NCBI GenBank assembly: GCA_030583665.1
Contig: CP129469.1
Location: 124,001 to 188,000, forward strand
Origin: Candidatus Jettenia sp. AMX2
GTDB lineage: Bacteria > Planctomycetota > Brocadiia > Brocadiales > Brocadiaceae
Length of the DNA: 64,000 nucleotides
Direction: 5' to 3'
Shown: positions 1 through 64,000 of the stretch, piece by piece
Position numbering within the stretch: position 1 is the stretch's first letter
Layout: each line of letters begins with the position of its first letter
Program-made: the position numbers and the translations under genes
The notes under the pieces: generated by a model
What the model was told of the DNA's origin: nothing
The model's input: only the letters and a program-made list of their open reading frames with translations
Database searches by the model: none

Positions 1-1509
1 CCAAAGGCATCGATAAATTTTTCCTCTCCGGAGAGTTTATCTCTTTCCTGCCAGGATGCCATTGTTACCTGGCTTTATCAGAACAGGATCGTTCTCTCGA
101 GAGATCATCTACAACGTTTTGCTAGGAGAAAATCTGACCATTTTCTGGAGGATACAATGGCATCCCTGGGTGTTGAGATCTGTATTCCGGTTTTCCAGGA
201 TGAAGACCTTGTTGGTATCATCCTTTTGGGAAAGAAGATAAACAAAAAGATTTTTACGCAGGAAGATATCCAGATGTTTCTGGCCTTTTCCGGTCAGCTT
301 GCAATGGCAGCCAGTAACGCACGCCTCTATATGGGCTTAAGAGAGGCAAAAATATACAGGGACAACATTCTGCAGTGCCTGAAAAATGGTGTCATTGTTG
401 TGGATAACGATGGGCATGTGACCATTATGAATAGTGAAGCGAAAAGAATCCTCGGTTTAAAGGAGACCAATTCAATACTACTGAGAAATACTGGCGATGA
501 CATTTCCCGTGCAATCGGTTATACATTGAAAAGCGATATTGAGTATCAGAATATTGAAATACTGATCGACAACGGAATAAAGAAAATACCCTGTGGAATA
601 ACAACAACAAGGCTGAAGACTGAAGGTGGAGAGGTAATTGGCGCCCTGGCTATTTTAACCGATTTAACAGAATTAAAATTGCTTCAGGCAGAAAAACAAC
701 ATGCAGACCATCTTGCCCGGCTTGGAACCCTTTCTGCCCATATCGCACATGAAATAAAAAATCCGCTGGTAGCTATCAATACCTATTTTCAATTGCTCCC
801 TTATAAGAAAAATGATGAGGAATTTCATAACGACTTTCAGAAAATCGCAGTAAAAGAAATAGACAGGATTAACCGGATAATAGAAGATTTGTTAGATCTT
901 GCAAAACCTTCCAAACCTGTCTCTCAGGCGATGGACCCTTGCTCTGTCATTACAGATACGGTTAATTTTCTTAAAAATACCGCCGCCGAGAAAAATATCG
1001 GAATAACTACCGTCTTTGAGGAAAAGAACTGTCAGGTTCTTGCAGACGAGGATAAGATAAAACAGGTGCTTTTGAATATTCTGCAAAATAGTATTGAAGC
1101 GCTGCAGATACATGGGCGTATTGAGGTAACCACCTTTGTGATAGAAAATCCTTTTGATTACAGAAAAATGGCAAAGACAAAACCCGGCAGTGTTTTCTTT
1201 TCCTTTGCACCGGATTCACAGCGGCACATATCGAAAAGTCCATATTTTGTTATTAAGGTTTACGATAACGGTACCGGAATATCTGCTGAAAAGGTGCCGC
1301 ATATTTTTGAACCGTTTTTTACCGATAAAGAGAAAGGTACCGGTCTGGGCCTCGCCCTTGTATATAGAATTCTAAAAGATCATTATGGATTTATGTATGT
1401 TGAAAGCAAAGAAGGTTCCGGAACAATTTTCTATATTGGCCTGCCGTTGAATCCAATAAATGTTGATAGTGATGTCAGTTCTTTCATAAATACCAGGGAT
1501 TTATCCTAA
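1..1509 (+). CDS. Sensor histidine kinase, 5'-truncated by window edge
   Basis: The reading frame is open from base 1, so the gene enters from the left; an ATG at 157 is internal. Visible order: a GAF-like domain (to about nt 330), a PAS-like segment (about nt 340-670, with IVVDNDGHV), a HisKA dimerisation/phosphoacceptor helix with the H-box HEIKNPL (His codon at 748-750), and a HATPase_c domain. The ATPase domain shows an N-box ([12 protein letters not shown]), a G1 box (DNGTGIS), [16 protein letters not shown] and a final G-rich stretch. This is an NtrB-like cytosolic signal-input architecture that would autophosphorylate and pass phosphate to a response regulator. No regulator follows; the next gene is convergent. 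The signal sensed is unknown. Confidence 0.93.
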
Positions 1510-1545
1510 CCGGGGTGAGTTTCGAGAGCCTGGTAATGTTGGGCA

Positions 1546-4113
1546 TTATCGTTGATAGAAAAGCTTTATTTCCCTGAAAACAACCTCACTAGCGTCCTTC
1601 ACATATTGCATTTCCGGAAGAGATTCCAGGAACACCCGTCCATATCTTTTGGTAATTACACGGCTATCAAAGATAATTACTGTACCCCTGTCATTGCGAC
1701 TGCGGATAAGTCTCCCAAAGCCTTGTTTGAACTTTATTACCGCCATGGGCAAAGAATAATCATAAAAAGCATCACCTCCGGCTGCTGTTATAGCTTCCGT
1801 CCTCGCTTCGATAATAGGCTCGGTAGGCACCCTGAATGGCAGACGGGTAAGGATAACGCATTGCAAAGCATCTCCTTTGACATCGATCCCTTCCCAGAAA
1901 CTGTCTGTTGCAAAGAGGACAGACGTAATATCTTTTTTAAAAGCCTCAAGAAGATTGTAGCGGTTATCCATTCCCTGTTTTAAACAGGTATATCCGAGTT
2001 GTGTGATTTTTGGTTCTAATGTTTGGTAGAGGGCATCAAGGAGATGGTATGAGGTAAACAGGATTAATGCCCGTCCCTGCGAAATTTCTATTGTCCTCAA
2101 AATATGTTCTTCAAGAGCAGCTATGTAGCCGGGTTCGGCAGGTTCAGGAATGCCTGCGGGAATGCCGATAATAGCCTGTTTTTTATAATCAAACGGGGAA
2201 GGTAAAATGAGTTCGGATAGACGGTTTCCCGGTACATGGCAGAGTCCGGTACTGTTTTTAAAAAAATGAAAGGTTTTGCCGGTTGCAAGCGTAGCCGATG
2301 TTAAGAGTATTGTTGAATAATTGTCGTACAGGCAGGATTTCAGAGTTTCAGAAACAGAAAGTGGCGCAGTACAAAACCGGATGACAGGGTTTCCTTTATA
2401 ATGTTTGATTTCTATCCACCTGCACGATTGTTTATCGGCAGTTATAAAAAAAGTGACATCATCAGCAACGGTCTTTAAACGCATTTTGCATGATTGAATG
2501 TCGATTAATACCGGTAGCAAAATGTCCTTCGGTTTTTTCAGTACTTTTTCTATCTCATCCAGGAGTGATTTCAACGAAGAAAGAAAGATATGGATCTCCT
2601 CCCGCAAGTTTCTGAGCATAGCTTCAATATGGGCATTCCACAAGCCGGTGGCAATAAAACTTGTGGTTATGCGGATTTTAATGTCAGTGTTTTTCTCCTT
2701 TTGAAGACCTTCCTGTATTGCATAATTTCTTACAGAATGAGAGATGTCTTCAAAGGTTTCTGCTACACGAGTATAGAGCCGGTGTCTTGCACGGGTAATT
2801 TCCGTGTCGATCCTGCCGGTAATGGCTGCCGTGGCAGATTTGTCCTGACAGGTAGCTATCTCCCTGAGCTTGTTTTTGAGATATGGCAGAAGACCTTTTT
2901 TGACGTCCTTAAGGTGAATCAGTCTCCCCAGTAATTTTGTTACCCTTGTTTTTGAGACAGTATAACTGAGATTTGACGTAGCCACCTCCTCCAGGTGATG
3001 CGCTTCGTCGATAATGATTTTTTTAAAAGGTGGCAGGATTGCCACGCCATCGTATCCCTTCATTTCGCGGCGTACAACCAGATCTGCAAGCAAGAGGTAA
3101 TGATTTACTATCAGCACGTCTGCACTTGAAGCTTCTCTCCGTGCCTTGTAAAAAAAACAGGTATCATAAAACGCACACTTTAACCGTATGCATTGATCAG
3201 CCTCCGATTGTATGGCATCCCATGCTCCTTCGGCCGGCATAAAATTCAAATCCGCTTTGCTGCCGTCCCGTGTCTTCATGGCCCATTCCAGCAAAGTATT
3301 TAATTGCTGCCGTTCGTTGTCGTCAATCAGGGTATTACTCTCAAGGCGTAAATTATGTACCTTTCTGAGGCAGGCATAATTATTTCTTCCTTTTACCAGA
3401 ACACTTTTAAAATCAAGGCCACAACTTTTTTTGAGAACAGGAATGTCTTTTTCTCTTAACTGTTCCTGAAGGTTTATCGTGTTGGTAGAGACAACTACCC
3501 GCTCCTGATTTTTTTTACTCCAGAATATTGCAGGAATAAGGTATGCAAAGGATTTTCCTGTTCCTGTTCCAGCCTCAATTATGGCTATTTTGTCTTTGTT
3601 AAAGGCATCGGTTACGGATTCCAGCATCTCTATCTGCGGTTTGCGATATTCATAATGGGATATATTCTTTACAAAATCTCCATGGGGGAGAAGTTTCCCT
3701 GAGAGTTCTTCAAAACTGAGCTTTTCGTATGACCTTTTTTTCGTTGCCTTTACCACGGGATAGAGATATTCCACATTGTTATCCACGATATAAAATCCGA
3801 TACCCAATGATCCCATGTGTGAAGCGACTTCAAGATCGGCATCTGATGGATAGAGGATGCCGCCCGGATGGTTATGGATAATTACGTCCCCCTGTTTTGC
3901 CTCCCGCGCAATGGCTGGTACTGCATGTTTATTTCCCATAGCATAAATATCGATATCGCTTACAAGGAGTTCGTTGTTGAGTTTACCGATAAGGAATATC
4001 TCATTCCCCCCAGCCTTCGCAACAGCATCCCGCAGAGAAGTGATGGCGTCTGGAATGAAAAAGTCATAGGTTGACCATTTTGTCGGCTTCATAACCGTGC
4101 ATGATATAAGCAT
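1546..4113 (-). CDS. DinG-type Fe-S DNA helicase with N-terminal JAMM/RadC-like domain
   Basis: 855 residues. Residues about 35-120 carry a complete JAMM metalloprotease-type motif: Glu38, then His80-x-His82-x7-Ser90-x2-Asp93, in a RadC-like HNHPGG context. The rest is an XPD/DinG superfamily 2 helicase: Walker A AGTGTGKS (181-188), DEAH box at 369-372, and a C-terminal helicase domain with SFWEGIDVKG and QGFGRLIRS. Four cysteines (248, 308, 313, 319) have the same C-x4-C-x5-C spacing as the Fe-S cluster ligands of E. coli DinG. It should be an ATP-dependent 5'-3' DNA helicase in replication or repair. Gram-positive DinG proteins often carry an exonuclease at this end instead. Met8 (4092) is an equally plausible start; neither has a clear ribosome-binding site. 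Confidence 0.93.
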   Translation of the reverse strand: MLISCTVMKPTKWSTYDFFIPDAITSLRDAVAKAGGNEIFLIGKLNNELLVSDIDIYAMGNKHAVPAIAREAKQGDVIIHNHPGGILYPSDADLEVASHMGSLGIGFYIVDNNVEYLYPVVKATKKRSYEKLSFEELSGKLLPHGDFVKNISHYEYRKPQIEMLESVTDAFNKDKIAIIEAGTGTGKSFAYLIPAIFWSKKNQERVVVSTNTINLQEQLREKDIPVLKKSCGLDFKSVLVKGRNNYACLRKVHNLRLESNTLIDDNERQQLNTLLEWAMKTRDGSKADLNFMPAEGAWDAIQSEADQCIRLKCAFYDTCFFYKARREASSADVLIVNHYLLLADLVVRREMKGYDGVAILPPFKKIIIDEAHHLEEVATSNLSYTVSKTRVTKLLGRLIHLKDVKKGLLPYLKNKLREIATCQDKSATAAITGRIDTEITRARHRLYTRVAETFEDISHSVRNYAIQEGLQKEKNTDIKIRITTSFIATGLWNAHIEAMLRNLREEIHIFLSSLKSLLDEIEKVLKKPKDILLPVLIDIQSCKMRLKTVADDVTFFITADKQSCRWIEIKHYKGNPVIRFCTAPLSVSETLKSCLYDNYSTILLTSATLATGKTFHFFKNSTGLCHVPGNRLSELILPSPFDYKKQAIIGIPAGIPEPAEPGYIAALEEHILRTIEISQGRALILFTSYHLLDALYQTLEPKITQLGYTCLKQGMDNRYNLLEAFKKDITSVLFATDSFWEGIDVKGDALQCVILTRLPFRVPTEPIIEARTEAITAAGGDAFYDYSLPMAVIKFKQGFGRLIRSRNDRGTVIIFDSRVITKRYGRVFLESLPEMQYVKDASEVVFREIKLFYQR

Positions 4114-4439
4114 GTATATATTTCAGGAAAATGCCTGTATAAAAAATACGTTGCGAGGTTCTATACTCCAAAGTATAAGGCAAAACACAGGTATGATACA
4201 ATGTAAAAAGAGTGAAAAGCACGTCTGTAATTGCAGTCCCTGTTTTCTCCCTTGACTCTTTTTCCCGTTTTTTTATAATTACCTGTTCATTCAACATTGA
4301 CTGGATTAGCCTCTTTTTGCATATTTTAGCATTATTCTGAACAGTGATCCGTAGCATGGGGTATGTTCTTCGTGGAGGCAGTAATCAAGACAGTTAATAC
4401 TGCTCATGCTATGCGGCAATTTATGAAAGGATACGAGGA
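4114..4439. other. Intergenic, divergent promoter region
   Basis: 326 bases separate the divergent helicase and aminotransferase genes. A minus-strand open frame here overlaps the helicase start and shows no family features, so I do not call it. Promoters for both genes probably lie here, but I could not place convincing -35/-10 boxes. Confidence 0.5.
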
Positions 4440-5582
4440 ATGAAAAAAAATTATCTCTTTACCCCTGGCCCTACCATGGTGCCATCTGAAGTAGCATTGG
4501 CCGAGGCTCAGCCAATGATTCATCACAGAACACCGCAGTTTTCTCAAATTTTCTATGAATTAAGCGAGGAGCTGAAATATTTGTTTCAAACAAAGTCAGG
4601 TGATGTTTTTACGCTTATGTCTTCCGGTACCGGCGCTATGGAGGCATGTGTGGCGAATGTTTTGTCCAGTGGAGATAAGGCATTGGTGGTCATAAGCGGA
4701 AAATTTGGAGAACGCTGGGCAGAATTATGTAAATGTTTCGGTATCGAAACCATCACATTAAACGTAGAGAATGGTAAGGCAGTAAATCCTGTTGATATTG
4801 AGGCTGCACTGAAAGAGACGAGCGGCATTAAGGCGGTATTTACTACCCAATGCGAAACCTCTACCGGTGTTGTACATGATATAAAATCAATCTCTTCCAT
4901 GGTAAAAAAACAAGGGGCATTGATTATTGTTGATGCAATTACGGGGATTGGCGTTCATCCATTCCTTATGGATGAGTGGGATATTGATGTTGCTATTACC
5001 GGTTCACAAAAAGGATGCATGATGCCTCCGGGTCTGGCCTTTGTTTGTGTAGGCAGTAGTGCCTGGGATGTAATTGATAAGACTGATTTACCCAGGTATT
5101 ATTGGGATTTCAGAAAGATGAGAAAGGAGCTAAAGAATAAAACGACCCCCTTTACTCCTGCCGTTTCACTTGTTATGGCAATGAAAACAGCCGTGGATAT
5201 GATAAAGAAAGAAGGACTTGAAAATGTGTGGAAAAGACACGCGCGACTGGCGCATGCAACGCGGGAGGGTGCAAGGGCACTGGGGTTGGAGCTTTTTGCC
5301 GGAGAATATTCAAGCAACGTATTGACTGCTATCAATGCGCCGGATGGGATAGACGTGGAAAAGATTATTAAAAAATTACGGGATGAAACCGGCGTAACCT
5401 TTACCGGGGGGCAGGATGAACTGAAGGGGAAAATCATCAGGATTGGCCATATGGGGTATGTGAATGATTTTGACACTATTGTGGCCATTGCCGCTCTGGA
5501 AAAAGGGCTTTATGAAGCTGGATTTCCTGTGGAGTTAGGGAAAGGATTAGCTAAGGTACAGTCACTATTGGTGAGTAAATAA
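4440..5582 (+). CDS. Class V aminotransferase (alanine/serine-glyoxylate type)
   Basis: 380 residues, the usual length of the small class V PLP aminotransferases. The N-terminus LFTPGPTMVPSEV and IHHRTPQF are hallmark motifs of the serine-pyruvate/alanine-glyoxylate aminotransferase group. SSGTGAMEA binds the cofactor phosphate, VDAITGIGVHP carries the cofactor-pyridine Asp, and GSQKGCMMPPG contains the Schiff-base Lys. It should move an amino group between alanine or serine and glyoxylate or pyruvate; the exact substrate pair cannot be read from sequence. A GAGGA ribosome site lies just before the ATG. The gene stands alone; a GC-rich hairpin (5642-5658) follows it. Confidence 0.9.
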   Translation: MKKNYLFTPGPTMVPSEVALAEAQPMIHHRTPQFSQIFYELSEELKYLFQTKSGDVFTLMSSGTGAMEACVANVLSSGDKALVVISGKFGERWAELCKCFGIETITLNVENGKAVNPVDIEAALKETSGIKAVFTTQCETSTGVVHDIKSISSMVKKQGALIIVDAITGIGVHPFLMDEWDIDVAITGSQKGCMMPPGLAFVCVGSSAWDVIDKTDLPRYYWDFRKMRKELKNKTTPFTPAVSLVMAMKTAVDMIKKEGLENVWKRHARLAHATREGARALGLELFAGEYSSNVLTAINAPDGIDVEKIIKKLRDETGVTFTGGQDELKGKIIRIGHMGYVNDFDTIVAIAALEKGLYEAGFPVELGKGLAKVQSLLVSK

Positions 5583-5641
5583 GACGCTTTTTCCTGATTA
5601 GCGGATAGATAAGGGTTTAAGGGGCCAGATTAAATCTGTAG

Positions 5642-5658
5642 GGTGGGCACTGCCCACC
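5642..5658. repeat. GGTGGGCA hairpin repeat, copy 1
   Basis: GGTGGGCACTGCCCACC is a near-perfect palindrome followed by A-rich sequence. Nearly the same unit recurs at 31688-31704, so it is a dispersed repeat that may double as a terminator after the aminotransferase gene. Confidence 0.7.
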
Positions 5659-5741
5659 AAAAAACCTCACTTAGGGAGATTACCTCCCACCACAATGATT
5701 TCAGGGATCAATATTCATAATTGATAGTATGGGGATGGATA

Positions 5742-6239
5742 ATGCCAAAACCGGTTGTTGGTGTCATAGGTGCCGGAGAAAATGCTTCCCTGTCTGATGT
5801 TCACAATGCTTATAAGTTGGGGGAACTTATTGCACGGGAAGGGTGGGTTCTTCTAACCGGAGGCAGGGATGCGGGAGTTATGAGAGCTGCCAATGAAGGT
5901 GCAAAACAGATTACCGGCAGCATCACGATCGGTATTCTCCCTCATATAACAAGTCCGGTTGCACCGGGGGTTGATATTGCAATTTTTACCGGTATGCATA
6001 ATGCCCGCAATAACATCAACGTCCTGTCGAGTAATGTTGTAGTGGCCTGTGGGGCTTGCAGTGCGGGAACAATCTCGGAGATTGCCCTCGCCCTGAAAGC
6101 AGGGAAAACCGTTATTCTGTTAAATACCGATGAAATTACAAACAAATTTTTTGAGCGCATGAAAGGAGGATGTCTGTTATTTTCACTATCTCCGGAAGAT
6201 GTAATTGCGATAATAAAAGGCCGTGGTCTCTGCCGATAA
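5742..6239 (+). CDS. TIGR00725-like SLOG/LOG family protein
   Basis: About 165 residues with a Rossmann-like SLOG fold. It starts with VVGVIGAGE, then LLTGGRDAGVM (the GG pair that binds nucleotide phosphate), and a C-terminal GTISEIALAL that matches the PGGxGTxxE active-site motif of lysine-decarboxylase-like/LOG proteins in degenerate form. Relatives release bases from nucleotide 5'-monophosphates or act as nucleotide-binding sensors; the role here is unknown. I chose the ATG at 5742 with a purine-rich GGGGATGG upstream rather than the TTG at 5721, which adds seven unconserved residues. It is not obviously in an operon. Confidence 0.8.
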   Translation: MPKPVVGVIGAGENASLSDVHNAYKLGELIAREGWVLLTGGRDAGVMRAANEGAKQITGSITIGILPHITSPVAPGVDIAIFTGMHNARNNINVLSSNVVVACGACSAGTISEIALALKAGKTVILLNTDEITNKFFERMKGGCLLFSLSPEDVIAIIKGRGLCR

Positions 6240-6647
6240 AGAAAGTTTGATTGCTATTTTAGAACCAGATTGATGAAAGTGTTTTGCAGATATTTCCATG
6301 TGAGGCTTTTTGTTTACAAATTCATAGCTCTCGTAAAAAATTTTCCATAATAAGCACATCAAAGTAACCCGATTTTTTACCCCGTTTTTGTTCCCTTTGT
6401 TTCTTTTCTGTTTTCTTTCTGTTTCTGGCAATTTTCTGATAGAATAGTTTAGTTGATGCCTCAATCCAGCGCAAGGGAAGAGATTGTTTTGCCTGTTGCT
6501 TCTGATGTATTTCTCAACGGCGATTGCGGGGAACGAAGCGACGAAGCAATCTTAGGACTATGCGGAACAGGGTATCTTATTGCTGGATTAAGGGCGGCGT
6601 CAGTATCTGTTTCTTCTTTATAACCTCTCTCTTTTAAGGAGGTGTAG
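6240..6647. other. Intergenic with one dispersed-repeat fragment
   Basis: 408 bases without a convincing gene. It contains one copy of the dispersed ATTGCGRGGAACGAAGCGACGAAGCAATCT-type repeat (about 6521-6553). The 3' end supplies a strong AAGGAGGTG ribosome site for the next gene. Confidence 0.55.
6521..6553. repeat. Dispersed 'gcgacgaagcaatct' repeat, fragment
   Basis: A single arm of the repeat family also present at about 22311-22445, 43853-43932, 52599-52726 and 52863-52953. Other copies have both arms and can fold into hairpins; this one appears half-length. Confidence 0.7.
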
Positions 6648-8222
6648 ATGGTACGCAAAAAAGATATAATTCTTTCCAGAGCCGGATTTGATGCCGTGAT
6701 TTTTGACCTTGATGGGGTGGTTACCGATACCGCCAATGTCCATGCAAAGTCATGGAAAAGGCTGTTCGATAATTTTTTGTCCAGCTATTCTACCCGTAAT
6801 GATAAACCCTTCAAGCCCTTTGAAACTGACACAGATTATCGTATCTATGTTGACGGTAAGCCGCGTTTTGATGGCGTAAGGAGTTTCCTTATGTCAAGGG
6901 GCATTCGTCTGCCCGAAGGCAGTCCGGATGATGTTCCGGGTAAGGAAACTATTTACGGCCTCGGTAAACTGAAGAATGAGTATTTTCTGAAATACATTCA
7001 GGATCAGGGGGTGGATGTATATGAATCAACAGTGGATTGTATCCATGATTTGAAAAAACATGGCTTTAAAACAGCGATTATATCCTCTAGTAAAAATTGT
7101 GCCATGATCCTTGATTCAGGAAACCTTTCAGACCTTTTTGATGTGAGGGTAGATGGTGTCGATTCTGAGATACTTGGTATAGCAGGTAAACCGGCACCTG
7201 ATATATTCATTGAGGCTGCACGGCAATTAAAGGTTAAACCAGAACGTGCAGTGGTAATTGAAGATGCTATTTCAGGGGTACAGGCGGGACGTGCAGGCGG
7301 GATTGGAATGGTGATAGGAGTAGACCGTACAGGAAACCGGGAATCGTTGCTGAAAAACGGAGCGGATGCCGTTGTTGAGGATCTTTCCGGTATTGCTGTG
7401 ACGGATGGCAGGGAAACACTGAAACCACTGCCTTCGGCGCTTGATCGTCTTGAAGAAATTGCCCGTCTGGCCAGAGGAAAACGCATAGCGGTATTCCTTG
7501 ATTACGACGGAACGCTTACGCCGATAGCAGATACCCCTGATAAGGCGGTCATGTCGGAGGATATGCGGCAAACCGTTACAGAGCTGTCACAATATTGTAC
7601 GGTAGGAATTATCAGCGGTCGCGATTTAAAGGATGTCCGGAGTCTCGTTAATATCGACACTATTATCTATGCAGGCAGTCATGGTTTTGATATTTCCGGT
7701 CCGGCGGGTCTGCATACAGAAAATCAAGTAGGTACAGAATATCTGCCTGTTCTGGATAAAGCTGAGCAGGAGCTGTCCCGCATGTTCAGTACAATCAAGG
7801 GGGTGCTTGTAGAACGGAAAAGGTTTGCCATTGCCATTCATTACCGGCTTGTAGCACCGGAGCAAACGGATAAGGTTGAAGAAATTGTGGATAAGATTGC
7901 TGCCAGGCATCCTGAGCTCAGGAAAACGTACGGAAAGAAAATCTTTGAACTTCAGCCGGATCTTGACTGGAATAAAGGGAAGGCGCTGCTTTCGCTCCTT
8001 ACAACCCTTGGTCTCAACAGTGAAGATGTTCTACCTTTCTATATAGGTGATGATGTAACTGATGAGGATGCGCTGAGAGCGATTGAGGGCAGAGGTATAG
8101 GGATTGTGGTCTGGGATGAGCCATACAAAACCGCAGCCACTTACTGTCTTCATAATCCAGGGGAAGTCAGGGAATTTCTCCTGAAACTGATTCCACTTTG
8201 TAAAGGAGGAAACAATGAGTAA
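6648..8222 (+). CDS. Beta-phosphoglucomutase / trehalose-phosphatase fusion
   Basis: 524 residues with two HAD phosphotransferase domains in tandem. Domain 1 (about 12-245) is beta-phosphoglucomutase-like: FDLDGVVTDT (Asp20/Asp22), SSSKN, then GKPAPDIF and VIEDAISGVQAG. Domain 2 (about 278-515) is trehalose-6-phosphate phosphatase (OtsB)-like: LDYDGTLTP (Asp285/Asp287), GSHGF, and FYIGDDVTDEDA. The first domain should interconvert beta-glucose-1-phosphate and glucose-6-phosphate, the product of an inverting GH65 phosphorylase. The second should remove phosphate from trehalose-6-phosphate. The gene has a strong ribosome site and overlaps the GH65 gene by 8 bases, which supports a joint pathway. 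No trehalose-6-phosphate synthase is in the window. Confidence 0.92.
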   Translation: MVRKKDIILSRAGFDAVIFDLDGVVTDTANVHAKSWKRLFDNFLSSYSTRNDKPFKPFETDTDYRIYVDGKPRFDGVRSFLMSRGIRLPEGSPDDVPGKETIYGLGKLKNEYFLKYIQDQGVDVYESTVDCIHDLKKHGFKTAIISSSKNCAMILDSGNLSDLFDVRVDGVDSEILGIAGKPAPDIFIEAARQLKVKPERAVVIEDAISGVQAGRAGGIGMVIGVDRTGNRESLLKNGADAVVEDLSGIAVTDGRETLKPLPSALDRLEEIARLARGKRIAVFLDYDGTLTPIADTPDKAVMSEDMRQTVTELSQYCTVGIISGRDLKDVRSLVNIDTIIYAGSHGFDISGPAGLHTENQVGTEYLPVLDKAEQELSRMFSTIKGVLVERKRFAIAIHYRLVAPEQTDKVEEIVDKIAARHPELRKTYGKKIFELQPDLDWNKGKALLSLLTTLGLNSEDVLPFYIGDDVTDEDALRAIEGRGIGIVVWDEPYKTAATYCLHNPGEVREFLLKLIPLCKGGNNE

Positions 8223-10632
8223 CTGGATACTTACCTATGAAGGCTTTGATCCAAAGACAGAGAATTTACGGGAAGCCCTTTGCACGCTGGGAAATGGATA
8301 TTTTGCTACCAGGGGAGCGGCGCCTGAAGCGGAGGCTGATGATATACATTATCCCGGTACCTATCTGGCCGGCGGATACAACCGTCTGAAAACAGAGATC
8401 GCAGGCCGTATTGTCGAAAACGAAGACCTTGTAAATATGCCAAACTGGCTCATTCTTAAGTTCAGGCCGGGAGACGGTGACTGGTTTAATCTGATGTCAG
8501 TTGAGATACTTTCATACAAACAGGAAGTCGATCTGAAGCAGGGTATTCTTACAAGGACCGTCAGATTCAGGGATAAGCAAAAAAGGGAAACTACAGTTGC
8601 CAGCCGGCGGATAGTGCATATGGGAAATATGCATTTGGCTGCACAGACGGCTACCATTATACCTGAAAACTGGTCCGGGCCACTAGAGATTTGTTCGGCA
8701 CTGGACGGGACCGTTATCAATACCGGCGTTGAACGCTATGAACAGCTCAACAACAAGCATCTTGAACCACTAAAGACCGGTACTGTTGATAAAGAAGGCA
8801 TATACCTGCTGGTGCAGACGAATCAGTCAAATATCCGCGTGGCAGAGGCTGCCAGAACCCGCATATACAGAGATAATAAAGAAATAGATGCAGTAAGGAA
8901 GGTTATTGAAGAACCCGGATATATTGCACAAAATATCATTGTGACAGATGCAATACAAGGTGAACCGGTAAGGATTGAAAAGATCGTTTCCTTTTATACC
9001 TCGAAGGACTTTGCTATTTCAGAACCCGCGCTTGAGGCTGTTGATGCCATCAGGATTGCACCCAATTTTCAGGAACTCCTGGGCAGCCATATCATGGAAT
9101 GGGATCATTTATGGGACCGGTGCGATATTCAGCTTTCAGATCACGACCGCAGCCAGATGATTCTCAGACTGCACATCTTTCATATCCTCCAGACTGTTTC
9201 AAGAAATTCTGTAGATCTTGATATCGGTGTACCCGCAAGAGGCTGGCATGGTGAGGCATACAGGGGACATATTTTCTGGGATGAGCTTTTTATTTTTCCT
9301 TACCTGAACCTGAGAATGCCTATACTGACCTGCTCCTTGCTCCTTTACCGTTACCGGAGACTGGATAAAGCGCGCTCGGCAGCGAAAGAAGAAGGATTAA
9401 AAGGCGCCTTATACCCATGGCAAAGCGGCAGTAACGGAAGGGAAGAAACACAGAAACTGCATCTTAACCCCAGATCCGGCCACTGGCTTCCTGACAACAC
9501 ACATCTTCAGCGGCATGTCAATGCAGCTATTGCATATAATGTATGGCAGTATTTTGAAATGACAGATGATATGGAATTCATGGCAACTTACGGTGCGGAG
9601 ATTATTCTGGAAATTGCCAGATTTCTTGCAAGTATCACATCATATAACAGGGAGATCGACCGTTACGAAATCTGTGGTGTTATCGGTCCCGATGAGTATC
9701 ATGACAGATATCCGGATGCAGAGAGTCCTGGACTCAATAATAATGCCTATACGAATGTCATGACTGTTTGGGTACTCCGTGCCGCTGTTAAAGCCCTGGA
9801 AGCCCTGCCACTCAAGAGAAGGACAGACCTGCAGGAATCCATCAGGCTGGAAAAACCGGAAATTGAATACTGGCAGGATATCATACATAAGATGCGGGTT
9901 GTTTTTCACGGTGATGGCATCATTAGTCAGTTTGAGGGGTATGACGGCCTGCTGGAGTTTGACTGGGAGGGATATCGTAAAAAATACGGGGACATACACA
10001 GGCTCGATCGCATTCTCGAAGCAGAGGGAGATACTGCAAACCGCTATAAGGTCTCGAAGCAGGCCGATGTACTTATGCTTTTTTATCTTTTTTCGTCAGA
10101 GGAACTGCAGAAACTCTTCTTGGAGATGGGTTACAATTTTGATCCCGGAATCATTCCTAAGAATATTGAGTACTATCTGGAACGGAGTTCAAACGGATCG
10201 ACCCTGAGCAATATTGTCCACTCCTGGGTTCTGACAAGGTCTGACCGCCTTCGTTCCTGGAAACTTTTCAATACGGCGCTGGAAAGCGATATATCTGACA
10301 TTCAGGGAGGGACAACACATGAGGGCATCCATTTGGGAGCAATGGCAGGGACGGTTGATGTCCTTCAGCAATGCTACACGGGTATGGAGTTCAAAAATGA
10401 CGTGGTTTATTTCAATCCGAGGTTACCCGAAGGTCTTGGCAGGCTGACCATAAAAATCAAATACCGGGGAAATTGGTTCGATATAATTACAACATCAGAA
10501 TCGCTGATTATTGCATCAGGCAAATCCCAGCTACAGACAATGAAAATAGGTTTCCGGGACAGGGTTTACGAACTTAAACCAGGCGATACCCTGAAATTTG
10601 ATACTCGTTTACAAAGGGAGGCTTCTTCATAA
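8215..10632 (+). CDS. Glycoside hydrolase family 65 phosphorylase (trehalose/kojibiose type)
   Basis: 805 residues, full length for GH65. The N-terminal beta-sandwich includes LGNGYFATRG. The catalytic barrel shows RGWHGEAYRGHIFWDE and the general-acid motif GPDEYHD (Glu494); KQADVL lies in the phosphate-binding region. These enzymes cleave an alpha-linked glucose disaccharide with inorganic phosphate and invert the anomeric centre, giving beta-glucose-1-phosphate. The partner gene encodes the mutase for that product and a trehalose-phosphate phosphatase domain, so trehalose is the favoured substrate. Maltose, kojibiose or nigerose cannot be excluded from sequence. It is cytoplasmic, with no signal peptide, and translationally coupled to the upstream gene. 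Confidence 0.92.
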   Translation: MSNWILTYEGFDPKTENLREALCTLGNGYFATRGAAPEAEADDIHYPGTYLAGGYNRLKTEIAGRIVENEDLVNMPNWLILKFRPGDGDWFNLMSVEILSYKQEVDLKQGILTRTVRFRDKQKRETTVASRRIVHMGNMHLAAQTATIIPENWSGPLEICSALDGTVINTGVERYEQLNNKHLEPLKTGTVDKEGIYLLVQTNQSNIRVAEAARTRIYRDNKEIDAVRKVIEEPGYIAQNIIVTDAIQGEPVRIEKIVSFYTSKDFAISEPALEAVDAIRIAPNFQELLGSHIMEWDHLWDRCDIQLSDHDRSQMILRLHIFHILQTVSRNSVDLDIGVPARGWHGEAYRGHIFWDELFIFPYLNLRMPILTCSLLLYRYRRLDKARSAAKEEGLKGALYPWQSGSNGREETQKLHLNPRSGHWLPDNTHLQRHVNAAIAYNVWQYFEMTDDMEFMATYGAEIILEIARFLASITSYNREIDRYEICGVIGPDEYHDRYPDAESPGLNNNAYTNVMTVWVLRAAVKALEALPLKRRTDLQESIRLEKPEIEYWQDIIHKMRVVFHGDGIISQFEGYDGLLEFDWEGYRKKYGDIHRLDRILEAEGDTANRYKVSKQADVLMLFYLFSSEELQKLFLEMGYNFDPGIIPKNIEYYLERSSNGSTLSNIVHSWVLTRSDRLRSWKLFNTALESDISDIQGGTTHEGIHLGAMAGTVDVLQQCYTGMEFKNDVVYFNPRLPEGLGRLTIKIKYRGNWFDIITTSESLIIASGKSQLQTMKIGFRDRVYELKPGDTLKFDTRLQREASS

Positions 10633-10694
10633 CAGGTATTTTTCTTATTGATTTTTCATTGGTAAATTTCCTGTAAAAATAAGGTGGTACGGAA

Positions 10695-11180
10695 ATGAGT
10701 GCTATGGACGAGAAGACTTTAGAGAAAATGTTAGAGATAACAGAACGGTTTTTTAGAACAGCAAACGACCCGAATCAGATGCCAATATCCAAAAAGTCAT
10801 TCTGCAAACTTTTGGAATTGCATCCTAAAACCGTAATCTACAAAATAGAAAATGGCGAACCAATAAGCTGGGTAGTAGTCCTTCCGACATCCGATGAATT
10901 GGCTGAAAAATTTCTGAAAGGAGAAATCAATGAGCGGGAATTGCTCGATATGACTCAACCGCAAGAACAATATGAGGCATTGTATCTCTGTGCTGCATTT
11001 ACAGTACCAGAGCACAGAAGGAGGGGGTATGTAATCAGGATGCTGGAAGAGGCGATTGATTCGATTCCTCATACTGCAAACGTAAAATTATTTTCCTGGC
11101 CATACAGCAAAGAGGGTAGATTGGTGGTGGAGAAATTGAGTAAGGTAATGGGGGTAGATATCCTTCTTAAGGAAAATTAA
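10695..11180 (+). CDS. GNAT-like acetyltransferase fold protein
   Basis: 161 residues. The strongest signal is LYLCAAFTVPEHRRRGYVIRMLEEAI (near residues 96-121, quoted here only to mark the beta4-alpha3 region), where RRRGY resembles the acetyl-CoA pyrophosphate loop Q/RxxGxG/A of GNAT enzymes. The rest has no recognised motif. It lies 62 bases after the GH65 gene with its own GGTGG ribosome site. The substrate is unknown and the loop is slightly degenerate, so it might be a non-catalytic member. Confidence 0.6.
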   Translation: MSAMDEKTLEKMLEITERFFRTANDPNQMPISKKSFCKLLELHPKTVIYKIENGEPISWVVVLPTSDELAEKFLKGEINERELLDMTQPQEQYEALYLCAAFTVPEHRRRGYVIRMLEEAIDSIPHTANVKLFSWPYSKEGRLVVEKLSKVMGVDILLKEN

Positions 11181-11309
11181 TTTCCATAAACCAGTTTTGG
11201 GCATGATGATTTTGTCTTTAGCCGGCAGGTATTTTGGCGGTATTCCAGGGAGTCTGCATATATGATGAAATCAAGAATTTACTGCCTGTTGATGAGAATT
11301 ATTTTATTT

Positions 11310-11459
11310 GTAACAATTTAGTTTTTTGAAAAAGTAGGGGCGAAGCATTTGCCGGTTTGGATATAAACGCATTATACCAATCTATTGCAAATGCTTCGCC
11401 CCTACACTGTGCGGTAAACATCGCTATTATTGGCATTTTTCAAAAAACTAAATTGTTAC
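11310..11459. repeat. 150-bp nested palindrome (MITE-like)
   Basis: Two inverted repeats lie one inside the other. The outer arms (11310-11333 and 11436-11459) are 24 bases and perfectly complementary; the inner arms (11334-11352 and 11387-11405) are 19 bases and perfectly complementary, with core AGGGGCGAAGCATTTGC. Related inner arms recur at 35300-35372 and 36848-36918. The size and structure fit a miniature inverted-repeat element with no coding capacity. Confidence 0.85.
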
Positions 11460-11488
11460 TTTTAATTCAATTACCGTGGGGCCGGTCC

Positions 11489-12040
11489 TTAATGGGATGT
11501 TTGAGGAATGTAACTCCTTAGTAGATTTCTGACCTGCCTGTCGATTTCGGAAAATATTTTCCGGATGCCAGTACGGTCTCTTTTCAATGTATGTCCTTTT
11601 ACCCATACAATTTCCGGAGAAAGCTCATCATGGAGCGTAAAAATATTTCTGTAGATATCTGCGTTAACCAAAGTCGTGCCCTTACTTTTACTGCGATAAT
11701 TATCACTTTCGAGCCTTTTTCTGCGCGATAGCAAATCGACTGCTGTACGACAGTCTGTGTAAACTGTTATGAAACCTGTTTCTCTATAGGGCGTATTCCA
11801 GTTATCCAATCTAAGAGATTCGAGTGCCCAGATGAGTGTCTGAAGTTCCAGCCGTGTATTGGTTGTATTCTCCACAATTCGTGTCTTCATCAAATCCGGA
11901 GAATAGAGTTTTCCTACTATCTCGCTGTTTACCAGTATTTCATCGGGACAATAAGGGATACAGAGAAATCCACTTACTCCAAGCCGCCTTTCCGGATCGA
12001 AGCTGGAATCAATAAGAATTGTTACAGGGGGAATAATCAC
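11489..12040 (-). CDS. RNase H-like nuclease domain protein
   Basis: 183 residues. RNase H fold acidic residues appear in order: ILIDSSFDP (first Asp), NTRLELQTLIWALE (Glu), VYTDCRTAV (Asp) and, near the C-terminus, EIDRQVRN (Asp). WVKGHT resembles the basic/His region before the last Asp. It would cleave RNA in RNA-DNA hybrids, though divergence from classic RNase HI means another substrate is possible. The start is a GTG without a clear ribosome site. It is single-gene, convergent with the preceding genes and separated from them by the nested palindrome. Confidence 0.75.
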   Translation of the reverse strand: MIIPPVTILIDSSFDPERRLGVSGFLCIPYCPDEILVNSEIVGKLYSPDLMKTRIVENTTNTRLELQTLIWALESLRLDNWNTPYRETGFITVYTDCRTAVDLLSRRKRLESDNYRSKSKGTTLVNADIYRNIFTLHDELSPEIVWVKGHTLKRDRTGIRKIFSEIDRQVRNLLRSYIPQTSH

Positions 12041-12063
12041 TAAAAATACTTTTTATAAGTTAA

Positions 12064-12154
12064 TTGTATAGGAATTTTAATTATATTTAAGCGGTTTACG
12101 ACATCCCACATAGATCCCCCATTTCTAAAGGGAACTTTGGGGGACTAATTTAAG
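12064..12154. repeat. TTGTATAGGAATTTT dispersed repeat, copy 1
   Basis: About 90 bases beginning ATTGTATAGGAATTTT, then AAGCGGNTTACGACA, and a CCCCC...GGGGACTTTG-type hairpin ending ACTAATTTAA. The same layout appears at 18704-18794, and the first third at 63080-63114. No coding sequence. Confidence 0.8.
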
Positions 12155-12245
12155 CTGCTTCAAAACATGATACGGGTATTTTTAAAAGAAGGCAGAATAG
12201 TCAGTGCTATGGACTGTAGAATCCGCCAGGTACCCACACTGCAGG

Positions 12246-12896
12246 TTACTTTCTTTTTATCTTGTCCTGATAAAGTTCCCGGAATTTCTTTATCTTCGGG
12301 GCAATCACAAAGCGGCAATAAGATTGATTCGTATTCTTCCTATAGTAATCCTGATGATAATCTTCTGCTTTGTAAAATGCCTGAAACGGAGCGATTTCAG
12401 TTATGACAGGCGCATCCCATAATTTTGCTGTTTGAATTTCACAAATTACCTGTTCGGCTATATCCTTCTGCTCCTGGTTGCGGTAGAAAATTACCGAACG
12501 ATACTGTGTGCCGGTATCAGCCCCCTGGCGGTTTGGGGTTGTAGGGTCGTGCATCGTAAAAAAAACCCTTAAAATTTCTTTTAACGGCATGACCTTTGGG
12601 TCAAAGGTGATCTGTACCACCTCGGCATGCCCTGTTGTTCCGCTACAGACCTGCTGGTACGTTGGCTTATCAACATGTCCGCCAGAATAACCCGATTCCA
12701 CCTGTTCTATGCCTTCCAGTTCCTCAAAGATTGTTTCAAGGCACCAGAAGCAGCCTCCGCCCAGTGTTATGACTTCCTTATCTAATGAAGGGGTAACATT
12801 TTGTCTGTTTTGTTGGACTGTAGTGGCAGGACAGGATTGAATGACCGGCAATACCAAACTGCCCAGAAAAAGGCCTAAAAAAACTTGTATAATCAT
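12246..12896 (-). CDS. msrA: Peptide methionine-S-sulfoxide reductase, exported
   Basis: 216 residues. GGGCFWCLE holds the catalytic Cys, followed by SGYSGG, GHAEVVQ and the DTGTQYRS motif, all typical of MsrA, which reduces the S-epimer of methionine sulfoxide in proteins. Ahead of this is a hydrophobic N-terminus (MIIQVFLGLFLGSLVLP) ending near Cys22, so it is probably exported and perhaps a lipoprotein; the -2 residue (Gln) is unusual for a lipobox. A C-terminal YCRFVIAPK could hold a resolving Cys. Export suggests repair of oxidised envelope proteins. It is monocistronic. Confidence 0.93.
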   Translation of the reverse strand: MIIQVFLGLFLGSLVLPVIQSCPATTVQQNRQNVTPSLDKEVITLGGGCFWCLETIFEELEGIEQVESGYSGGHVDKPTYQQVCSGTTGHAEVVQITFDPKVMPLKEILRVFFTMHDPTTPNRQGADTGTQYRSVIFYRNQEQKDIAEQVICEIQTAKLWDAPVITEIAPFQAFYKAEDYHQDYYRKNTNQSYCRFVIAPKIKKFRELYQDKIKRK

Positions 12897-13203
12897 GGCT
12901 GCTTTGGTTGTATTTCCTTTTCAAAGTGTTTGTAAGAAACGCAGGCACATTGTTACAATCTTAGTAATTTTTTACTATGTAGTCAATAAGTAAACGGAAG
13001 TAGTCGTCTTATTTATAATTTTACTTTTTATAAAAGGAGGGATTCATAATTATTTTTATTGACAATACGATATTACCCGGTAAATTGTTTTTATAAAAAG
13101 CTTGCAGAGAAGGGGGTAAGGTCTTGAATCTTATATAAAAAACACACATGACAGGAACGAATATTCATGTACTTAAATGCTTTTATACAGATAAGGGATA
13201 AAT
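12897..13203. other. Intergenic, divergent
   Basis: 307 AT-rich bases between divergent msrA and surE. A TTGACA at 13059-13064 could be a -35 element for surE, but I see no good -10 at the right distance. An AAGGGA ribosome site precedes surE. Confidence 0.4.
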
Positions 13204-13965
13204 ATGCAGATATTACTGACGAACGATGACGGCATCTATGCGCCGGGTATTACCGCCTTAAAGCATAGTATTAAAGATTTGGGTGAGATTACTGTAGTTG
13301 CGCCTGATATTGAACAAAGCGGTGTGGGTCATTCAATAACATTCGGACACCCCTTACGCATTCGTGAAGTGCATTTAAATAATGAGTTTCTTGGTTATGG
13401 GGTAAATGGTTCGCCGGCCGATTGTGTAAAGCTGGCCATTTCTGAGGTGATGAAAAACAGACCCGATTTGGTTATATCGGGGATCAATATGGGTTCCAAC
13501 GTAGGGATTCACATTCTCTATTCAGGAACGGTTGCTGCTGCTGTCGAGGCTGCCATTATAGGATATCCTTCTATTGCAGTCTCGTTTGATATTTCTGCTG
13601 AATATGATGATGTCAAGGATGCATCAATGGTAGCAAAGAATATTATAGAGCGCATTACGAGGCATCCGTTATCGAAGGGATCACTGCTTAACGTAAATAT
13701 CCCTTCGCGTCCATCCCATCAGATTAAAGGAATCAGGGTAACACGGCAATTTTCCCATGATTTTAAGGAAACCTTTGCAAAACGCATAGACCCTGCCGGA
13801 AGGGCCTATTACTGGTTGGTTGGCGCCGACAAATCAACCCATCGTGAAGAAGGAACAGACGTGACTGCTCTCAATGAAGGGTATATTTCAATTACTCCCC
13901 TTAGGTACGATTTAACAGATTACCATCTTTATGAGAAGGTGGAAGGTTGGGATTTGGGTGGGTAA
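13204..13965 (+). CDS. surE: 5'/3'-nucleotidase SurE
   Basis: 253 residues, standard length. The N-terminal LLTNDDGIYAPG supplies the paired Asp metal ligands; VVAPDIEQSGVGHSIT and VNGSPADCVKLA follow, and LVISGINMGSNVG supplies the conserved Asn ligand. SurE hydrolyses nucleoside monophosphates and short polyphosphates in stationary phase. In many bacteria it sits next to pcm, but here pcm is 32 kb away. The next feature is tRNA-Phe. Confidence 0.95.
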   Translation: MQILLTNDDGIYAPGITALKHSIKDLGEITVVAPDIEQSGVGHSITFGHPLRIREVHLNNEFLGYGVNGSPADCVKLAISEVMKNRPDLVISGINMGSNVGIHILYSGTVAAAVEAAIIGYPSIAVSFDISAEYDDVKDASMVAKNIIERITRHPLSKGSLLNVNIPSRPSHQIKGIRVTRQFSHDFKETFAKRIDPAGRAYYWLVGADKSTHREEGTDVTALNEGYISITPLRYDLTDYHLYEKVEGWDLGG

Positions 13966-14094
13966 CCCGTTGGTATCATACAACCATTTTCAGGAAGGTG
14001 AGAATAATAAAAATCTTGACTTAACCCTAACCCATTTCTATAATAACTGAGAATCAGCAATATTTGAGAAGTATTTAGTAGTCGGAAATAAAAA

Positions 14095-14170
14095 GGGCAG
14101 ATAGCTCAGTTGGTAGAGCACAGGACTGAAAATCCTGGTGTCGACGGTTCGATCCCGTCTCTGCCCACCA
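14095..14170 (+). tRNA. tRNA-Phe (GAA), CCA encoded
   Basis: The acceptor stem GGGCAGA pairs with TCTGCCC, followed by an encoded ACCA end. The D arm is GCTCAGTTGGTAGAGC, the anticodon arm is CAGGA-CTGAAAA-TCCTG with anticodon GAA, and the T arm contains GTTCGATCC. All four stems pair. No other tRNA is adjacent. Confidence 0.97.
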
Positions 14171-14366
14171 TTATTATAATACAGTGAATAAATTTTGTGT
14201 AAAGATGCATACGCTGTGTCCGTCAGCTACGGATAAATATCCCGGCACAAGTACTTTCCTGCCTTTTTTGTTACATACCCTGATACATCAAATGTTTTAG
14301 TTTTCTCATTATGCAGTATTTCAGAATAGATATTTTACAGGATATTTTTCTTGTTACATGCTGAGT

Positions 14367-15194
14367 ATGGAAAAAATACAAATTTTCGATAGTAAGTCTT
14401 TGGAAGATTATGCCAGGGTTATCCGGAGGCATATTGTAAGGATGATAGCAGCGGCAGGTTCGGGTCATCCAGGTGGTTCGTTGTCAGCAGTAGATTTACT
14501 TGTTGCGCTTTTTTGCAATAAATTAAGACATGACCCCAGCTCGCCTAAATGGCCGGACAGGGACAGATTTATTTTATCGAAAGGACATGGTTGTCCTGCG
14601 CTTTATGCTGTTCTTGCGGAACAGGGATATTTTAGCGTAGACAAACTTGATAACTTGCGGCAATTCGGCAGTATGCTACAGGGGCATCCCTGTATGAACA
14701 AGACACCGGGAATAGAGATATCCGGTGGATCGCTCGGGCAGGGACTTTCAGTTGGTCTGGGGATTGCCCTTGCTGCACGATTGGACAACAAAGACTACCG
14801 TACTTATGTTATGTTGGGAGATGGTGAGATTGAAGAAGGACAGGTGTGGGAAGCTGCAATGGCTGCAAGCCATTACAAGGCAGATAATCTCTGTGCTATT
14901 ATTGATCAGAATGACTTACAGATCGACGGGTTTATCCACGATGTTATGTCCCCCCATCCGATTCCTGAAAAATGGCGCGGCTTTGGGTGGCATGTGATTA
15001 AAACTGACGGGCATGATTATCTGTCCATTTTACAGGCATATGATGAAGCGGAGACAGTAAAGGGACAGCCGACTGTGATTGTAGCAAAAACAATTAAGGG
15101 GAAGGGTGTGCCTTTTATGGAGAATCAGGCCGACTGGCACGGGAAAGCGCCGACAAAAGAGGAGACGGAATGCGCACTGGCCGGACTATGCTAA
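14367..15194 (+). CDS. Transketolase, N-terminal subunit
   Basis: About 275 residues (an in-frame ATG at 14358 is also possible; neither has a clear ribosome site). It contains the thiamine-diphosphate binding region: SGHPGGSLSAVD, LSKGHGCPALYAVL, GGSLGQGLSVGLG, and the ThDP motif GDGEIEEGQVWEAAMAA...IDQNDLQIDG. This is the split transketolase seen in many archaea and bacteria, where the pyrimidine and C-terminal domains come from the next gene. Together they move two-carbon ketol units in the pentose phosphate pathway. It sits 56 bases before the partner gene. Confidence 0.93.
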   Translation: MEKIQIFDSKSLEDYARVIRRHIVRMIAAAGSGHPGGSLSAVDLLVALFCNKLRHDPSSPKWPDRDRFILSKGHGCPALYAVLAEQGYFSVDKLDNLRQFGSMLQGHPCMNKTPGIEISGGSLGQGLSVGLGIALAARLDNKDYRTYVMLGDGEIEEGQVWEAAMAASHYKADNLCAIIDQNDLQIDGFIHDVMSPHPIPEKWRGFGWHVIKTDGHDYLSILQAYDEAETVKGQPTVIVAKTIKGKGVPFMENQADWHGKAPTKEETECALAGLC

Positions 15195-15250
15195 AGGGAA
15201 GCAACAGGCAGTAACAAACCAAGCAAATAAGAAATGGTGAAAGTATAAAA

Positions 15251-16195
15251 ATGACAGAAATGATAGCTACACGTCAGGCATACGGCGAAGCACTGGTTGA
15301 ATTGGGAGAAAAGAATAAAGATATTGTAGTCCTGGATGCCGATCTTTCAAAATCTACTACCACTGCCAAATTTTGCAAAAAATTTCCTGACCGGTTTTTT
15401 AATATGGGAGTCGCCGAGGCTAATATGATAAACACGGCTGCCGGGCTGGCAACTTGCGGGAAGATAGCCTTCGTAAGCAGCTTCAGTATATTTGCCACAG
15501 GGAGGGCATGGGAACAAATCAGAAATACCGTTTGCTACAGCAGGTTAAACGTAAAAATTGTTGCTACACACAGTGGAGTATCTGTGGGACCCGATGGAGC
15601 ATCCCATCAGTGCGTGGAAGATATTTCCTTAATGCAGGTGATTCCAACCATGACGGTTATCGAACCCTGTGATGCAATTGAGACGGGAAAGGCGATCCAT
15701 GCTGCCGTAGATTTTCAAGGCCCTGTTTATATACGATTGGGCAGGGCGGCTGTACCGGTAATCACAAAAAAGGACGATCCTTTTATTATCGGAAAAGCAA
15801 ATGTTCTGCGTGAAGGTAAGGACGTGGCAATCATTGCCTGCGGGGCGTTGATAGCGAACTCACTTTCTGCAGCCGAAGCATTATCAAAGGAAGGGATTGA
15901 TGCGGCAGTTGTCAATATGCATACCATCAAACCTGCAGATCAGGAAACTATTCTGAGGGTTGCAAGGCAGGTAAATGCCGTGGTAACAGCAGAGCAGCAC
16001 GTGCTGGATGGCGGTTTGGGCAGCACGGTAGCATCTGTATTGTCACGTAATTATCCCGTTCCTGTCGAGATGATCGGTATTCACAACCGTTTTGGACAGT
16101 CCGGTGAACCTGATACCCTCTTTAAAGAGTACCACCTGTTGCCTGAAGATATTATATCGGCTGCGAAAAGGGTTATAGGACGTAAGAAAAGATGA
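15251..16195 (+). CDS. Transketolase, C-terminal subunit
   Basis: 314 residues. It carries the PYR domain (MGVAEANMINTAAGLA with the conserved Glu, then FATGRAWEQIRN and THSGVSVGPDGASHQ) and the C-terminal transketolase domain (EQHVLDGGLGSTVA, GEPDTLFKEY). It completes the active site formed with the upstream subunit. A GGTGAAAG ribosome site is present. The stop codon overlaps the next start (ATGA), so it is translationally coupled to the CtpA-type protease gene. Confidence 0.93.
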   Translation: MTEMIATRQAYGEALVELGEKNKDIVVLDADLSKSTTTAKFCKKFPDRFFNMGVAEANMINTAAGLATCGKIAFVSSFSIFATGRAWEQIRNTVCYSRLNVKIVATHSGVSVGPDGASHQCVEDISLMQVIPTMTVIEPCDAIETGKAIHAAVDFQGPVYIRLGRAAVPVITKKDDPFIIGKANVLREGKDVAIIACGALIANSLSAAEALSKEGIDAAVVNMHTIKPADQETILRVARQVNAVVTAEQHVLDGGLGSTVASVLSRNYPVPVEMIGIHNRFGQSGEPDTLFKEYHLLPEDIISAAKRVIGRKKR

Positions 16196-17520
16196 AAAAC
16201 AACTTGTACCTCTTTTTATTAATCGTAGCACTTTTCTTAGGGAAACCGGCCATATACGCGCAAGATAGCCCTTTTCTTATCAATCCACCGCGCGAGGTTA
16301 AAGAAAACATCCATGAGACGAGGAGCATCTATGAGGAGTTTGAGGAGTTTGTCAGGATTGTAAAGGAACTGCAGGAAAAGTATGTCGAGGAAATAAGCAT
16401 TAATACCATTCTTACCAATGCATACCGGGGCATGCTTTCCGGTCTTGATCCCTATAGCCAGTATTTTACCCCCGAAGAATTAAATGACTTGAAAATAGAG
16501 ACGGAAGGTGAATTTGTGGGACTGGGAATCGAGGTAATTGTAAAGGATGGGTTGCTGACTGTAATCACACCGCTTATTGATTCACCTGCCTTCAAAGCCG
16601 GGATATTGGTCGGTGACCGTATTATCAAGATAGACGGCGAATTCACGGAAAATATGAGTACCCGTGAAGTGGTAAAGAAGCTCCGGGGAGAGCTGGGAAC
16701 CGAGGTTACGCTGACCATTGTTCACGAGGGGGAGTCGATTCCTGTAGATGTTACCATAGAACGCGCGATAATACAGGTCAGGAGCATTCATGGTGTCAGA
16801 ATAGTGGATGACGAATATAAGATTGGGTACCTTGCTGTAACCAATTTTCAGGAAAATACGATAAAAGATATGGATGCCGCTATCCGGGAATTGTTGCAAA
16901 AAGGGATGAAGGGTTTGGTTCTGGATTTGAGATTTAATCCCGGCGGATTATTGAATATTGCCGTTGAAATGGCTGACAGATTTCTGGCAAAGGGGGTAAT
17001 CGTTTCTACGAAGGGGAGAGACAAAACACAGAATTACACATATTATGCGCAGAGGCAGGGGACGTATCCGGATTTTCCTGTGGTTGTTCTGGTAAATAAT
17101 GGAAGCGCAAGCGCCTCTGAGATTGTTGCCGGTGCAATTAAGGATCATAAAAGAGGTTTGCTTATCGGAATAAAGACGTTTGGCAAGGGGTCTGTACAAA
17201 GCCTGATTCCTATCAATGACGGAAGGGCTGCCCTGAAGTTGACAACTGCAGAATATTATACACCATCAGGTATTTCCATTCATGAAAAAGGAATTGAGCC
17301 GCATATAAAGGTTCCGCTCAACCTTGCGGAAACAAAAGCTCTGCATGAGCATTTAATTATGCTAGATACAAAAATGAATGACGGGAAAGAAAACATAACG
17401 GCATCAGCAGAAACCAGTGGGAAATACGAAAAATCACTGTATATTGATATTCAGCTTGTAAGAGCTGTTGATGTCCTGAAGGGCATAGAAGTTTATGAAA
17501 ATTACCGGCTTGTTCCTTAA
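16192..17520 (+). CDS. ctpA: S41 C-terminal processing peptidase
   Basis: 442 residues. The signal peptide spans about residues 1-23 (hydrophobic, ending IYA-Q). Residues about 95-180 form a PDZ domain (GLGIEVIVKDG, DSPAFKAGILVGDRI). The S41 catalytic core contains FNPGG, NNGSASASE with the nucleophilic Ser (near 305-309), and KTFGKGSVQ with the general-base Lys332. Such proteases trim C-termini of envelope proteins. The start overlaps the transketolase stop by 4 bases, an odd functional pairing. A clear terminator (17560-17584) follows. Confidence 0.94.
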   Translation: MKNNLYLFLLIVALFLGKPAIYAQDSPFLINPPREVKENIHETRSIYEEFEEFVRIVKELQEKYVEEISINTILTNAYRGMLSGLDPYSQYFTPEELNDLKIETEGEFVGLGIEVIVKDGLLTVITPLIDSPAFKAGILVGDRIIKIDGEFTENMSTREVVKKLRGELGTEVTLTIVHEGESIPVDVTIERAIIQVRSIHGVRIVDDEYKIGYLAVTNFQENTIKDMDAAIRELLQKGMKGLVLDLRFNPGGLLNIAVEMADRFLAKGVIVSTKGRDKTQNYTYYAQRQGTYPDFPVVVLVNNGSASASEIVAGAIKDHKRGLLIGIKTFGKGSVQSLIPINDGRAALKLTTAEYYTPSGISIHEKGIEPHIKVPLNLAETKALHEHLIMLDTKMNDGKENITASAETSGKYEKSLYIDIQLVRAVDVLKGIEVYENYRLVP

Positions 17521-17559
17521 CAGAAGGTGTACAATCCCTGACACACGTATTTTTCATCA

Positions 17560-17584
17560 GGCAGGAAATATTCCTGCCTTTTTT
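17560..17584 (+). terminator. Intrinsic terminator after ctpA
   Basis: Perfect 8-bp stem GGCAGGAA/TTCCTGCC with a 3-base loop, followed directly by six T. It ends two bases before the tsaD ATG, so it separates the transketolase-ctpA transcript from tsaD, or attenuates read-through. Confidence 0.88.
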
Positions 17585-17586
17585 CT

Positions 17587-18594
17587 ATGGTAATTCTCGG
17601 TATTGAAACCTCGTGTGATGAGACGTCCGCAGCTATTGTGAGGGATGGCAGGGAAATTGTATCAAATATCATTTTATCGCAGGATAGATTACATCGCAAA
17701 TTTGGTGGTGTTGTTCCTGAACTTGCCTGCCGGGCACATGTTGAATCTATTATCGGTATTATTGATCATGCCCTTTCCGATGCGCACATACAACTTGCCG
17801 GTATCAATGCAATTGCAGTTGTGAATACACCGGGCTTAATTGGCGCACTGCTTATTGGTTTGACGGCCGCCAAGACATTATGCATGGTGTTGGACGTTCC
17901 TTTCATAACTGTCAACCATCTCCATGCACATATTTATGCAAATAATCTCGAATATGAGTGTATACAATACCCTGCGGTAAGCCTCGTTGTATCCGGCGGG
18001 CACACAACCCTTTTTTTGTCGAAAAGCGAAACCGAACATGTTACCCTGGGGGAAACAATCGATGATGCAGCAGGGGAGGCCTTTGACAAAGTATCAAAGA
18101 TATTGGGTTTGGGTTATCCCGGAGGGCCGGTTATCGATACACTTGCAAAACAGGGAAATAAGGACGCTATTGCATTTCCAAGATCCTATCTGGAAAAGGA
18201 TTCGCTTGATTTTAGTTTCAGTGGACTCAAGACGGCAGTGCTGTATTATTACCGGGGGCAAAATACGGATATTTTGAAATTACAAACACAATCTGGCTTT
18301 AAGATTGCAGATATTGCAGCAAGTTTTCAGGAAGCGGTGATTGACGTTTTGGTAGATAAGACCTTTCTGGCCGCAAGGAGGTATCAGGCCAAAGGGATAC
18401 TGATTGGTGGGGGTGTTGCAGCAAACTCCAGGTTGCGGGAGAGGCTAAAAGAGAAATCGAAAGAGAGTAATATTCCGGTATATTATCCGTCTTTAAGGCT
18501 CTGTACAGACAACGCTGCCATGGTCGCTGGCCTTGCCTATTGGAAATATTTGAAGGGGGAGATTACAGGGCTTGATGTTGAGGCTATTCCATAA
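17587..18594 (+). CDS. tsaD: tRNA N6-adenosine threonylcarbamoyltransferase TsaD
   Basis: 335 residues, standard length. The N-terminal ILGIETSCDETSAAIV is the ASKHA phosphate loop; NHLHAHIYAN holds the metal-binding HxxxH, VSGGHTTL follows, and near the end GGGVAANSRLR and LCTDNAAMVAGL. It transfers threonylcarbamoyl to A37 of ANN-decoding tRNAs. The start is fixed by the conserved N-terminus, leaving only two bases between the preceding T-run and the ATG and no free ribosome site, so the message may be leaderless or depend on read-through. Confidence 0.95.
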   Translation: MVILGIETSCDETSAAIVRDGREIVSNIILSQDRLHRKFGGVVPELACRAHVESIIGIIDHALSDAHIQLAGINAIAVVNTPGLIGALLIGLTAAKTLCMVLDVPFITVNHLHAHIYANNLEYECIQYPAVSLVVSGGHTTLFLSKSETEHVTLGETIDDAAGEAFDKVSKILGLGYPGGPVIDTLAKQGNKDAIAFPRSYLEKDSLDFSFSGLKTAVLYYYRGQNTDILKLQTQSGFKIADIAASFQEAVIDVLVDKTFLAARRYQAKGILIGGGVAANSRLRERLKEKSKESNIPVYYPSLRLCTDNAAMVAGLAYWKYLKGEITGLDVEAIP

Positions 18595-18703
18595 TCCTGC
18601 TTACAAATAAGTACTATACGTAACGTTTAAGTAGTTGCGCACAACCAGAACAGGATATTAATATCAAATTGTCAGTTAACCGGAAATCATTCTCATTAAA
18701 TTT

Positions 18704-18794
18704 ATTGTATAGGAATTTTTATTTTATTAAAGCGGCTTTACGACAATCCCCTAAATCCCCCTTTTTTAATGGGGACTTTGAGGAACTAATTTAA
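18704..18794. repeat. TTGTATAGGAATTTT dispersed repeat, copy 2
   Basis: Same layout as 12064-12154: ATTGTATAGGAATTTT, an AAAGCGGCTTTACGACA segment, a CCCCC/GGGGA hairpin, and a GAACTAATTTAA end. It occupies most of the 231-base gap between tsaD and larB. Confidence 0.8.
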
Positions 18795-18825
18795 ATTATT
18801 TAAACTCTCTAGAAATTTTGTAGAT

Positions 18826-19599
18826 ATGGATATCGATGTAATAAAGCAATTACTGGAAGATTATAAGGAAGGAAGAGTTCCGGTAAGCGAAATACTTGAC
18901 AAAATGAAGGAATTGCCTTACAAGGACATTGGTTTTGCCAAGGTGGACAACCACCGTAAAATCAGGTGTGGTTTCCCTGAGGTCATTTTTTGCATGGGTA
19001 AGACCCCGGATCAGGTGGTGAAGATTATAGAACATATTGTTGATGGCGGAAACGATTTGCTTGCAACCCGCGCCAACAGGGAAATTTACGAAGTTGTTAC
19101 AAAACATTTTCCGGAAGCTGTTTATCACAAACAGGCAAGGACAATTACCATACAAAAAACCCGCAGGAAGCCTTATCAAGGTCTTATATTGATTATAACG
19201 GCGGGTACTTCTGATATCCCTGTTGCTGAAGAGGCAAGGGTTACAGCCGAAATTATGGGCAATAGTAATGTAAAGGCATTATATGATGTCGGAGTGGCAG
19301 GAATACACCGGCTTATGAAAAATCACGGAGAATTGCTGAAGGCCAATGTGATTATCGTCGTAGCAGGAATGGAAGGGGCGCTGGCGAGTGTCGTGGGTGG
19401 GTTGGTTAGCTGTCCGGTAATCGGTGTACCTACGAGCGTTGGTTACGGTGCAAGTTTTCATGGTATTACAGCGTTACTATCAATGTTAAATAGTTGTGCC
19501 TCAGGTGTTTCAGTCGTGAACATTGATAATGGTTTTGGCGCTGCTTACGTTGCCTCCCTGATTAACCGGACAAAAGAAGGGAAAGAATGCAATTGTTAG
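18826..19599 (+). CDS. larB: LarB-type nicotinic acid dinucleotide carboxylase/hydrolase
   Basis: 257 residues. The C-terminal two thirds form a PurE-like AIR carboxylase domain: TAGTSDIPVAEEA, YDVGVAGIHRL, VVAGMEGALASVVGGL, PTSVGYGASFHG. The N-terminal 95 residues match the LarB extension. LarB carboxylates and hydrolyses nicotinic acid adenine dinucleotide in the first step of nickel-pincer nucleotide synthesis, the cofactor of lactate racemase and relatives. No larC or larE is in the window. The next gene, nnrD, starts 10 bases later, so the two probably share a transcript. Confidence 0.87.
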   Translation: MDIDVIKQLLEDYKEGRVPVSEILDKMKELPYKDIGFAKVDNHRKIRCGFPEVIFCMGKTPDQVVKIIEHIVDGGNDLLATRANREIYEVVTKHFPEAVYHKQARTITIQKTRRKPYQGLILIITAGTSDIPVAEEARVTAEIMGNSNVKALYDVGVAGIHRLMKNHGELLKANVIIVVAGMEGALASVVGGLVSCPVIGVPTSVGYGASFHGITALLSMLNSCASGVSVVNIDNGFGAAYVASLINRTKEGKECNC

Positions 19600-19609
19600 G
19601 GTAAATTTC

Positions 19610-20476
19610 ATGCAGGAAATAAAAGAAGTACCGGGAATCATACCAAGGGAACCGGATACCCATAAGGGAAATTGCGGCCGTATATTGGTACTTGCAGGTT
19701 CCGTTGGTATGACAGGCGCAGCATGTCTTTGTAGTAGTGCCGCCCTGCGGGCCGGTGCAGGGATGGTTACTCTGGGCATTCCCGGAAGTCTGCATGGCAT
19801 TGTGGCATCCGGCCTGAATTGTGTCATGGTACACCCCTTGCCGGAAACACCGGCAAGGACCCTTTCCTATAATGGTTGTCAGGATATTCTTAGGCTTGCA
19901 CAACATTTTGACGTGGTGGCTGTCGGTCCGGGTTTATCCCGGCATCCGGATACAAAAAAAACAGTATTTTGGCTACTGCAAACCCTGAACTATCCAATGG
20001 TAGTAGATGCTGACGGTCTGAATGCCATTGCTGATAATCCGGATATAGTAGACCAGATAAAAAAACCGGTTATTCTGACACCGCATCCAGGAGAAATGTC
20101 AAGACTCATTGGGGTGTCAACGAAAGAAATTCAATCAAAGCGACTTGAAATATCGCAGACGTTCATACGAGGCCGGAAAAACGTAATCCTTGTATTAAAA
20201 GGGCATAAAACTATTGTTATGGATGAAGAGAGATTTTATGTCAACGAGACGGGTAATCCCGGAATGGCAACTGCCGGCATCGGGGATGTACTGACAGGTA
20301 TGATTGCCGCCCTTTTAGGACAACGCTACACCCCCTTTGAAGCTGCACAATTGGGGGTGTATTTGCATGGTTTGGCAGGAGATATTGCGGTACAGGAAGT
20401 TGGGGAGTATTCTTTGATAGCCGAGGATATTCTGAGCTGCATGCCCCGGGCATTTTTGACCCATAGCGTGGCATAG
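19610..20476 (+). CDS. nnrD: ADP-dependent NAD(P)H-hydrate dehydratase
   Basis: 288 residues, only the C-terminal (carbohydrate kinase/ribokinase-fold) half of the YjeF family. Motifs: AGSVGMTGAACL, VGPGLSR, VDADGLNAI, TPHPGEMSRL, LKGHKTI and NPGMATAGIGDVLTGMI, the last holding the catalytic Asp. It dehydrates damaged S-NAD(P)HX using ADP. The epimerase half (NnrE) is absent here and must be elsewhere. Its closeness to larB links two nicotinamide-nucleotide genes. Confidence 0.93.
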   Translation: MQEIKEVPGIIPREPDTHKGNCGRILVLAGSVGMTGAACLCSSAALRAGAGMVTLGIPGSLHGIVASGLNCVMVHPLPETPARTLSYNGCQDILRLAQHFDVVAVGPGLSRHPDTKKTVFWLLQTLNYPMVVDADGLNAIADNPDIVDQIKKPVILTPHPGEMSRLIGVSTKEIQSKRLEISQTFIRGRKNVILVLKGHKTIVMDEERFYVNETGNPGMATAGIGDVLTGMIAALLGQRYTPFEAAQLGVYLHGLAGDIAVQEVGEYSLIAEDILSCMPRAFLTHSVA

Positions 20477-20696
20477 CCACAACCAAAAAGATTTTAACCA
20501 AGGTATGAAGAAAGACAGAAAATCTGCAAAAACAAGGCTGCTCAACCCTGTATTTCTTTTCCGGCTTGTTCGGGTTAGGAATCTCAGACTTTATTATATA
20601 ACGATAGACAATCTCTCCAATCCCCCTTAGCAACACTTATCCTTATCCACAAGTTGGTAAGTTATTGAAAAGCGAGGGGGTATAAAATTGAGTATT

Positions 20697-20767
20697 CTCT
20701 GTCACCCCTTTGGGGTTTAACCTATGTTTTTTGTCTTTAACTATAATCATGGCACCCCTTCGGGATT
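20697..20767 (-). repeat. CCCGAAGGG repeat, left inverted copy
   Basis: Read on the minus strand: AATCCCGAAGGGGTG, about 35 bases of AT-rich spacer containing ATGATTATAG, then AACCCCAAAGGGGTGA. The same two-unit layout is found on the plus strand at 21101-21173. Confidence 0.75.
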
Positions 20768-20826
20768 AAAAAAAATTAAAACCATAATCATGGCTAAGAG
20801 ATAAAAATTACAAGATGCTGTCCAAG

Positions 20827-20895
20827 AAGCCTCATGTAATGGTATAGGCGCTAAGCGCCTATACATCGACAATTTTTTGTCGATAAGGCTTTTTT
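20827..20895 (+). ncRNA. Candidate structured RNA or branched terminator
   Basis: An outer stem AAGCCT (20827-20832) pairs with AGGCTT (20886-20891). Inside are two perfect hairpins: GTATAGGCGCT/AGCGCCTATAC (20842-20864) and ATCGACAA/TTGTCGAT (20865-20884). A run of T follows. This could be a branched terminator or the 3' part of a small RNA. No promoter or homologue is known to me. Confidence 0.45.
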
Positions 20896-21100
20896 GTGTT
20901 TAACTGTTTGAAAAATAATAAGTTGGAAATAACACTGTGGTTTTGCCAGAATAATTATATGGTTATAATGTGATGAATCTTATCAGTAAGATATAGGGAT
21001 ACATTCTTACATTTTCAGCAAAAATACTTTTCATAGAGTCTGGAATTCCGCTTTCCGTAAGGCTTTGGAGAAGGTTTTACTACTGCCCATCTTTTTTCAT

Positions 21101-21173
21101 AATCCCGAAGGGATGATATGATTGTAGAAAGAGACATAGAACATATTTTCAACCCCGGAGGGGTGATATAGAA
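21101..21173 (+). repeat. CCCGAAGGG repeat, right copy
   Basis: AATCCCGAAGGGATGATATG, a spacer with ATTGTAG, then AACCCCGGAGGGGTGATATAG. Inverted relative to 20697-20767. A degenerate further unit (AATCCCGAAGAATTTGGGTT) overlaps the region just before the next gene's start. Confidence 0.75.
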
Positions 21174-21202
21174 CAATGGCAATCCCGAAGAATTTGGGTT
21201 AC

Positions 21203-22225
21203 ATGAAGAGAATAGTACTTATTGTCATACTTGGATACATTCTTGCTTCAATAAGTGGCGTTGTTGCACACGCCCTTTCTTATAGTCCCCAGGGAAGTAT
21301 TAAAGAGCGACTGGAAGAAGGTATTCGTTATGCACAGCATAGTATAGAAATCTGCATGCACAATTTTGCCGCCCTTGATATCGGTGAAAAGTTGGATGCT
21401 GCGAGAAAGAGAGGGGTCCGGGTTCGGGTTGTGGTTTTGGAATATGATGATAGTGGTTTGGAAAATTCACTGGCAAATACGCTACTTTCCAAAGGGTTTG
21501 ATGTCAGAGACCTGAAACCGGAAACTGATGATAAGCGTGTGAGAAATTTTATTATTCTGGATGGCAGGATATTGGTTACCGGTGCATATAACTGGATGGC
21601 TTATCATGATAAAGACATTTATGATAATAATGTGAGATTTTATCATAATGCTGATAAAATCCATGAGTACAGGAATCTGTTTTTCCGGTTATTTACAGAA
21701 GGGGAGTGCGCACCTCTTCACGCGAAACAAAGAAAACAGGATGGAAAGGACATATTGTCACAGGCCGGAAGCATTTCTTGTCCTGACGCAGAAGAAACCA
21801 GGCAGGAATACGAGCCTCAAAAAGAATCCGCTGTGACTCAGGACCCTGTGAAGCCGGTAACAGTAACGCCTGATGGGTTCATTGATATATCATTCGAAGA
21901 ATTGGACAGAAAATTTGGCAGAGGAAGCAACCTCTCCCGTTCCGAAAAAAATGAATTATGGAAGGAATACGAGGGGAAATATGTCAAGTGGAGCGGCGTT
22001 GTGCTGTACAGAGGGATCGGGCGTGTGGACTGGAATCGCATCGGTGTGAGCCGGACGGAAAGCAGGGTTGCGGAAGTGGAAATTTCGTTCGACTGGAGGA
22101 GATTTGAAAAGGTCATGAATATAAAAAGTGGACATGTAATTACCTATACCGGCAGGCTGGTTTCCTATCCATGGATTAATGCCCCTTACCGGCTCGATGA
22201 CGGAGATATAAAAAAACTCCATTGA
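21203..22225 (+). CDS. Exported phospholipase D-like protein with degenerate HKD motif
   Basis: 340 residues from the ATG at 21203; an earlier ATG (21176) lies in the repeat and would bury the signal peptide. An N-terminal hydrophobic segment (residues 1-26, ending VAHA) directs export. Residues about 30-165 resemble a single PLD domain: KERLEEGIRYAQHSIEICM, then FIILDGRILVTGAYNWM and DNNVRFY. The canonical HxK before the Asp reads VRN here, so the catalytic His and Lys appear lost. The last 100 residues (KYVKWSGVVLYRG, HVITYTGRL) look like an OB-type beta-barrel. It may bind rather than cleave. A proline/glutamate-rich linker joins the parts. Confidence 0.72.
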   Translation: MKRIVLIVILGYILASISGVVAHALSYSPQGSIKERLEEGIRYAQHSIEICMHNFAALDIGEKLDAARKRGVRVRVVVLEYDDSGLENSLANTLLSKGFDVRDLKPETDDKRVRNFIILDGRILVTGAYNWMAYHDKDIYDNNVRFYHNADKIHEYRNLFFRLFTEGECAPLHAKQRKQDGKDILSQAGSISCPDAEETRQEYEPQKESAVTQDPVKPVTVTPDGFIDISFEELDRKFGRGSNLSRSEKNELWKEYEGKYVKWSGVVLYRGIGRVDWNRIGVSRTESRVAEVEISFDWRRFEKVMNIKSGHVITYTGRLVSYPWINAPYRLDDGDIKKLH

Positions 22226-22310
22226 ATGATTTTGGGAAATTTTGAGGGAATTATAGTACTCAAAGTATCAAACCGAACATATCTTCAATCACGAGAAAAC
22301 TATCCTGCCG

Positions 22311-22445
22311 GTCATTGCGAGGGTTTTTTCCGAAGCAATCACAAAGCAGAGATTGCGGAACCTGCTGCGAGCGTTAGCGAAGCAGTCTCCGAGTTTGCTT
22401 CGTCGCTTTCGCTCCTCGCAACCGCTTCACTCCTCGCGATGACAT
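22311..22445. repeat. Compound palindromic repeat (GTCATTGCGAGG family)
   Basis: Starts GTCATTGCGAGG and ends CTCCTCGCGATGAC, with internal copies of GAAGCAATC, GCGAGCGTTAGCGAAGC and CTTCGTCGCTTTCGCTCCTCGC. The arms can pair over most of 135 bases. It sits between convergent genes and may terminate both. Confidence 0.8.
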
Positions 22446-22602
22446 ATTTTTCAGGATTTAATATGTCCCATATACCGTATACAAACTCATCCGTTAGATA
22501 CTATAGCTCATGGATAAGAGAACAGGGGGAAGCAATCCTGGTATAATGAGCATTCTCAATAACAAGCATTCCGGTAAACGCTGTACCTATTGTTGGCAAA
22601 TC

Positions 22603-25600
22603 TTATCTGCTGGTAGAGTTTGCAATCCCTTCTGTTTCCAGGAATTTCCAGAGACCTTCCAGGGCTTTCTCCTTATTTCTGTAGAATGCACTGCCGCTAA
22701 TACGCCAGAATTTCCAGCCAGCACGGCGTAATTGTGCTTCACGTCTCTGGTCATACTCCCATTTTTCGCTATCATACGAGGGGTTTCCGTCACATTTTAC
22801 TGCGACACGGTTTTTCTCCCCCTGTATTACAAGGTCTATTCTGTAGTTAAAATCACTGGGGAAAGGGCGATATTGAGGTATTACGTTAAATCCTTTCCTG
22901 ATAATTCTTTCTCCAACTTCAATTTCAAACTCATTTTCGGCCTTCTGTTTTAACAGTTCAACGCCGGTTTCCATTTTTGTAACCGGTGGATTTAAATACC
23001 AACTGAGGAGTTTATGTCTCATGCATTCCTGGTTTTTAATATCTTCTAATCTTACCGAGTGAAATAAAAATACCTGATCCCTGGCGCGGCTTGTTGCCAC
23101 ATTAAAACGCTGACGGTCTGATTCTTTGGTTAATGATGTAAAAGGAGTATTTGGGGCGATCACTAAGGAAAGAAACATAATATCCCGCTCATCGCCTTGA
23201 AAAGCATAGGCGTCCCCACATATAATTCCCCGGTCTTCCCTCTCGGTTTCCTCAATTCTTTGAGCGAGCAACCCGGAAATATATTTTGCCTGCTTTTCAC
23301 CAAGGAGCGATATCACACCCATGGTGCGCTTCCGGTTGTTTTTTCCGCCTCTTGAGTATTTCTCATTTTGACAACATTTAACCAGCATTTCAACCAGTAG
23401 CTGAGCCTCTGGCTCGTTAATATCGTTGTCATTTTTAAAACCATTTTCTACGAATATTGTCCTGATTGATGGTTCGAGTCTCTCTTGTGGATTTGGCTGG
23501 CGTAAAGGTTCCAATTTTCCTCCATAGCTGGGACACAAATGGTTATTGAATTCAATAATTTCAGGAACACTCCGGAAATGTTCCGTGAGAAGCGTCCTTT
23601 TCATGCGGGGAATTGATTGGGTAATATTATAAAGATTATTGTCTATGGCAAATGTTGTCTCTGAGTAGAGAATATCAGCAATAAACTGTCTTAAAAGCTC
23701 AAAAATCTTTTCCCTCTCTACCCCAACGTATGAAGGACTGATTTGTTCCGGGTCCCCGACAACCAGAACCTTCTGTGCCCTGAAAAGTACGGATAAAGCG
23801 CGAAGGTCACACTGGCTTGCTTCATCAACGATAACTACATCAAAAATGTTGGGTTCTGCCTGAAATGATTGTACTACACGATGAAGAGGCATAATCCATA
23901 CAGGCACCGCGCCAACCGCATCAATCATGGCTTTGGTTGCCGCTCTTAAGAACCGGTACGCATGTTTTCCTGTGCCTTTCCCATACTTACGCATTGCTTC
24001 GGTCCATGCGGTAAGTGCCCTGTAATGGTGGTCTTTTACTTTCATTAATTGCCTTTTCCATGTTAGCGTTGCAACCAGTTCGGTAATAAGCTCATGTTCC
24101 TTCCGCCTCGCTCGTTCCAGGCGGTCCTGAAGAACATCAACGTCTTCCCGGTTGTGAAGATTACGTAACCAGGAATTCAGACGCTGCCATCGCCATGCAA
24201 TTGTCCAGTCTTTGGGCAATGCCTGAGTCCCCGTTGCTAGCGCCTCTCTTTCAAGCTTGTCAAGCCAGTAAGGTGCGGTATCCTTCAGTTTGTTCGCTAA
24301 AAATTCAAGTCTTTGTACTTCTTCTTTTAATTGAAGCAACCGTAAAATTTCACGATACAGTTGTTCATAGTTTTCTGCTGAGCGCAATTTAATCGCATCA
24401 GCAAGCTGTTTCCATAGATCATGCGCATCCTTTTTCCGTGATTCGGAAATAAGGGAATTACCGTATTCATCCAGTTGTAGATCGACTTTGTATTTTTCGA
24501 TTATTGCAGACTGCCCGTACAGCATCTTAAGATATTTCCTGATATCAGATTCCCTGTGAAAACTTTGCTCAGGACAGCCAAGAGGTAAAAGTACATTTTT
24601 TATTTTTTCAAGATAGAAATCTTTCCATTCTATTACCCAGCGGAATTGTCTGATTAAATCATCGATATGAGCAAGAGGCATGGAGGACTTAATATCTATA
24701 TCAGGTCCATCTATGGTTGTTGTAATGGTCAGATTCCACGTAACATAAATTTTCTTGAGAAGCTTTACATAAGAAAGATACGACTGAGCCACAATAATTC
24801 TTTCGCTCGTCATAAGACGGTGGCCATCAACCTTTATGGTATCAAAAAGCAATTTTGTCGGTTTTGATAATCCCATTCTTGTCATCCAATGTGACGGATT
24901 TTTTCCCTTTTCAATAACCTTTCTTAATTCTTCAAACGATGCGTCTATATTCAGTTCTGCTGGTAATGATTTAATGCTAAAGGTTATTTCGTGTCCATGC
25001 ATTGATTTGTATGCATCCCGGGCTGCTTCCCTGAAAGAAATACATTTATGAAAACAATCCCTCCACAGTTTATCGTGCCATTCTTCTTCTGCAATAAAAT
25101 CAAGAATTTTAATCTGCCAAACCTCTGCAAGTTTTTGTAAATCAGATAATGCCTTTTCAAGAAATTCTATTGCAGCCTGAATATCGTTTGGCCGCGCGTG
25201 GCGAAGACGGTACCCCCATTCCTGGCGCGCATTTTTTGTTTCAGCAGACAATGAAATTAGCGATTTCAGCTCCTGAATTTTTTGGGAATATACCTCCGGT
25301 GAGAGTAGCTTCTCCGGTGCCGGAAGATATTGAAGGCACGATTTTCTATCCGCCGGAGAAATAGTATGTATGAGACTGCATAATTCCAATAATTCGCTCT
25401 GTGTCAACGGTGGTTCTGTACTATAAGTAATCTTGTCGGGAAACCATGCATGTTCTGCTTCATTTACAGAACATTCCTTGGCGGCATGATAGGCGCTGAT
25501 CTCTTTCCCATCTATGAGAAGAGTTTCAGAATCTATCTTTGCCCAATTTTTGATTTGGCATTCAATCTCCGCCTTCTCTTCCCGTATCGCTCTCAGTTCT

Positions 25601-27225
25601 TTTCGTAAACTTTGTATTTTTTGTTCAACCAGCAGACTGTTTTTTTCTGCAAGGTGTTTGCCAATAGAATCAACGGCTTCGTTTAGTTGTTTCCTCGAAT
25701 CAGCATCGTTACCCAGCTGACTTACACAGAGACTTCTGATTGATTCGGGTATATAATTACGCAGTACCCTCAGTGCATTTTCAGTCTGGCTGGTAACAAG
25801 CACCCTGTTGCCGCGTGCAAGGAGGGAGCTTACGATATTAGCTATGGTGTGGCTTTTGCCCGTACCCGGTGGCCCTTGTACAAGGACGCCGAAATGTTTT
25901 CTTAATTTATCTGCAATCTCTTTTTGCTGACCGTTGTACTCGAGTGGAAGTAAGTCTTCATTCTCATCCTCAGAATTCTTGTCGGAATCAGCGTACTCTT
26001 CCGGGTTTGGTAACTCATGATTTTGCAGGTCTGCAACAAGGGTGCGTATGAAAGGGGGAACTTCAGCGCCCTGATAAATGGATTCTGCGATCTTTTTGGC
26101 ATCATCGATCCACAGACGAACCGATCTCTTACGTACAAACAGTACCGGCGCATTATAAATGGCCGGGTAAGAATTTACCGCGGGCCGTGCAACGGGCTTG
26201 TCAGTGTAAAGATTGGTTTTTTCCGCAGCTTCTTTACAAAGGTAGCCGGTAATAGTCGATGCCAATCCGTATATTTGGTTGTGATTCCATACCTCCGGGG
26301 GTATTTCTGAGTTATTTACATCCCTGCAATATCTTAGTAATTCGTCTTTAAACGGATAGTCGAGATTAAGGAGACAATCCAGGTCTAATTTGGTAGGAAT
26401 TGTTTGGCTCGGTGACAGGGTTATCGTTCGCTGCTCAGAAGAAAAAACAAGATTCACAGGGGTAAGCATAAGTGGATAATAAACAATATTTCCCATGCTG
26501 TGCTCCCAGGAAAGAAATACATGGCCCCAAACAATTTCTATCCGGTCACCCTCCACACTGAGCCTCTGATGTAAAGAGAATAAATCGTCGTACAAAACAC
26601 CCGCTTTATAGAACGGCAATACCCGTTCAGTCCATGATTTCCATTCCCCTTCTACATATTCCTTGTAAGCAGTTTGACGTGCACCATTATCATCAAATTT
26701 TTCTTCAATTTCATGCTTTGGAATAAGAACGGGAAGGATATCTTTATGATGGGTCATATCTACCCACCCAATCAGAATTGTAGGGATTTCCGGGGGGGTA
26801 CTGTTGGTCATTTTCGATTTTTCCCATAATTTAACGTACTTTTTAAATGCAGGTAACCGTTCTTTATCATCGTTAAAATGCACGATTTTTAAAACCGAAG
26901 GCTTTCGTGAGGGTTTTACGGTGGGGTTTGATGACACGGTAACCCATTTTTTCAGAATAGCGGGCAATTCCGGCGGATCCTCGTATTTACGCTTGATCAC
27001 AGAAAGCCAGATGTCTTCTTCCGGTATCTCCTTCTGCTCGTTTTGGTCTGTAGTGTTGGCCCATGAGTTGAATTCTTTGATTTTACATTGCGAAGATGGG
27101 GTGATTTCTGCCTGCCACCAGAGCTCTGAGTCATATTTTGTTACATCATGGTCAACCGGAAGGTCAATGGAGTAAACATGACTAATATATTCAAATAAAC
27201 GGTATACTTTATCTTTTAATGACAT
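22603..27225 (-). CDS. Large SF1 helicase with C-terminal Vsr/DUF559-like nuclease domain
   Basis: 1540 residues. About 430 N-terminal residues are unassigned. A helicase of the COG1112/AAA_11-AAA_12 type follows: Walker A GPPGTGKS (451-458), a long helical insertion (about 530-1090, partly coiled coil), Walker B VIVDEASQ (1131-1138), GDPEQISPS, EHFRSVPEII, and a C-terminal RecA domain with AYAFQGDERD and FNVATSRARDQ. Residues about 1430-1530 resemble the Vsr/DUF559-like nuclease fold (YRIDLVI...VAVKCDG, LRRAGWKFWRISGSAFYR). The position that is usually Glu before CDG is Lys1477. Related proteins occur in defence islands, but no recognised partner gene is adjacent, so its role is unproven. 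Confidence 0.87.
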   Translation of the reverse strand: MSLKDKVYRLFEYISHVYSIDLPVDHDVTKYDSELWWQAEITPSSQCKIKEFNSWANTTDQNEQKEIPEEDIWLSVIKRKYEDPPELPAILKKWVTVSSNPTVKPSRKPSVLKIVHFNDDKERLPAFKKYVKLWEKSKMTNSTPPEIPTILIGWVDMTHHKDILPVLIPKHEIEEKFDDNGARQTAYKEYVEGEWKSWTERVLPFYKAGVLYDDLFSLHQRLSVEGDRIEIVWGHVFLSWEHSMGNIVYYPLMLTPVNLVFSSEQRTITLSPSQTIPTKLDLDCLLNLDYPFKDELLRYCRDVNNSEIPPEVWNHNQIYGLASTITGYLCKEAAEKTNLYTDKPVARPAVNSYPAIYNAPVLFVRKRSVRLWIDDAKKIAESIYQGAEVPPFIRTLVADLQNHELPNPEEYADSDKNSEDENEDLLPLEYNGQQKEIADKLRKHFGVLVQGPPGTGKSHTIANIVSSLLARGNRVLVTSQTENALRVLRNYIPESIRSLCVSQLGNDADSRKQLNEAVDSIGKHLAEKNSLLVEQKIQSLRKELRAIREEKAEIECQIKNWAKIDSETLLIDGKEISAYHAAKECSVNEAEHAWFPDKITYSTEPPLTQSELLELCSLIHTISPADRKSCLQYLPAPEKLLSPEVYSQKIQELKSLISLSAETKNARQEWGYRLRHARPNDIQAAIEFLEKALSDLQKLAEVWQIKILDFIAEEEWHDKLWRDCFHKCISFREAARDAYKSMHGHEITFSIKSLPAELNIDASFEELRKVIEKGKNPSHWMTRMGLSKPTKLLFDTIKVDGHRLMTSERIIVAQSYLSYVKLLKKIYVTWNLTITTTIDGPDIDIKSSMPLAHIDDLIRQFRWVIEWKDFYLEKIKNVLLPLGCPEQSFHRESDIRKYLKMLYGQSAIIEKYKVDLQLDEYGNSLISESRKKDAHDLWKQLADAIKLRSAENYEQLYREILRLLQLKEEVQRLEFLANKLKDTAPYWLDKLEREALATGTQALPKDWTIAWRWQRLNSWLRNLHNREDVDVLQDRLERARRKEHELITELVATLTWKRQLMKVKDHHYRALTAWTEAMRKYGKGTGKHAYRFLRAATKAMIDAVGAVPVWIMPLHRVVQSFQAEPNIFDVVIVDEASQCDLRALSVLFRAQKVLVVGDPEQISPSYVGVEREKIFELLRQFIADILYSETTFAIDNNLYNITQSIPRMKRTLLTEHFRSVPEIIEFNNHLCPSYGGKLEPLRQPNPQERLEPSIRTIFVENGFKNDNDINEPEAQLLVEMLVKCCQNEKYSRGGKNNRKRTMGVISLLGEKQAKYISGLLAQRIEETEREDRGIICGDAYAFQGDERDIMFLSLVIAPNTPFTSLTKESDRQRFNVATSRARDQVFLFHSVRLEDIKNQECMRHKLLSWYLNPPVTKMETGVELLKQKAENEFEIEVGERIIRKGFNVIPQYRPFPSDFNYRIDLVIQGEKNRVAVKCDGNPSYDSEKWEYDQRREAQLRRAGWKFWRISGSAFYRNKEKALEGLWKFLETEGIANSTSR

Positions 27226-27505
27226 AAACGTTCTTACGATAGATTATAGGTTGTTTTTGTATGAAAGAAATTTTTCCGGTAATGACTTCTTATTTTGTAT
27301 TTCTCACATGATTATTGAAATAGTATCGCTTCTTTTTTCGTGTAGAAACATTGAGAGTACATAAGTACTTTACACTTACCAACGGTTATTGTCAAGCATC
27401 CTCTTATGAGATTCCCATTGATTACCAGAGGATACGTTCTCTCATGCCAATTCCTTAATTCTTAGAACATGCCCCTGAAAGAGAAAATTCATAAGAAAAG
27501 ATAGC
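27226..27505. other. Intergenic, no feature seen
   Basis: 280 AT-rich bases between the helicase start and the end of the BCCT gene, both on the minus strand. The helicase promoter should lie here. I see no convincing hairpin or box. Confidence 0.4.
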
Positions 27506-29497
27506 TTACGGCGTGCGGAGATCATATTCCGTGGGCCTCACGGTGAGTACCGGGCAGTGCGCTTTTCGCACAACGGTTTCTGCAACACTACCCATAATTG
27601 CATGGGTTATGCCCGTTCTGCCGTGCGTCCCCATTACAATAAGGTCAATATTATACTCCCTTGCTGCCTTAACGATTTCAACGAACGGAACTCCTTCTAC
27701 AATGACCGTTTCAACCGGCATCTTGTTCCGGACGTCTTCGTTTACACATCCCAAAAGTTTGCTCCTTAATCCTTGTATGGTACTTTCGTCTCCGGTAGCG
27801 AAACGGTAAAGTTCCGGTTCATTCACACCATGAACACGCATGTCAAGCACGTGTATCAAATAGAGTTTTGACCCGTATTTTCCGGCAATTTCTATCGCAT
27901 ACTGTAATGCCTTTTCTGAATAGATTGAATAGTCTACCGGACAGAGGATATTTTTGGGTTCAGCCTCAGGGGCCCGCAGACTTTTGATTTGACTATCTTC
28001 CCGCAGGGCAGTAAGCAAGGCGAATACCATGAAAACCATAATAACTGTGAAGGGCAGGGCGGTAACGATGGAGGCTGTTTGCAATCCTGCCAAACCACCG
28101 CTGAAAAGTAGCACTGCCGCAATGGAAGACTGAAGGATGCCCCAGATTACCTTTGTCAATGTGGGAGGGTTTGCCGTACCGTTGGTAGTAAGCATGCCCA
28201 GGACAAAGGTGGCAGAATCGGCGGAAGTAACAAAAAAAGTGACGATAAGGAGGGCTGCAAGAGTGCTAAGAACAATGCCAAGGGGGAATTGTTCCAGGGT
28301 AATAAAAAGAGCTGATGTCATGTCTGATTGAACAGCATCTGCAATGCCGCTGCCTTGAAAAAGATCGAAAAAGAGGGCTGACCCGCCAAATGCAGCAAAC
28401 CAGAGTGCTCCAATGACTGACGGAACAAAGAGAACGCCGATCACAAATTCACGAATGGTGCGGCCTCTGGAGATGCGGGCGATGAAGGTGCCGACAAAAG
28501 GCGCCCAGGCAATCCACCATGACCAGTAGAACAGGGTCCATAATCCAACCCACTTGTCACCCTGACTGAATGGCGTGAGGCGGAACGACATGCGCACAAA
28601 TTCTTGCAAATAGCTTCCCAGTACAGTCGTAAAAGAGTCGAGAATAAAAACAGTCGGACCGCAAACCAGGACGAAGGCGAGGAGGAGTCCGGCAACGAGC
28701 AGATTAAGATTGCTGAGATAGAGAATGCCTTTATTAAGGCCGGTACTGGCCGAGATCAGATAGAGGATCGTAACGATGAATATGATCGACATCTGAACCG
28801 AAATCGCATTGGTAATACCAAAGATATGATACAAACCACCATTTATCTGGAGTGCGCCCAAACCGAGAGAAGTTGCCACTCCACAAACAGTAGCAAGAAC
28901 AGCAAGTATATCTATGAGCTGGCCGATGTATCCATCAACATTTCGTCCGAGAAGGGGACGAAAGACCGCACTGATCAATCCTGATTCCCCTTTCCGGAAT
29001 TGGGCGTAAGACATGGAAAGTGCAATAACTGCATAAATAGCCCAGGGATGGAGACACCAATGAAAGAATGAATAACGCAATGCCATCCGGGCAGCCTCAG
29101 GAGAGTAAGGTTCTGCGATACCATGAGGTGGGTTAACAAAATGATGCATTGGTTCGGCTACTCCAAAAAAAACCAGTCCGATGCCCATGCCGGCAGAAAA
29201 AAGCATTGCAAGCCAGGACGAAAAAGAGTATTCCGGCGGGTCATCCTGTTTGCCGAGTTTGATAAAGGCATAAGGGCTGAAGATAAGATAGAGGCAAAAT
29301 CCCACAAATCCCGCAGTGGAAAGGAGATAAAACCATCCAAAATTGTGGATCATCAGGGTAAGGATGCTTTGGGCAGTATCAGCCAGGTGATCAGGAGCAA
29401 GGTAACCCCAGCATACCAGCAGTGTTGTCAGAACAACAGAGATGTAGAAGACCGGCGTATGGTGTTTCATGAGATGCCGGAAATTCAAGCCCTTCAT
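27506..29497 (-). CDS. BCCT-family betaine/choline transporter with C-terminal UspA domain
   Basis: 663 residues. Residues about 15-500 are a 12-helix BCCT carrier: SAGMGIGLVFFGVAEPM, the FFHWCLHPWAIYA stretch, and the signature WTLFYWSWWIAWAPFVGTFI followed by ARISRGRTIREF. These import glycine betaine, choline or carnitine. Residues about 515-655 are a universal stress protein domain: ILCPVDYSIYSEKALQYA, and GTHGRTGITHAIMGSVAE which fits the ATP-binding G-2x-G-9x-G(S) motif. The cytosolic USP tail may regulate transport by ATP. Its ATG overlaps the SDMT stop by 4 bases, so uptake and synthesis of betaine are co-expressed. Confidence 0.94.
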   Translation of the reverse strand: MKGLNFRHLMKHHTPVFYISVVLTTLLVCWGYLAPDHLADTAQSILTLMIHNFGWFYLLSTAGFVGFCLYLIFSPYAFIKLGKQDDPPEYSFSSWLAMLFSAGMGIGLVFFGVAEPMHHFVNPPHGIAEPYSPEAARMALRYSFFHWCLHPWAIYAVIALSMSYAQFRKGESGLISAVFRPLLGRNVDGYIGQLIDILAVLATVCGVATSLGLGALQINGGLYHIFGITNAISVQMSIIFIVTILYLISASTGLNKGILYLSNLNLLVAGLLLAFVLVCGPTVFILDSFTTVLGSYLQEFVRMSFRLTPFSQGDKWVGLWTLFYWSWWIAWAPFVGTFIARISRGRTIREFVIGVLFVPSVIGALWFAAFGGSALFFDLFQGSGIADAVQSDMTSALFITLEQFPLGIVLSTLAALLIVTFFVTSADSATFVLGMLTTNGTANPPTLTKVIWGILQSSIAAVLLFSGGLAGLQTASIVTALPFTVIMVFMVFALLTALREDSQIKSLRAPEAEPKNILCPVDYSIYSEKALQYAIEIAGKYGSKLYLIHVLDMRVHGVNEPELYRFATGDESTIQGLRSKLLGCVNEDVRNKMPVETVIVEGVPFVEIVKAAREYNIDLIVMGTHGRTGITHAIMGSVAETVVRKAHCPVLTVRPTEYDLRTP

Positions 29498-30369
29498 CGT
29501 TGAACCGGACCTGAGCCTGCAAAACTGTTCCGGGAATCAAAAGGTTTCTGGAAAAGAAAAATACCCCATTTGAGATACCCTTTCCGGCCATTCCTGATCC
29601 AGTGACCCAGCCCTGTTTTCATTCGATGAAGGTATTCCGGAGAGCAGTGCCGGATGATTTCGGTTTCCCGGTTGGTAATTTCCTCAAGAATGCGGTTATA
29701 GTGAACAGGGAGTTGGGAAGACAAATCCTCGAATCGAAGCTCAACCCAGCCCAATTGAGCAGCTATCCGGCGATAAAAACCGGGAGATCCAAGTGATTCG
29801 AGATGAATCCGTTCCAGTACCGGTTTGAGGGCCTCTTTTGGGCAATGGTCACTTTGCATGGGGTCTGTGAAGATAAATACCCCGCCTGGTTTCAAAACAC
29901 GGTGTACCTCTTCAAGTACCTTTCTGCGGTTGCCGCTGTGCAGAATGGCATCCTGTGACCAGACAACATCAAAACTGTGAGGGGGAAACGGGATGTTTTC
30001 AAAACTGCCGTCAATGACCTCAATGAATGAATCCAATCCGGCATCGTTTGTCAGTTGTCGGTTTTTCTGATTCTGCACTTCGCTGAGATTGAGGCAAACG
30101 ACCTGGCACCCGAACCGCCCGGCAAGATAGCGCGCCGAGCCTCCGTAGCCTGACCCGATATCGATCACTCGGGCAGATGCGTTCAACTGCGGAAGGCAGG
30201 CACACATAGTTTCTACCGTACGCCGGCTGGCTGCTGAAATTGACCCTGTGGGAGATTGATAAATTCCTATATGGATATCTTCTCCTCCCCAGATTAGGTA
30301 GTAAAAATGGTCAGAACCCGGATCGTTATAATAATCCCTCGTGGTTGTTTCGAGACGGGAGTATGTCAT
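29494..30369 (-). CDS. Sarcosine/dimethylglycine N-methyltransferase
   Basis: 291 residues. It is a class I SAM methyltransferase (RVIDIGSGYGGSARYLA, DVVWSQDAILHSGNR, LKPGGVFIFTDPM) with an N-terminal YYNDPGSDHFYYLIWGGEDIH-type region found in dimethylglycine methyltransferases. It should methylate sarcosine and dimethylglycine to glycine betaine. It overlaps both neighbours by 4 bases (ATGA), between the glycine/sarcosine methyltransferase and the BCCT transporter. That context makes the assignment firm. Confidence 0.93.
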   Translation of the reverse strand: MTYSRLETTTRDYYNDPGSDHFYYLIWGGEDIHIGIYQSPTGSISAASRRTVETMCACLPQLNASARVIDIGSGYGGSARYLAGRFGCQVVCLNLSEVQNQKNRQLTNDAGLDSFIEVIDGSFENIPFPPHSFDVVWSQDAILHSGNRRKVLEEVHRVLKPGGVFIFTDPMQSDHCPKEALKPVLERIHLESLGSPGFYRRIAAQLGWVELRFEDLSSQLPVHYNRILEEITNRETEIIRHCSPEYLHRMKTGLGHWIRNGRKGYLKWGIFLFQKPFDSRNSFAGSGPVQR

Positions 30370-31202
30370 CGGGCAACTTTCTCCGGTTCGTTTTCATACC
30401 GTTTTTCAGCAAGATGAATAAAAAAGTCCGGCTCCGACTGATGGTAAGTTTCTTCAAAATCACCGACGGTACGGATTGTCTGAAAACCAACTTCAAACAT
30501 GAGCTTCCGTGTGTAATCTTTTCGCAGAGGAAACATATTCAGGTGATAATTTGAGCCATCATTGAATTCATAGCGAAACCGGGCCAGGCCTTCATCGACA
30601 TATTCGGGCTCGGCTTTGACGTTTTCCCCGCAATAATAGTAAGTGTGTTTGGATTTAAAACCTTCATCGAGAATAGTGTCATAATTCCGCTGATCGAGAA
30701 TGAGAATCCCGTCATGGCGGAGGGCGGCATAAAATTCTGCAAGGGATTTGCGGCGGTCATGCTCACTAAAAAGATGGGTGAACGAATTTCCCAGGCAAAT
30801 GACGGCGTCATATTTGTCGTGAACATCACGGTTGAGCCAGCGCCAGTCTGCCTGTACCGTGCGCAGAATGAACCCGTGTTCACGGCCTGTAGCAAACGCC
30901 CTGGCAAGCATTTCAGGGCTTCCGTCCACACTGACCACTTCAAAACCGGCCTTGAGCAGGCGGATGGAATGAAAGCCAGTGCCGGTAGCGACATCGAGGA
31001 TCTTACGGGCACCGCGCCGCCGGAGCTCTTCAATAAAAAACTCCCCTTCGCTGGCCGCACGGGCATCCCAGTTGATTAACTCGTCCCATTTCTCCACAAA
31101 ACTACGTACATATTCTGCCTTGTAATGGTCGGTGCGTCTGATTGCACGGGGATTTGTACCAAAATCCTGATGACTTTTTTTGGCATTTGTGTTTGTTCCC
31201 AT
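30366..31202 (-). CDS. Glycine/sarcosine N-methyltransferase
   Basis: 278 residues. SAM-binding motif KILDVATGTGFHSIRLL (about 67-83), then VDGSPEML and LGNSFTHLF, with the substrate-side segment ILDQRNYD; these match bacterial and halophile GSMT. The N-terminal YVRSFVEKWDELINWDAR is also family-typical. It converts glycine to sarcosine and dimethylglycine using SAM, the first steps of de novo betaine synthesis. A GAGGAGG ribosome site lies about ten bases upstream. First gene of a coupled three-gene osmolyte operon. Confidence 0.93.
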   Translation of the reverse strand: MGTNTNAKKSHQDFGTNPRAIRRTDHYKAEYVRSFVEKWDELINWDARAASEGEFFIEELRRRGARKILDVATGTGFHSIRLLKAGFEVVSVDGSPEMLARAFATGREHGFILRTVQADWRWLNRDVHDKYDAVICLGNSFTHLFSEHDRRKSLAEFYAALRHDGILILDQRNYDTILDEGFKSKHTYYYCGENVKAEPEYVDEGLARFRYEFNDGSNYHLNMFPLRKDYTRKLMFEVGFQTIRTVGDFEETYHQSEPDFFIHLAEKRYENEPEKVAR

Positions 31203-31784
31203 ATGATAAACATCCTCCTCTCTGATGATTTTCCGGATGATAAAAAATACATAACCTTGTAATTATTTCGTTTTTTTGAAAAACGGCAAGGGATGCAGGA
31301 CAAACCTTTAAGTTTGCCTTCCTGTAGAAATATAAGGTTCAGGCCAAACCTTACTTTTTTTCCGCTTCGTTCGGGCTGGAATAGTTAAACTGCCATGAAG
31401 CACTTTACGTTACTACACTTTTCAATAATTTCAAAATGCCTGTATGTTTCGGTACTCTTTGTTTTTGTAAAATTTGTAATTTTGTAATAACGATAAGAGG
31501 CAGGTACCAAACCTGCCTCCCTATCGCTGTACGGAACACATGGATATTGTTGAAAATTTTTTCGAACCTAAATCATCATTGAAAATTGATACTAACCCGT
31601 ATAGTTGCTTTTGTCAACAATAATTATTGCAAAGCAAAGGCTTTTTGAAACATACGCTTATTCCCTGATTCTGCTTGTCAAATGTAAGGTGGGCACCGCC
31701 CACCATAAAAAAATGTCAGGTGCAGGGGCACTACCCACTCAAAAAACAACAAACTTTGTAGTTATACGTTTTTCAGATGTAAAT
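31203..31784. other. 582-bp intergenic with small repeats
   Basis: No gene seen. It holds the second GGTGGGCACCGCCCACC hairpin (31688-31704), a partial copy of it about 30 bases later, and the presumed promoter of the betaine operon, which I could not define. Confidence 0.45.
31688..31704. repeat. GGTGGGCA hairpin repeat, copy 2
   Basis: GGTGGGCACCGCCCACC, a perfect palindrome, followed by an A-run. Matches 5642-5658 except at the centre. Confidence 0.7.
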
Positions 31785-32087
31785 CTACATTTCATAGTCA
31801 GCTACCCTTCGTTCTACACAAACCTCCTTAACAAATTGTACGATATTCATATGCTCCGGGTGCTTCTGATAAGCATCCAGGTCTTCTAAACAATCAAATT
31901 CAGAATAGAGTACAACATCAGAAGAACTATCTGCCCTTGAAATATCAATGCCAACTTCGATATGCTTTATTTCCGGTATTTTTCCCTTCAATGATTCAAG
32001 CAACTCTTTTATTTTCACAGCATTTCCAGTCTTGTTTGTTTCTTCTGCAAAATCCTTCAATTTCCACATTACGATATGTTTAATCAT
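31785..32087 (-). CDS. Dabb (stress-responsive alpha/beta barrel) protein
   Basis: 100 residues starting MIKHIVMWKLKD, the hallmark N-terminus of the Dabb dimeric ferredoxin-like fold, with IPEIKHIEVGIDIS, DVVLYSEFDCLEDLDAYQKHPEH and the terminal VADYEM. The frame stays open upstream to 32225, but those 46 codons lie in a dispersed repeat and the ATG at 32087 has an AAAGGTG ribosome site, so I start there. The family includes small dimeric enzymes and stress proteins; the function here is unknown. Single gene. Confidence 0.87.
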   Translation of the reverse strand: MIKHIVMWKLKDFAEETNKTGNAVKIKELLESLKGKIPEIKHIEVGIDISRADSSSDVVLYSEFDCLEDLDAYQKHPEHMNIVQFVKEVCVERRVADYEM

Positions 32088-32442
32088 ATAAAGCACCTTT
32101 CGAGTATTACCGGGAAATAACATTAAATGAGATTTGTCGCTTACCTCGGAATGACTATGCTTGTCATCCTGAGGGAACGGAGTGACCGAAAAATCCTTTT
32201 TGAAGCTTCTGAACGTAAACATCAAAGTACTTTACCTGAATACGATAATCAAGTCAAAAGAGAATCTACTTTCCGGAAAGTAGATAAAGAATCGTTGCTT
32301 TTCAGCGTAATTTGATTGCTTATCCTTCTAAAATCAGATTTATTTGACTATAATTAATACATTGCGTTTGCTGCGTTTACCTATATCATCTTCATCTTGT
32401 ACAAGTGAAAGATGAAGGAAATAATTCATTCTTCCCGAATCA

Positions 32443-34992
32443 ATGACTGAAAACACTGTCGAAAAGAATAATCTCATACGGCTTGCGGGGATCGTTGAAC
32501 GTATAACCTACCATAATGCTGAAAATGGCTGGTCGGTTCTTAAAGTATCTCCTTTCAATGACCCCCGTAAATTGACCACAGTCCTCATTCATCAGGCAAA
32601 GGTGTTTGCAGGCAGTTCGATGGAGTTCTGGGGGACATGGAGCTGTCATCCGAAGCATGGTGAACAGTTCAGGGCAGCGAAGGCATTTGAGAAAAAACCG
32701 GCATCCAGCGCCGCCATGGAAAAATATCTGGGATCGGGTCTCATAAAAGGCGTCGGTCCCAAAACAGCAGCAAAGATCGTAAAGTTTTTTAAGGAAGATA
32801 CCCTCCGGGTTTTTGAGGAGACAATAGATGACCTCATGAAAGTCCCCGGCATCGCCGAAAAAAAGCTGTCCGATATTAAAAACTCGTGGCAGGAACATAA
32901 GGCAATCAGGGACGTGATGCTTTTTCTGCAAGGATATGGAATCAGTACCCTGTTTGCCGTAAAGATATTCAAGACCTACGGGGACAACGCAATCAGCATT
33001 GTCTCTCAAAACCCCTATCAACTGGCAAAGGATATTTATGGCATCGGTTTTTTCTCTGCCGACAGAATAGCGCTGAATATGGGATTTGAAAAGGATGGCG
33101 ATCCGAGGATTGAAGCAGGGATAAAACATGTTCTGGCAGCTTCAAGGGATGAGGGACACTGCTATTTGTATGAGGAACAAATCGTGAAAAATACCCGGGA
33201 ATTGCTTCAAATTGAAGACTCCGGCAGGATCCGTTTACTTTTAAATGAACTCATCCGGAAGAAGGAGATCCAGAAGAGGACTATAAAATCTGAAGATAAG
33301 GAAATACGTGACGCCTTCTATACCAACACCTTATTTTTCGATGAATCCTACACTGCCACAAAGATAAAACAGATGATTTCGCAAAAACTTGTTATCGATC
33401 AGGAACGGGTTCAAAATTGGATCAGAAAATATTGTGAAAAGTATGGTATCTCATTAAGCGGTGAACAGCAGGCCGCCGTGGCCGGCATATCACAAAAAAG
33501 CTTTTCAATCCTCACAGGCGGTCCCGGCTGTGGAAAGACAACGGCAACGAGGGTACTGGTAAAACTCTTACTGGCAATGCAGAAAAAGGTGATCCTGGCT
33601 GCCCCGACCGGCAGGGCCGCGCAGAGAATGAGCGAGGTTATTGGATCCGAGGCCAGGACAATCCACCGGCTCCTTGAGTGGTCACCGGACAAGAACCGGT
33701 TTAAACGTTCCGAAGAAAATCCCTTACCGGTGGACTTTCTGATTGTTGATGAGTGCTCGATGCTTGATATAAGCCTTGCAGCAGCGCTGCTCAGGGCAGT
33801 TCCCATGACTGCCCAGGTCTTATTCATTGGAGACCCCGATCAACTTCCATCCGTCGGTGCTGGGAATGTCCTCCATGACCTTTTGAAAGTACCGTCAATC
33901 CCGTGTTTCCTGCTGACAAAAATCTTCAGACAGGCGGAGGAATCCATGATTATCCGGTTTGCACATCAGATTAACAGGGGAGAAATACCCAGGATTGCAT
34001 CCCCCGTTCACCGGTCAGCGCTCTGGCAGGAACGGTCTGACTGTCTTTTTGTTGATGCAGAAGAAGCCACAAAAGAACAGATACAGTTTTTACAGAAGGC
34101 CAAATCGGTACTATCCAGGACGGTATCATACGGCGAGGAACATCTTTTACAGAAAGAAGAAAAGATCGTTGGTGTTATGAAGAAAGCAGACGACGGTGTC
34201 AGGATAGACGACCTGTGCGTCCAGGAATTTGGCGCTCCGTACGAAGTACATGCCCCCTTATTTGTAATCCCTGATAAATTTACCCATGTTGATCTGGAGA
34301 AACTCTCACGGGCAGAAAACGATCTGGAAGAGATAAAAACAATAATAAAGTCTGTCCATCCATGGTCTGCACTCCATTATGGAATGACGGGATTGGACGT
34401 TGTGTTACGCCTTTATACAAAGACCATCCCTGAGTATTTTGGTAAAGACATAGAAATACAGGTACTGACACCGCAGGTAAGAGGCAGCCTGGGGACTATG
34501 AACCTGAACAGGGAATTGCAAAACGCCATGAATCCTGAAAAGGAAGGGAAACGCCAGATAACAATAGGGGAACGGGTATTCAGGGAGGGCGACCGGGTTA
34601 TACAGACGAGAAACAATTATGACCTTGGGGTGTTTAACGGGGATATCGGAAAGATCGTGGAGGTTGATCTGGATGCATTCCGTTATTACATCCATTTTGG
34701 AAAAGAAAAGCCGGTCCTCTATCAAAAAGAAGACCTTACGGAAATTGTTTTGGCGTATGCGATCACGATACATAAATCGCAGGGGAGTGAGTTTGATGCG
34801 GTCATAATCCCGGTAGCAACGCAGCACTTTAAGATGCTGTTCCGGAATGTGATTTATACGGGCCTGACAAGGGCCAAAAAACTCTGCGTGTTTGTTGGAA
34901 CCAGAAAGGCGTTATCAATGGCCGTAAGGCAGATTGATAACAGAAAGCGTCAAACGGCGCTTACCGGGCTTATTTTGGAACAGGGGGTTTAA
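32443..34992 (+). CDS. RecD2-like helicase
   Basis: 849 residues. The N-terminal OB-like region (GIVERITYHNAENGWSVL) and tandem helix-hairpin-helix segments (about 98-145) are diagnostic of RecD2, a 5'-3' SF1B helicase acting without RecBC. Walker A is GGPGCGKTT (359-367), Walker B DECS (436-439), GDPDQLPSVG and TKIFRQ follow, and the C-terminus has THKSQGSEFD-like and YTGLTRAK motifs. Residues about 535-660 form an insertion that I do not see in typical RecD2. It is monocistronic with no obvious ribosome site. It is followed by a strong hairpin (35064-35096). Confidence 0.92.
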   Translation: MTENTVEKNNLIRLAGIVERITYHNAENGWSVLKVSPFNDPRKLTTVLIHQAKVFAGSSMEFWGTWSCHPKHGEQFRAAKAFEKKPASSAAMEKYLGSGLIKGVGPKTAAKIVKFFKEDTLRVFEETIDDLMKVPGIAEKKLSDIKNSWQEHKAIRDVMLFLQGYGISTLFAVKIFKTYGDNAISIVSQNPYQLAKDIYGIGFFSADRIALNMGFEKDGDPRIEAGIKHVLAASRDEGHCYLYEEQIVKNTRELLQIEDSGRIRLLLNELIRKKEIQKRTIKSEDKEIRDAFYTNTLFFDESYTATKIKQMISQKLVIDQERVQNWIRKYCEKYGISLSGEQQAAVAGISQKSFSILTGGPGCGKTTATRVLVKLLLAMQKKVILAAPTGRAAQRMSEVIGSEARTIHRLLEWSPDKNRFKRSEENPLPVDFLIVDECSMLDISLAAALLRAVPMTAQVLFIGDPDQLPSVGAGNVLHDLLKVPSIPCFLLTKIFRQAEESMIIRFAHQINRGEIPRIASPVHRSALWQERSDCLFVDAEEATKEQIQFLQKAKSVLSRTVSYGEEHLLQKEEKIVGVMKKADDGVRIDDLCVQEFGAPYEVHAPLFVIPDKFTHVDLEKLSRAENDLEEIKTIIKSVHPWSALHYGMTGLDVVLRLYTKTIPEYFGKDIEIQVLTPQVRGSLGTMNLNRELQNAMNPEKEGKRQITIGERVFREGDRVIQTRNNYDLGVFNGDIGKIVEVDLDAFRYYIHFGKEKPVLYQKEDLTEIVLAYAITIHKSQGSEFDAVIIPVATQHFKMLFRNVIYTGLTRAKKLCVFVGTRKALSMAVRQIDNRKRQTALTGLILEQGV

Positions 34993-35011
34993 GCTATGAA
35001 AATAACATACA

Positions 35012-35154
35012 GGAGCATTCCCGATTTTTGCAACTTCAGCTTATTTTTGGCAGGTGGAGTGTTAACCCTGACAGGGTTCTGAACCCTGTCAGGGTTGTTT
35101 TGTTCATCGTTGAACTTTGCTCCATGAACGATTGCAAAAAATCGGGAATGCTCC
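35012..35154. repeat. 143-bp nested palindrome with CCCTGACAGGG core
   Basis: Outer arms GGAGCATTCCCGATTTTTGC (from 35012) and the complement ending at 35154 match over about 22 bases with one extra A. In the middle is a perfect 15-bp stem AACCCTGACAGGGTT / AACCCTGTCAGGGTT (35064-35096) with a 3-base loop and a T-rich tail. It can act as a recD2 terminator. The core also recurs at 63187-63219 and, in part, at about 52775. Confidence 0.8.
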
Positions 35155-35209
35155 CATAACATACTACCCCGAAACCGGTTCGCTTTCAATGTGTCGTTCA
35201 GAAAAAGTC

Positions 35210-35430
35210 CTTTTATTCAATTGATATTCGGGGGTCGCTGACAAACATGCTTATCCTTATGCCCATATGTGTTGGACGGTACCAACCCTGCATTACGAAA
35301 GGCGGGGCGAAACATTTGCCCGATTGGGTAAGATTATATTTATTACTGTTATAGCAAATGCTTCGCCCCTACACTTCCTACTGCACATAAGCCGTTCCGG
35401 CCAATTCAATCGGTCCTTGTTTGACAACCA
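35210..35430 (+). repeat. 220-bp direct repeat, left copy
   Basis: From CTTTTATTCAATTGATAT to CTTGTTTGACAACCA. It matches 36755-36976 base for base over most of its length, including a GGGCGAARCATTTGC...GCAAATGCTTCGCCC palindrome related to 11334-11405. Short frames inside are not genes. Confidence 0.88.
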
Positions 35431-35536
35431 GCCAGGTAGGGGCATGTTGCAACGAGCTCCTATCGCAAGAGACCCGGCCCTTTCCGTCGCTCATTCAGCA
35501 GCGTTTCGGCTTGTTTCAGATTATTTGTTGTCCTCT

Positions 35537-36688
35537 TTACGTAGTGAATAAGTGCGGCACCTTTTCAAAAACCTTCAATGCCTCACGGAATGCAGCCACC
35601 GCCTCCTCAAGCCGTTCTGTGCCGGGTTCACGCTCACCAAGCCTCAGAAGTGCACCGCCACGGTTGTTCTGTGTCGTGGCCCAATTCAGTGGCACACGTT
35701 CCTGTGTTCGCTCCTTCAATGCCTCTTGGAATGCAGCCACTGCATCCTCAAGCCTTTCTGTACCAGTCTCACGCTCGCCAAGCTTCCGAAGTGCAATGCC
35801 CAGGTTGTTCTGGGTTGCGGCCCATTGTAGCGGCGCACGCTCCCTTGTATATTCCTTCAATGCCTCGTGGTACATAGCTACTGCCTCCACCAGGGATTCG
35901 TTCCTGCCACCCTGTTCACCTAATACCCTTAACGCACCACCCAGGGATATAAGGGTAGCGCCCCGTGCTTTTGCATCCCAGCCCGGACGCCTTGCACTTT
36001 TTTCAAGCAGGGTTCGTACGCGATTGATAAAGGGTTTCAGTTGGTCTGCCACGTAATGGCCTTCCAGGGCATCGAACCTGGTTTTGCCCGTGGCAATAAG
36101 CAACTGCAAGATTTTGCTGAGGTCTTCCCTGAATACGCCGGGCAGACGCAGGAATTCCTCATGCCGGGGTGAAGTGTACCGTTCAAACTGTACCTCCTCT
36201 CCGCTGAAGACATGGGTCCAGTATAGTTTGGGTACGGTTTTGTCCTGGAGGCGGATAATCTTCCCCCAGATGAGTACATCACCTCCGCTTTGTTTTAAAT
36301 ACCGGAGGGCGGTCTCATGCCCCCGCTTCTCCATTTCTTCAGGCACAGGACCAGCCAGTTTGATAACACGGTCAAGGGGCAATACCTCAATGCCTTTAAA
36401 TTCCGAAATGTCATCGATTATCAGCTTTTCTTGCTCACGGTTGTGATCATTTTCCAACCTGGCGATCAAAAAAGAATAGCGTTCCTTGTCAGCCTTTGGA
36501 ACCGGATGGCGTGATAACCGATCAACCAGGGATGTTACGCCTGGCCAGGTCTTTACCGTAGTCCAATTCTTGTATATGTAAAAAATAGCTCCAAGAATGA
36601 AAAGAACTACCGTGCCAAAAATGCCTAAATAATAAAATGTTCACTCACTGACCCATTCATAAAAAGAAGTCGGCTCTTTGTCTTGCAT
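35537..36688 (-). pseudogene. TPR-repeat membrane protein gene with early in-frame stop
   Basis: A GGAGGG ribosome site precedes the ATG at 36688. After 15 codons (ending YEWVSE) there is a TGA (36641-36643), and the same frame then runs open to 35537. The continuation encodes a hydrophobic membrane helix (YYLGIFGTVVLFILGAIFY) about ten residues later, a central domain, and C-terminal tetratricopeptide repeats (ATQNNLGIALRKLGERETG and ATTQNNRGGALLRLGEREP). The simplest reading is a TGG-to-TGA nonsense mutation, which would cost the anchor. A TTG at 36469 could give a soluble 310-residue protein. It is bounded by 220-bp direct repeats. Confidence 0.75.
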
Positions 36689-36754
36689 TTTCGACCCTCC
36701 ATGAGGCACTGCATAAATGTGATGATAAAGTAGTGGTATTATAGAGCAAATGTT

Positions 36755-36976
36755 CTTTTATTCAATTGATATTTGCGAGGTCGCAGACAAACATGTTTAT
36801 CCTTATGCCCATATGTGTTGGACGGTACCAACCCTGCATTACGAAAGGAGGGGTGAAGCATTTGCCCGATTGGGTGAGATTATATTTATTACTGTTATAG
36901 CAAATGCTTCGCCCATACACTCCCTACCGCAAATAAGCCGTTCCGGCCAATTCAATCGGTTCTTGTTTGACAACCA
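36755..36976 (+). repeat. 220-bp direct repeat, right copy
   Basis: Second copy of 35210-35430, same orientation, 1.5 kb away. Its end, continuing into ACTGTGGCATGATAT, is repeated again at 38249-38290. Confidence 0.88.
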
Positions 36977-37142
36977 CTGTGGCATGATATGCTATGTTGA
37001 AAACTATAGTAAATAAGAAAGCCGATAAGTTTTGCTGCCGTCAAAATATTTGCTTCGCTTACTATGATGTACTAAAATGTGCATGCGGATTTCGAAATTG
37101 TTTGAGAGTTCCAAAATGCACTACCTGGATTAATAGATTACT

Positions 37143-37364
37143 ATGAAAAAAAGATTTGTCATTTGCATAAATAACAAGGGTTATGAGGCATCGTTGATAT
37201 CAAAAAAATCTATGAGATCATCCCGGATGAAGAAGCGGAACAGGATGGTTTTGTACGCATAATTGATGAAAGCGGTGAAGACTATCTATACCATGTACCA
37301 TAAGAACCATTTTGTATTTGTCGAATTACCGGAAGAAGTGGTTCGAGGGTTAATCACTGCATAA
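37143..37364 (+). pseudogene. Frameshifted small conserved protein (KIYEIIPDEEAEQDG type)
   Basis: Begins MKKRFVICINNKGYEASL, then loses a base (TTGATATC where TTGGATATC is expected). It resumes one frame over as IKKIYEIIPDEEAEQDGFVRIIDESGEDYLY, and shifts again at a 7-base tandem duplication (TACCATG TACCATA), ending KNHFVFVELPEEVVRGLITA. Joined, this is a roughly 75-residue protein of a small family common in environmental bacteria and cyanobacteria, often beside toxin-antitoxin genes; function unknown to me. Two frameshifts mark it as broken, or as sequencing errors. Confidence 0.7.
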
Positions 37365-37411
37365 TGAATTGGGCCTTCTGGCAAGCTATTTCAGCAGGCG
37401 GTGATTATTGC

Positions 37412-37675
37412 TTAAAAATTATCGATTATCTTGTGGGTACCGACGTAATAAAGATAGAATGTATTGCCTGTCCTTTTAAATACGCACCGGTAGCCTTTAT
37501 CAACATAAAATTCCCAAAAGTCTGTTCCCTCAAGTTTATGGATTTGCAATGAATTGTGTTTGGGATTGTCTTTAATGTGGATTAATTGCTTCTTGAACTT
37601 CCTCTTTGTTTCTTTCGGCAAACTATCATACTGCGATAAGAACCCCGGTTCTATAGCGATAAGATGCTGACTCAA
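37412..37675 (-). CDS. RelE/ParE-like toxin
   Basis: 87 residues. The RelE fold shows as FLSQYDSLPKETKRKFKKQLIHIKDNP, then IHKLEGTDFWEFYVDKGYRCVFKRTGNTFYLYYVGTHKII, with basic residues on the predicted active face. Such toxins cleave mRNA on ribosomes or poison gyrase. The start overlaps the antitoxin stop by 4 bases, so the toxin is translated after its antidote. It sits among repeats and pseudogenes, a typical place for addiction modules. Confidence 0.85.
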   Translation of the reverse strand: MSQHLIAIEPGFLSQYDSLPKETKRKFKKQLIHIKDNPKHNSLQIHKLEGTDFWEFYVDKGYRCVFKRTGNTFYLYYVGTHKIIDNF

Positions 37676-37941
37676 TCCTTTAATTCCTCGAGAAACTTCA
37701 CTATATTAAATGTTTTAAAATTACCCGTTTTAAAATTCTTATCGGCCTTTTTTACCTTGTCCTGCATCTCGTGAGTCCAAAACCATGCCTGGGAACGTGG
37801 AATATTTATTACTGGTTCTAAAACAAGCTTACCATTTTCTACGTTGAATATCAGCCGGTCTCCCCCTTTTATGCTCAATGCATCCCTTATTTCTTTAGGA
37901 ATTGCAATCTGACCCTTTGACGATACTGTTACAGATTTCAT
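37672..37941 (-). CDS. AbrB/MazE-type antitoxin
   Basis: 89 residues. The N-terminal KSVTVSSKGQIAIPKEIRDALSIKGGDRLIF is a textbook SpoVT/AbrB swapped-hairpin DNA-binding domain. The C-terminal 45 residues (from about PRSQAWFWTHEMQDKV) would wrap and inhibit the toxin. It precedes and overlaps the RelE-like gene and likely represses their shared promoter. AbrB paired with RelE-fold toxin is less common than AbrB paired with PIN or MazF. Confidence 0.88.
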   Translation of the reverse strand: MKSVTVSSKGQIAIPKEIRDALSIKGGDRLIFNVENGKLVLEPVINIPRSQAWFWTHEMQDKVKKADKNFKTGNFKTFNIVKFLEELKD

Positions 37942-38352
37942 ATTTCTTATCTCCTCATAAATGGTAACGATGTAAAAATATTTTACTATCTAAGATGAGA
38001 TAGTCCAGGTTAATGCTATTACATTTTATCATGACTTTCGTAGAAGATCACAGCTTCATAGAAATAACACGTGAAACGATTGCGTTTGTTGTATACAGGG
38101 AAATACTCCATAATGACAAACGAGGCTGCTTATTGTACCATAACATATAAAATGGCTATTGCCTACTAAAAAATTAACAACAATATAAAGAGGTAAAAAG
38201 AGTAATGCGTTTGCTGTATACTTAAACAGATAAAATCTGTCTCATCCGATTCAATCGGTTCTTGTTTGACAACCACTGTGGCATGATATAAGATGCTAAT
38301 GATATATATAATTATTGCTCTACATTAGGTTGCGTTTCGTATGGTTATTTTT
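37942..38352. other. Intergenic, repeat tail only
   Basis: About 410 AT-rich bases. Contains the 42-base third copy of the 220-bp repeat tail (38249-38290). No gene seen. Confidence 0.45.
38249..38290 (+). repeat. Tail of the 220-bp repeat, third partial copy
   Basis: ATTCAATCGGTTCTTGTTTG followed by ACAACCACTGTGGCATGATA, matching 36949-36990. Suggests the flanking segments were assembled by recombination between repeats. Confidence 0.8.
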
Positions 38353-38376
38353 AGGAGGAAGGCAATGATATGAAGG

Positions 38377-38812
38377 ATGCGATACTTATGTATTGGGTTA
38401 GTTTCTATCGTGATATTCCTGGGAGTTTCCCGTACTTTTTACTAATCCGGTCTGGTCTATTGAGGGGGAATATTTTGAGGGATGTACGTGTAATTCCGGT
38501 TGTCCCTGTCTGTTTGGCAGTGAGACAACTCATAATAATACCTGCAAGATTTCCGGTGTTTTTCGTATTCAGAAGGGAAATTACGGACAACATGCATTGG
38601 ATGGCTATACCGTGATAGGAGTAACGGATTTTACTGCAAGCTTGAAAAGGAGAAGGAAGGAAAAGGGTCACCCATTATATTCCCTTGTATTCCAAATCAC
38701 AAATCAAGATTTAACAACTTTTTCACATTTTTCATTTTCGCTAATCTCATTGAAGTTCATGTTTCTTCAGAAATTTAAGAATTTTGAGTGTTCTCATCTC
38801 ATGAAAGAATGA
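38377..38812 (+). pseudogene. DUF1326-like exported protein, frameshifted and truncated
   Basis: The ATG at 38377 opens a signal-peptide-like frame (MRYLCIGLVSIVIFLGVSRTF). At a T5 tract (38436-38440) one extra T shifts the frame; past it the text reads TNPVWSIEGEYFEGCTCNSG then CPCLFGS, C-x-I and FRIQKGNYGQHALDGY, the cysteine-rich start of DUF1326 proteins. After about residue 75 the match ends in unrelated sequence. Family members are about 200 residues, so the 3' half is missing. The 3' end overlaps the radical SAM gene on the other strand. Confidence 0.65.
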
Positions 38813-40942
38813 ATCTACTTTTGGTTTTATAGCTTCCGAATCCATAGCTAGCGACAAAGCCAGTATATTAACGACTTTATCTGCCGTATAATTTCCATTA
38901 CAAAGTAATAATATTGCATAACCTTCCGGTGCTACTCTCGTTGAATGTTGTCTATAAAGATCGTAGATTAAATAGTTGTTTTCCGGTTTTACTTCCTCAT
39001 TGAACCCCTTTTTCAGATTCTCCTGTATTTTGAGAATATCGAAATTCAAATGGTTAAGGTATACACCTTGCCTAATAATCGGGTAGTGGTTGCGAATATC
39101 AACTTTCGACTCATCAATTGAAGCACAAAGATTTTCTTCAAGATCATGAAATTTCTTGATAACCTTCAGAAGATCATCCGCTTTGTAACGTAATGAATAC
39201 AGGAAAAACTGTTCCCGGAACAATTTGCCCCAGATTGCCCCGAATTGTAGTTTTTTTATTGCAAGCTGCATGAAACGATCCTTTAGATTCAACGCCATCT
39301 GTTCGGTTTGTCCGGTTAAGTAATCGAAAATGAAATGATATGAGAACGGTTTGGGAGAAAAACGGGAACGAATAGTAACCCTGTACTTGGAAGGGTTTTG
39401 GCTGATCGGAGAATGTTTTCCAATTGCAAAGGTAGAGGCACCTACCGAAAACACGTAGTCTTTATTTTTCAAGATAAAGTCGATGGTTTCTTCACCATCC
39501 TCCATCGTTTCCTCTGGAAATCCAAAAATCACAAATAGGTGTACCATTATACCTGCTTCATAAAAACGTTTCAGAATTGTTGGTGCCAGGTCAAAATTGA
39601 TGCCTTTTCTGATCTTTTTCTGTATTCTGAGGCTGGCAGATTCAAGCCCAATGAAAAGCATCTTTATGCCTGCTTGAGACATTAACGAGCAGATTTCATC
39701 CGAGAACGCAGTTTCAAGCCTGACCTGTGCCAGCAAATAAACATCTAGTTTACTTTCGATTATTTTTGTAGATATCATACGTGACGCCGATGGCGAAAGA
39801 GCTTCATCTGAAAATGAAAAATATTTGGTACCATATTTAATATTCAGGGTGCGAAGATCATTTGCAACCTGTTCAGCATCTCTTTGTTGAAAACCTTCAC
39901 GATAAATGTAACTATGATCGCAGAAGGTGCATTTTCCCCAATAGCAACCTCTTGAACTCAGGATCGGTAATATCAGGAACGGTGCAAAGTATTTGTCCAG
40001 TTTCAACCCATCAAAATCTGGAGTAGGAAGTCTGTTGATTTTCTCAGGTCGACACATTTCCGTTTGGATTACCTCCTCGCAGTCCAGGAAAATCAAATTG
40101 GGTACATTTGCCAATTTCTTTCCATTTTTAATAGCTTGGATCAATTTTAACAGAGGCTTTTCGCCCTCAAATATTACAACGCTATCAGCAAAAGTTCGAA
40201 AAAAATCAGGCAGGTTTCTCAGCCCATCAATACACCGAGACAGCAAATTCCCTCCAATTGTAATGTGGATCTCTGGACGATGTGCCTTCATCCAGTTGGT
40301 CATGGTCAACGCTGGAACCAACTGGCTGGAATCATTGATAGAGATACCTGCTAACAGATATTTTTCCGATGTTAAAACATCTTCGATTTGTTTTTGGAAA
40401 AAACGGAGAAGAAAATTGTTCTTTCCCTTAGATATAAATTTTGCTATCTCATCAAAGGATTCTATATCGATTGGAAAACAGAGTTCATCCAAAGCCCACT
40501 CAACCCTACAGCTAATATTTATAATATTAATGGCAGTATTCAGGATGGATTTTTGGATGCTCAACTTACTTAGATCAAAGAAATTTTCTTCGGAACGAAA
40601 AAAATCCTTTGTTTCTTCGATCTTTGATAGCACCTCATCAAAGGCACTACGGATCAAATAGATGGAATAGAAATGTCTCTGTTCATCCGGGCGTAAAGAC
40701 TGTTTCTTATTCAACTGATGGAATATTTGATCCAGTTTACAACAGAGAGGCTTGAGTTGCGTCCGGGATAACAGCTTTTCATAAAAGTCCAGGTTCAGGT
40801 CACACTGGTTGACCGCAATTCCATGGTTTTTTAAATAGGCAGTGAGCGCTGGTATACTCAAGTAGGGTTGCATCGGTGTCCATTGCGGTGGAAATATTAA
40901 GAGTACATCCCGACTATGACTCACAGGGCATTTTTGTTTCAT
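38747..40942 (-). CDS. B12-type radical SAM enzyme with C-terminal PqqD-like domain
   Basis: 731 residues. The N-terminal part (VLLIFPPQWTPMQPYLSIPA onward, to about 290) looks like a cobalamin-binding domain of the B12-radical SAM class. The radical SAM core holds the 4Fe-4S ligands in RGCYWGKCTFC (Cys333, Cys338, Cys341), then FSFSDEALSP, GLESAS and IFGFPEET. The C-terminal residues about 655-725 (APEGYAILLLCNGNYTADKV, KPKVDSFFHEMRTLKIL) resemble a PqqD/RiPP-recognition winged helix. Such enzymes methylate or cross-link unactivated positions, often on peptides. The 158-residue gene 61 bases upstream on the same strand is the natural substrate candidate. The substrate is an inference. Confidence 0.83.
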   Translation of the reverse strand: MKQKCPVSHSRDVLLIFPPQWTPMQPYLSIPALTAYLKNHGIAVNQCDLNLDFYEKLLSRTQLKPLCCKLDQIFHQLNKKQSLRPDEQRHFYSIYLIRSAFDEVLSKIEETKDFFRSEENFFDLSKLSIQKSILNTAINIINISCRVEWALDELCFPIDIESFDEIAKFISKGKNNFLLRFFQKQIEDVLTSEKYLLAGISINDSSQLVPALTMTNWMKAHRPEIHITIGGNLLSRCIDGLRNLPDFFRTFADSVVIFEGEKPLLKLIQAIKNGKKLANVPNLIFLDCEEVIQTEMCRPEKINRLPTPDFDGLKLDKYFAPFLILPILSSRGCYWGKCTFCDHSYIYREGFQQRDAEQVANDLRTLNIKYGTKYFSFSDEALSPSASRMISTKIIESKLDVYLLAQVRLETAFSDEICSLMSQAGIKMLFIGLESASLRIQKKIRKGINFDLAPTILKRFYEAGIMVHLFVIFGFPEETMEDGEETIDFILKNKDYVFSVGASTFAIGKHSPISQNPSKYRVTIRSRFSPKPFSYHFIFDYLTGQTEQMALNLKDRFMQLAIKKLQFGAIWGKLFREQFFLYSLRYKADDLLKVIKKFHDLEENLCASIDESKVDIRNHYPIIRQGVYLNHLNFDILKIQENLKKGFNEEVKPENNYLIYDLYRQHSTRVAPEGYAILLLCNGNYTADKVVNILALSLAMDSEAIKPKVDSFFHEMRTLKILKFLKKHELQ

Positions 40943-41003
40943 AAGATTTGGCCTGTTTTCCCAGAATAATTACCAGACTGAAGATGTCCTGGCAAATGAT
41001 ACG

Positions 41004-41480
41004 CTATACCGGTTCGATTTCAGCGAATTGATCGGGCCAATACACAGCTGAATCAGCCGATGATGCATCTTTCTTTTTTCTTTTATTAGAATTGAAATTA
41101 TTATTGTTATTTACGACGCCAGTTGAAGCACTGCTACTGACCGAGATTTCTATCATCCCATGAGGTACCATATTTTGGGCCTGGCATATCACCTTTGGAT
41201 CAAAAGACATATTCCTTTTTAAAAGAGAAGCAGCTTTAACTACCTGGGGTGTTGCAACTTTTTTAAGATTTTCAAGATCCAAATCCTTTAACGCCTTTTC
41301 GTTGCTCAGAGAAACCTTTATAGTTCTATAGTCTTCTCCGTTCTTTACTCGATCCCTTACTTGGATATCAACTATTCCTGGCGGAATTTTTCTCACCCCA
41401 TCCAGGATATCTTCTAGATCAAAAGTTATTAGCCTCTTGATCATCACTACTAAATCCTTAGCTTCCTTTGTGATGCTCAT
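41004..41480 (-). CDS. Uncharacterised 158-residue protein; candidate RiPP precursor or substrate
   Basis: No family recognised. A strong AGGGGG ribosome site sits 7 bases before the ATG. The protein has an internal duplication: residues 14-42 (IKRLITFDLEDILDGVRKI, PPGIVDIQVR) and 87-115 (LKRNMSFDPKVICQAQNMV, PHGMIEISVS) share KR-x3-FD-x9-11-P-x-G-[IM]-[IV]-x-I-x-V with a 73-residue period. The last 45 residues differ: a Ser/Ala patch, five consecutive Asn, a basic KRKKK, and an acidic/aromatic tail VYWPDQFAEIEPV. A folded leader with a low-complexity C-terminal core fits a modified peptide substrate for the radical SAM gene 61 bases downstream. It could instead be a small structural or regulatory protein. 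Confidence 0.6.
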   Translation of the reverse strand: MSITKEAKDLVVMIKRLITFDLEDILDGVRKIPPGIVDIQVRDRVKNGEDYRTIKVSLSNEKALKDLDLENLKKVATPQVVKAASLLKRNMSFDPKVICQAQNMVPHGMIEISVSSSASTGVVNNNNNFNSNKRKKKDASSADSAVYWPDQFAEIEPV

Positions 41481-41921
41481 ACTTAACCCCCTTTCTTTTT
41501 TGGTTTAATGACACCTATTTTATTCCTCAAATCCAATAAACGATTAAATCTTCAAGCTTTTTAGAGTTTTTTCATAATATAATAAAGACAGGGTATTATC
41601 AAGTTTTTTGTGTAAAATCTTTTTCTGCTATTTGTGTGAATCGCTTATCCTGGAGGATTGTAAGAAATCATTATGTATTGCATTTTAATTCCTTTGCAGC
41701 TTTGTTTACGATGGTTTTAGGATTGGCACACCACTTAAAACTTGCTGTTTCTGGGGAAATTCAACATCAGGTTTTTCGGACAAATATTTGAACTTGATCG
41801 ATCGATAAACCCGAAAACGAAATACGATCATTATTATCATGAAAAATATTCCTTCGCTCATTTCCTCGTAATAAGACTTGTCCTCGTGCAAACAAGGAGC
41901 AGAGAAGGGTCGCCCATTAGA
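41481..41921. other. Intergenic upstream of the radical SAM cassette
   Basis: 441 AT-rich bases. A 61-codon minus-strand frame (41706-41891) has no family feature and no ribosome site, so it is not called. The cassette promoter probably lies here. The right edge is the inverted repeat of an IS1182-like element. Confidence 0.45.
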
Positions 41922-43792
41922 AGGCTGTCCGAGAATACAGATTTTTTCAATTATTCATAATCGAGAGGTACAATTTTGTTGAGATAATCAAGTACAATGA
42001 TATAATGAAGTTCCAATAAGAACACGAAAACAAAATCACACCAGGCAGTTACATTTTTGCCTCGAACCAACAATTTTAATGAAGAAAGATTCCAATCCAT
42101 TCATTGCTTTACCTGTAGACAGATCATGGAGAATCAATCATAATGACGAAATTTAAACCATTTCATGAATTTCAGAAACCCCTGATAGGGTTTACTCCAG
42201 AATCTTTTTTAGACTATATAGAAACAGTATTGCCAAAGGATCATTTATGCAGATTAGTAAAAGAGGTAGTATTTTCATGAGATACAGAATCCTTAGAGGC
42301 CAAATATTCATTTTTAGGACAACGAACATATCATCCGAAGTTACAGTTAAGTCTCTTATTTTATGGGTATGCTACAGGGGTTCGCAGCAGTAGGGAATTG
42401 GAGGAGAAGTGCATCAGTGACCACATTTATATATATTTAATGCAATGTTATACACCAGATCATCGGACGATCAGCGATTTCCGCAAGAACAACCTTAAAG
42501 AGATTGAGAAGTATTTTGTGGATATTGTAAGGATATTCAGCACGTTAGGTTATACCAGTATAGGAAAGATATATATAGATGGTACAAAGCTCAAAGGCAA
42601 TGCCTCAGCAAAGCGGACGAAAGACCGTGCAGGGTTTGAGAAATGGCTTTCAGAGATAGAGGAGGAGGTGGCAACAGTATTAAAGGAAGCGGAAACTATC
42701 GACAAGCAAGAAGACGAGAGCTGCAAAACTGATCCGGAACTAGAGGCATTACAGAAGAATCTATCAGACCGAGCATGCCTGAGAAGTAAGATAGAAGAGG
42801 CGTTAGAGGCGATGAAGGAGGAAGGGAAAAAAAAGATCAATCTTACCGACAGGGATGCCAATCATATGAAATCCGGGGGAAGTAAAGACATACGTCCTGG
42901 CTATAACTGTCAGATGGCAGTAACGGAAGCCGGAATTATTGTAGGGGCGGAACCAGTAACAGATGCAAATGACCGGAATCAATTGAAGCCGGTGATAGAG
43001 CAGGCAGAGTCAAACACTCAGGAAAAAATTAAAGAAGTAGCGGCAGATTGTGGATACGGGAGTTATGCAAATTATGAGTATCTGGAGCAAAGACAAAGAG
43101 AAATAGATGGATATGTATTTTCAACAATACAAATCGGGAGAGTATAAAAAAGAAGCACATCGGTATCACTACAGTAATTTTACCTATGATGTGATAACTG
43201 ATAGCTACATATGTCCGGAAGGGAAACGATTACCATACTGGAAGACCAGAACAAATGTGACCGATAGCCGCAAGTGGAATCATAAAGTTTACAAAGGTAC
43301 GGAGTGTGGGGCATGTCAGAAGAAGTCATTATGTACAAAGGCAAAGGCGAGAGAACTGCTAATAGATATTCGCGAACCTCTTTTACAAAAGATGAGAAAA
43401 AAGTTGGTATCTGATGAAGGAAAGCGAAAATATTTTATGCGTCAGTATCTCATCGAACCAGTCTTTGGGCATTTGAAATTTAATATTGGGTATCGAAACT
43501 TTCTCTTACGAGGTCTGGAAAAAGTCCGTGCGGAATTTCAGCTGATGTGTATTGGATGGAATTTAAAAAAGATGTTGAAAATGGGAATAAGGCCTGCAAC
43601 AGGGTAGGGTAATATCAGGAAAACAAGCTCTCCTTGGGTAGTTTTATGTACTTTTTATCCGATTGAGATAAAATTATGATTTAGATGGAAATATTTTAAC
43701 CTTTTTCTGACTTGTTTATAGATTGCATTTAATTTATACACAATTTGCCTTGTCTTTTATTTTTGTTTATTTGCCATATTCCCGGACAGCCT
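41922..43792 (+). mobile_element. IS1182-like insertion sequence, decayed
   Basis: Terminal inverted repeats AGGCTGTCCGAGAATA (41922-41937) and its complement at 43777-43792 match at 15 of 16 bases. The 1871-base span fits IS1182 elements. The transposase inside has a nonsense codon and a frameshift. I see no clean target duplication. Confidence 0.85.
42143..43607 (+). pseudogene. IS1182-family transposase, broken
   Basis: Starts MTKFKPFHEFQKPLIGFTPE at 42143. An in-frame TGA (42278-42280) interrupts it; the same frame continues with ATGVRSSRELEEK, IDGTKLKGNAS (first catalytic Asp), DRDANHMKS and VAADCGYGSY (second Asp), then a one-base frameshift near 43115-43145. The final segment contains the zinc-finger-like CGACQKKSLC and the catalytic Glu in EPVFGHLKFNIGYRNFLLRG. 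Joined, the protein would be about 485 residues, normal for the family. It is not functional as read. Confidence 0.87.
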
Positions 43793-44211
43793 GTTTAGAA
43801 GCAGTACCCCTCCCTAGTACAACGTTTCATAAAAACCTATACAAAAACGAATGTCATTGCGAGGAGTGGAACGACGAAGCAATCTCTTGTTCTATTAAGC
43901 GTTAAGATTGCTTCGCTGTCGCTCGCAATGACAATAACATATGTAAACATATTTGTAGAACGATACACTAGGCCTAAAACAAGCGAGGTTTTATAAACCT
44001 CGCCTCTTATCACTGTTTTAATCGGTAATGGGTACTATTATTTGTATTATTTTTTCTACTCTCGATACTTTTTTTCATTTTAATCGGCATCAAGACTCCA
44101 CTCACAAGAAAAATACCCTTATCGGAAAATAAAATCGGGGATGATCGCAAAGTGATAAGGTACCGCTCCCGTTCCCGCTTCATTTCCTGCATCTTTTATC
44201 ACCTATATCTG
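43793..44211. other. Intergenic between two insertion sequences
   Basis: Contains one palindromic repeat (43853-43932) and a hairpin GCGAGGTTT/AAACCTCGC (about 43983-44003) followed by a T-poor stretch. The left end of the IS1380-like element must lie here, but I could not identify matching terminal repeats. Confidence 0.45.
43853..43932. repeat. Palindromic repeat (GTCATTGCGAGG family), complete copy
   Basis: GTCATTGCGAGGAGTGGAAC with GACGAAGCAATCT on the left arm, and AGATTGCTTCG...GCTCGCAATGAC on the right, joined by about 14 bases. The clearest two-armed copy in the window. Confidence 0.85.
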
Positions 44212-45777
44212 TTATTCTCTCATGCACATCTTCAGCCTACGGATCCGCTCCCACGTGGCAAAGAAATCCTTCAGCCAGTCATTATATCTAAGGATTCGGT
44301 ATACGATCTTCCTCCCCGTTTTCAGGATTTGACAGGGAAGTAAAATCAGGGTATTCAGAAACCGTCGAAATTCCATCTTCTGTACCTGCATTCCCCTCAC
44401 CGCGTTGGGCATCAACAACCCAAACCATGACTTTAAATTCCACGCCAGCGCTGCCATGACCATATACGCCCAGTTGCTCTCCAAATCCCTTACCGGCATC
44501 TTCATCGCATTTACACCGTTCTTCAACTGCTCTACCACATTCTCCTGATCACAGCGCCCGTTTGCCAACTCCACCAATTCCTCTGCCGTCATATCCCGCC
44601 GGGTAGTAATGTAAAAAAAGTATCGTATATCATCAAGCAACACCTTCTCGCCCTTTTCTACACTCAGGTTTTTCATCAGCACAATTACCCGATAGCTCTG
44701 TTTACACTTCATTGGCCGATACTCAAACTCCGACACATGCTCACTCGCCAAACGAATATCCTTATATTCTCGTTCCTTCACGATCCGCTCTTTTACCTTT
44801 TCCGGCTTGCTTCTCTCCTTGGTCTTTACCCTATATTTCGGTTTACGGCTTAACACCCTCCATGCTTTCCCCGGTAACTCCTCTGCATGTCTTACCAGAA
44901 CCTTATGTGCATCCATCCCAAAAACAAAGTCTACCTCCCGTGACCACCGATCAAAATTCTCCGTCAGCGAAAAGTCCGTGTCTCCTCTCACACATATCCG
45001 CCTGGCATACGGCTTCACCAATCCTATCGCACGGTCTACCCACTCCACACACCCATCATGGCTCGGCTTGTTACCAGGTCTATTTACCAGATACAACACC
45101 TCTTTCGTATTCCACAACGATATGATTAACGGTGCATATCCCCATATCCCTTTGTACGATATGTCCATCCCCTCTTTACATCCACCATATGTCTTCGCTA
45201 TCGTACCGTCTATATCAACCAGCGCTTCTTCAAGGATCTCCTTTCTCGCTTCTTTCCATACACGAAGCCGACCTGTATTGATGCACTCCATCAGCTTTAG
45301 AATATCTTCTCTCCTGAACCGCCGGGTAAAATCTCCGGCTGTCGTCGGGTCTGGTATCCTCTGCGCTCCCACTGCGTTCAGATACCCCTCATCCTGACGA
45401 TTCAGCTCTATATCCTCTAATCGTATATTCCCTGAAAGAACATTATACGCTATGTTCAATACATGATCTGATTCATGGTAGGGCATGTGCATCTTCAACA
45501 ATTCAAGTTTCTCGTCAATCTCTTTTACTAACCCGCATTTTAGCACCATCTGATGGATTGCTCCTATCCCTCCACAGTTTATTGCCTGGTTCCTTTCTGC
45601 TATCTCGTAATGAATGTTCCTCGCTCTGAACATCGGTCGGTCTTGCTCTTCCCACTGCTTCCGCCCCAGTCGCCTTTCGATTTTTTGTTTCCTTCTGCTG
45701 AGTATTTTGTTATACTTCTGTTCTGATTTTTTGCTCATCTGAAATGCCCCTTTTTCTGGTTGTTGGTTTTTTTGCAA
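44212..45777 (-). CDS. IS1380-family transposase
   Basis: 521 residues (Met14, MSKKSEQKYN, is an alternative start). DDE catalytic residues appear as VDIDGTIAKTYGG (first Asp), CVRGDTDFSLTENFDRW (second Asp) and ANGRCDQENVVEQLKNGVNAM (Glu in the C-terminal helix), the IS1380/IS4-group layout. The frame is intact, so the element may be active. It differs strongly from the second IS1380-like transposase at 57596-59113. Confidence 0.92.
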   Translation of the reverse strand: MQKNQQPEKGAFQMSKKSEQKYNKILSRRKQKIERRLGRKQWEEQDRPMFRARNIHYEIAERNQAINCGGIGAIHQMVLKCGLVKEIDEKLELLKMHMPYHESDHVLNIAYNVLSGNIRLEDIELNRQDEGYLNAVGAQRIPDPTTAGDFTRRFRREDILKLMECINTGRLRVWKEARKEILEEALVDIDGTIAKTYGGCKEGMDISYKGIWGYAPLIISLWNTKEVLYLVNRPGNKPSHDGCVEWVDRAIGLVKPYARRICVRGDTDFSLTENFDRWSREVDFVFGMDAHKVLVRHAEELPGKAWRVLSRKPKYRVKTKERSKPEKVKERIVKEREYKDIRLASEHVSEFEYRPMKCKQSYRVIVLMKNLSVEKGEKVLLDDIRYFFYITTRRDMTAEELVELANGRCDQENVVEQLKNGVNAMKMPVRDLESNWAYMVMAALAWNLKSWFGLLMPNAVRGMQVQKMEFRRFLNTLILLPCQILKTGRKIVYRILRYNDWLKDFFATWERIRRLKMCMRE

Positions 45778-45887
45778 ATCCCATTTTAACCAGTAAATTC
45801 GGGCATTTCAACCAACTTCACCTCTCTCGGTAAAAAAATCACGCTTGGATAAGGACTAGGTACGCCTCTATAGGTTACCCCGTTTGT

Positions 45888-46646
45888 TCATTTCCGGATA
45901 AGCGGAACAAACCGGACCGGAACGATCGATTTCTTTATGATTTTTGAAGAAGCATCCTTGGTGATCAGCATCAGGTCCTGTATTGCATATACACCCCCTA
46001 CCGGTATAACCATACGGCCCCCAGGTTTAAGCTGATCAATGAGTGGCTGAGGAATATATTCTGCGGCGGCAGTAACAATGATTGCATCAAACGGGGCATG
46101 TTCCGGCCAGCCCTTATACCCGTCACCAATCTTCACATTAATATTTGTGTATCCAAGCATCTCAAGCCTTTCCCTGGCCTCTTTGCCAAGCCCTTCCAAA
46201 ACCTCTATGGTGTATACCTTTTTTACAAGCATCGAGAGAACAGCAGCCTGATAGCCTGAACCGGCACCTACCTCAAGTACAACGTCATCTTTATCAGGCT
46301 CTATCAGTTCTGTCATAAAGGCAACGATATATGGTTGGGAAATCGTTTGTCCGTACCCGATAGGTACCGGTTGGTCGGAATAACTGAGAATCCGCCTTTC
46401 CTCAGGTATAAATAAATGACGTGGCACGGTACCCATAACTTCCAGCACCTTTTTATTCTGTATACCCCGGCTGACAAGCTGCTCCTCAACCATCCGCTTG
46501 CGCTGGCGTGTAAAGGAATCTTCATCGATTACCGAAAGATTTTTTCCTGCGAGAAAAACCGGATCCCTGTTGCAGGCAAAAAGGATGATTAAAAAAATGA
46601 CAGCTGCTGTACTGACAATGAGAAGCGCATTCATACTTATCTTCAT
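45888..46646 (-). CDS. pcm: Protein-L-isoaspartate O-methyltransferase with export segment
   Basis: 252 residues. The core (from about residue 45) has RKRMVEEQLVSRGI, PVPIGYGQTISQPYIVAFM and the SAM motif DDVVLEVGAGSGYQAAVLS, then FDAIIVTAAAEYIPQPLIDQLKPGGRMVIPVG: full-length Pcm, which methylates isoaspartyl residues to start their repair. Ahead is a hydrophobic helix (residues about 8-24) ending LFAC, which resembles a lipobox, so the enzyme may be anchored outside the cytoplasm. That is odd for a SAM-dependent enzyme. It starts 27 bases after selD and is probably co-transcribed with it. Confidence 0.93.
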   Translation of the reverse strand: MKISMNALLIVSTAAVIFLIILFACNRDPVFLAGKNLSVIDEDSFTRQRKRMVEEQLVSRGIQNKKVLEVMGTVPRHLFIPEERRILSYSDQPVPIGYGQTISQPYIVAFMTELIEPDKDDVVLEVGAGSGYQAAVLSMLVKKVYTIEVLEGLGKEARERLEMLGYTNINVKIGDGYKGWPEHAPFDAIIVTAAAEYIPQPLIDQLKPGGRMVIPVGGVYAIQDLMLITKDASSKIIKKSIVPVRFVPLIRK

Positions 46647-46673
46647 ACTGTGTCGCTCCGGTTACCTGATCTT

Positions 46674-47723
46674 TTAAGGTTTTACGATGATGGAAACATC
46701 CTGCCTTTTCTGTACTTCACCAATAATTTCTGCAGTCATAACACCTCTTTCCCTGAGTTTTGAACAGAATATTCCGGCTTTCTCTTCGGAAAGTGAAATA
46801 AGCAAACCTCCTGAAGTCTGTGCATCAAAGAAGACGTCTGCCAGCGTCTCCCGCACTTTAGGGTCTATTTTTATTGCGTTTTTTAAATATTTTTTGCTGA
46901 GCTTTGATACCCCCGGTATCAATCCCATCTTGACATAGCGTTCGCAACCGGCAAATACCGGTATGCATCCGGCAAAGAAGATTAAGGTTACCATACTTGC
47001 CTCAGCCATCTCGTATGCATGCCCCAAAAGCCCAAAACCTGTAATATCGGTGCAAGCATCAACACCTACTTCAACCATTATCTCAGAAGCCGTTCTGTTT
47101 AACAGGGACATGCTTTTCGTTGCAAGACTTACATGTTCTTCAAGAACCTTATTTGCCTTAATAGCTGAAATAATTAATCCTGTGCCCAGTGATTTTGTTA
47201 GTACTAATACATTCCCTGCCTTAGCACCTGCGTTGGTTACAATTTTACGGGGATGAACAATTCCGGTAACCGACATTCCATACTTAATTTCAGTATCCTG
47301 CAAGGTATGGCCACCAACAACTGCTGCGCCTGCCTCATGGGCCTTGTCTGCTCCACCCTTCAGTATTCCGATCAGAATATCCTTGTCGGATAAATTCAAT
47401 GGGTAGCAAAGAATGTTCATGGCTGTGATAGGTTTGCCACCCATGGCATAAACATCACTTAAGGCATTTGCTGCTGCTATCAACCCATAATCATAAGGAT
47501 CATTCACAACCGGCGTGAAAAAATCCAAGGTTGATACCGTAGCGATCTCATCGGTAATTTTGTAAACACCTGCATCGGCAAAGGTTTTGGGACCGACAAG
47601 CAGGCACTCGTCCTGATACTCCGGTAAATTATTCAGCACATATGCCATGTCTTCGACGGGGACTTTTCCTGCTCACCCGGCACATGTTGCATAATCAATA
47701 AGCCGTTTTTTTCTCCACAACAA
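46674..47723 (-). CDS. selD: Selenide, water dikinase SelD, selenocysteine-containing
   Basis: Read conventionally the frame starts at an ATG (47648), which would lack the catalytic N-terminus. Upstream and in frame, a TTG at 47723 sits 7 bases after a GGGAGGAGGT ribosome site and encodes LLWRKKRLIDYATCAG, then TGA (47673-47675), then AGKVPVEDMAY. The TGA falls where other SelD proteins have catalytic Cys or Sec, three residues before the conserved Lys (GxGCGCK in E. coli). So TGA very likely encodes selenocysteine in a 349-residue protein. Other SelD motifs: STLDFFTPVVNDPYDYG, NALSDVYAMGGKP, AVVGGHTLQD, ACTDITGFGLLGHAYEM. It makes selenophosphate from selenide and ATP. Confidence 0.93.
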
Positions 47724-47872
47724 GGGTATCACCTCCTCCCGGTATGCTTTTTCCGCAAACAGCGTTAATGCGCATAACGTCTTACGTATTTGTGCATAAT
47801 TTCATTAGTATAGTAATTTTCTTTTATGTGAATGGTAAACTTTATTCCCTGCAAAATCAATTCTTTTATTCT
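47724..47872. other. Short gap kbl-selD with ribosome site
   Basis: About 150 bases. The GGGAGGAGGT ribosome site (complement of 47731-47740) sets the selD start at the TTG. Confidence 0.6.
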
Positions 47873-49048
47873 TCACACAATATGCAAAGACTTCCCTATC
47901 TTTTCAAAACATTCAATAGCCCATAAAAGATCATCACGACTATGTACAGCAGAAAGCATAACACGGATACGCGCACTGCCCACCGGTACCGTAGGGTAAC
48001 CAATTGACTGAGCGAAAATCCCTTCTTCAAATAATTTTTGACTAAGCTCCCTGGCAACCCTGGCATCACCGGTTATGACAGGGGTTATGGGAGTTTTTGT
48101 CCGGCCAAGATTAAATCCGATGTGTCTCATTTTTTCCTGAAAAAATGTGGCATTTTCCCGTAATTGTTTCACCAGTACATCAGAAGCTGCGAGAATATCC
48201 ACCGCTGTAATACAAGCCGCTGTATCGGCAGCAGTCGCAGCGCTGGAAAAGAGAAAAGGACGTCCTTTTTGCGTCAAATAATCCGTTATTTTTTTATTTG
48301 CTGCAACATACCCGCCTACTACCCCAAACGCCTTTGACAGGGTACCTACTTCAATATCAACCCTGCCGTGAAGATTACAATGATCAACGATACCTCTGCC
48401 GCTCCGCCCCAGTACCCCCTCTCCATGAGCATCGTCTACCATGATAATAGCCCCAAAGCTTTCTGCAATCCCTGCAATCTCGGAAAGCGGTGCAATATCA
48501 CCTTCCATACTGAAAACGCCGTCGGTAATAATAAGTTTACGCCTGGCATTTTTTTCACCCGATAATTTTGTCTGAAGATCCTGGAAATTACAATGCTCAT
48601 ATCGTATGATCCTAGCCTTTGAGAGACGGCATCCGTCAATGATGCTTGCGTGATTGAGCTCATCGGAAAGAACCACATCGCCTTCACCCACAATTGCGGG
48701 AATTACCGCAAGGTTTGCACAGAATCCCGATTGGAATGATAAAACACTTTCCACACCCTTAAATGCTGCGAGTTTTTGTTCCAATTGCCTGTGCAGCGCC
48801 GTAGTTCCGGCAATAGTCCTTACCGATGCGGGACCTACGCCGTATGTCTCAACAGCATTTTTTGAAGCAGCTTTTAATACGGGATTATTGGCAAATCCGA
48901 GATAATTGTTCGAGCAGAGGTTTAATACCCTCTTCCCCTCCACCGTTATCCATGCCCCTTGCGGTCCTTCAATAGTCCGAATATGGGTCAGCAATCCATT
49001 TTCCTTCAGTTTATCAAGTTCTTCGGTAATAAAATCAAGTTTTCCCAT
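47873..49048 (-). CDS. kbl: 2-amino-3-ketobutyrate CoA ligase (glycine C-acetyltransferase)
   Basis: 391 residues, alpha-oxoamine synthase family of PLP enzymes. Motifs: [71 protein letters not shown], and [13 protein letters not shown] with the PLP Lys. It splits 2-amino-3-ketobutyrate with CoA into glycine and acetyl-CoA. A GGAG ribosome site is present. It lies 75 bases after tdh, whose product is its substrate, so the pair is the threonine-to-glycine pathway. Confidence 0.95.
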
Positions 49049-49123
49049 TATTGTCGTATCTCCTTCCTTATCGTCTCAAACAGTTGTGGAAGCAAAGCGA
49101 CTGAAGAAACTTTGCCTGAAATT

Positions 49124-50152
49124 CTAAATTTTCAGGATCACCTTCCCGCATTTCCCATCCTTCATAAGCTTCATCCCTTTTTCATATTCTGTGAGGGGGA
49201 ATCGATGGGTAATGACAGGACTTGGGTCGACAAGCCCCGACGATAAAAAGCGCGATGTTTTATACCATGTGGCAAAGAGTTTACGGCCGGTTATCCCGTA
49301 AATACGTACCTTTTTAAAAATAACGTCCTTATTCAGATCAATATTTACCTCTTTTTCATAAATACCTAAAATGGAAACCCTTCCTCCGGGAGTAACGGCT
49401 TTCAGGCCCTGATTGAGCGCCTGGCTGTTACCGGAAAAATCGAGAACAACATCCACCCCGTTATTTTTTGTTGCTTCCAGGGCGATTTGAATAATGTCCT
49501 GTCTTTTAGGATTCACCGTAATATGTGCTCCCATTTTTTTCCCAATTGCCAGCCGGTAATCATTGGGATCGGAGACAATAATTAATGATGCACCGCAGGC
49601 ATTGGCGATGGCTGTGGCGAAAAGACCAATCGGTCCGGCGCCGAGGATCAAAACCGTTTTCGTTGAAACATCTTCAGCCAGTACAGTATCAACAGCATTT
49701 CCAAAAGGTTCCTGGATCGTTGCCCATTCATCCGGAATATCCGGGTCGTTCTCCCATACAACATGTTCCGGCAAAACAAGAAATTCCCCGAAGGTACCGT
49801 CATGATCGATTCCCAGCAACTTAAAATTCCGGCAAACCTCCGGGTATCCGTTCTTACACTGATAACAATATCCGCAGATAAGGTGACTTTCAGCAGAAAC
49901 ACGGTCTCCTACCTTTATGCGGGTTACCTCTTTACCGGTTTTTGCCACGTTTCCGACAAATTCATGGCCTATAATGCGCGGCGGCGCAAAACGCTGCTGC
50001 GCCCATCTTGTCCAGTCATAGATATGAACATCCGTACCGCAAATAGATGCGATGTTGACCTTAATGAGTACATCCCTTGGTCCTACCTTTGGAGCAGGCA
50101 CTTCCATAATTTCCATACCCTTTGTACGCTTCGTCTTAACAACGGCCTTCAC
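49124..50152 (-). CDS. tdh: L-threonine 3-dehydrogenase
   Basis: 342 residues, zinc medium-chain dehydrogenase. Catalytic zinc ligands in ICGTDVHIYDW and IGHEFVG; structural zinc cysteines in CGYCYQCKNGYPEVC; NAD-binding VLILGAGPIGLFA. Full-length match to Tdh (MxEVPxPKxGPxDVLIKV at the start). It oxidises threonine to 2-amino-3-ketobutyrate. Start is GTG with AGGAGGG upstream. Operon with kbl. Confidence 0.95.
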   Translation of the reverse strand: MKAVVKTKRTKGMEIMEVPAPKVGPRDVLIKVNIASICGTDVHIYDWTRWAQQRFAPPRIIGHEFVGNVAKTGKEVTRIKVGDRVSAESHLICGYCYQCKNGYPEVCRNFKLLGIDHDGTFGEFLVLPEHVVWENDPDIPDEWATIQEPFGNAVDTVLAEDVSTKTVLILGAGPIGLFATAIANACGASLIIVSDPNDYRLAIGKKMGAHITVNPKRQDIIQIALEATKNNGVDVVLDFSGNSQALNQGLKAVTPGGRVSILGIYEKEVNIDLNKDVIFKKVRIYGITGRKLFATWYKTSRFLSSGLVDPSPVITHRFPLTEYEKGMKLMKDGKCGKVILKI

Positions 50153-50246
50153 CCGAAAGCCCTCCTCTCTTTTTTGGTTTTTGAATTTAGAGGAACGGTA
50201 ATATTTTGGTTTTTTGAAAAAACTGAAACGATCCGTTAGGAACAGA

Positions 50247-50293
50247 ACAAAAAAACCTTACTGCAAAGAATACAAATCTTTGGCAGTAAGGTT
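50247..50293 (-). terminator. Intrinsic terminator after yggS
   Basis: On the minus strand AACCTTACTGCCAAAGA pairs with TCTTTGCAGTAAGGTT across a short loop, followed by seven T. It ends the yggS transcript just before tdh. Confidence 0.88.
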
Positions 50294-50325
50294 GTCTTTT
50301 CTTATCCCAAAAAATCCCTTTCGAA

Positions 50326-51081
50326 TCAGGACGTATGTTTGTCCACCCTGTCCGCATCGGTCTTCTCTGATGGCCAGTAATAGGCATCGGGGGTGTTACG
50401 GACGCCAAAAATAGCTGTGCCAATACGAACCATATTTCCGCCTTCCTCAATAGCTATCTGATAATCATTGGACATTCCCATAGAAAGATACTTCATCTCT
50501 ACCCTGTCAATACCTTCTTCGCTAATTTTATCATGCAACCCTTTCAGCACCTTAAAACACCTACGGATTTTTATTTCATCGCTCGTAAACAGACCGATAG
50601 TCATAAGCCCGGCTATTTTTAAGGTATCATATTTTGCCGTTTGTCTGACCAGGGAAACCGCATCTTCCGGTGCAACTCCGTATTTACTCTCCTCGTAGGA
50701 GGTATTAACCTGGATCAGGATGTCCAGGGAACGCCCCTCGTGCTGAAGTCTCTGGTCTAATTTTTCAACCAGAGACGGCCGGTCAACAGAATGTATCATG
50801 GTTGCAAATTTCAGGACATCCTTAACCTTGTTTGTCTGAAGATGTCCGATAAAATGCCATTCCGCATCTTCATCTTTTAAGGCTGCATATTTCCTTAATG
50901 CCTCCTGTACCTTATTCTCTCCGATAATATGTTCGCCTTCCCGGATAGCCTCTCGTATCCGTTCCGGATCCACGGTTTTAGTGGCCATAACCAGAGTAAT
51001 ATCCTCCCGCCTTTTGCCTGCTTTAAGAGCGGCCTGAGCAATGCCCTGCCTTACCCGTTCCAGATTTTCCCTAATTGACAT
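50326..51081 (-). CDS. YggS/PLPBP family pyridoxal phosphate homeostasis protein
   Basis: About 251 residues from the ATG at 51081, which has AGGAG upstream; the frame is open further but those 40 codons are not conserved. MATKTV holds the PLP Lys, then IGENKVQEA, WHFIGHLQTNKVK, IHSVDR, ILIQVNTSYEESKYG, GLMTIG and LSMGMSNDYQIAIEEGGNMVRIGTAIFG. This alanine-racemase-fold protein has no known catalysis and buffers free PLP. The operon downstream (tdh, kbl) uses PLP, but a terminator intervenes. Confidence 0.94.
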   Translation of the reverse strand: MSIRENLERVRQGIAQAALKAGKRREDITLVMATKTVDPERIREAIREGEHIIGENKVQEALRKYAALKDEDAEWHFIGHLQTNKVKDVLKFATMIHSVDRPSLVEKLDQRLQHEGRSLDILIQVNTSYEESKYGVAPEDAVSLVRQTAKYDTLKIAGLMTIGLFTSDEIKIRRCFKVLKGLHDKISEEGIDRVEMKYLSMGMSNDYQIAIEEGGNMVRIGTAIFGVRNTPDAYYWPSEKTDADRVDKHTS

Positions 51082-51201
51082 ATATTCTCCTGTTTCAACA
51101 AGCCAAAATGTTTTGATAAAGGAAACTCTTCCGGAGAAACGCTTATTTTTCTTTACGTTCAAAATCATAGATAGAATAACACAGTTAAAACATTTAATCA
51201 A

Positions 51202-51585
51202 GAAAGTGACTTATTTTTCAGGTATTGGCAGGCAGTGCCTGCCCTACATAAAAAAGCTTGAAGTCCGAAGCTAGAAGCATATTAAGGTAGAAGGGTAGTT
51301 GGCAGGAGATAGTATGGCGAATCTTTCTCTTCATGTCTTTTTTTACCGCGAAGGGCACGAAGAAAATGGAATGGCGCTCGCAATAACATTTTTTTCTCCA
51401 TCCCCCACCTCCTGCCTGGAGTAATGGCGTCGCAATGACGTCTTTAAAAATTTCACTGGTATATTTCACAAAAAACATTATCTTGAATCAACTAGGATTA
51501 CTGGTAGAATTAATACCAATAATAAAGTTTTCAAAAAACTAAGATGTTACAATGACATGAAATTCTCAACGATCAGGAATGGCTT
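51202..51585. other. Intergenic with weak repeats
   Basis: Between divergent yggS and dapF. Contains the palindrome GGCAGGCAGTGCCTGCC (about 51230-51246) and a degenerate part of the GTCATTGCGAGG family (about 51371-51440). No gene seen. Confidence 0.45.
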
Positions 51586-52425
51586 ATGAAATTTACCAAA
51601 ATGCACGGCATCGGCAACGACTATATCTATATTAATTGTTTTGAGCAGGAAATCAAAGAACCGGAAAAGCTGGCCAGGATTATAAGCGACAGGCATTATG
51701 GTGTCGGATCAGATGGTATTATCCTTATCCTGCCATCAAAAATAGCCGATTGCGGGATGCGGATATTTAATGCAGACGGGAGTGAGGCACAGATGTGCGG
51801 GAATGGTATACGCTGTGTTGCAAAATATGTCTATGATCATGAGATAGTTAAAAAGAATTTACTTACCGTGGAAACACTGGCAGGCATAAAAACAATCCGG
51901 CTTTTTACAGAAAACGGGAAGGTCTCTGCAGCAAGGGTCAATATGGGCAAACCGGGTCTTATGAGATCAGAAATACCAATGATCGGCAAAGAGAGCCGGG
52001 TAATTGATGAACTGTTACCTGTCAGCAACGGCATGTCATTCAGGATCACCTGCGTCTCCATGGGCAATCCGCATGGCATCATCTTTGTTGATAATCCCGA
52101 TACGGTTGAATTATCAAAATGGGGTAAAGAGATCGAACACCATCATCTGTTTCCTGAAAGGATAAATGTCCACTTTGTTCACGTGCATAACCCGCGGGAG
52201 GTTACTATGAAGACATGGGAGCGTGGTTCGGGAATAACCCTTGCATGTGGAACCGGCGCCTCAGCGGTATGTGTTGCAGGAGTACTGAACAAAAAAACCG
52301 AACGCAGGATCCTTGCACATCTTCCCGGCGGCGATCTGGAGCTTGAGTGGGCAGATGACGGCAGTGTGTATATGACAGGCCCTGCCACGGAGGTATTTAC
52401 CGGTGAATGGACATTGCAATCTTAG
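51586..52425 (+). CDS. dapF: Diaminopimelate epimerase
   Basis: 279 residues. The start MKFTKMHGIGNDYIYINCF is diagnostic. Paired catalytic cysteines lie in AQMCGNGIRCVAKY and TLACGTGASAVC. VSMGNPHGIIFVDN and WERGSGIT complete the set. It converts LL- to meso-diaminopimelate for lysine and peptidoglycan synthesis, which implies this organism makes DAP. Single gene. Confidence 0.96.
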   Translation: MKFTKMHGIGNDYIYINCFEQEIKEPEKLARIISDRHYGVGSDGIILILPSKIADCGMRIFNADGSEAQMCGNGIRCVAKYVYDHEIVKKNLLTVETLAGIKTIRLFTENGKVSAARVNMGKPGLMRSEIPMIGKESRVIDELLPVSNGMSFRITCVSMGNPHGIIFVDNPDTVELSKWGKEIEHHHLFPERINVHFVHVHNPREVTMKTWERGSGITLACGTGASAVCVAGVLNKKTERRILAHLPGGDLELEWADDGSVYMTGPATEVFTGEWTLQS

Positions 52426-52598
52426 TATCTTCTCAAAATTATTTTGACACTTTTAACAAAAATAGTAATTTTGAACAGCAAGAGCAGGAACAATAACAAG
52501 TTCTTTGAGTTTAAGAGCGAGTGCAACAACCCGACGACCGGGAGAAGTTATAGTATTCCAGGGATGAGACCGAGCATCTCCCCGGGACTCCCTCGCCG

Positions 52599-52726
52599 GC
52601 CATTGCAAGGGTCTTTTCCGAAGCAATCCCTTCCTCCAGCACCCGTCATTGCGAAGGCAAAGCCTGAAGCAATCTCTCCCCAATGACCGTGAGATTGCTT
52701 CGTCGCTTCGCTCCTCGCAATGACAT
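52599..52726. repeat. Compound palindromic repeat (GTCATTGCGAGG family)
   Basis: Contains GCCATTGCAAGGGTCTTTTC, CGTCATTGCGAAGGCAAAGC, and a closing AGATTGCTTCGTCGCTTCGC with TCCTCGCAATGAC. Several nested arms. Confidence 0.8.
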
Positions 52727-52862
52727 TTTTTTCGTAATTACTCAGGCAGTTTTACAACAACAGGATAAATCCGAAAACCCTGACAGGGTAATTACTAATG
52801 ATAGGGATTGCAATGAATAGGAAGATGCTCCTCTGTCAGCAAAAAACCCGACACTCCCACAC

Positions 52863-52953
52863 GTCATTGCGGGGGGTTCGTAACGGAGTGCAGAACCCCG
52901 AAGCAATCTCAAAGACAAAGATAGCTTCGTCACTTCGTTCCTCGCAATGGCGT
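52863..52953. repeat. Palindromic repeat (GTCATTGCGAGG family)
   Basis: GTCATTGCGGGGGGTTCGTAA on the left and TCACTTCGTTCCTCGCAATGG on the right, with GAAGCAATCTC between. Confidence 0.8.
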
Positions 52954-53144
52954 CTTTAAAAATCCCGCATGTTTCGTATATCTGCTCACAAACCGAAGAT
53001 ACAACCTTTACCCTATATATTGTTCGGTTTCATCTGTATTTAACGCTATAAATGGATTTATAGGAGTGGGCAACTTTTTTGATCAGTCCATGAACTCTCG
53101 GTTGCCTTAAGATAAGGCATATTTAACCGGTTTTCTTGCAAGCA

Positions 53145-54518
53145 TTATTTCTTTTCCTGTACCGGTGGATTCGTTAACTCACCGGACAAAGTAAGATCCG
53201 TCACTTCACGTATCGTCACATCGACCAGCTTCCCGGTCAGGTTTAACGGGCTATTGAAAACAACGATATGGTTTTGTCTGGTACGGCCGGACACCCTGTT
53301 TGGATCCGATTTGCTCGTACCCTCAACAAGCACCTGAACCTGCCTGCCTATCATCTTTCTGTTTTCCTCCAGGCTGATACGTTTTTGCAGCTCCAGCAGC
53401 GTATGATTTCTTGACCTTTTAACCTCATCAGGGACATCGTCTTTCAACTCGGCTGCTTTCGTACCGGTACGAGGTGAATATTTGAATACGAAACAGTTCT
53501 GGAAACGTATCTCCTCCATCAGCCGTACTGTTTCCTGAAAATCCTCTTCCGTTTCACCCGGAAAGCCCACGATAAAATCACTTGCTACCGTAAGCTGAGG
53601 AATAAGCTTCCTGGCAAAATGGACTAATTCGCGGTAATAGCCGGAAGTATATCCCCGGCGCATCCCCTTCAGTATCCGGTCAGAGCCTGATTGTGCAGGC
53701 ATATGCAAATGCTCACACACCTTTTCCAGACAACTTACGGTACGAATGAACTCACGGCTTACATCAGCAGGATGAGAGGTAACAAATTTGATCCTTTCAA
53801 GCCCGTCTAAACCGTTCAATTCAGAAAGGAGATCACCCAGCGTAACGTTACCGGGCAAATCCTTTCCATACGAATTTATATTTTGTCCAAGAAGGGTAAT
53901 TTCCCTGCAGCCATTTGCAACAAGCGATTGTACCTCTTCGCTTATATCGTCAGTTGTTCTGCTGACTTCCCTGCCACGGACATATGGCACGATGCAATAG
54001 GAACAAAAGGTATCACAACCCCGCATAACCGTAACAAATGCCTGATTAACATTCGGGCGGTAGGCCACAGTCCTTTTTACGTTAACGACCTGATCCTCAT
54101 CTATAGCAATAACATGTGACCCATGATTCCTAATCTTCAGGATAAGATCGGGCAATTGTGAGAACATACGCGTCCCGCAAACGAGGTCAACGTGCGGCAT
54201 GCGTTTCACGATACCTTCACCGTCTTTTTGCGCCATACATCCAAGGACTCCCACGATGACGTCAGGGCGCTTTTTCTTTAAAGTCCTGAGGGCTCCGAGG
54301 TGTGAATATACCTTATCTTCGGCATGCTGACGTACACTACAGGTATTGAATAAAATAACATCTGCTTCATTGGCTTTATCAACAATCCTGTATCCTTCTT
54401 CCTGCAATAGCCCCAATGAAAGTTCGGCATCGAGTTTATTCATCTGGCATCCGAAGGTTTCAAAGAAAACAGTCTTGTATTGCTGGTCATCAATAACACA
54501 ATCTGCCGAATTGATCAT
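53145..54518 (-). CDS. miaB: tRNA-2-methylthio-N6-dimethylallyladenosine synthase MiaB
   Basis: 457 residues. The UPF0004 domain has three Fe-S cysteines (FGCQMNK, FNTCSVR, LGCMAQ); the radical SAM domain has RGCDTFCSYCIVPYVRGRE; a C-terminal TRAM domain includes VLVEGTSKSDPNRVSGRTRQN. It adds a methylthio group to i6A37 of tRNA. AAGGA ribosome site before the ATG. Single gene. Confidence 0.96.
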   Translation of the reverse strand: MINSADCVIDDQQYKTVFFETFGCQMNKLDAELSLGLLQEEGYRIVDKANEADVILFNTCSVRQHAEDKVYSHLGALRTLKKKRPDVIVGVLGCMAQKDGEGIVKRMPHVDLVCGTRMFSQLPDLILKIRNHGSHVIAIDEDQVVNVKRTVAYRPNVNQAFVTVMRGCDTFCSYCIVPYVRGREVSRTTDDISEEVQSLVANGCREITLLGQNINSYGKDLPGNVTLGDLLSELNGLDGLERIKFVTSHPADVSREFIRTVSCLEKVCEHLHMPAQSGSDRILKGMRRGYTSGYYRELVHFARKLIPQLTVASDFIVGFPGETEEDFQETVRLMEEIRFQNCFVFKYSPRTGTKAAELKDDVPDEVKRSRNHTLLELQKRISLEENRKMIGRQVQVLVEGTSKSDPNRVSGRTRQNHIVVFNSPLNLTGKLVDVTIREVTDLTLSGELTNPPVQEKK

Positions 54519-54902
54519 AATCCTTTTTTATCCATAATTATATCCGGTGTGGGATAGCCACAACCGGTAGTGAAATGTATACAAAATACCAAACTTCAGA
54601 TAATCGGAGAATCCCAAATAACAAACAAAACCTAGCTTTCAACGGGTTTAATTTTAACGAACCTTTTTCTGTAATCCAAGTAATTTTTCATGGACACAGC
54701 ATTAACGGTCATTCTTCAAAATGAGATTCTTCGCTTCGCTCAGAATAACAGTGTTTGTCATTGTCATGAAAAATAATAGTTGAATTCTCATAGAAAACGT
54801 ATTAAATCAGAACAATCAGGTCTAATTGACGCAATTACGTTATAATGGGTTTTGCTTGCGATCAACTTACCCTGCCCAACTTGACATAAGAAGGAGGTTT
54901 GT
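54519..54902. other. Intergenic, divergent
   Basis: About 380 bases. One weak repeat (TTCTTCGCTTCGCTCAGAAT near 54728). The region ends in a strong GAAGGAGG ribosome site for the next gene. Confidence 0.4.
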
Positions 54903-55805
54903 ATGCAACAAAAAATATTAGTCGGTACAACTCAGGGTCTTTACGAAGTAAACAAAAACAGGAACATACAGTTCACAGGACAGGAAGTAAGATCACTGAT
55001 GAAGTATGGTTCTAACTGGTGGGCTATTATAGACCGGAAGGAGATATGGCAGTCAGATATCAACGGTTCCTGGAATTTTATAACTTCGATCAACGATTTC
55101 AAAGGAAATTGCTTATTGGTAACCACGGATAAGCTTTTTGTGGGAACTTCGGATGCTCATCTTTTTACCTTAAAAGACAAAAACCTTGAACTTGTTCTCT
55201 CTTTTGAAAAAACAAAAGGGCGGGATCACTGGTACACCCCGTGGGGGGGGCCACCTGATGTTCGGTCAATGACGGCAGACCCTTCTGATACCACTTATGT
55301 GAATGTCCATGTAGGAGGGGTGATACGTTCACCTGATGGGGGAAAATCATGGCAACCGACAATTGACCTCCAAGCCGATGTTCACCAAATTAACTTCGAC
55401 CCCGATTCGGGCCTTCTCCTTGCAGCTTCAGCTCATGGACTTGCTGTCAGTCATGATGACGGAGAGTCCTGGCAATTCATGACAGAAGGATTACATGGAA
55501 ATTACCTCCGGGCGGTTGCCATTGCAAACCGGACTGTTTTTGTTACTGCTTCCACAGGTCCCTCTACAGAGCGTGCTGCCGTCTATTATGGGTCATTGAA
55601 TGAAACTATATCTTTTGAACGATGCCGGCAAGGTTTACCGGAATGGTTTTCCGATAACATTGATACGTTCTGTCTTACCGCATCGGATTCCTGCGTATCA
55701 TTTGGAACCTCAGACGGTCTTGTATTTTTATCTTTTGATAAGGGACAAAGCTGGAACCTTGCAGCAAAGGACCTTCCATCAATCCGGTGTGTAGCAGTTG
55801 TATGA
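54903..55805 (+). CDS. BNR/Asp-box beta-propeller protein
   Basis: 300 residues. Three Asp-box motifs (S-x-D-x-G-x-x-W): SPDGGKSW (near 144), SHDDGESW (near 185) and SFDKGQSW (near 281), each at a propeller blade hairpin. The N-terminus QQKILVGTTQGLYEV is the type seen in glycosyl-hydrolase-like/photosystem-stability-like propellers. There is no signal peptide, so it is probably cytoplasmic. No catalytic residues are identifiable; a binding or scaffold role is likely. GAAGGAGG ribosome site; monocistronic. Confidence 0.78.
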   Translation: MQQKILVGTTQGLYEVNKNRNIQFTGQEVRSLMKYGSNWWAIIDRKEIWQSDINGSWNFITSINDFKGNCLLVTTDKLFVGTSDAHLFTLKDKNLELVLSFEKTKGRDHWYTPWGGPPDVRSMTADPSDTTYVNVHVGGVIRSPDGGKSWQPTIDLQADVHQINFDPDSGLLLAASAHGLAVSHDDGESWQFMTEGLHGNYLRAVAIANRTVFVTASTGPSTERAAVYYGSLNETISFERCRQGLPEWFSDNIDTFCLTASDSCVSFGTSDGLVFLSFDKGQSWNLAAKDLPSIRCVAVV

Positions 55806-56249
55806 GCAGAGGATATTTCATTAACGAGAAATGTCAAACGCTTAGAACCTTTGTATTTCTTGGTAGAGATGAAGAATTCAAAACCATGACCTTTTAAATG
55901 CCATTAAAAAGAAGCGCATTTTTAACATTTTTCGTAAGTGGCAGTATTAGCGTCTGTTATGACTGTAATTCTTAATGTAACAACTTATAATGCCTATTTA
56001 AATCCTGTTAATCCCGCCTATTCCTTTCAATTCCGTCACATTCGGTAACATTAAACAAATCACAAAAATATTAAATACGTATTTAAATATCTATTTCCTT
56101 TCCATTTTTAGATGCATACTATTTCAATTATGCTATTGTAATTGACGTATATAAACTAAGTTGGTATTATACCTTAAGGTTACATTAATAGTAAGATTTT
56201 GAGCATTATATATAATGTAATTTATAAAACCAAAAATAGAGTTAATTTC
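55806..56249. other. AT-rich intergenic
   Basis: 444 bases, strongly AT-rich, with no coding frame or repeat that I recognise. Likely holds the promoter of the toxin-antitoxin pair. Confidence 0.45.
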
Positions 56250-56543
56250 ATGGATAAAAAGATGAAGGTAATTAAACTTAGTGACAATTTATATAAAAAG
56301 TTGGAAAAAGCTTCGAAAATGCATGGTATGGAGGTTAACGATCTTGTTACCAAGGCGATAAAAGAGGGCGTTGAATTATTGAATGAAAAGAATATCCTCG
56401 AACTTTATAGAAACCGTAAAATTACTCTTCAGAAGGCTGCCGAAATGCTTTCTTTAGATATATGGAACATAATAGACAAATTAAAAAAGGCTGATATACA
56501 CATTGACTATACCATAGAGAATCTGATTGAGGACACGAAATAA
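56250..56543 (+). CDS. UPF0175-family antitoxin
   Basis: About 97 residues from the ATG at 56250 (an earlier in-frame ATG at 56199 adds 17 unconserved residues). The C-terminal half LELYRNRKITLQKAAEMLSLDIWNIIDKLKKADIHIDY is the UPF0175 helix-turn-helix, and the N-terminal KLSDNLYKKLEKASKMHGM adds a ribbon-helix-helix-like start. It immediately precedes the DUF3368 gene with no gap, the typical order for these type II modules. Confidence 0.8.
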   Translation: MDKKMKVIKLSDNLYKKLEKASKMHGMEVNDLVTKAIKEGVELLNEKNILELYRNRKITLQKAAEMLSLDIWNIIDKLKKADIHIDYTIENLIEDTK

Positions 56544-56984
56544 ATGTATGAGGTTGTATGTAACGCATCACCTCTTATATTTCTTGCAAAAATAGGACAA
56601 ATTAATCTTCTCGATAATTACACTCTTTATATTCCTTCCCAGGTAGAATCAGCGATCCATAACGGTATCAAAAGAAAAAAAGAAGACGCGCAAATAATAC
56701 TACGATATCTCAAAAATAAAAATACAATTCCTTCCAGAGTTACCATTCTAAAAGATTTGTCAGAATTTCTTGGTGAGGGGGAAAAGGCAGTAATAAGCCT
56801 TGCAGTGAAAAAGAACATCAAAAGAGTATTTATAGATGAAGCGAAAGCACGGACTGTTGCACGATTCAAAGGGCTTAGTCCCAAAGGTACGCTTGGTATA
56901 TTGTGGGATTCATACAAGAATGGCAAGCTTGACAAAATAAAAGTAGAAGTTTTATTATTTGAATTGACATATTCCGGTATGTAA
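56544..56984 (+). CDS. DUF3368 PIN-like toxin, C-terminus probably clipped
   Basis: 146 residues. The N-terminal VVCNASPLIFLAKIGQINLLDNY is the DUF3368 signature (Asn is common where other PIN domains have Asp). GEGEKAVISLAVKK and VFIDEAKARTVARFKGL supply further acidic residues, and LSPKGTLGILWDSYKNGKL follows. It would be an RNase. The final three codons lie on the complement of an IS66 transposase remnant, so the last 10-20 residues of the usual family length seem to be missing. Confidence 0.8.
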   Translation: MYEVVCNASPLIFLAKIGQINLLDNYTLYIPSQVESAIHNGIKRKKEDAQIILRYLKNKNTIPSRVTILKDLSEFLGEGEKAVISLAVKKNIKRVFIDEAKARTVARFKGLSPKGTLGILWDSYKNGKLDKIKVEVLLFELTYSGM

Positions 56985-56985
56985 C

Positions 56986-57389
56986 CAATACGTATCTCCA
57001 TTACAGCATATTCCTGTTTCATCAAAATTTGCTGCTGATGAGACTTTCAGTTGCTCTTTAATTCTTTCAACAGGTTCTTCCAGATGTGCCGAACCTTCTT
57101 TGAGGATACTATCCAATACCCCTGCACTGATTGGACAAGAGAATAAATCCTCAAACAACTCGGCAGTCCTTTGGGAAAGCAGAAGCTGGTACCCCCTTAA
57201 ATAAATGGCTATGGCTTTCACGTTCGATCCATACTGTACTGGAGCTGATACCTCTTCCGGAAATGGTGCCTTATGGGTTTGACCACACTGTGGACAGGTT
57301 TTCACTTCAGCCCTATGCTCAGCCACTTGTACTTTGATTGAGGGGATATCAAATACCTGTTCTGGTGTTAAGGCTTTAATACTGAAACC
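56986..57389 (-). pseudogene. IS66-family transposase remnant
   Basis: Continuous minus-strand frame without a natural start or end. It contains IKALTPEQVFDIP, the zinc-finger-like TCPQCGQTHKAPFPEEV, NVKAIAIYLRGYQLLLSQRT, LFSCPISAGVLDSI and NFDETGICCNGDTYWLHT, the middle of an IS66 TnpC protein including a catalytic Asp region. It is cut on one side by the toxin gene and ends just before the inserted IS1380-like element on the other. Confidence 0.85.
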
Positions 57390-57409
57390 TTAAGTGAATA
57401 AATCTATTA

Positions 57410-59218
57410 CCTGAATCTTGCACCAAATAGACCGCTCCCGTGTGAGCGGTAAGATTTATCAAATCACCGTATAAACCACTAGCCGACCGCTCATACCGAG
57501 AAGTTTTATCAGTGTATTTTAAGTTCTTTTTTTCTCGCAGATGCCACTTCTTGTTCGTGATCAACACCTCATGCAAGAAATTTCTTGCATCAACGTCACG
57601 GAGAAAAAGCAGCTTGCTTTATCCCCAGAATTCTGATGTGCCTCGAAGGCCATCTTCTGCTGTCAAGCCAAGGTCTTACCTGCTGTAGACGTTCATCAAG
57701 ATATCTCATAAATCGAAAAAGGCCTGCAACCCTACTATCATGCCGGGAATATTTCACCTCATTGGTATTCGAATGATCTGTAATCTTGGCCGCTATGAAC
57801 AACAGCTTTAAACGGGCAATCCGTATGGTATTGTCGATCACCTCCCTTGCAGCACATCTTGATTTCGCTTTATTTTCTTCTTCCTGTCTCGCCTGCTCCA
57901 ACTGACTATGTCCGGCAAGCATCTTAAATGACCGCCAGATATTGTAGGAAAGCATTACGATCTGAAAATACGCATAGTTACTCGCAAATTTGTTCGATAC
58001 TATGGCTGCTAGTCCCTCTCGCTTGGCTTCTCCTATCAGGTTCTCACTATCAGCCCTTTTGTCATACTCTTCTATCACTTTATGGGCCTTTTCCTTTTTG
58101 TTCGTGACAAATATCCGGTAGCTATACTTCTCATCTTCCAAAAGCTTCAGTTGAACAGCCTTTCGTACCTCGTCTTCCCGTATGCGCATGGCAACAAAAC
58201 GACACCCCTGTTTCCACCCCATCGGCTGATAGATACACTCATTGTATTCAACCCTGTCGCTCTCTCGTACCTTGTACCACTTTGGTGGATCAAAGGGTGG
58301 ATTGCATCCCTTGTTGCCAAAGATAAACAGATATCCTTCTTCAATTGCTGCCTCCACACTCTCCCAACCGATGAACTCCCCGTCACCACGAAGGATTACC
58401 TTCTTTACGCAACCAGGAAGATATTTCTTGAAACTCCGAATAACCTCTCCTACCTCCTCACTCCCCATCGTCTCTCCACTGCGCAACTTGCCAGCAAAAT
58501 ATTCTCGCGTCTCCTCGATAAAACACAGCACGGGACGAAACCCCTTCTTCCCCCGATTCCTCGTATTATGACCTTTGCGACCTCCCTGCTGATTCCCATA
58601 GATGGTCTCTACCGTTGTGTCTATATCGATGTGGATCGTCTCGTACCCTATCTCGCATAAATGCCATACCCGCTCTCTCAACGCACTCATTACCATCAAC
58701 AGAGACCTCCCTTGATTTATCCCCAGAGAATTCACATATCGCCAGTATGTCGTAACAAACGGAAGTTTTGACACATGAAATATCGAACACAATATCGAGT
58801 CTGTCTGGATATACAAAAAATGCCATACCCGGTTGAACCCAATAAACAAAAGCATTATAAAACCATACACCATATTATGGTGACCCATATCCGGTGTTCG
58901 GGACGGTGGTGTATACAACCCCTCAAATATCTCTCTGAATCGTATCAACCCCATAAATTTTACCAGCCCCAAAAGCCCTCCAAATGGACTCAAACGCTCA
59001 CTGCAATAACTATATGCTGTTGAAGACCCTATTTTACTAGCCTTTGCTGGACAACCAGCTTCTTCTTGATTTTCCTGCCTCTTGGTGGTATTCTTATTTT
59101 GCTTTTTAACCATTTGGGTTACCTCCTCTTATTATTAGGTTAATCTCACTTACCCTATTATAACGAGGTAATCCTTATGGTTCACCCTCTTTTATCTTCC
59201 ACTTGTGCAAGATTCAGG
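57410..59218 (-). mobile_element. IS1380-like element with terminal repeats and target duplication
   Basis: Perfect 14-bp terminal inverted repeats CCTGAATCTTGCAC (57410-57423) and its complement (59205-59218). A 5-base direct repeat TATTA flanks both ends (57405-57409 and 59219-59223). Size 1809 bases. Intact transposase inside, so the insertion is recent. Confidence 0.93.
57596..59113 (-). CDS. IS1380-family transposase
   Basis: 505 residues, intact. Catalytic regions: HIDIDTTVETIYGNQQGGRKGHN (shown to mark the first Asp), VILRGDGEFIGWESVEAA (second Asp), and YDKRADSENLIGEAKREG with the Glu. The C-terminal helix block is lysine-rich. It is unlike the transposase at 44212-45777 except for family layout. 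The start follows a GGAGG-type site on the minus strand. Confidence 0.92.
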   Translation of the reverse strand: MVKKQNKNTTKRQENQEEAGCPAKASKIGSSTAYSYCSERLSPFGGLLGLVKFMGLIRFREIFEGLYTPPSRTPDMGHHNMVYGFIMLLFIGFNRVWHFLYIQTDSILCSIFHVSKLPFVTTYWRYVNSLGINQGRSLLMVMSALRERVWHLCEIGYETIHIDIDTTVETIYGNQQGGRKGHNTRNRGKKGFRPVLCFIEETREYFAGKLRSGETMGSEEVGEVIRSFKKYLPGCVKKVILRGDGEFIGWESVEAAIEEGYLFIFGNKGCNPPFDPPKWYKVRESDRVEYNECIYQPMGWKQGCRFVAMRIREDEVRKAVQLKLLEDEKYSYRIFVTNKKEKAHKVIEEYDKRADSENLIGEAKREGLAAIVSNKFASNYAYFQIVMLSYNIWRSFKMLAGHSQLEQARQEEENKAKSRCAAREVIDNTIRIARLKLLFIAAKITDHSNTNEVKYSRHDSRVAGLFRFMRYLDERLQQVRPWLDSRRWPSRHIRILGIKQAAFSP

Positions 59219-59372
59219 TATTAAATCCAGTAAAAAATAGAAAATTTGATCGCTTTTTATGGCCTATATTAAAAAGTATCTGAATAGTTACTAAAATCTT
59301 AAGAAATGATTTCTGCAAACATGAAACCGCCATGATTATTTCCAAAAAAGGAGTGTTTTCGTTCAGATACTA

Positions 59373-60212
59373 TTAAGCATTTATTGACAGGTTATTTTTA
59401 CAAACGACATTACGCTCCCGCTCTATCCATATGAATGCAATACGACGGCGATCATAAATACCTACCTGATCACCCCTGCGCTCGGATATCTGGCGCAGAG
59501 CGACCCGCATCTCAGCCTGGCGCGCCGCGTTCAGATGGAAGTGATTCAGCCACCACTCGACCATAGTATCTTCGCTGTTGTAAACGTAATTGGAACTGGT
59601 CCAGATTAATTTTACATCAGCATAGATACCCAATTCCAGCAATACGGAATAGAAATAACGAAAGTGAGCAGAAGGTAAGGGTTCCTTATTCTTAAACTGC
59701 CTGTATAGTGCCTGATACCAAGCCAGTTCCTCCCCTATGCCCAGCAGGATGACGATGTGATTGGCAAATTTTAGCAGTCCATGCAACACAGTATCGATCA
59801 TCTCCACATGGTAGAGGGAATGAGATGCCAAAGCTAAATCGAAAGAACCTTCAAGAGCCGTTAGTCCAGTTTCAAAAGGCTGAGGAACAATCCGGACATT
59901 GCCCAGACCGGCTGCAGCCAGATTACGGTTTAACACCTGTCGCATAGCTAATGAAGGTTCGACCACTACCACTTCCCTAACCGCAGCCGCCAGAGGTATA
60001 GTGAATGCGCCACTACCCGGGCCCACTTCCAGCACCCGTGCTGTGGGACTAACCACTTCGAACAGATGAGGTAGCACCAACTCAACGTAATCATTGTTTC
60101 TGACCCAATTGTCATACCAAACGGACAAGCGTTGCCATGCCTGCTCTTCTGTCTCTTCACGTTCGCTGCGATAGGCACGTATCCGTTCTTGCCATTGTTG
60201 TAGCGCTGTCAC
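59373..60212 (-). CDS. Class I SAM-dependent methyltransferase
   Basis: About 279 residues. I prefer the GTG at 60212, which has AAGGA seven bases upstream, over the TTG at 60218. The SAM site is ARVLEVGPGSGAFTIPLA with VVVVEPSLAMRQ and a PQPFETGL loop. A C-terminal helical domain (YFYSVLLELGIYADVKLIW) is unassigned. The substrate is unknown. It is the first gene after the IS1380-like element and shows no operon partner closer than 180 bases. Confidence 0.8.
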   Translation of the reverse strand: MTALQQWQERIRAYRSEREETEEQAWQRLSVWYDNWVRNNDYVELVLPHLFEVVSPTARVLEVGPGSGAFTIPLAAAVREVVVVEPSLAMRQVLNRNLAAAGLGNVRIVPQPFETGLTALEGSFDLALASHSLYHVEMIDTVLHGLLKFANHIVILLGIGEELAWYQALYRQFKNKEPLPSAHFRYFYSVLLELGIYADVKLIWTSSNYVYNSEDTMVEWWLNHFHLNAARQAEMRVALRQISERRGDQVGIYDRRRIAFIWIERERNVVCKNNLSINA

Positions 60213-60398
60213 CTGCAATTCCTTCGTTTTAGTGTTGATTAACTTCTTATAATGAATTACTTTAGATTTTCGGTAGCTTTTGCCCCCCCTCTAATCCTCC
60301 CCAGCAAACGCGAAGACATAAGAGGTGTTTAAGTTTGATTTATCATCATAATATTATAGTAAGGCACTGAAAAATGACTATTGCCAAAGGATCATTCT

Positions 60399-61439
60399 CT
60401 ACCATCCCAGCACATAGGCAAAAATCAGTGGCGCAACGATGGTTGCGTCCGATTCGATGATGAACTTCGGCGAGTCCTTGCCAAGCTTGCCCCACGTAAT
60501 CTTTTCATTTGGCACGGCTCCTGAATACGATCCATAGCTTGTGGTTGCATCACTAATCTGGCAAAAATATGCCCAAAGCGGTACGTCTGGACGTCTCAGG
60601 TCCTGATGAAGCATCGGCACCACGCAGATGGGAAAATCTCCGGCAATTCCACCGCCAATTTGAAAAAATCCTAGTCCCTTCGGAGCGGTTTGCGTGTACC
60701 ATTCAGCCAGTAAAACCATGTATTCGATTCCGGTTTTTACCGTGTGGATATGCTTAATTTTACCGGAAATGCAATGTGCCGCGTACATGTTACCGAGCGT
60801 TGAATCTTCCCATCCCGGGACAAAAATTGGCATATTTCGCATCGCCGCTTCCATCAGCCAGCTATCTCGCGGGACGATTTGATAGTATTCCTTGAGTTTG
60901 TCATTTAACAAAATTCTAAACATGAACTCGTGAGGAAATAGCCGTTCGCCCTTACAATCTGCTGCCACCCATTCTTCAAGCATTGCGCTTTCAATGCGCC
61001 GTAATGCCTCTGCCTCGGGGATACAAGTGTCGGTTACCCGATTCAGGTGGTGCTCAAACAAGTTTTCTTCATCTCGGGGAGTCAGTTCACGATAGTTTGG
61101 GATGCGCACGTAATGATCGTGGGCAACCAGATTGAAGACGTCTTCCTCAAGATTCGCGCCCGTACAACAGATACCGTGAACTTTATCCTGACGAATCATC
61201 TCTGCAAGGGAAAGCCCGATCTCGGCAGTGCTCATCGCACCGCCCATTGTCAAAAACATCTTCCCGCCATTTTCCAGATGCTGCTCATAAGCCCGTGCTG
61301 CATCCAGAGTGACAGCAGCGTTAAAATGCCGGTAATGATGACTCATAAATTGAGAAATGGGACCATGTGTCATTTTATACGCTTCTTTATGCGACTCCGC
61401 ACCCTTTGATAAATCTGGCCGATCAAAGTCTGTTTTCAT
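60399..61439 (-). CDS. Deoxyhypusine synthase-family protein
   Basis: 346 residues from the ATG at 61439, preceded by AAGGAGC seven bases upstream. The family core includes MGGAMSTAEIGLSLAEMIRQ, CCTGANLEEDVFNLV, QIGGGIAGDFPICVVP, and EKITWGKLG with the active-site Lys. Eukaryotic and archaeal members transfer the aminobutyl group of spermidine to eIF5A; bacterial homologues generally make homospermidine or related polyamines since bacteria lack eIF5A. The polyamine role is the likelier one here. The next gene, an exported methyltransferase, lies 46 bases upstream and may share the transcript. Confidence 0.88.
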   Translation of the reverse strand: MKTDFDRPDLSKGAESHKEAYKMTHGPISQFMSHHYRHFNAAVTLDAARAYEQHLENGGKMFLTMGGAMSTAEIGLSLAEMIRQDKVHGICCTGANLEEDVFNLVAHDHYVRIPNYRELTPRDEENLFEHHLNRVTDTCIPEAEALRRIESAMLEEWVAADCKGERLFPHEFMFRILLNDKLKEYYQIVPRDSWLMEAAMRNMPIFVPGWEDSTLGNMYAAHCISGKIKHIHTVKTGIEYMVLLAEWYTQTAPKGLGFFQIGGGIAGDFPICVVPMLHQDLRRPDVPLWAYFCQISDATTSYGSYSGAVPNEKITWGKLGKDSPKFIIESDATIVAPLIFAYVLGW

Positions 61440-61484
61440 TATATGCTCCTTTTTTGGCAAATGCGATATCGTACTTTTGAGATA

Positions 61485-62165
61485 TTAGTGACGCGACTTG
61501 TTTGCCTTCATTAAATACAATGTTTGAAAATCCTGCAATTCTAAAGGGGTAAGGTTGCTTTCAAAAAAAAGCTGTTTCATTTCTCTAATATCGGGAGAGA
61601 CGTCGTTTGCTATAGCCCCGCCAATTTTTCTATGCAATTCGTTGAGTTCCTTACTGCTCATAAGGTTGCATATTATTAAAACACCATCTGGTTTTAACAG
61701 CCGGTAGAATTCCCTAAGCGTAAGCATTTTATTGTCAATGTGCGGAAAGGTACAAAAACATATTATCCTGTCTATACTCTCAGAAGGTAACGGTATTTGT
61801 GTAATATCCGCCTTGACGAAAGAAATATTTTCACTATGGTGTTTTTGTTTTGCTATGCGAAGCATTTCCTGGGAAAAATCTATTCCATATACATGTCCGT
61901 TTTTACCGACTTTATTGTGTAAAAATGGAATAAGACGTCCGGTACCACAACCTGCATCAAGCACCGTTTCTCCTTCTCTCAGTCCCAAATAACCAATAAC
62001 TTCGTTTATTCGAGAAAGCTCTTCGGCGCTGGCGGAGGACTTGTCCCAATTATTTGCCACGTTGTCAAAGAACATCTCCTTTTCTGATTTCTCGGCAAAT
62101 ACGGGAAATGAAAATAGATATACCTGCAAAAATACCAGTGTGTATACGTAAAATATTTTTTTCAT
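61485..62165 (-). CDS. SAM-dependent methyltransferase with signal peptide
   Basis: 226 residues. The N-terminus (residues 1-24: two Lys, a hydrophobic run, then FPVFA-EKS) is a good Sec signal with a signal-peptidase I site. The mature part is a UbiE/methyltransf_11-type enzyme: NNWDKSS, VLDAGCGTGRLIPFLH, YGIDFSQEMLRIAKQK, IPLPSESIDRIICFCTFPH and LLKPDGVLIICNLM. Both features are clear, so the puzzle is where SAM would come from outside the cytoplasm; an intracytoplasmic compartment is one possibility. Substrate unknown. Confidence 0.88.
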   Translation of the reverse strand: MKKIFYVYTLVFLQVYLFSFPVFAEKSEKEMFFDNVANNWDKSSASAEELSRINEVIGYLGLREGETVLDAGCGTGRLIPFLHNKVGKNGHVYGIDFSQEMLRIAKQKHHSENISFVKADITQIPLPSESIDRIICFCTFPHIDNKMLTLREFYRLLKPDGVLIICNLMSSKELNELHRKIGGAIANDVSPDIREMKQLFFESNLTPLELQDFQTLYLMKANKSRH

Positions 62166-62459
62166 ATCTTGCTCCTACCTCCGTTAAAGTCAATGCCGCG
62201 GAAAAAACTCAATGTCATTTTGTTAGGCTACCAACAATAACATTCCCCTTAGAAAAGGTGGGATATAGGGGTTGTCTGGTACGCTATATTGCAACTTTTG
62301 AGATTTCTCAACATCAAGTGCGCACGGACAAACAGAGTTTGTTTGTGCCACACTATTATCAGTTTAGAATTCAGATTATATGCGCATCTTGGATATCATT
62401 TCTATCGTATTTTTCATCACCAGCCTCAGTAATTTTAAAACGAAATGCCATCTTCTCCT
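62166..62459. other. Intergenic, no feature seen
   Basis: About 290 bases upstream of the exported methyltransferase. No gene or repeat recognised; the promoter should be here. Confidence 0.4.
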
Positions 62460-62807
62460 TCGAATGTACGGGTACTCCCATAACCATCTTTGGTATAAGG
62501 GTACATTTTTTTTAAGAAGGTAAGCAAGGATTCATCCATCAATTCACATTCTTATGATCCTACAACAACCATACCGCCATTTGTTCCGTCTGCTTTAATG
62601 GTAATTTCTATCACAACCCTTCCTTCATGGCCGATGTTCCCTGTTCCATAAAAGAGTTTTACCCAGCTCTATTTTCTCTTTTATTAAAGAATTATCGTCA
62701 GGAATGATCGGCCCTAAAACCTCTGACGGCAATGGCAATTGATAAGAAGAATTTCCAGGTTTTAAAAAAGCAACAGGTTGCAAAAGGTAAAAAACATAAG
62801 ACAACAA
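62460..62807 (-). pseudogene. Degraded fragments: TonB-like C-terminus and cytochrome c peroxidase-like N-terminus
   Basis: Read on the minus strand, the part nearest 62807 gives PLPSEVLGPIIPDDNSLIKE and KIELGKTLLW, like the mature N-terminus of di-heme cytochrome c peroxidases. After a frame change comes GHEGRVVIEITIKADGTNGG, VVVGS, a stop, and DESLLTFLKKMYPYTKDGYG, resembling a TonB C-terminal domain. Neither is complete, and no haem motif CxxCH is present. I read the region as gene debris; the family assignments are tentative. Confidence 0.4.
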
Positions 62808-63079
62808 ACGAGCACATGAAGATATAGCGACCTTCGCGTATTGCTTTAACTACACAGATATTCTTTGCCAATGTCAACTATCCCCTACTCTCTCATTATA
62901 TTTGTAGAATTTATGCTAAGTCGTATCGCCCCACATTATACAAATCATCTGCCGAAATTGCATCTGGAAATTCTCTCGTCGATCTTGTTGTGGTAGAAGC
63001 TTATAAAAAAAGCCCATTTAGCAAAAAATGAACAGCCTTACTCGACAAAACCAGTAAATAAGATTATTGTATTACCTTG

Positions 63080-63114
63080 ATTGTATAGGAATTTTCATTT
63101 TAATGAAGCGGGTT
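63080..63114. repeat. TTGTATAGGAATTTT dispersed repeat, partial copy 3
   Basis: ATTGTATAGGAATTTTCATT then TTAATGAAGCGGG; the hairpin half of copies 1 and 2 is missing. Confidence 0.75.
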
Positions 63115-63186
63115 TGCGGGGAGGTGTAGTTATAAGGTTGGTGGTGGTAATATGATACGATAGTGTTTGTCTCAGTTCATGATCAG

Positions 63187-63219
63187 AACACTGTCAGGGT
63201 TGAGAACCCTGACAGTGTT
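63187..63219. repeat. CCCTGACAGGG palindrome
   Basis: AACACTGTCAGGGTT and AACCCTGACAGTGTT, perfectly complementary 15-base arms with a GAG loop. Same core as 35064-35096. Confidence 0.85.
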
Positions 63220-63559
63220 AATTTCCATTCGACCCTACGTGTGGTACAAACAAAGTCGCCGAAGGCCTAATTTAATGTTTAGGAATTTCAAACTGTTAGT
63301 TCCTCCCCCTCGATGGGGGAGGTTAGGTGGGGGTGAAAGGAACAATCTGTGATCACCCTCCCTTAATCCCTCCCGTCAAGGGAGGGAAAATGTGTTTTTT
63401 ATTCGTTGAAGGCCTAATTTATAAAAACTTTTTTTGGTAAGTTTTTTCGTGTACTCAATGTTCTTCGTGGTTGAATTTTTTTGTCTATACCTTGCAGCAT
63501 TAAGGTATTGATGCTTTTTCCATTGTAAATTATCAAAAACAATCATACAATTTCAAAGT

Positions 63560-64000
63560 ATGAATTTAAGACGGGTTAGAATACTCAGGGATACCATCGG
63601 AATTCCCGGGCCTGTTGTTTACTGGATGAGCCGTGATCAACGTGTTGCTGACAATTGGGCGCTTATTTACACCCAGGAATTAGCGCTTCGGCAGAAAGCT
63701 GCTATGGCAGTTGTGTTTTGTCTTGTGCCGCAGTTTCTTGGTGCGGGTGAAAATCACTATCGCTTTATGCTCAGAGGATTACAGGAAACGGAAAAAAACT
63801 TACAGAAAAAGAATATTCCCTTTTTTCTCCTTGGGGGATCTCCTGACCATGAAATATCACGATTTATTAAACAATACAGGGTTGGCACACTTGTGACAGA
63901 CTTTAATCCCCTCCGGATAAAACAAGGATGGAACATCGCCGTAGCGCATAAGATTGATATTCCTTTCCATGAGGTCGATGCGCATAACATCGTGCCTTGC
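63560..64000 (+). CDS. Class II deoxyribodipyrimidine photolyase, 3'-truncated by window edge
   Basis: 147 codons are visible. RVRILRDTIGIPGPVVYWMS then RDQRVADNWALIYTQELA is the class II CPD photolyase N-terminus (GPVVYWMSRDQR is diagnostic), continuing FCLVPQFLGAGENHYRFMLRGLQE and FNPLRIKQGWN. It would split cyclobutane pyrimidine dimers with FADH and blue light. The FAD-binding domain lies beyond base 64000. No clear ribosome site precedes the ATG. Confidence 0.93.
   Translation, partial: MNLRRVRILRDTIGIPGPVVYWMSRDQRVADNWALIYTQELALRQKAAMAVVFCLVPQFLGAGENHYRFMLRGLQETEKNLQKKNIPFFLLGGSPDHEISRFIKQYRVGTLVTDFNPLRIKQGWNIAVAHKIDIPFHEVDAHNIVPC

Follow-up and report, generated by a model that had tools for sequence, protein, structure and literature searches.

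RRE-fused B12 radical SAM enzymes carry out difficult C-H chemistry on peptides and, to our knowledge, few of their substrates have been identified. The closest and best characterized analogue of the enzyme described here is ApyD, an RRE-containing B12 radical SAM enzyme which makes beta-methyltyrosine on a RiPP (PMC10635010). Like ApyD, our enzyme appears to combine a B12-type radical SAM core and an RRE in one protein, and its gene lies beside that of a candidate peptide substrate. However, it scores 81.6 bits against the ApyD cut-off of 750 and is therefore not an ApyD orthologue. Additionally, the apy clusters contain MNIO, P450 and methyltransferase genes (PMC10635010), unlike the gene pair analyzed here. 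PbsB is a B12 radical SAM enzyme which crosslinks ortho-tyrosines in a biphenomycin-like RiPP (PMC12257519). The two are alike in that PbsB works on a ribosomal peptide and our enzyme has a candidate peptide substrate, whereas the PbsB cluster is larger and carries its RRE on a separate partner protein (PMC12257519). Lastly, the best NCBIfam match of the enzyme is TIGR03975, the RiPP maturation radical SAM C-methyltransferase rSAM_ocin_1 (E=7e-34, residues 177–557), but it reaches 117 bits against a cut-off of 282 and hence falls outside that curated family.

The gene pair is found in a stretch of 64,000 nucleotides from Candidatus Jettenia sp. AMX2, referred to throughout as the window; coordinates are positions within it. 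The first-pass annotation had described two ORFs here, a small-protein gene with a strong ribosome site followed after 61 bases by the enzyme gene. The positions, lengths and 61 bp gap were as described, and AAGGGGG directly precedes the small-protein start. The layout is as follows:

38747..40942, minus strand: enzyme gene, 731 aa, ATG start; putative B12-type radical SAM enzyme with C-terminal RRE
41004..41480, minus strand: small-protein gene, 158 aa, ATG start; orphan family, candidate substrate (precursor)
41487..41493, minus strand: Shine-Dalgarno-like AAGGGGG of the small-protein gene, from sequence; largely retained in G022, a second genome carrying the pair
41574..41602, minus strand: promoter-like TTGATA-17-TATTAT upstream of the gene pair, 10/12 consensus matches

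The promoter-like site is mostly conserved in G022, and such sites are no more numerous in the upstream region than in shuffles. We infer that the small-protein gene and the enzyme gene downstream of it are read as one transcript. On balance, and with moderate confidence, we interpret the pair as a minimal, horizontally moving RiPP-like cassette of maturase and substrate, in which the small protein is probably the substrate of the enzyme. Enzymes of this type are known; what is new is the orphan substrate candidate, the minimal two-gene architecture and the mobility between anammox genera.

Transfer, selection and surroundings of the gene pair

The small protein occurs in two of the 62 genomes of the order, the window's genome and G022, which belongs to another anammox genus, and both times its gene lies 61 bp before the enzyme gene. 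The enzymes of the two genomes are 92% identical and the small proteins 96% identical, while G001, a congener of the window's genome, does not carry the pair. When 20 kb of G022 were compared with the window, DNA similarity was confined to a single block (41640–38734), from just 5' of the promoter-like site to about 12 bases past the enzyme stop:

38734..41640, minus strand: putative transferred block with promoter region and both genes; 92.3% DNA identity with G022, flanks unrelated

Because this block is 92% identical against a background of 67–79% for ordinary genes of the two genomes, and because G001 lacks the pair, the transfer appears to be recent. Most simply, the promoter region and the two genes would have moved as one unit, and the earlier claim of a two-gene cassette thus describes a real unit. 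The pair is conserved in both genomes that carry it, yet these share one recent transfer, and their co-occurrence therefore counts as a single event. The idea that the two genes would also keep company elsewhere held only in part: the pair is intact in G022, but the small protein is never a neighbor of enzyme relatives that share 36% identity or less. Judged from its sequence, the G022 copy adjoins rnf-type genes. In relatives of G022 an insertion-free site could not be defined, since in the closest of them the contigs end at the flanking gene.

Purifying selection acts on both genes: dN/dS between the window and G022 is 0.17 in the enzyme and 0.067 in the small protein. With these values and their protein identities across genera, neither is a chance ORF. 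The C-terminal half of the small protein is nearly frozen: residues 72–158 show 1 nonsynonymous and 16 synonymous codon differences (dN/dS 0.02), compared with 5 and 5 in residues 1–71 (Fisher p=0.015, with the split point picked after the alignment was inspected). A modified region would be expected in this conserved half. Some of the neighboring sequence consists of insertion sequences and broken genes, which would fit a decaying remnant beside an accidental neighbor and no functional pair at all. We consider this hardly credible, as two genera carry both ORFs intact and dN/dS is far below 1.

The surroundings agree with the earlier description of insertion sequences nearby and no adjacent transporter or protease. 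The block lies between a toxin-antitoxin-like pair and insertion sequences, the cassette is poorer in G+C (36–39%) than most of the surrounding sequence, and neither a protease nor a transporter adjoins the gene pair. Just upstream of the cassette are a transposase split over two reading frames (42398–43607) and an intact DDE transposase (44212–45777). Downstream, a MazE-like antitoxin is paired with a weak ParE-like toxin (37412–37941). Farther away in the window, at 11299–11471, is a repeat of about 150 bases which has dozens of copies in the related genome G024; it partly matches both strands and looks like a small mobile repeat element.

An AT-rich block recently transferred between genera, with insertion sequences and toxin-antitoxin-like genes around it, could also be a defense, addiction or selfish unit kept through joint movement, with any peptide chemistry incidental. 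We regard this as improbable, since the small protein matches no toxin, antitoxin or defense family in Pfam or NCBIfam, codon-level constraint is strong, and the family of the enzyme occurs in RiPP and other contexts.

The small protein

The small protein had been described as belonging to no known family, and we likewise found no relative in Pfam, NCBIfam or PDB sequences. Among the 62 genomes of the order, 392 genomes of the phylum, plasmids, phages and viral contigs, the only relative is the G022 homologue adjoining the enzyme gene. A weak match in G397 was rejected as chance (53 residues covered, internal stop), as were single-repeat profile matches in G025 and G027, which fall within other genes or frames. 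Precursor and leader families (NHLP, Nif11, lanthipeptide and others) gave no match in Pfam or NCBIfam, and the protein contains no recognized cleavage motif. AlphaFold2 returned no meaningful fold (pLDDT 37). The sequence nevertheless has an internal organization:

41337..41444, minus strand: internal repeat 1, residues 13–48, with FDLE; local alignment
41118..41225, minus strand: internal repeat 2, residues 86–121, with FDPK; local alignment
41007..41117, minus strand: Asn/Lys-rich linker and C-terminal tail ending ...SADSAVYWPDQFAEIEPV, residues 122–158; proposed modified region

The two repeats align with a score of 52, compared with a shuffled mean of 23 (sd 4.4), and 0 of 3000 shuffles reach this score. 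The duplicated motif reads KRxxxFDxxxI...PxGxxxIxV. The FDLE of repeat 1 resembles the FNLD box of class I lanthipeptide leaders, which is recognized by lantibiotic enzymes (PMC5294574). An FDLE-like motif arises by chance in 0.6% of shuffles and the resemblance is therefore a lead only.

Domains of the enzyme

Four regions were delimited in the 731-residue enzyme:

39473..39958, minus strand: radical SAM core, residues 329–490; Pfam PF04055 E=2.7e-16
39920..39946, minus strand: cluster motif CYWGKCTFC (C333, C338, C341), CX4CX2C; from sequence, cysteines invariant in the alignments of relatives
40151..40393, minus strand: B12-binding-like region, residues 184–264; PF02310 E=0.047, clearer in homologues
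38750..38980, minus strand: RRE (PqqD-fold) domain, residues about 655–731; PqqD family alignment, AlphaFold2 and Foldseek

The PF04055 core and the three-cysteine motif place the enzyme in the radical SAM superfamily, and the cysteines 333, 338 and 341 named in the first-pass annotation are those of the CX4CX2C motif. Its assignment as B12-type fared less evenly. The enzyme's own PF02310 match is weakly detectable and below the cut-off, whereas the equivalent region of related enzymes matches at 1e-4 to 1e-9. Additionally, NCBIfam models of B12 radical SAM families match across this region of the enzyme. The putative B12 domain is thus supported mainly through homologues. PhpK (E=9e-33) and ApyD (E=4e-23, residues 181–490) are among the matching models, but the curated cut-off of PhpK is also missed (113 of 600 bits). 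Because the enzyme scores below the curated cut-offs for TIGR03975, ApyD and PhpK alike, it belongs, by these profiles, to none of the named families tested.

The identity of the C-terminal domain as an RRE of the PqqD fold is well supported by homology and by the predicted structure. A plain Pfam scan of the enzyme gave PqqD at E=0.055, which is sub-threshold and unconvincing alone. Of seven aligned C-termini (those of the enzyme, the G022 orthologue and relatives from Methanoperedens, Dehalococcoidales, an uncultured archaeon, Brocadiaceae and Aminicenantes), all match PqqD, the best at 2.1e-11. The Dehalococcoidales homologue (L033) lies above the curated PqqD cut-off, at 1.9e-10. The AlphaFold2 model of residues 590–731, with a mean pLDDT of 84.2, shows the RRE arrangement of a beta-sheet with three helices, and its best solved Foldseek matches in the PDB include leader-bound TbiB1, TglHI and PqqD, each at a probability of 1.00. 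The E-values of these Foldseek matches start at 1.7e-3, which is modest but usual at such a domain size, and TM reaches up to 0.83, measured on the small target. Lower in the ranking are TruD, a sactipeptide maturase and lantibiotic dehydratases. The PqqD-like domain claimed earlier is borne out by family alignment and fold, and the profile check proposed for this C-terminus succeeds for the family members, if not for the single protein. The top matches also include GdmN, a carbamoyltransferase acting on a small molecule, and the RRE fold alone is therefore no proof of a peptide substrate.

Related enzymes and the proposed modification

A scan of genome contigs yielded 80 relatives of the enzyme. 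The nearest RRE-fused homologues come from Dehalococcoidales (L033), Methanoperedens (L051) and an uncultured archaeon (L034); they are 33–35% identical, with the similarity extending into the RRE, and the family tree does not resolve these nearest RRE-fused relatives. Although RRE-fused like our enzyme, they have no obvious precursor alongside and stand alone by unrelated genes. No relative of the small protein was found at the other related enzyme loci. Relatives about 600 residues long occur in nearly all anammox genomes and are also common in Nitrospira and Nitrospina.

More distant relatives lie in RiPP-type loci. At L084, a related enzyme lies beside an NHLP-clan precursor, which passes its cut-off, together with a YydG-like radical SAM enzyme. 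At L107 and L098 the neighbors of related enzymes are small Gly-rich peptides, sometimes together with another radical SAM enzyme; at L112 they are a repetitive peptide and a PqqD protein. The genome of the window itself has a 116-aa peptide of four repeats, which occurs with another radical SAM protein near a related enzyme (L025).

The solitary RRE-fused homologues bear on another explanation, namely that the enzyme acts on a different substrate, a protein from elsewhere or a small molecule, and that the small protein is a travelling partner, chaperone or regulator. RRE-like folds in small-molecule enzymes such as GdmN fit this explanation, as does the length of the small protein, which at 158 aa exceeds the size of typical precursors. 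It must, however, accommodate the strict pairing of the two genes, their shared promoter region and their movement in one block. Additionally, the most conserved part of the small protein is the C-terminal half, with its flexible Asn/Lys-rich linker and tail, and related enzymes do adjoin RiPP precursors. We consider a different substrate unlikely, but the most serious competitor to the interpretation that the small protein is modified by the enzyme.

For a maturase and its substrate, we propose the following sequence of events. One transcript would give rise to the 158-aa protein substrate and the B12-dependent radical SAM enzyme. The RRE would bind the small protein at its leader-like N-terminal half, with one or both copies of the duplicated FD-containing motif as the probable docking site. 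The C-terminal part, which is strongly conserved, would then be modified by the radical SAM/B12 core. The most likely modification is C-methylation at an unactivated carbon of the kind ApyD carries out, with Y147, W148 or F152 as candidate sites; a C-C crosslink is less likely. We infer binding, methylation and its site, and likewise the fate of the product: it may stay in the cell, as no transporter or protease adjoins the genes, though one encoded farther away could serve. A bolder possibility, which we put forward tentatively and think doubtful, is a new RiPP-like class in anammox bacteria: a self-contained module mobile between genera, with a 158-aa substrate combining a duplicated docking motif, a flexible linker and a frozen tail, and with an intracellular, uncut product.

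With the enzyme and its likely substrate moving alone as a two-gene unit, the substrate question for this enzyme family becomes testable by one co-expression. The gene pair also indicates exchange of such modules among anammox genera, a group whose peptide chemistry has received little description in the literature examined.

Several loci met in the scan merit description in their own right. Aminicenantes (L107, 4119–9720) and Smithella (L098, 2369–5724) have in common a precursor-like peptide of roughly 70 aa beside B12 radical SAM enzymes; this peptide type has an LLEAL..EVAYN.GGG-like ending and no NCBIfam match. The window's genome holds a second RiPP-like cluster at about 3243600–3249234 of G000:C1 (L025, 7607–13235). 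Its peptide contains four repeats of about 25 aa of the AKNIAGTIEDVAKKYKA type, is 97% identical in G001 and is absent from the rest of the order. Also encoded in this cluster are an 803-aa B12 radical SAM enzyme, which matches PqqD weakly at its C-terminus, and a protein whose own match is weak and PqqD-like. Lastly, in another genome of the order (G057:C185; L032, 848–5657), a B12 radical SAM enzyme is found near a protein with a RamC-like lanthipeptide kinase domain and a 149-aa Lys-rich peptide with the tail VTTVTVTTVTIPDTAY, an unusual candidate RiPP cluster.

What the first reader, a model, noticed from the sequence alone, without database searches (positions are those of the whole stretch)
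46674..47723. selD carries an in-frame UGA at the catalytic residue and starts 25 codons upstream of the first ATG
The frame reads CAG-UGA-AGK exactly where SelD enzymes have the catalytic Cys/Sec three residues before an essential Lys, and the TTG start has a near-consensus ribosome site at correct spacing. A start at the ATG would remove the catalytic motif. This implies a working selenocysteine system and that SelD helps make itself. Automatic annotation would probably truncate it.
Basis: partly seen in the sequence, partly recalled or inferred. Interest (0 to 1): 0.75.

Follow-up and report, generated by a model that had tools for sequence, protein, structure and literature searches.

The report
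Selenocysteine SelD with a hidden hairpin
An anammox bacterium makes its selenium-activating enzyme SelD with selenocysteine in the active site, as many bacteria do, but its gene also carries, about 750 bases further on, an unexplained RNA hairpin that has been preserved almost letter for letter across two bacterial families.

Summary
The minus-strand frame 47723-46674 is a full SelD with one in-frame UGA at residue 17, followed by Lys20, starting 25 codons before the first ATG. It is not a sequencing error: all 24 Brocadiaceae orthologues that reach the N-terminus, and all 8 of a sister family, have TGA there. The genome holds selA, selB, a UCA-anticodon tRNA-Sec and a Sec formate dehydrogenase; genomes lacking selD lack Sec-FdhA, with one exception (a 58%-complete assembly). 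So this is a genuine Sec-SelD, a known kind of selenoprotein. The UGA-proximal SECIS is only a weak candidate: a 4-bp stem with its loop at +18, where the fdhA SECIS of the same genomes has its loop.

The surprise lies elsewhere. The strongest synonymous conservation in selD is at codons 262-279 (46940-46887), not at the UGA. It centres on a hairpin, UUGAUACC-GGG-GGUAUCAA (46922-46904), whose stem is invariant or G-U-compatible in 24 Brocadiaceae. In the sister family it is rebuilt by double compensatory changes (CUGAUGCC...GGCAUCAG). It occurs once per genome, only in selD, whatever gene follows, and no Rfam family matches. It is probably a cis-acting element of selD mRNA. It is not a SECIS by position or loop, and its function is unproven.

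The parts
46674..47723 (-). selD, selenide, water dikinase, 349 residues with Sec at residue 17; TTG start, TAA stop
47732..47737 (-). Shine-Dalgarno AGGAGG, 8 nt before the TTG; a G-rich block stands at the same place in the family
   Evidence: sequence shown
47721..47723 (-). start codon TTG; the column is NTG in 24 of 24 orthologues
47673..47675 (-). UGA codon 17, Sec; TGA in 24/24 Brocadiaceae and 8/8 sister-family orthologues
47645..47659 (-). candidate UGA-proximal SECIS: CCGU-(CGAAGAC)-AUGG, loop at +18 after the UGA; weak, 4 bp; contains the ATG that a truncated annotation would use
46887..46940 (-). block of extreme synonymous conservation, codons 262-279
   Evidence: controls
46904..46922 (-). 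conserved hairpin UUGAUACC-GGG-GGUAUCAA inside selD, about 750 nt downstream of the UGA; function unknown
45888..46646 (-). pcm, protein-L-isoaspartate methyltransferase, next gene downstream; frequent but not constant neighbour
47873..49048 (-). kbl-type PLP acyltransferase, upstream neighbour

Best explanation
The gene is a functional selenoprotein SelD of an anammox bacterium (Brocadiaceae). UGA17 is decoded as Sec by the genome's own SelA/SelB/tRNA-Sec, so SelD contributes selenophosphate to its own synthesis and to Sec-FdhA. This part rests on comparative evidence (about 0.97 sure); Sec insertion itself was not observed. Separately, the selD coding region of Brocadiales carries a selected hairpin at codons 268-274. 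I infer (about 0.6 sure) that it is an RNA element acting in cis on selD mRNA, through expression, stability or ribosome pausing, possibly with a bound protein. It is most likely not the Sec insertion signal.
For: Sec-SelD: family score and match to solved SelD; TGA17 conserved 24/24 and 8/8; selA, selB, tRNA-Sec UCA and Sec-fdhA in the same genome. Seven of the eight family genomes without selD also lack a TGA-containing fdhA; the eighth is 58% complete. The selenouridine synthase family is absent from this genome, so Sec is the only known use found for SelD here. Hairpin: the top synonymous-conservation window is codons 263-273 (excess 0.41, 0 of 5000 permutations), while neighbours pcm and kbl show nothing. 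As a positive control, the same test on fdhA peaks at the UGA and its SECIS. Two pairs changed on both sides between families, 98.3% of cells are paired, and slid controls give 32-62%. Every one-sided change within the seven lower pairs gives G-U on the selD strand. It occurs once per genome and only in selD. It is kept where the downstream gene is convergent or unrelated.
Against: No direct evidence of Sec in the protein. The UGA-proximal SECIS is weak and lacks the GGU loop seen in fdhA and in several more distant Sec-selD genes. The compensatory changes in the distal hairpin both lie on the one split between two families, so they may be only one or two events. A palindromic DNA-binding site would also keep symmetry. 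The sister family alone does not reach significance in the synonymous test.
Confidence: 0.8

Rival explanations
1. The distal palindrome is a DNA operator: a dimeric protein binds TTGATACC-N3-GGTATCAA inside selD.
For: It is a perfect 8+8 palindrome with a 3-nt spacer, and some regulators bind inside genes. Symmetric compensatory change would also fit a dimer site.
Against: The site occurs once per genome and none lies at selAB, selC or fdhA. It is kept whatever gene follows. One-sided changes in the seven lower pairs are all G-U compatible on the mRNA strand only. The first loop base never varies in 32 sequences, although synonymous changes there would keep the stem.
Confidence: 0.25
2. The distal hairpin is the true, displaced SECIS of selD, acting over about 750 nt.
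For: The UGA-proximal region has no strong conserved hairpin in Brocadiaceae, and the distal hairpin has G at the start of its apical loop, as bacterial SECIS elements do.
Against: Bacterial SECIS elements lie directly after the UGA (established knowledge). The fdhA SECIS of the same genomes does so, with an invariant GGUCU loop, whereas the distal loop is GGG, GGC or GUG. A weak candidate stands at the right spacing.
Confidence: 0.05
3. UGA17 is a nonsense mutation or sequencing error, and the gene works from the ATG at codon 26 or is dead.
For: There is an open ATG frame of 324 codons.
Against: TGA17 is found in 32 of 32 orthologues, with the reading frame conserved on both sides and a full Sec machinery present.
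Confidence: 0.01
4. The synonymous conservation at codons 262-279 reflects protein or codon-usage constraint only.
For: The encoded peptide RYV(K/R)MGLIPGVSKLSK is well conserved.
Against: The test normalises by amino acid and gene-wide codon use. Synonymous changes that break the stem are not seen in Brocadiaceae, whereas pair-keeping ones occur. Sister-family changes are compensatory. pcm and kbl show no such window.
Confidence: 0.06

Closest known systems
Sec-containing SelD, selenophosphate synthetase
   Same: Sec/Cys17 and Lys20, AIRS domains, TIGR00476 equivalog, UGA with SelA/SelB/tRNA-Sec in the genome. SelD is one of the two most widespread bacterial selenoproteins (PMC1794560).
   Different: Only the host, an anammox planctomycete, and the extra internal hairpin.
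Bacterial SECIS element (fdhA type)
   Same: Short stem-loop in the coding region with G at the start of the apical loop.
   Different: The distal selD hairpin has no UGA upstream at SECIS spacing and no GGU loop; the fdhA SECIS of the same genomes has both.
SECIS-like element before selAB of E. coli (from memory, not checked here)
   Same: A hairpin in the mRNA of a Sec-machinery gene with no UGA to decode.
   Different: Here it is inside the coding region of selD, and SelB binding is unknown.

Membership tests
SelD (selenide, water dikinase) | Whole-protein match above the curated cut-off | tested here: met
   TIGR00476, 354.5 bits against cut-off 125
SelD (selenide, water dikinase) | Catalytic Cys/Sec17 and Lys20 | tested here: met
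   U17 and K20 in the translation; alignment with solved SelD
SelD (selenide, water dikinase) | Selenophosphate synthesis activity | not testable with these tools
   no biochemistry
Bacterial selenoprotein | In-frame UGA conserved or replaced by Cys in orthologues | tested here: met
   TGA in 24/24 and 8/8; TGC/TGT in some more distant relatives
Bacterial selenoprotein | selA, selB and tRNA-Sec in the genome | tested here: met
Bacterial selenoprotein | SECIS hairpin 16-37 nt after the UGA with G in the first two loop bases (rule from memory) | tested here: inconclusive
   4-bp stem with loop at +18 present in all 24 and all 8, but weak and without a GGU loop
Bacterial SECIS (for the distal hairpin) | Lies directly downstream of a UGA | tested here: not met
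   about 750 nt from UGA17 and no other in-frame UGA
Rfam RNA family (for the distal hairpin) | Match to a described family | tested here: not met
   no match up to E 5

The most novel reading that the evidence does not exclude
Brocadiales selD carries an undescribed cis-acting RNA element inside its coding sequence, conserved across two families. It controls selD expression, perhaps in response to selenium or Sec-tRNA supply, and is separate from the Sec insertion signal.
Probability: 0.5. Interest if true: 0.6.

Novelty: new member of a known kind. Interest (0 to 1): 0.42.

Why it matters
It shows that most Brocadiaceae anammox genomes carry a full selenocysteine system with SelD and FdhA as selenoproteins, which bears on their selenium needs; I found no paper on it in the held library. 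The internal hairpin, if it acts on selD mRNA, would be a new kind of control on selenium metabolism. It is also a clear case in which synonymous conservation inside a gene points to an element that annotation does not see.

Tried and rejected
Distal SECIS: rejected as unlikely (position, loop, fdhA control). Fossil SECIS for Cys260, whose TGY codon lies 29 nt before the hairpin loop: rejected, because the sister family keeps the hairpin with Ser, Thr, Ala or Cys there (sequence reading), and a fossil would decay. Genome-wide repeated palindrome: rejected, since other hits of the pattern are scattered and have other loops; the one other GGG-loop near-match in this genome lies in a purN-like frame. 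Regulation of pcm: rejected, since the hairpin stays where pcm is absent or the next gene is convergent. Long-range pairing of the GGG loop with the UCCCCG after the UGA: the UGA region ranks high but is not unique, left as a weak lead.

Full report
Check of the observation. The minus-strand frame 47723-46674 reads LLWRKKRLIDYATCAGUAGKVPVEDMAY... with one in-frame TGA at residue 17 and a TAA stop. AGGAGG lies 8 nt before the TTG, and the first ATG of the frame is codon 26 at 47648. Read through, the protein is SelD: 354.5 bits against TIGR00476 (cut-off 125), and alignment with solved SelD structures. A start at the ATG would lose Sec17 and Lys20.

Is it real? The host is a Brocadiaceae anammox bacterium; the closest named loci are Ca. 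Jettenia ecosi (81%) and Ca. Loosdrechtia aerotolerans (78%). Of 33 genomes of the family, 25 have selD; 24 of these reach codon 17 and all 24 have TGA. In a sister family of the same order, 8 of 9 genomes have selD at 56-60% identity, all with TGA17. Several more distant class members have TGC or TGT at the same place. Codon 1 is NTG in 24 of 24 while codon 2 varies, and the sister family starts with ATG one to two codons further in, still upstream of the UGA. Four relatives have CTG at codon 1, so their true start is less certain. Sequencing error and pseudogene are excluded.

The decoding system. The closed 3.46 Mb genome holds selA (C1:1420483-1421865, 574.6 bits), selB (C1:1418144-1420027, 390.6 bits), tRNA-Sec with anticodon UCA (C1:1585566) and an FdhA with one in-frame TGA in its NVDQCART-U-HAPSVAG motif (C1:2052954-2054948). 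Across the family, 21 of 25 selD genomes have selB and 23 of 25 have tRNA-Sec; most of the gaps are in incomplete assemblies. Of the eight genomes without selD, seven also lack a TGA-containing fdhA; the eighth is 58% complete. No selenouridine synthase was found in this genome, so Sec is the only known use of SelD found here.

The SECIS. In fdhA of the same genomes the UGA is followed by a textbook element, CGUCGCC-GGUCU-GGCGAUG, with the loop starting 19 nt after the UGA, and synonymous conservation peaks there. Several more distant Sec-selD genes have GGU-type hairpins about 32 nt after the UGA (sequence reading). Brocadiaceae selD has neither. What all 24 and all 8 share is a 4-bp stem, CC(G/A)U...AUGG, with a 7-nt loop starting at +18 that has G in its first two bases. 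This fits a bacterial SECIS in position but is weak. Synonymous conservation over codons 18-31 is only mild (p 0.03). I call it a candidate.

The unexpected feature. The same test, run over the whole of selD, put the peak far from the UGA: codons 263-273, excess identity 0.41, reached in none of 5000 permutations. The downstream gene pcm and upstream gene kbl show nothing comparable. The block reads CGCTATGTCARGATGGGATTGATACCGGGGGTATCAAAGCTC and holds a perfect hairpin, UUGAUACC-GGG-GGUAUCAA, which is also the most stable conserved structure in selD. Within Brocadiaceae the observed stem changes, codon 269 ATA to ATG or GTA and codon 272 GTA to GTG, all turn a Watson-Crick pair into G-U. In the sister family two pairs have changed on both sides (U-A to C-G and A-U to G-C), the second by way of a G-U form that is still present in some Brocadiaceae, and the innermost pair is lost in half of the sequences. 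Pairing is 98.3% against 32-62% for slid controls. Both double changes fall on the one split between the two families, so they are few events.

Where it occurs. A covariance model of the 48-nt block finds it once in each sampled genome of the two families that has selD, always in selD, and in none of the other 280 planctomycete genomes searched. A looser pattern search agrees: the GGG-loop form is specific to selD, and other matches are scattered with other loops. It is kept where pcm is not the next gene and where the next gene is convergent. No Rfam family matches.

Interpretation. Sec-SelD is established by comparison and is a known kind: SelD and FdhA are the two most widespread bacterial selenoproteins (PMC1794560). 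The hairpin is best read as a cis-acting element of selD mRNA, because G-U compatibility on the mRNA strand, a fixed loop base and independence from neighbours all favour RNA over a DNA operator, though a DNA site is not excluded. It is not a SECIS by position or loop. A link to SelB or selenium status is speculation. What the hairpin does is the open question, and it can be tested directly.

Noticed in passing
window 46940-46887, minus strand: Extreme synonymous conservation and a conserved hairpin inside selD, described in the report as the main new feature.
   Followed up: yes
G011 (genome search handle), 99% complete: Has Sec-selD, tRNA-Sec and Sec-fdhA but no selB at E 1e-60; assembly gap or a divergent SelB.
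   Followed up: no
G012 and G013: selB (and tRNA-Sec in G013) without selD; fragmented assemblies.
   Followed up: no
window 44212-45777, minus strand: IS1380-family transposase just downstream of pcm.
   Followed up: no
G014, C152:7781-7866: A second tRNA-Sec-like hit (53.7 bits) besides the normal one.
   Followed up: no
L033-L036, selD codon 1: CTG stands at the start column in four relatives; either a CTG start or a start slightly upstream.
   Followed up: no
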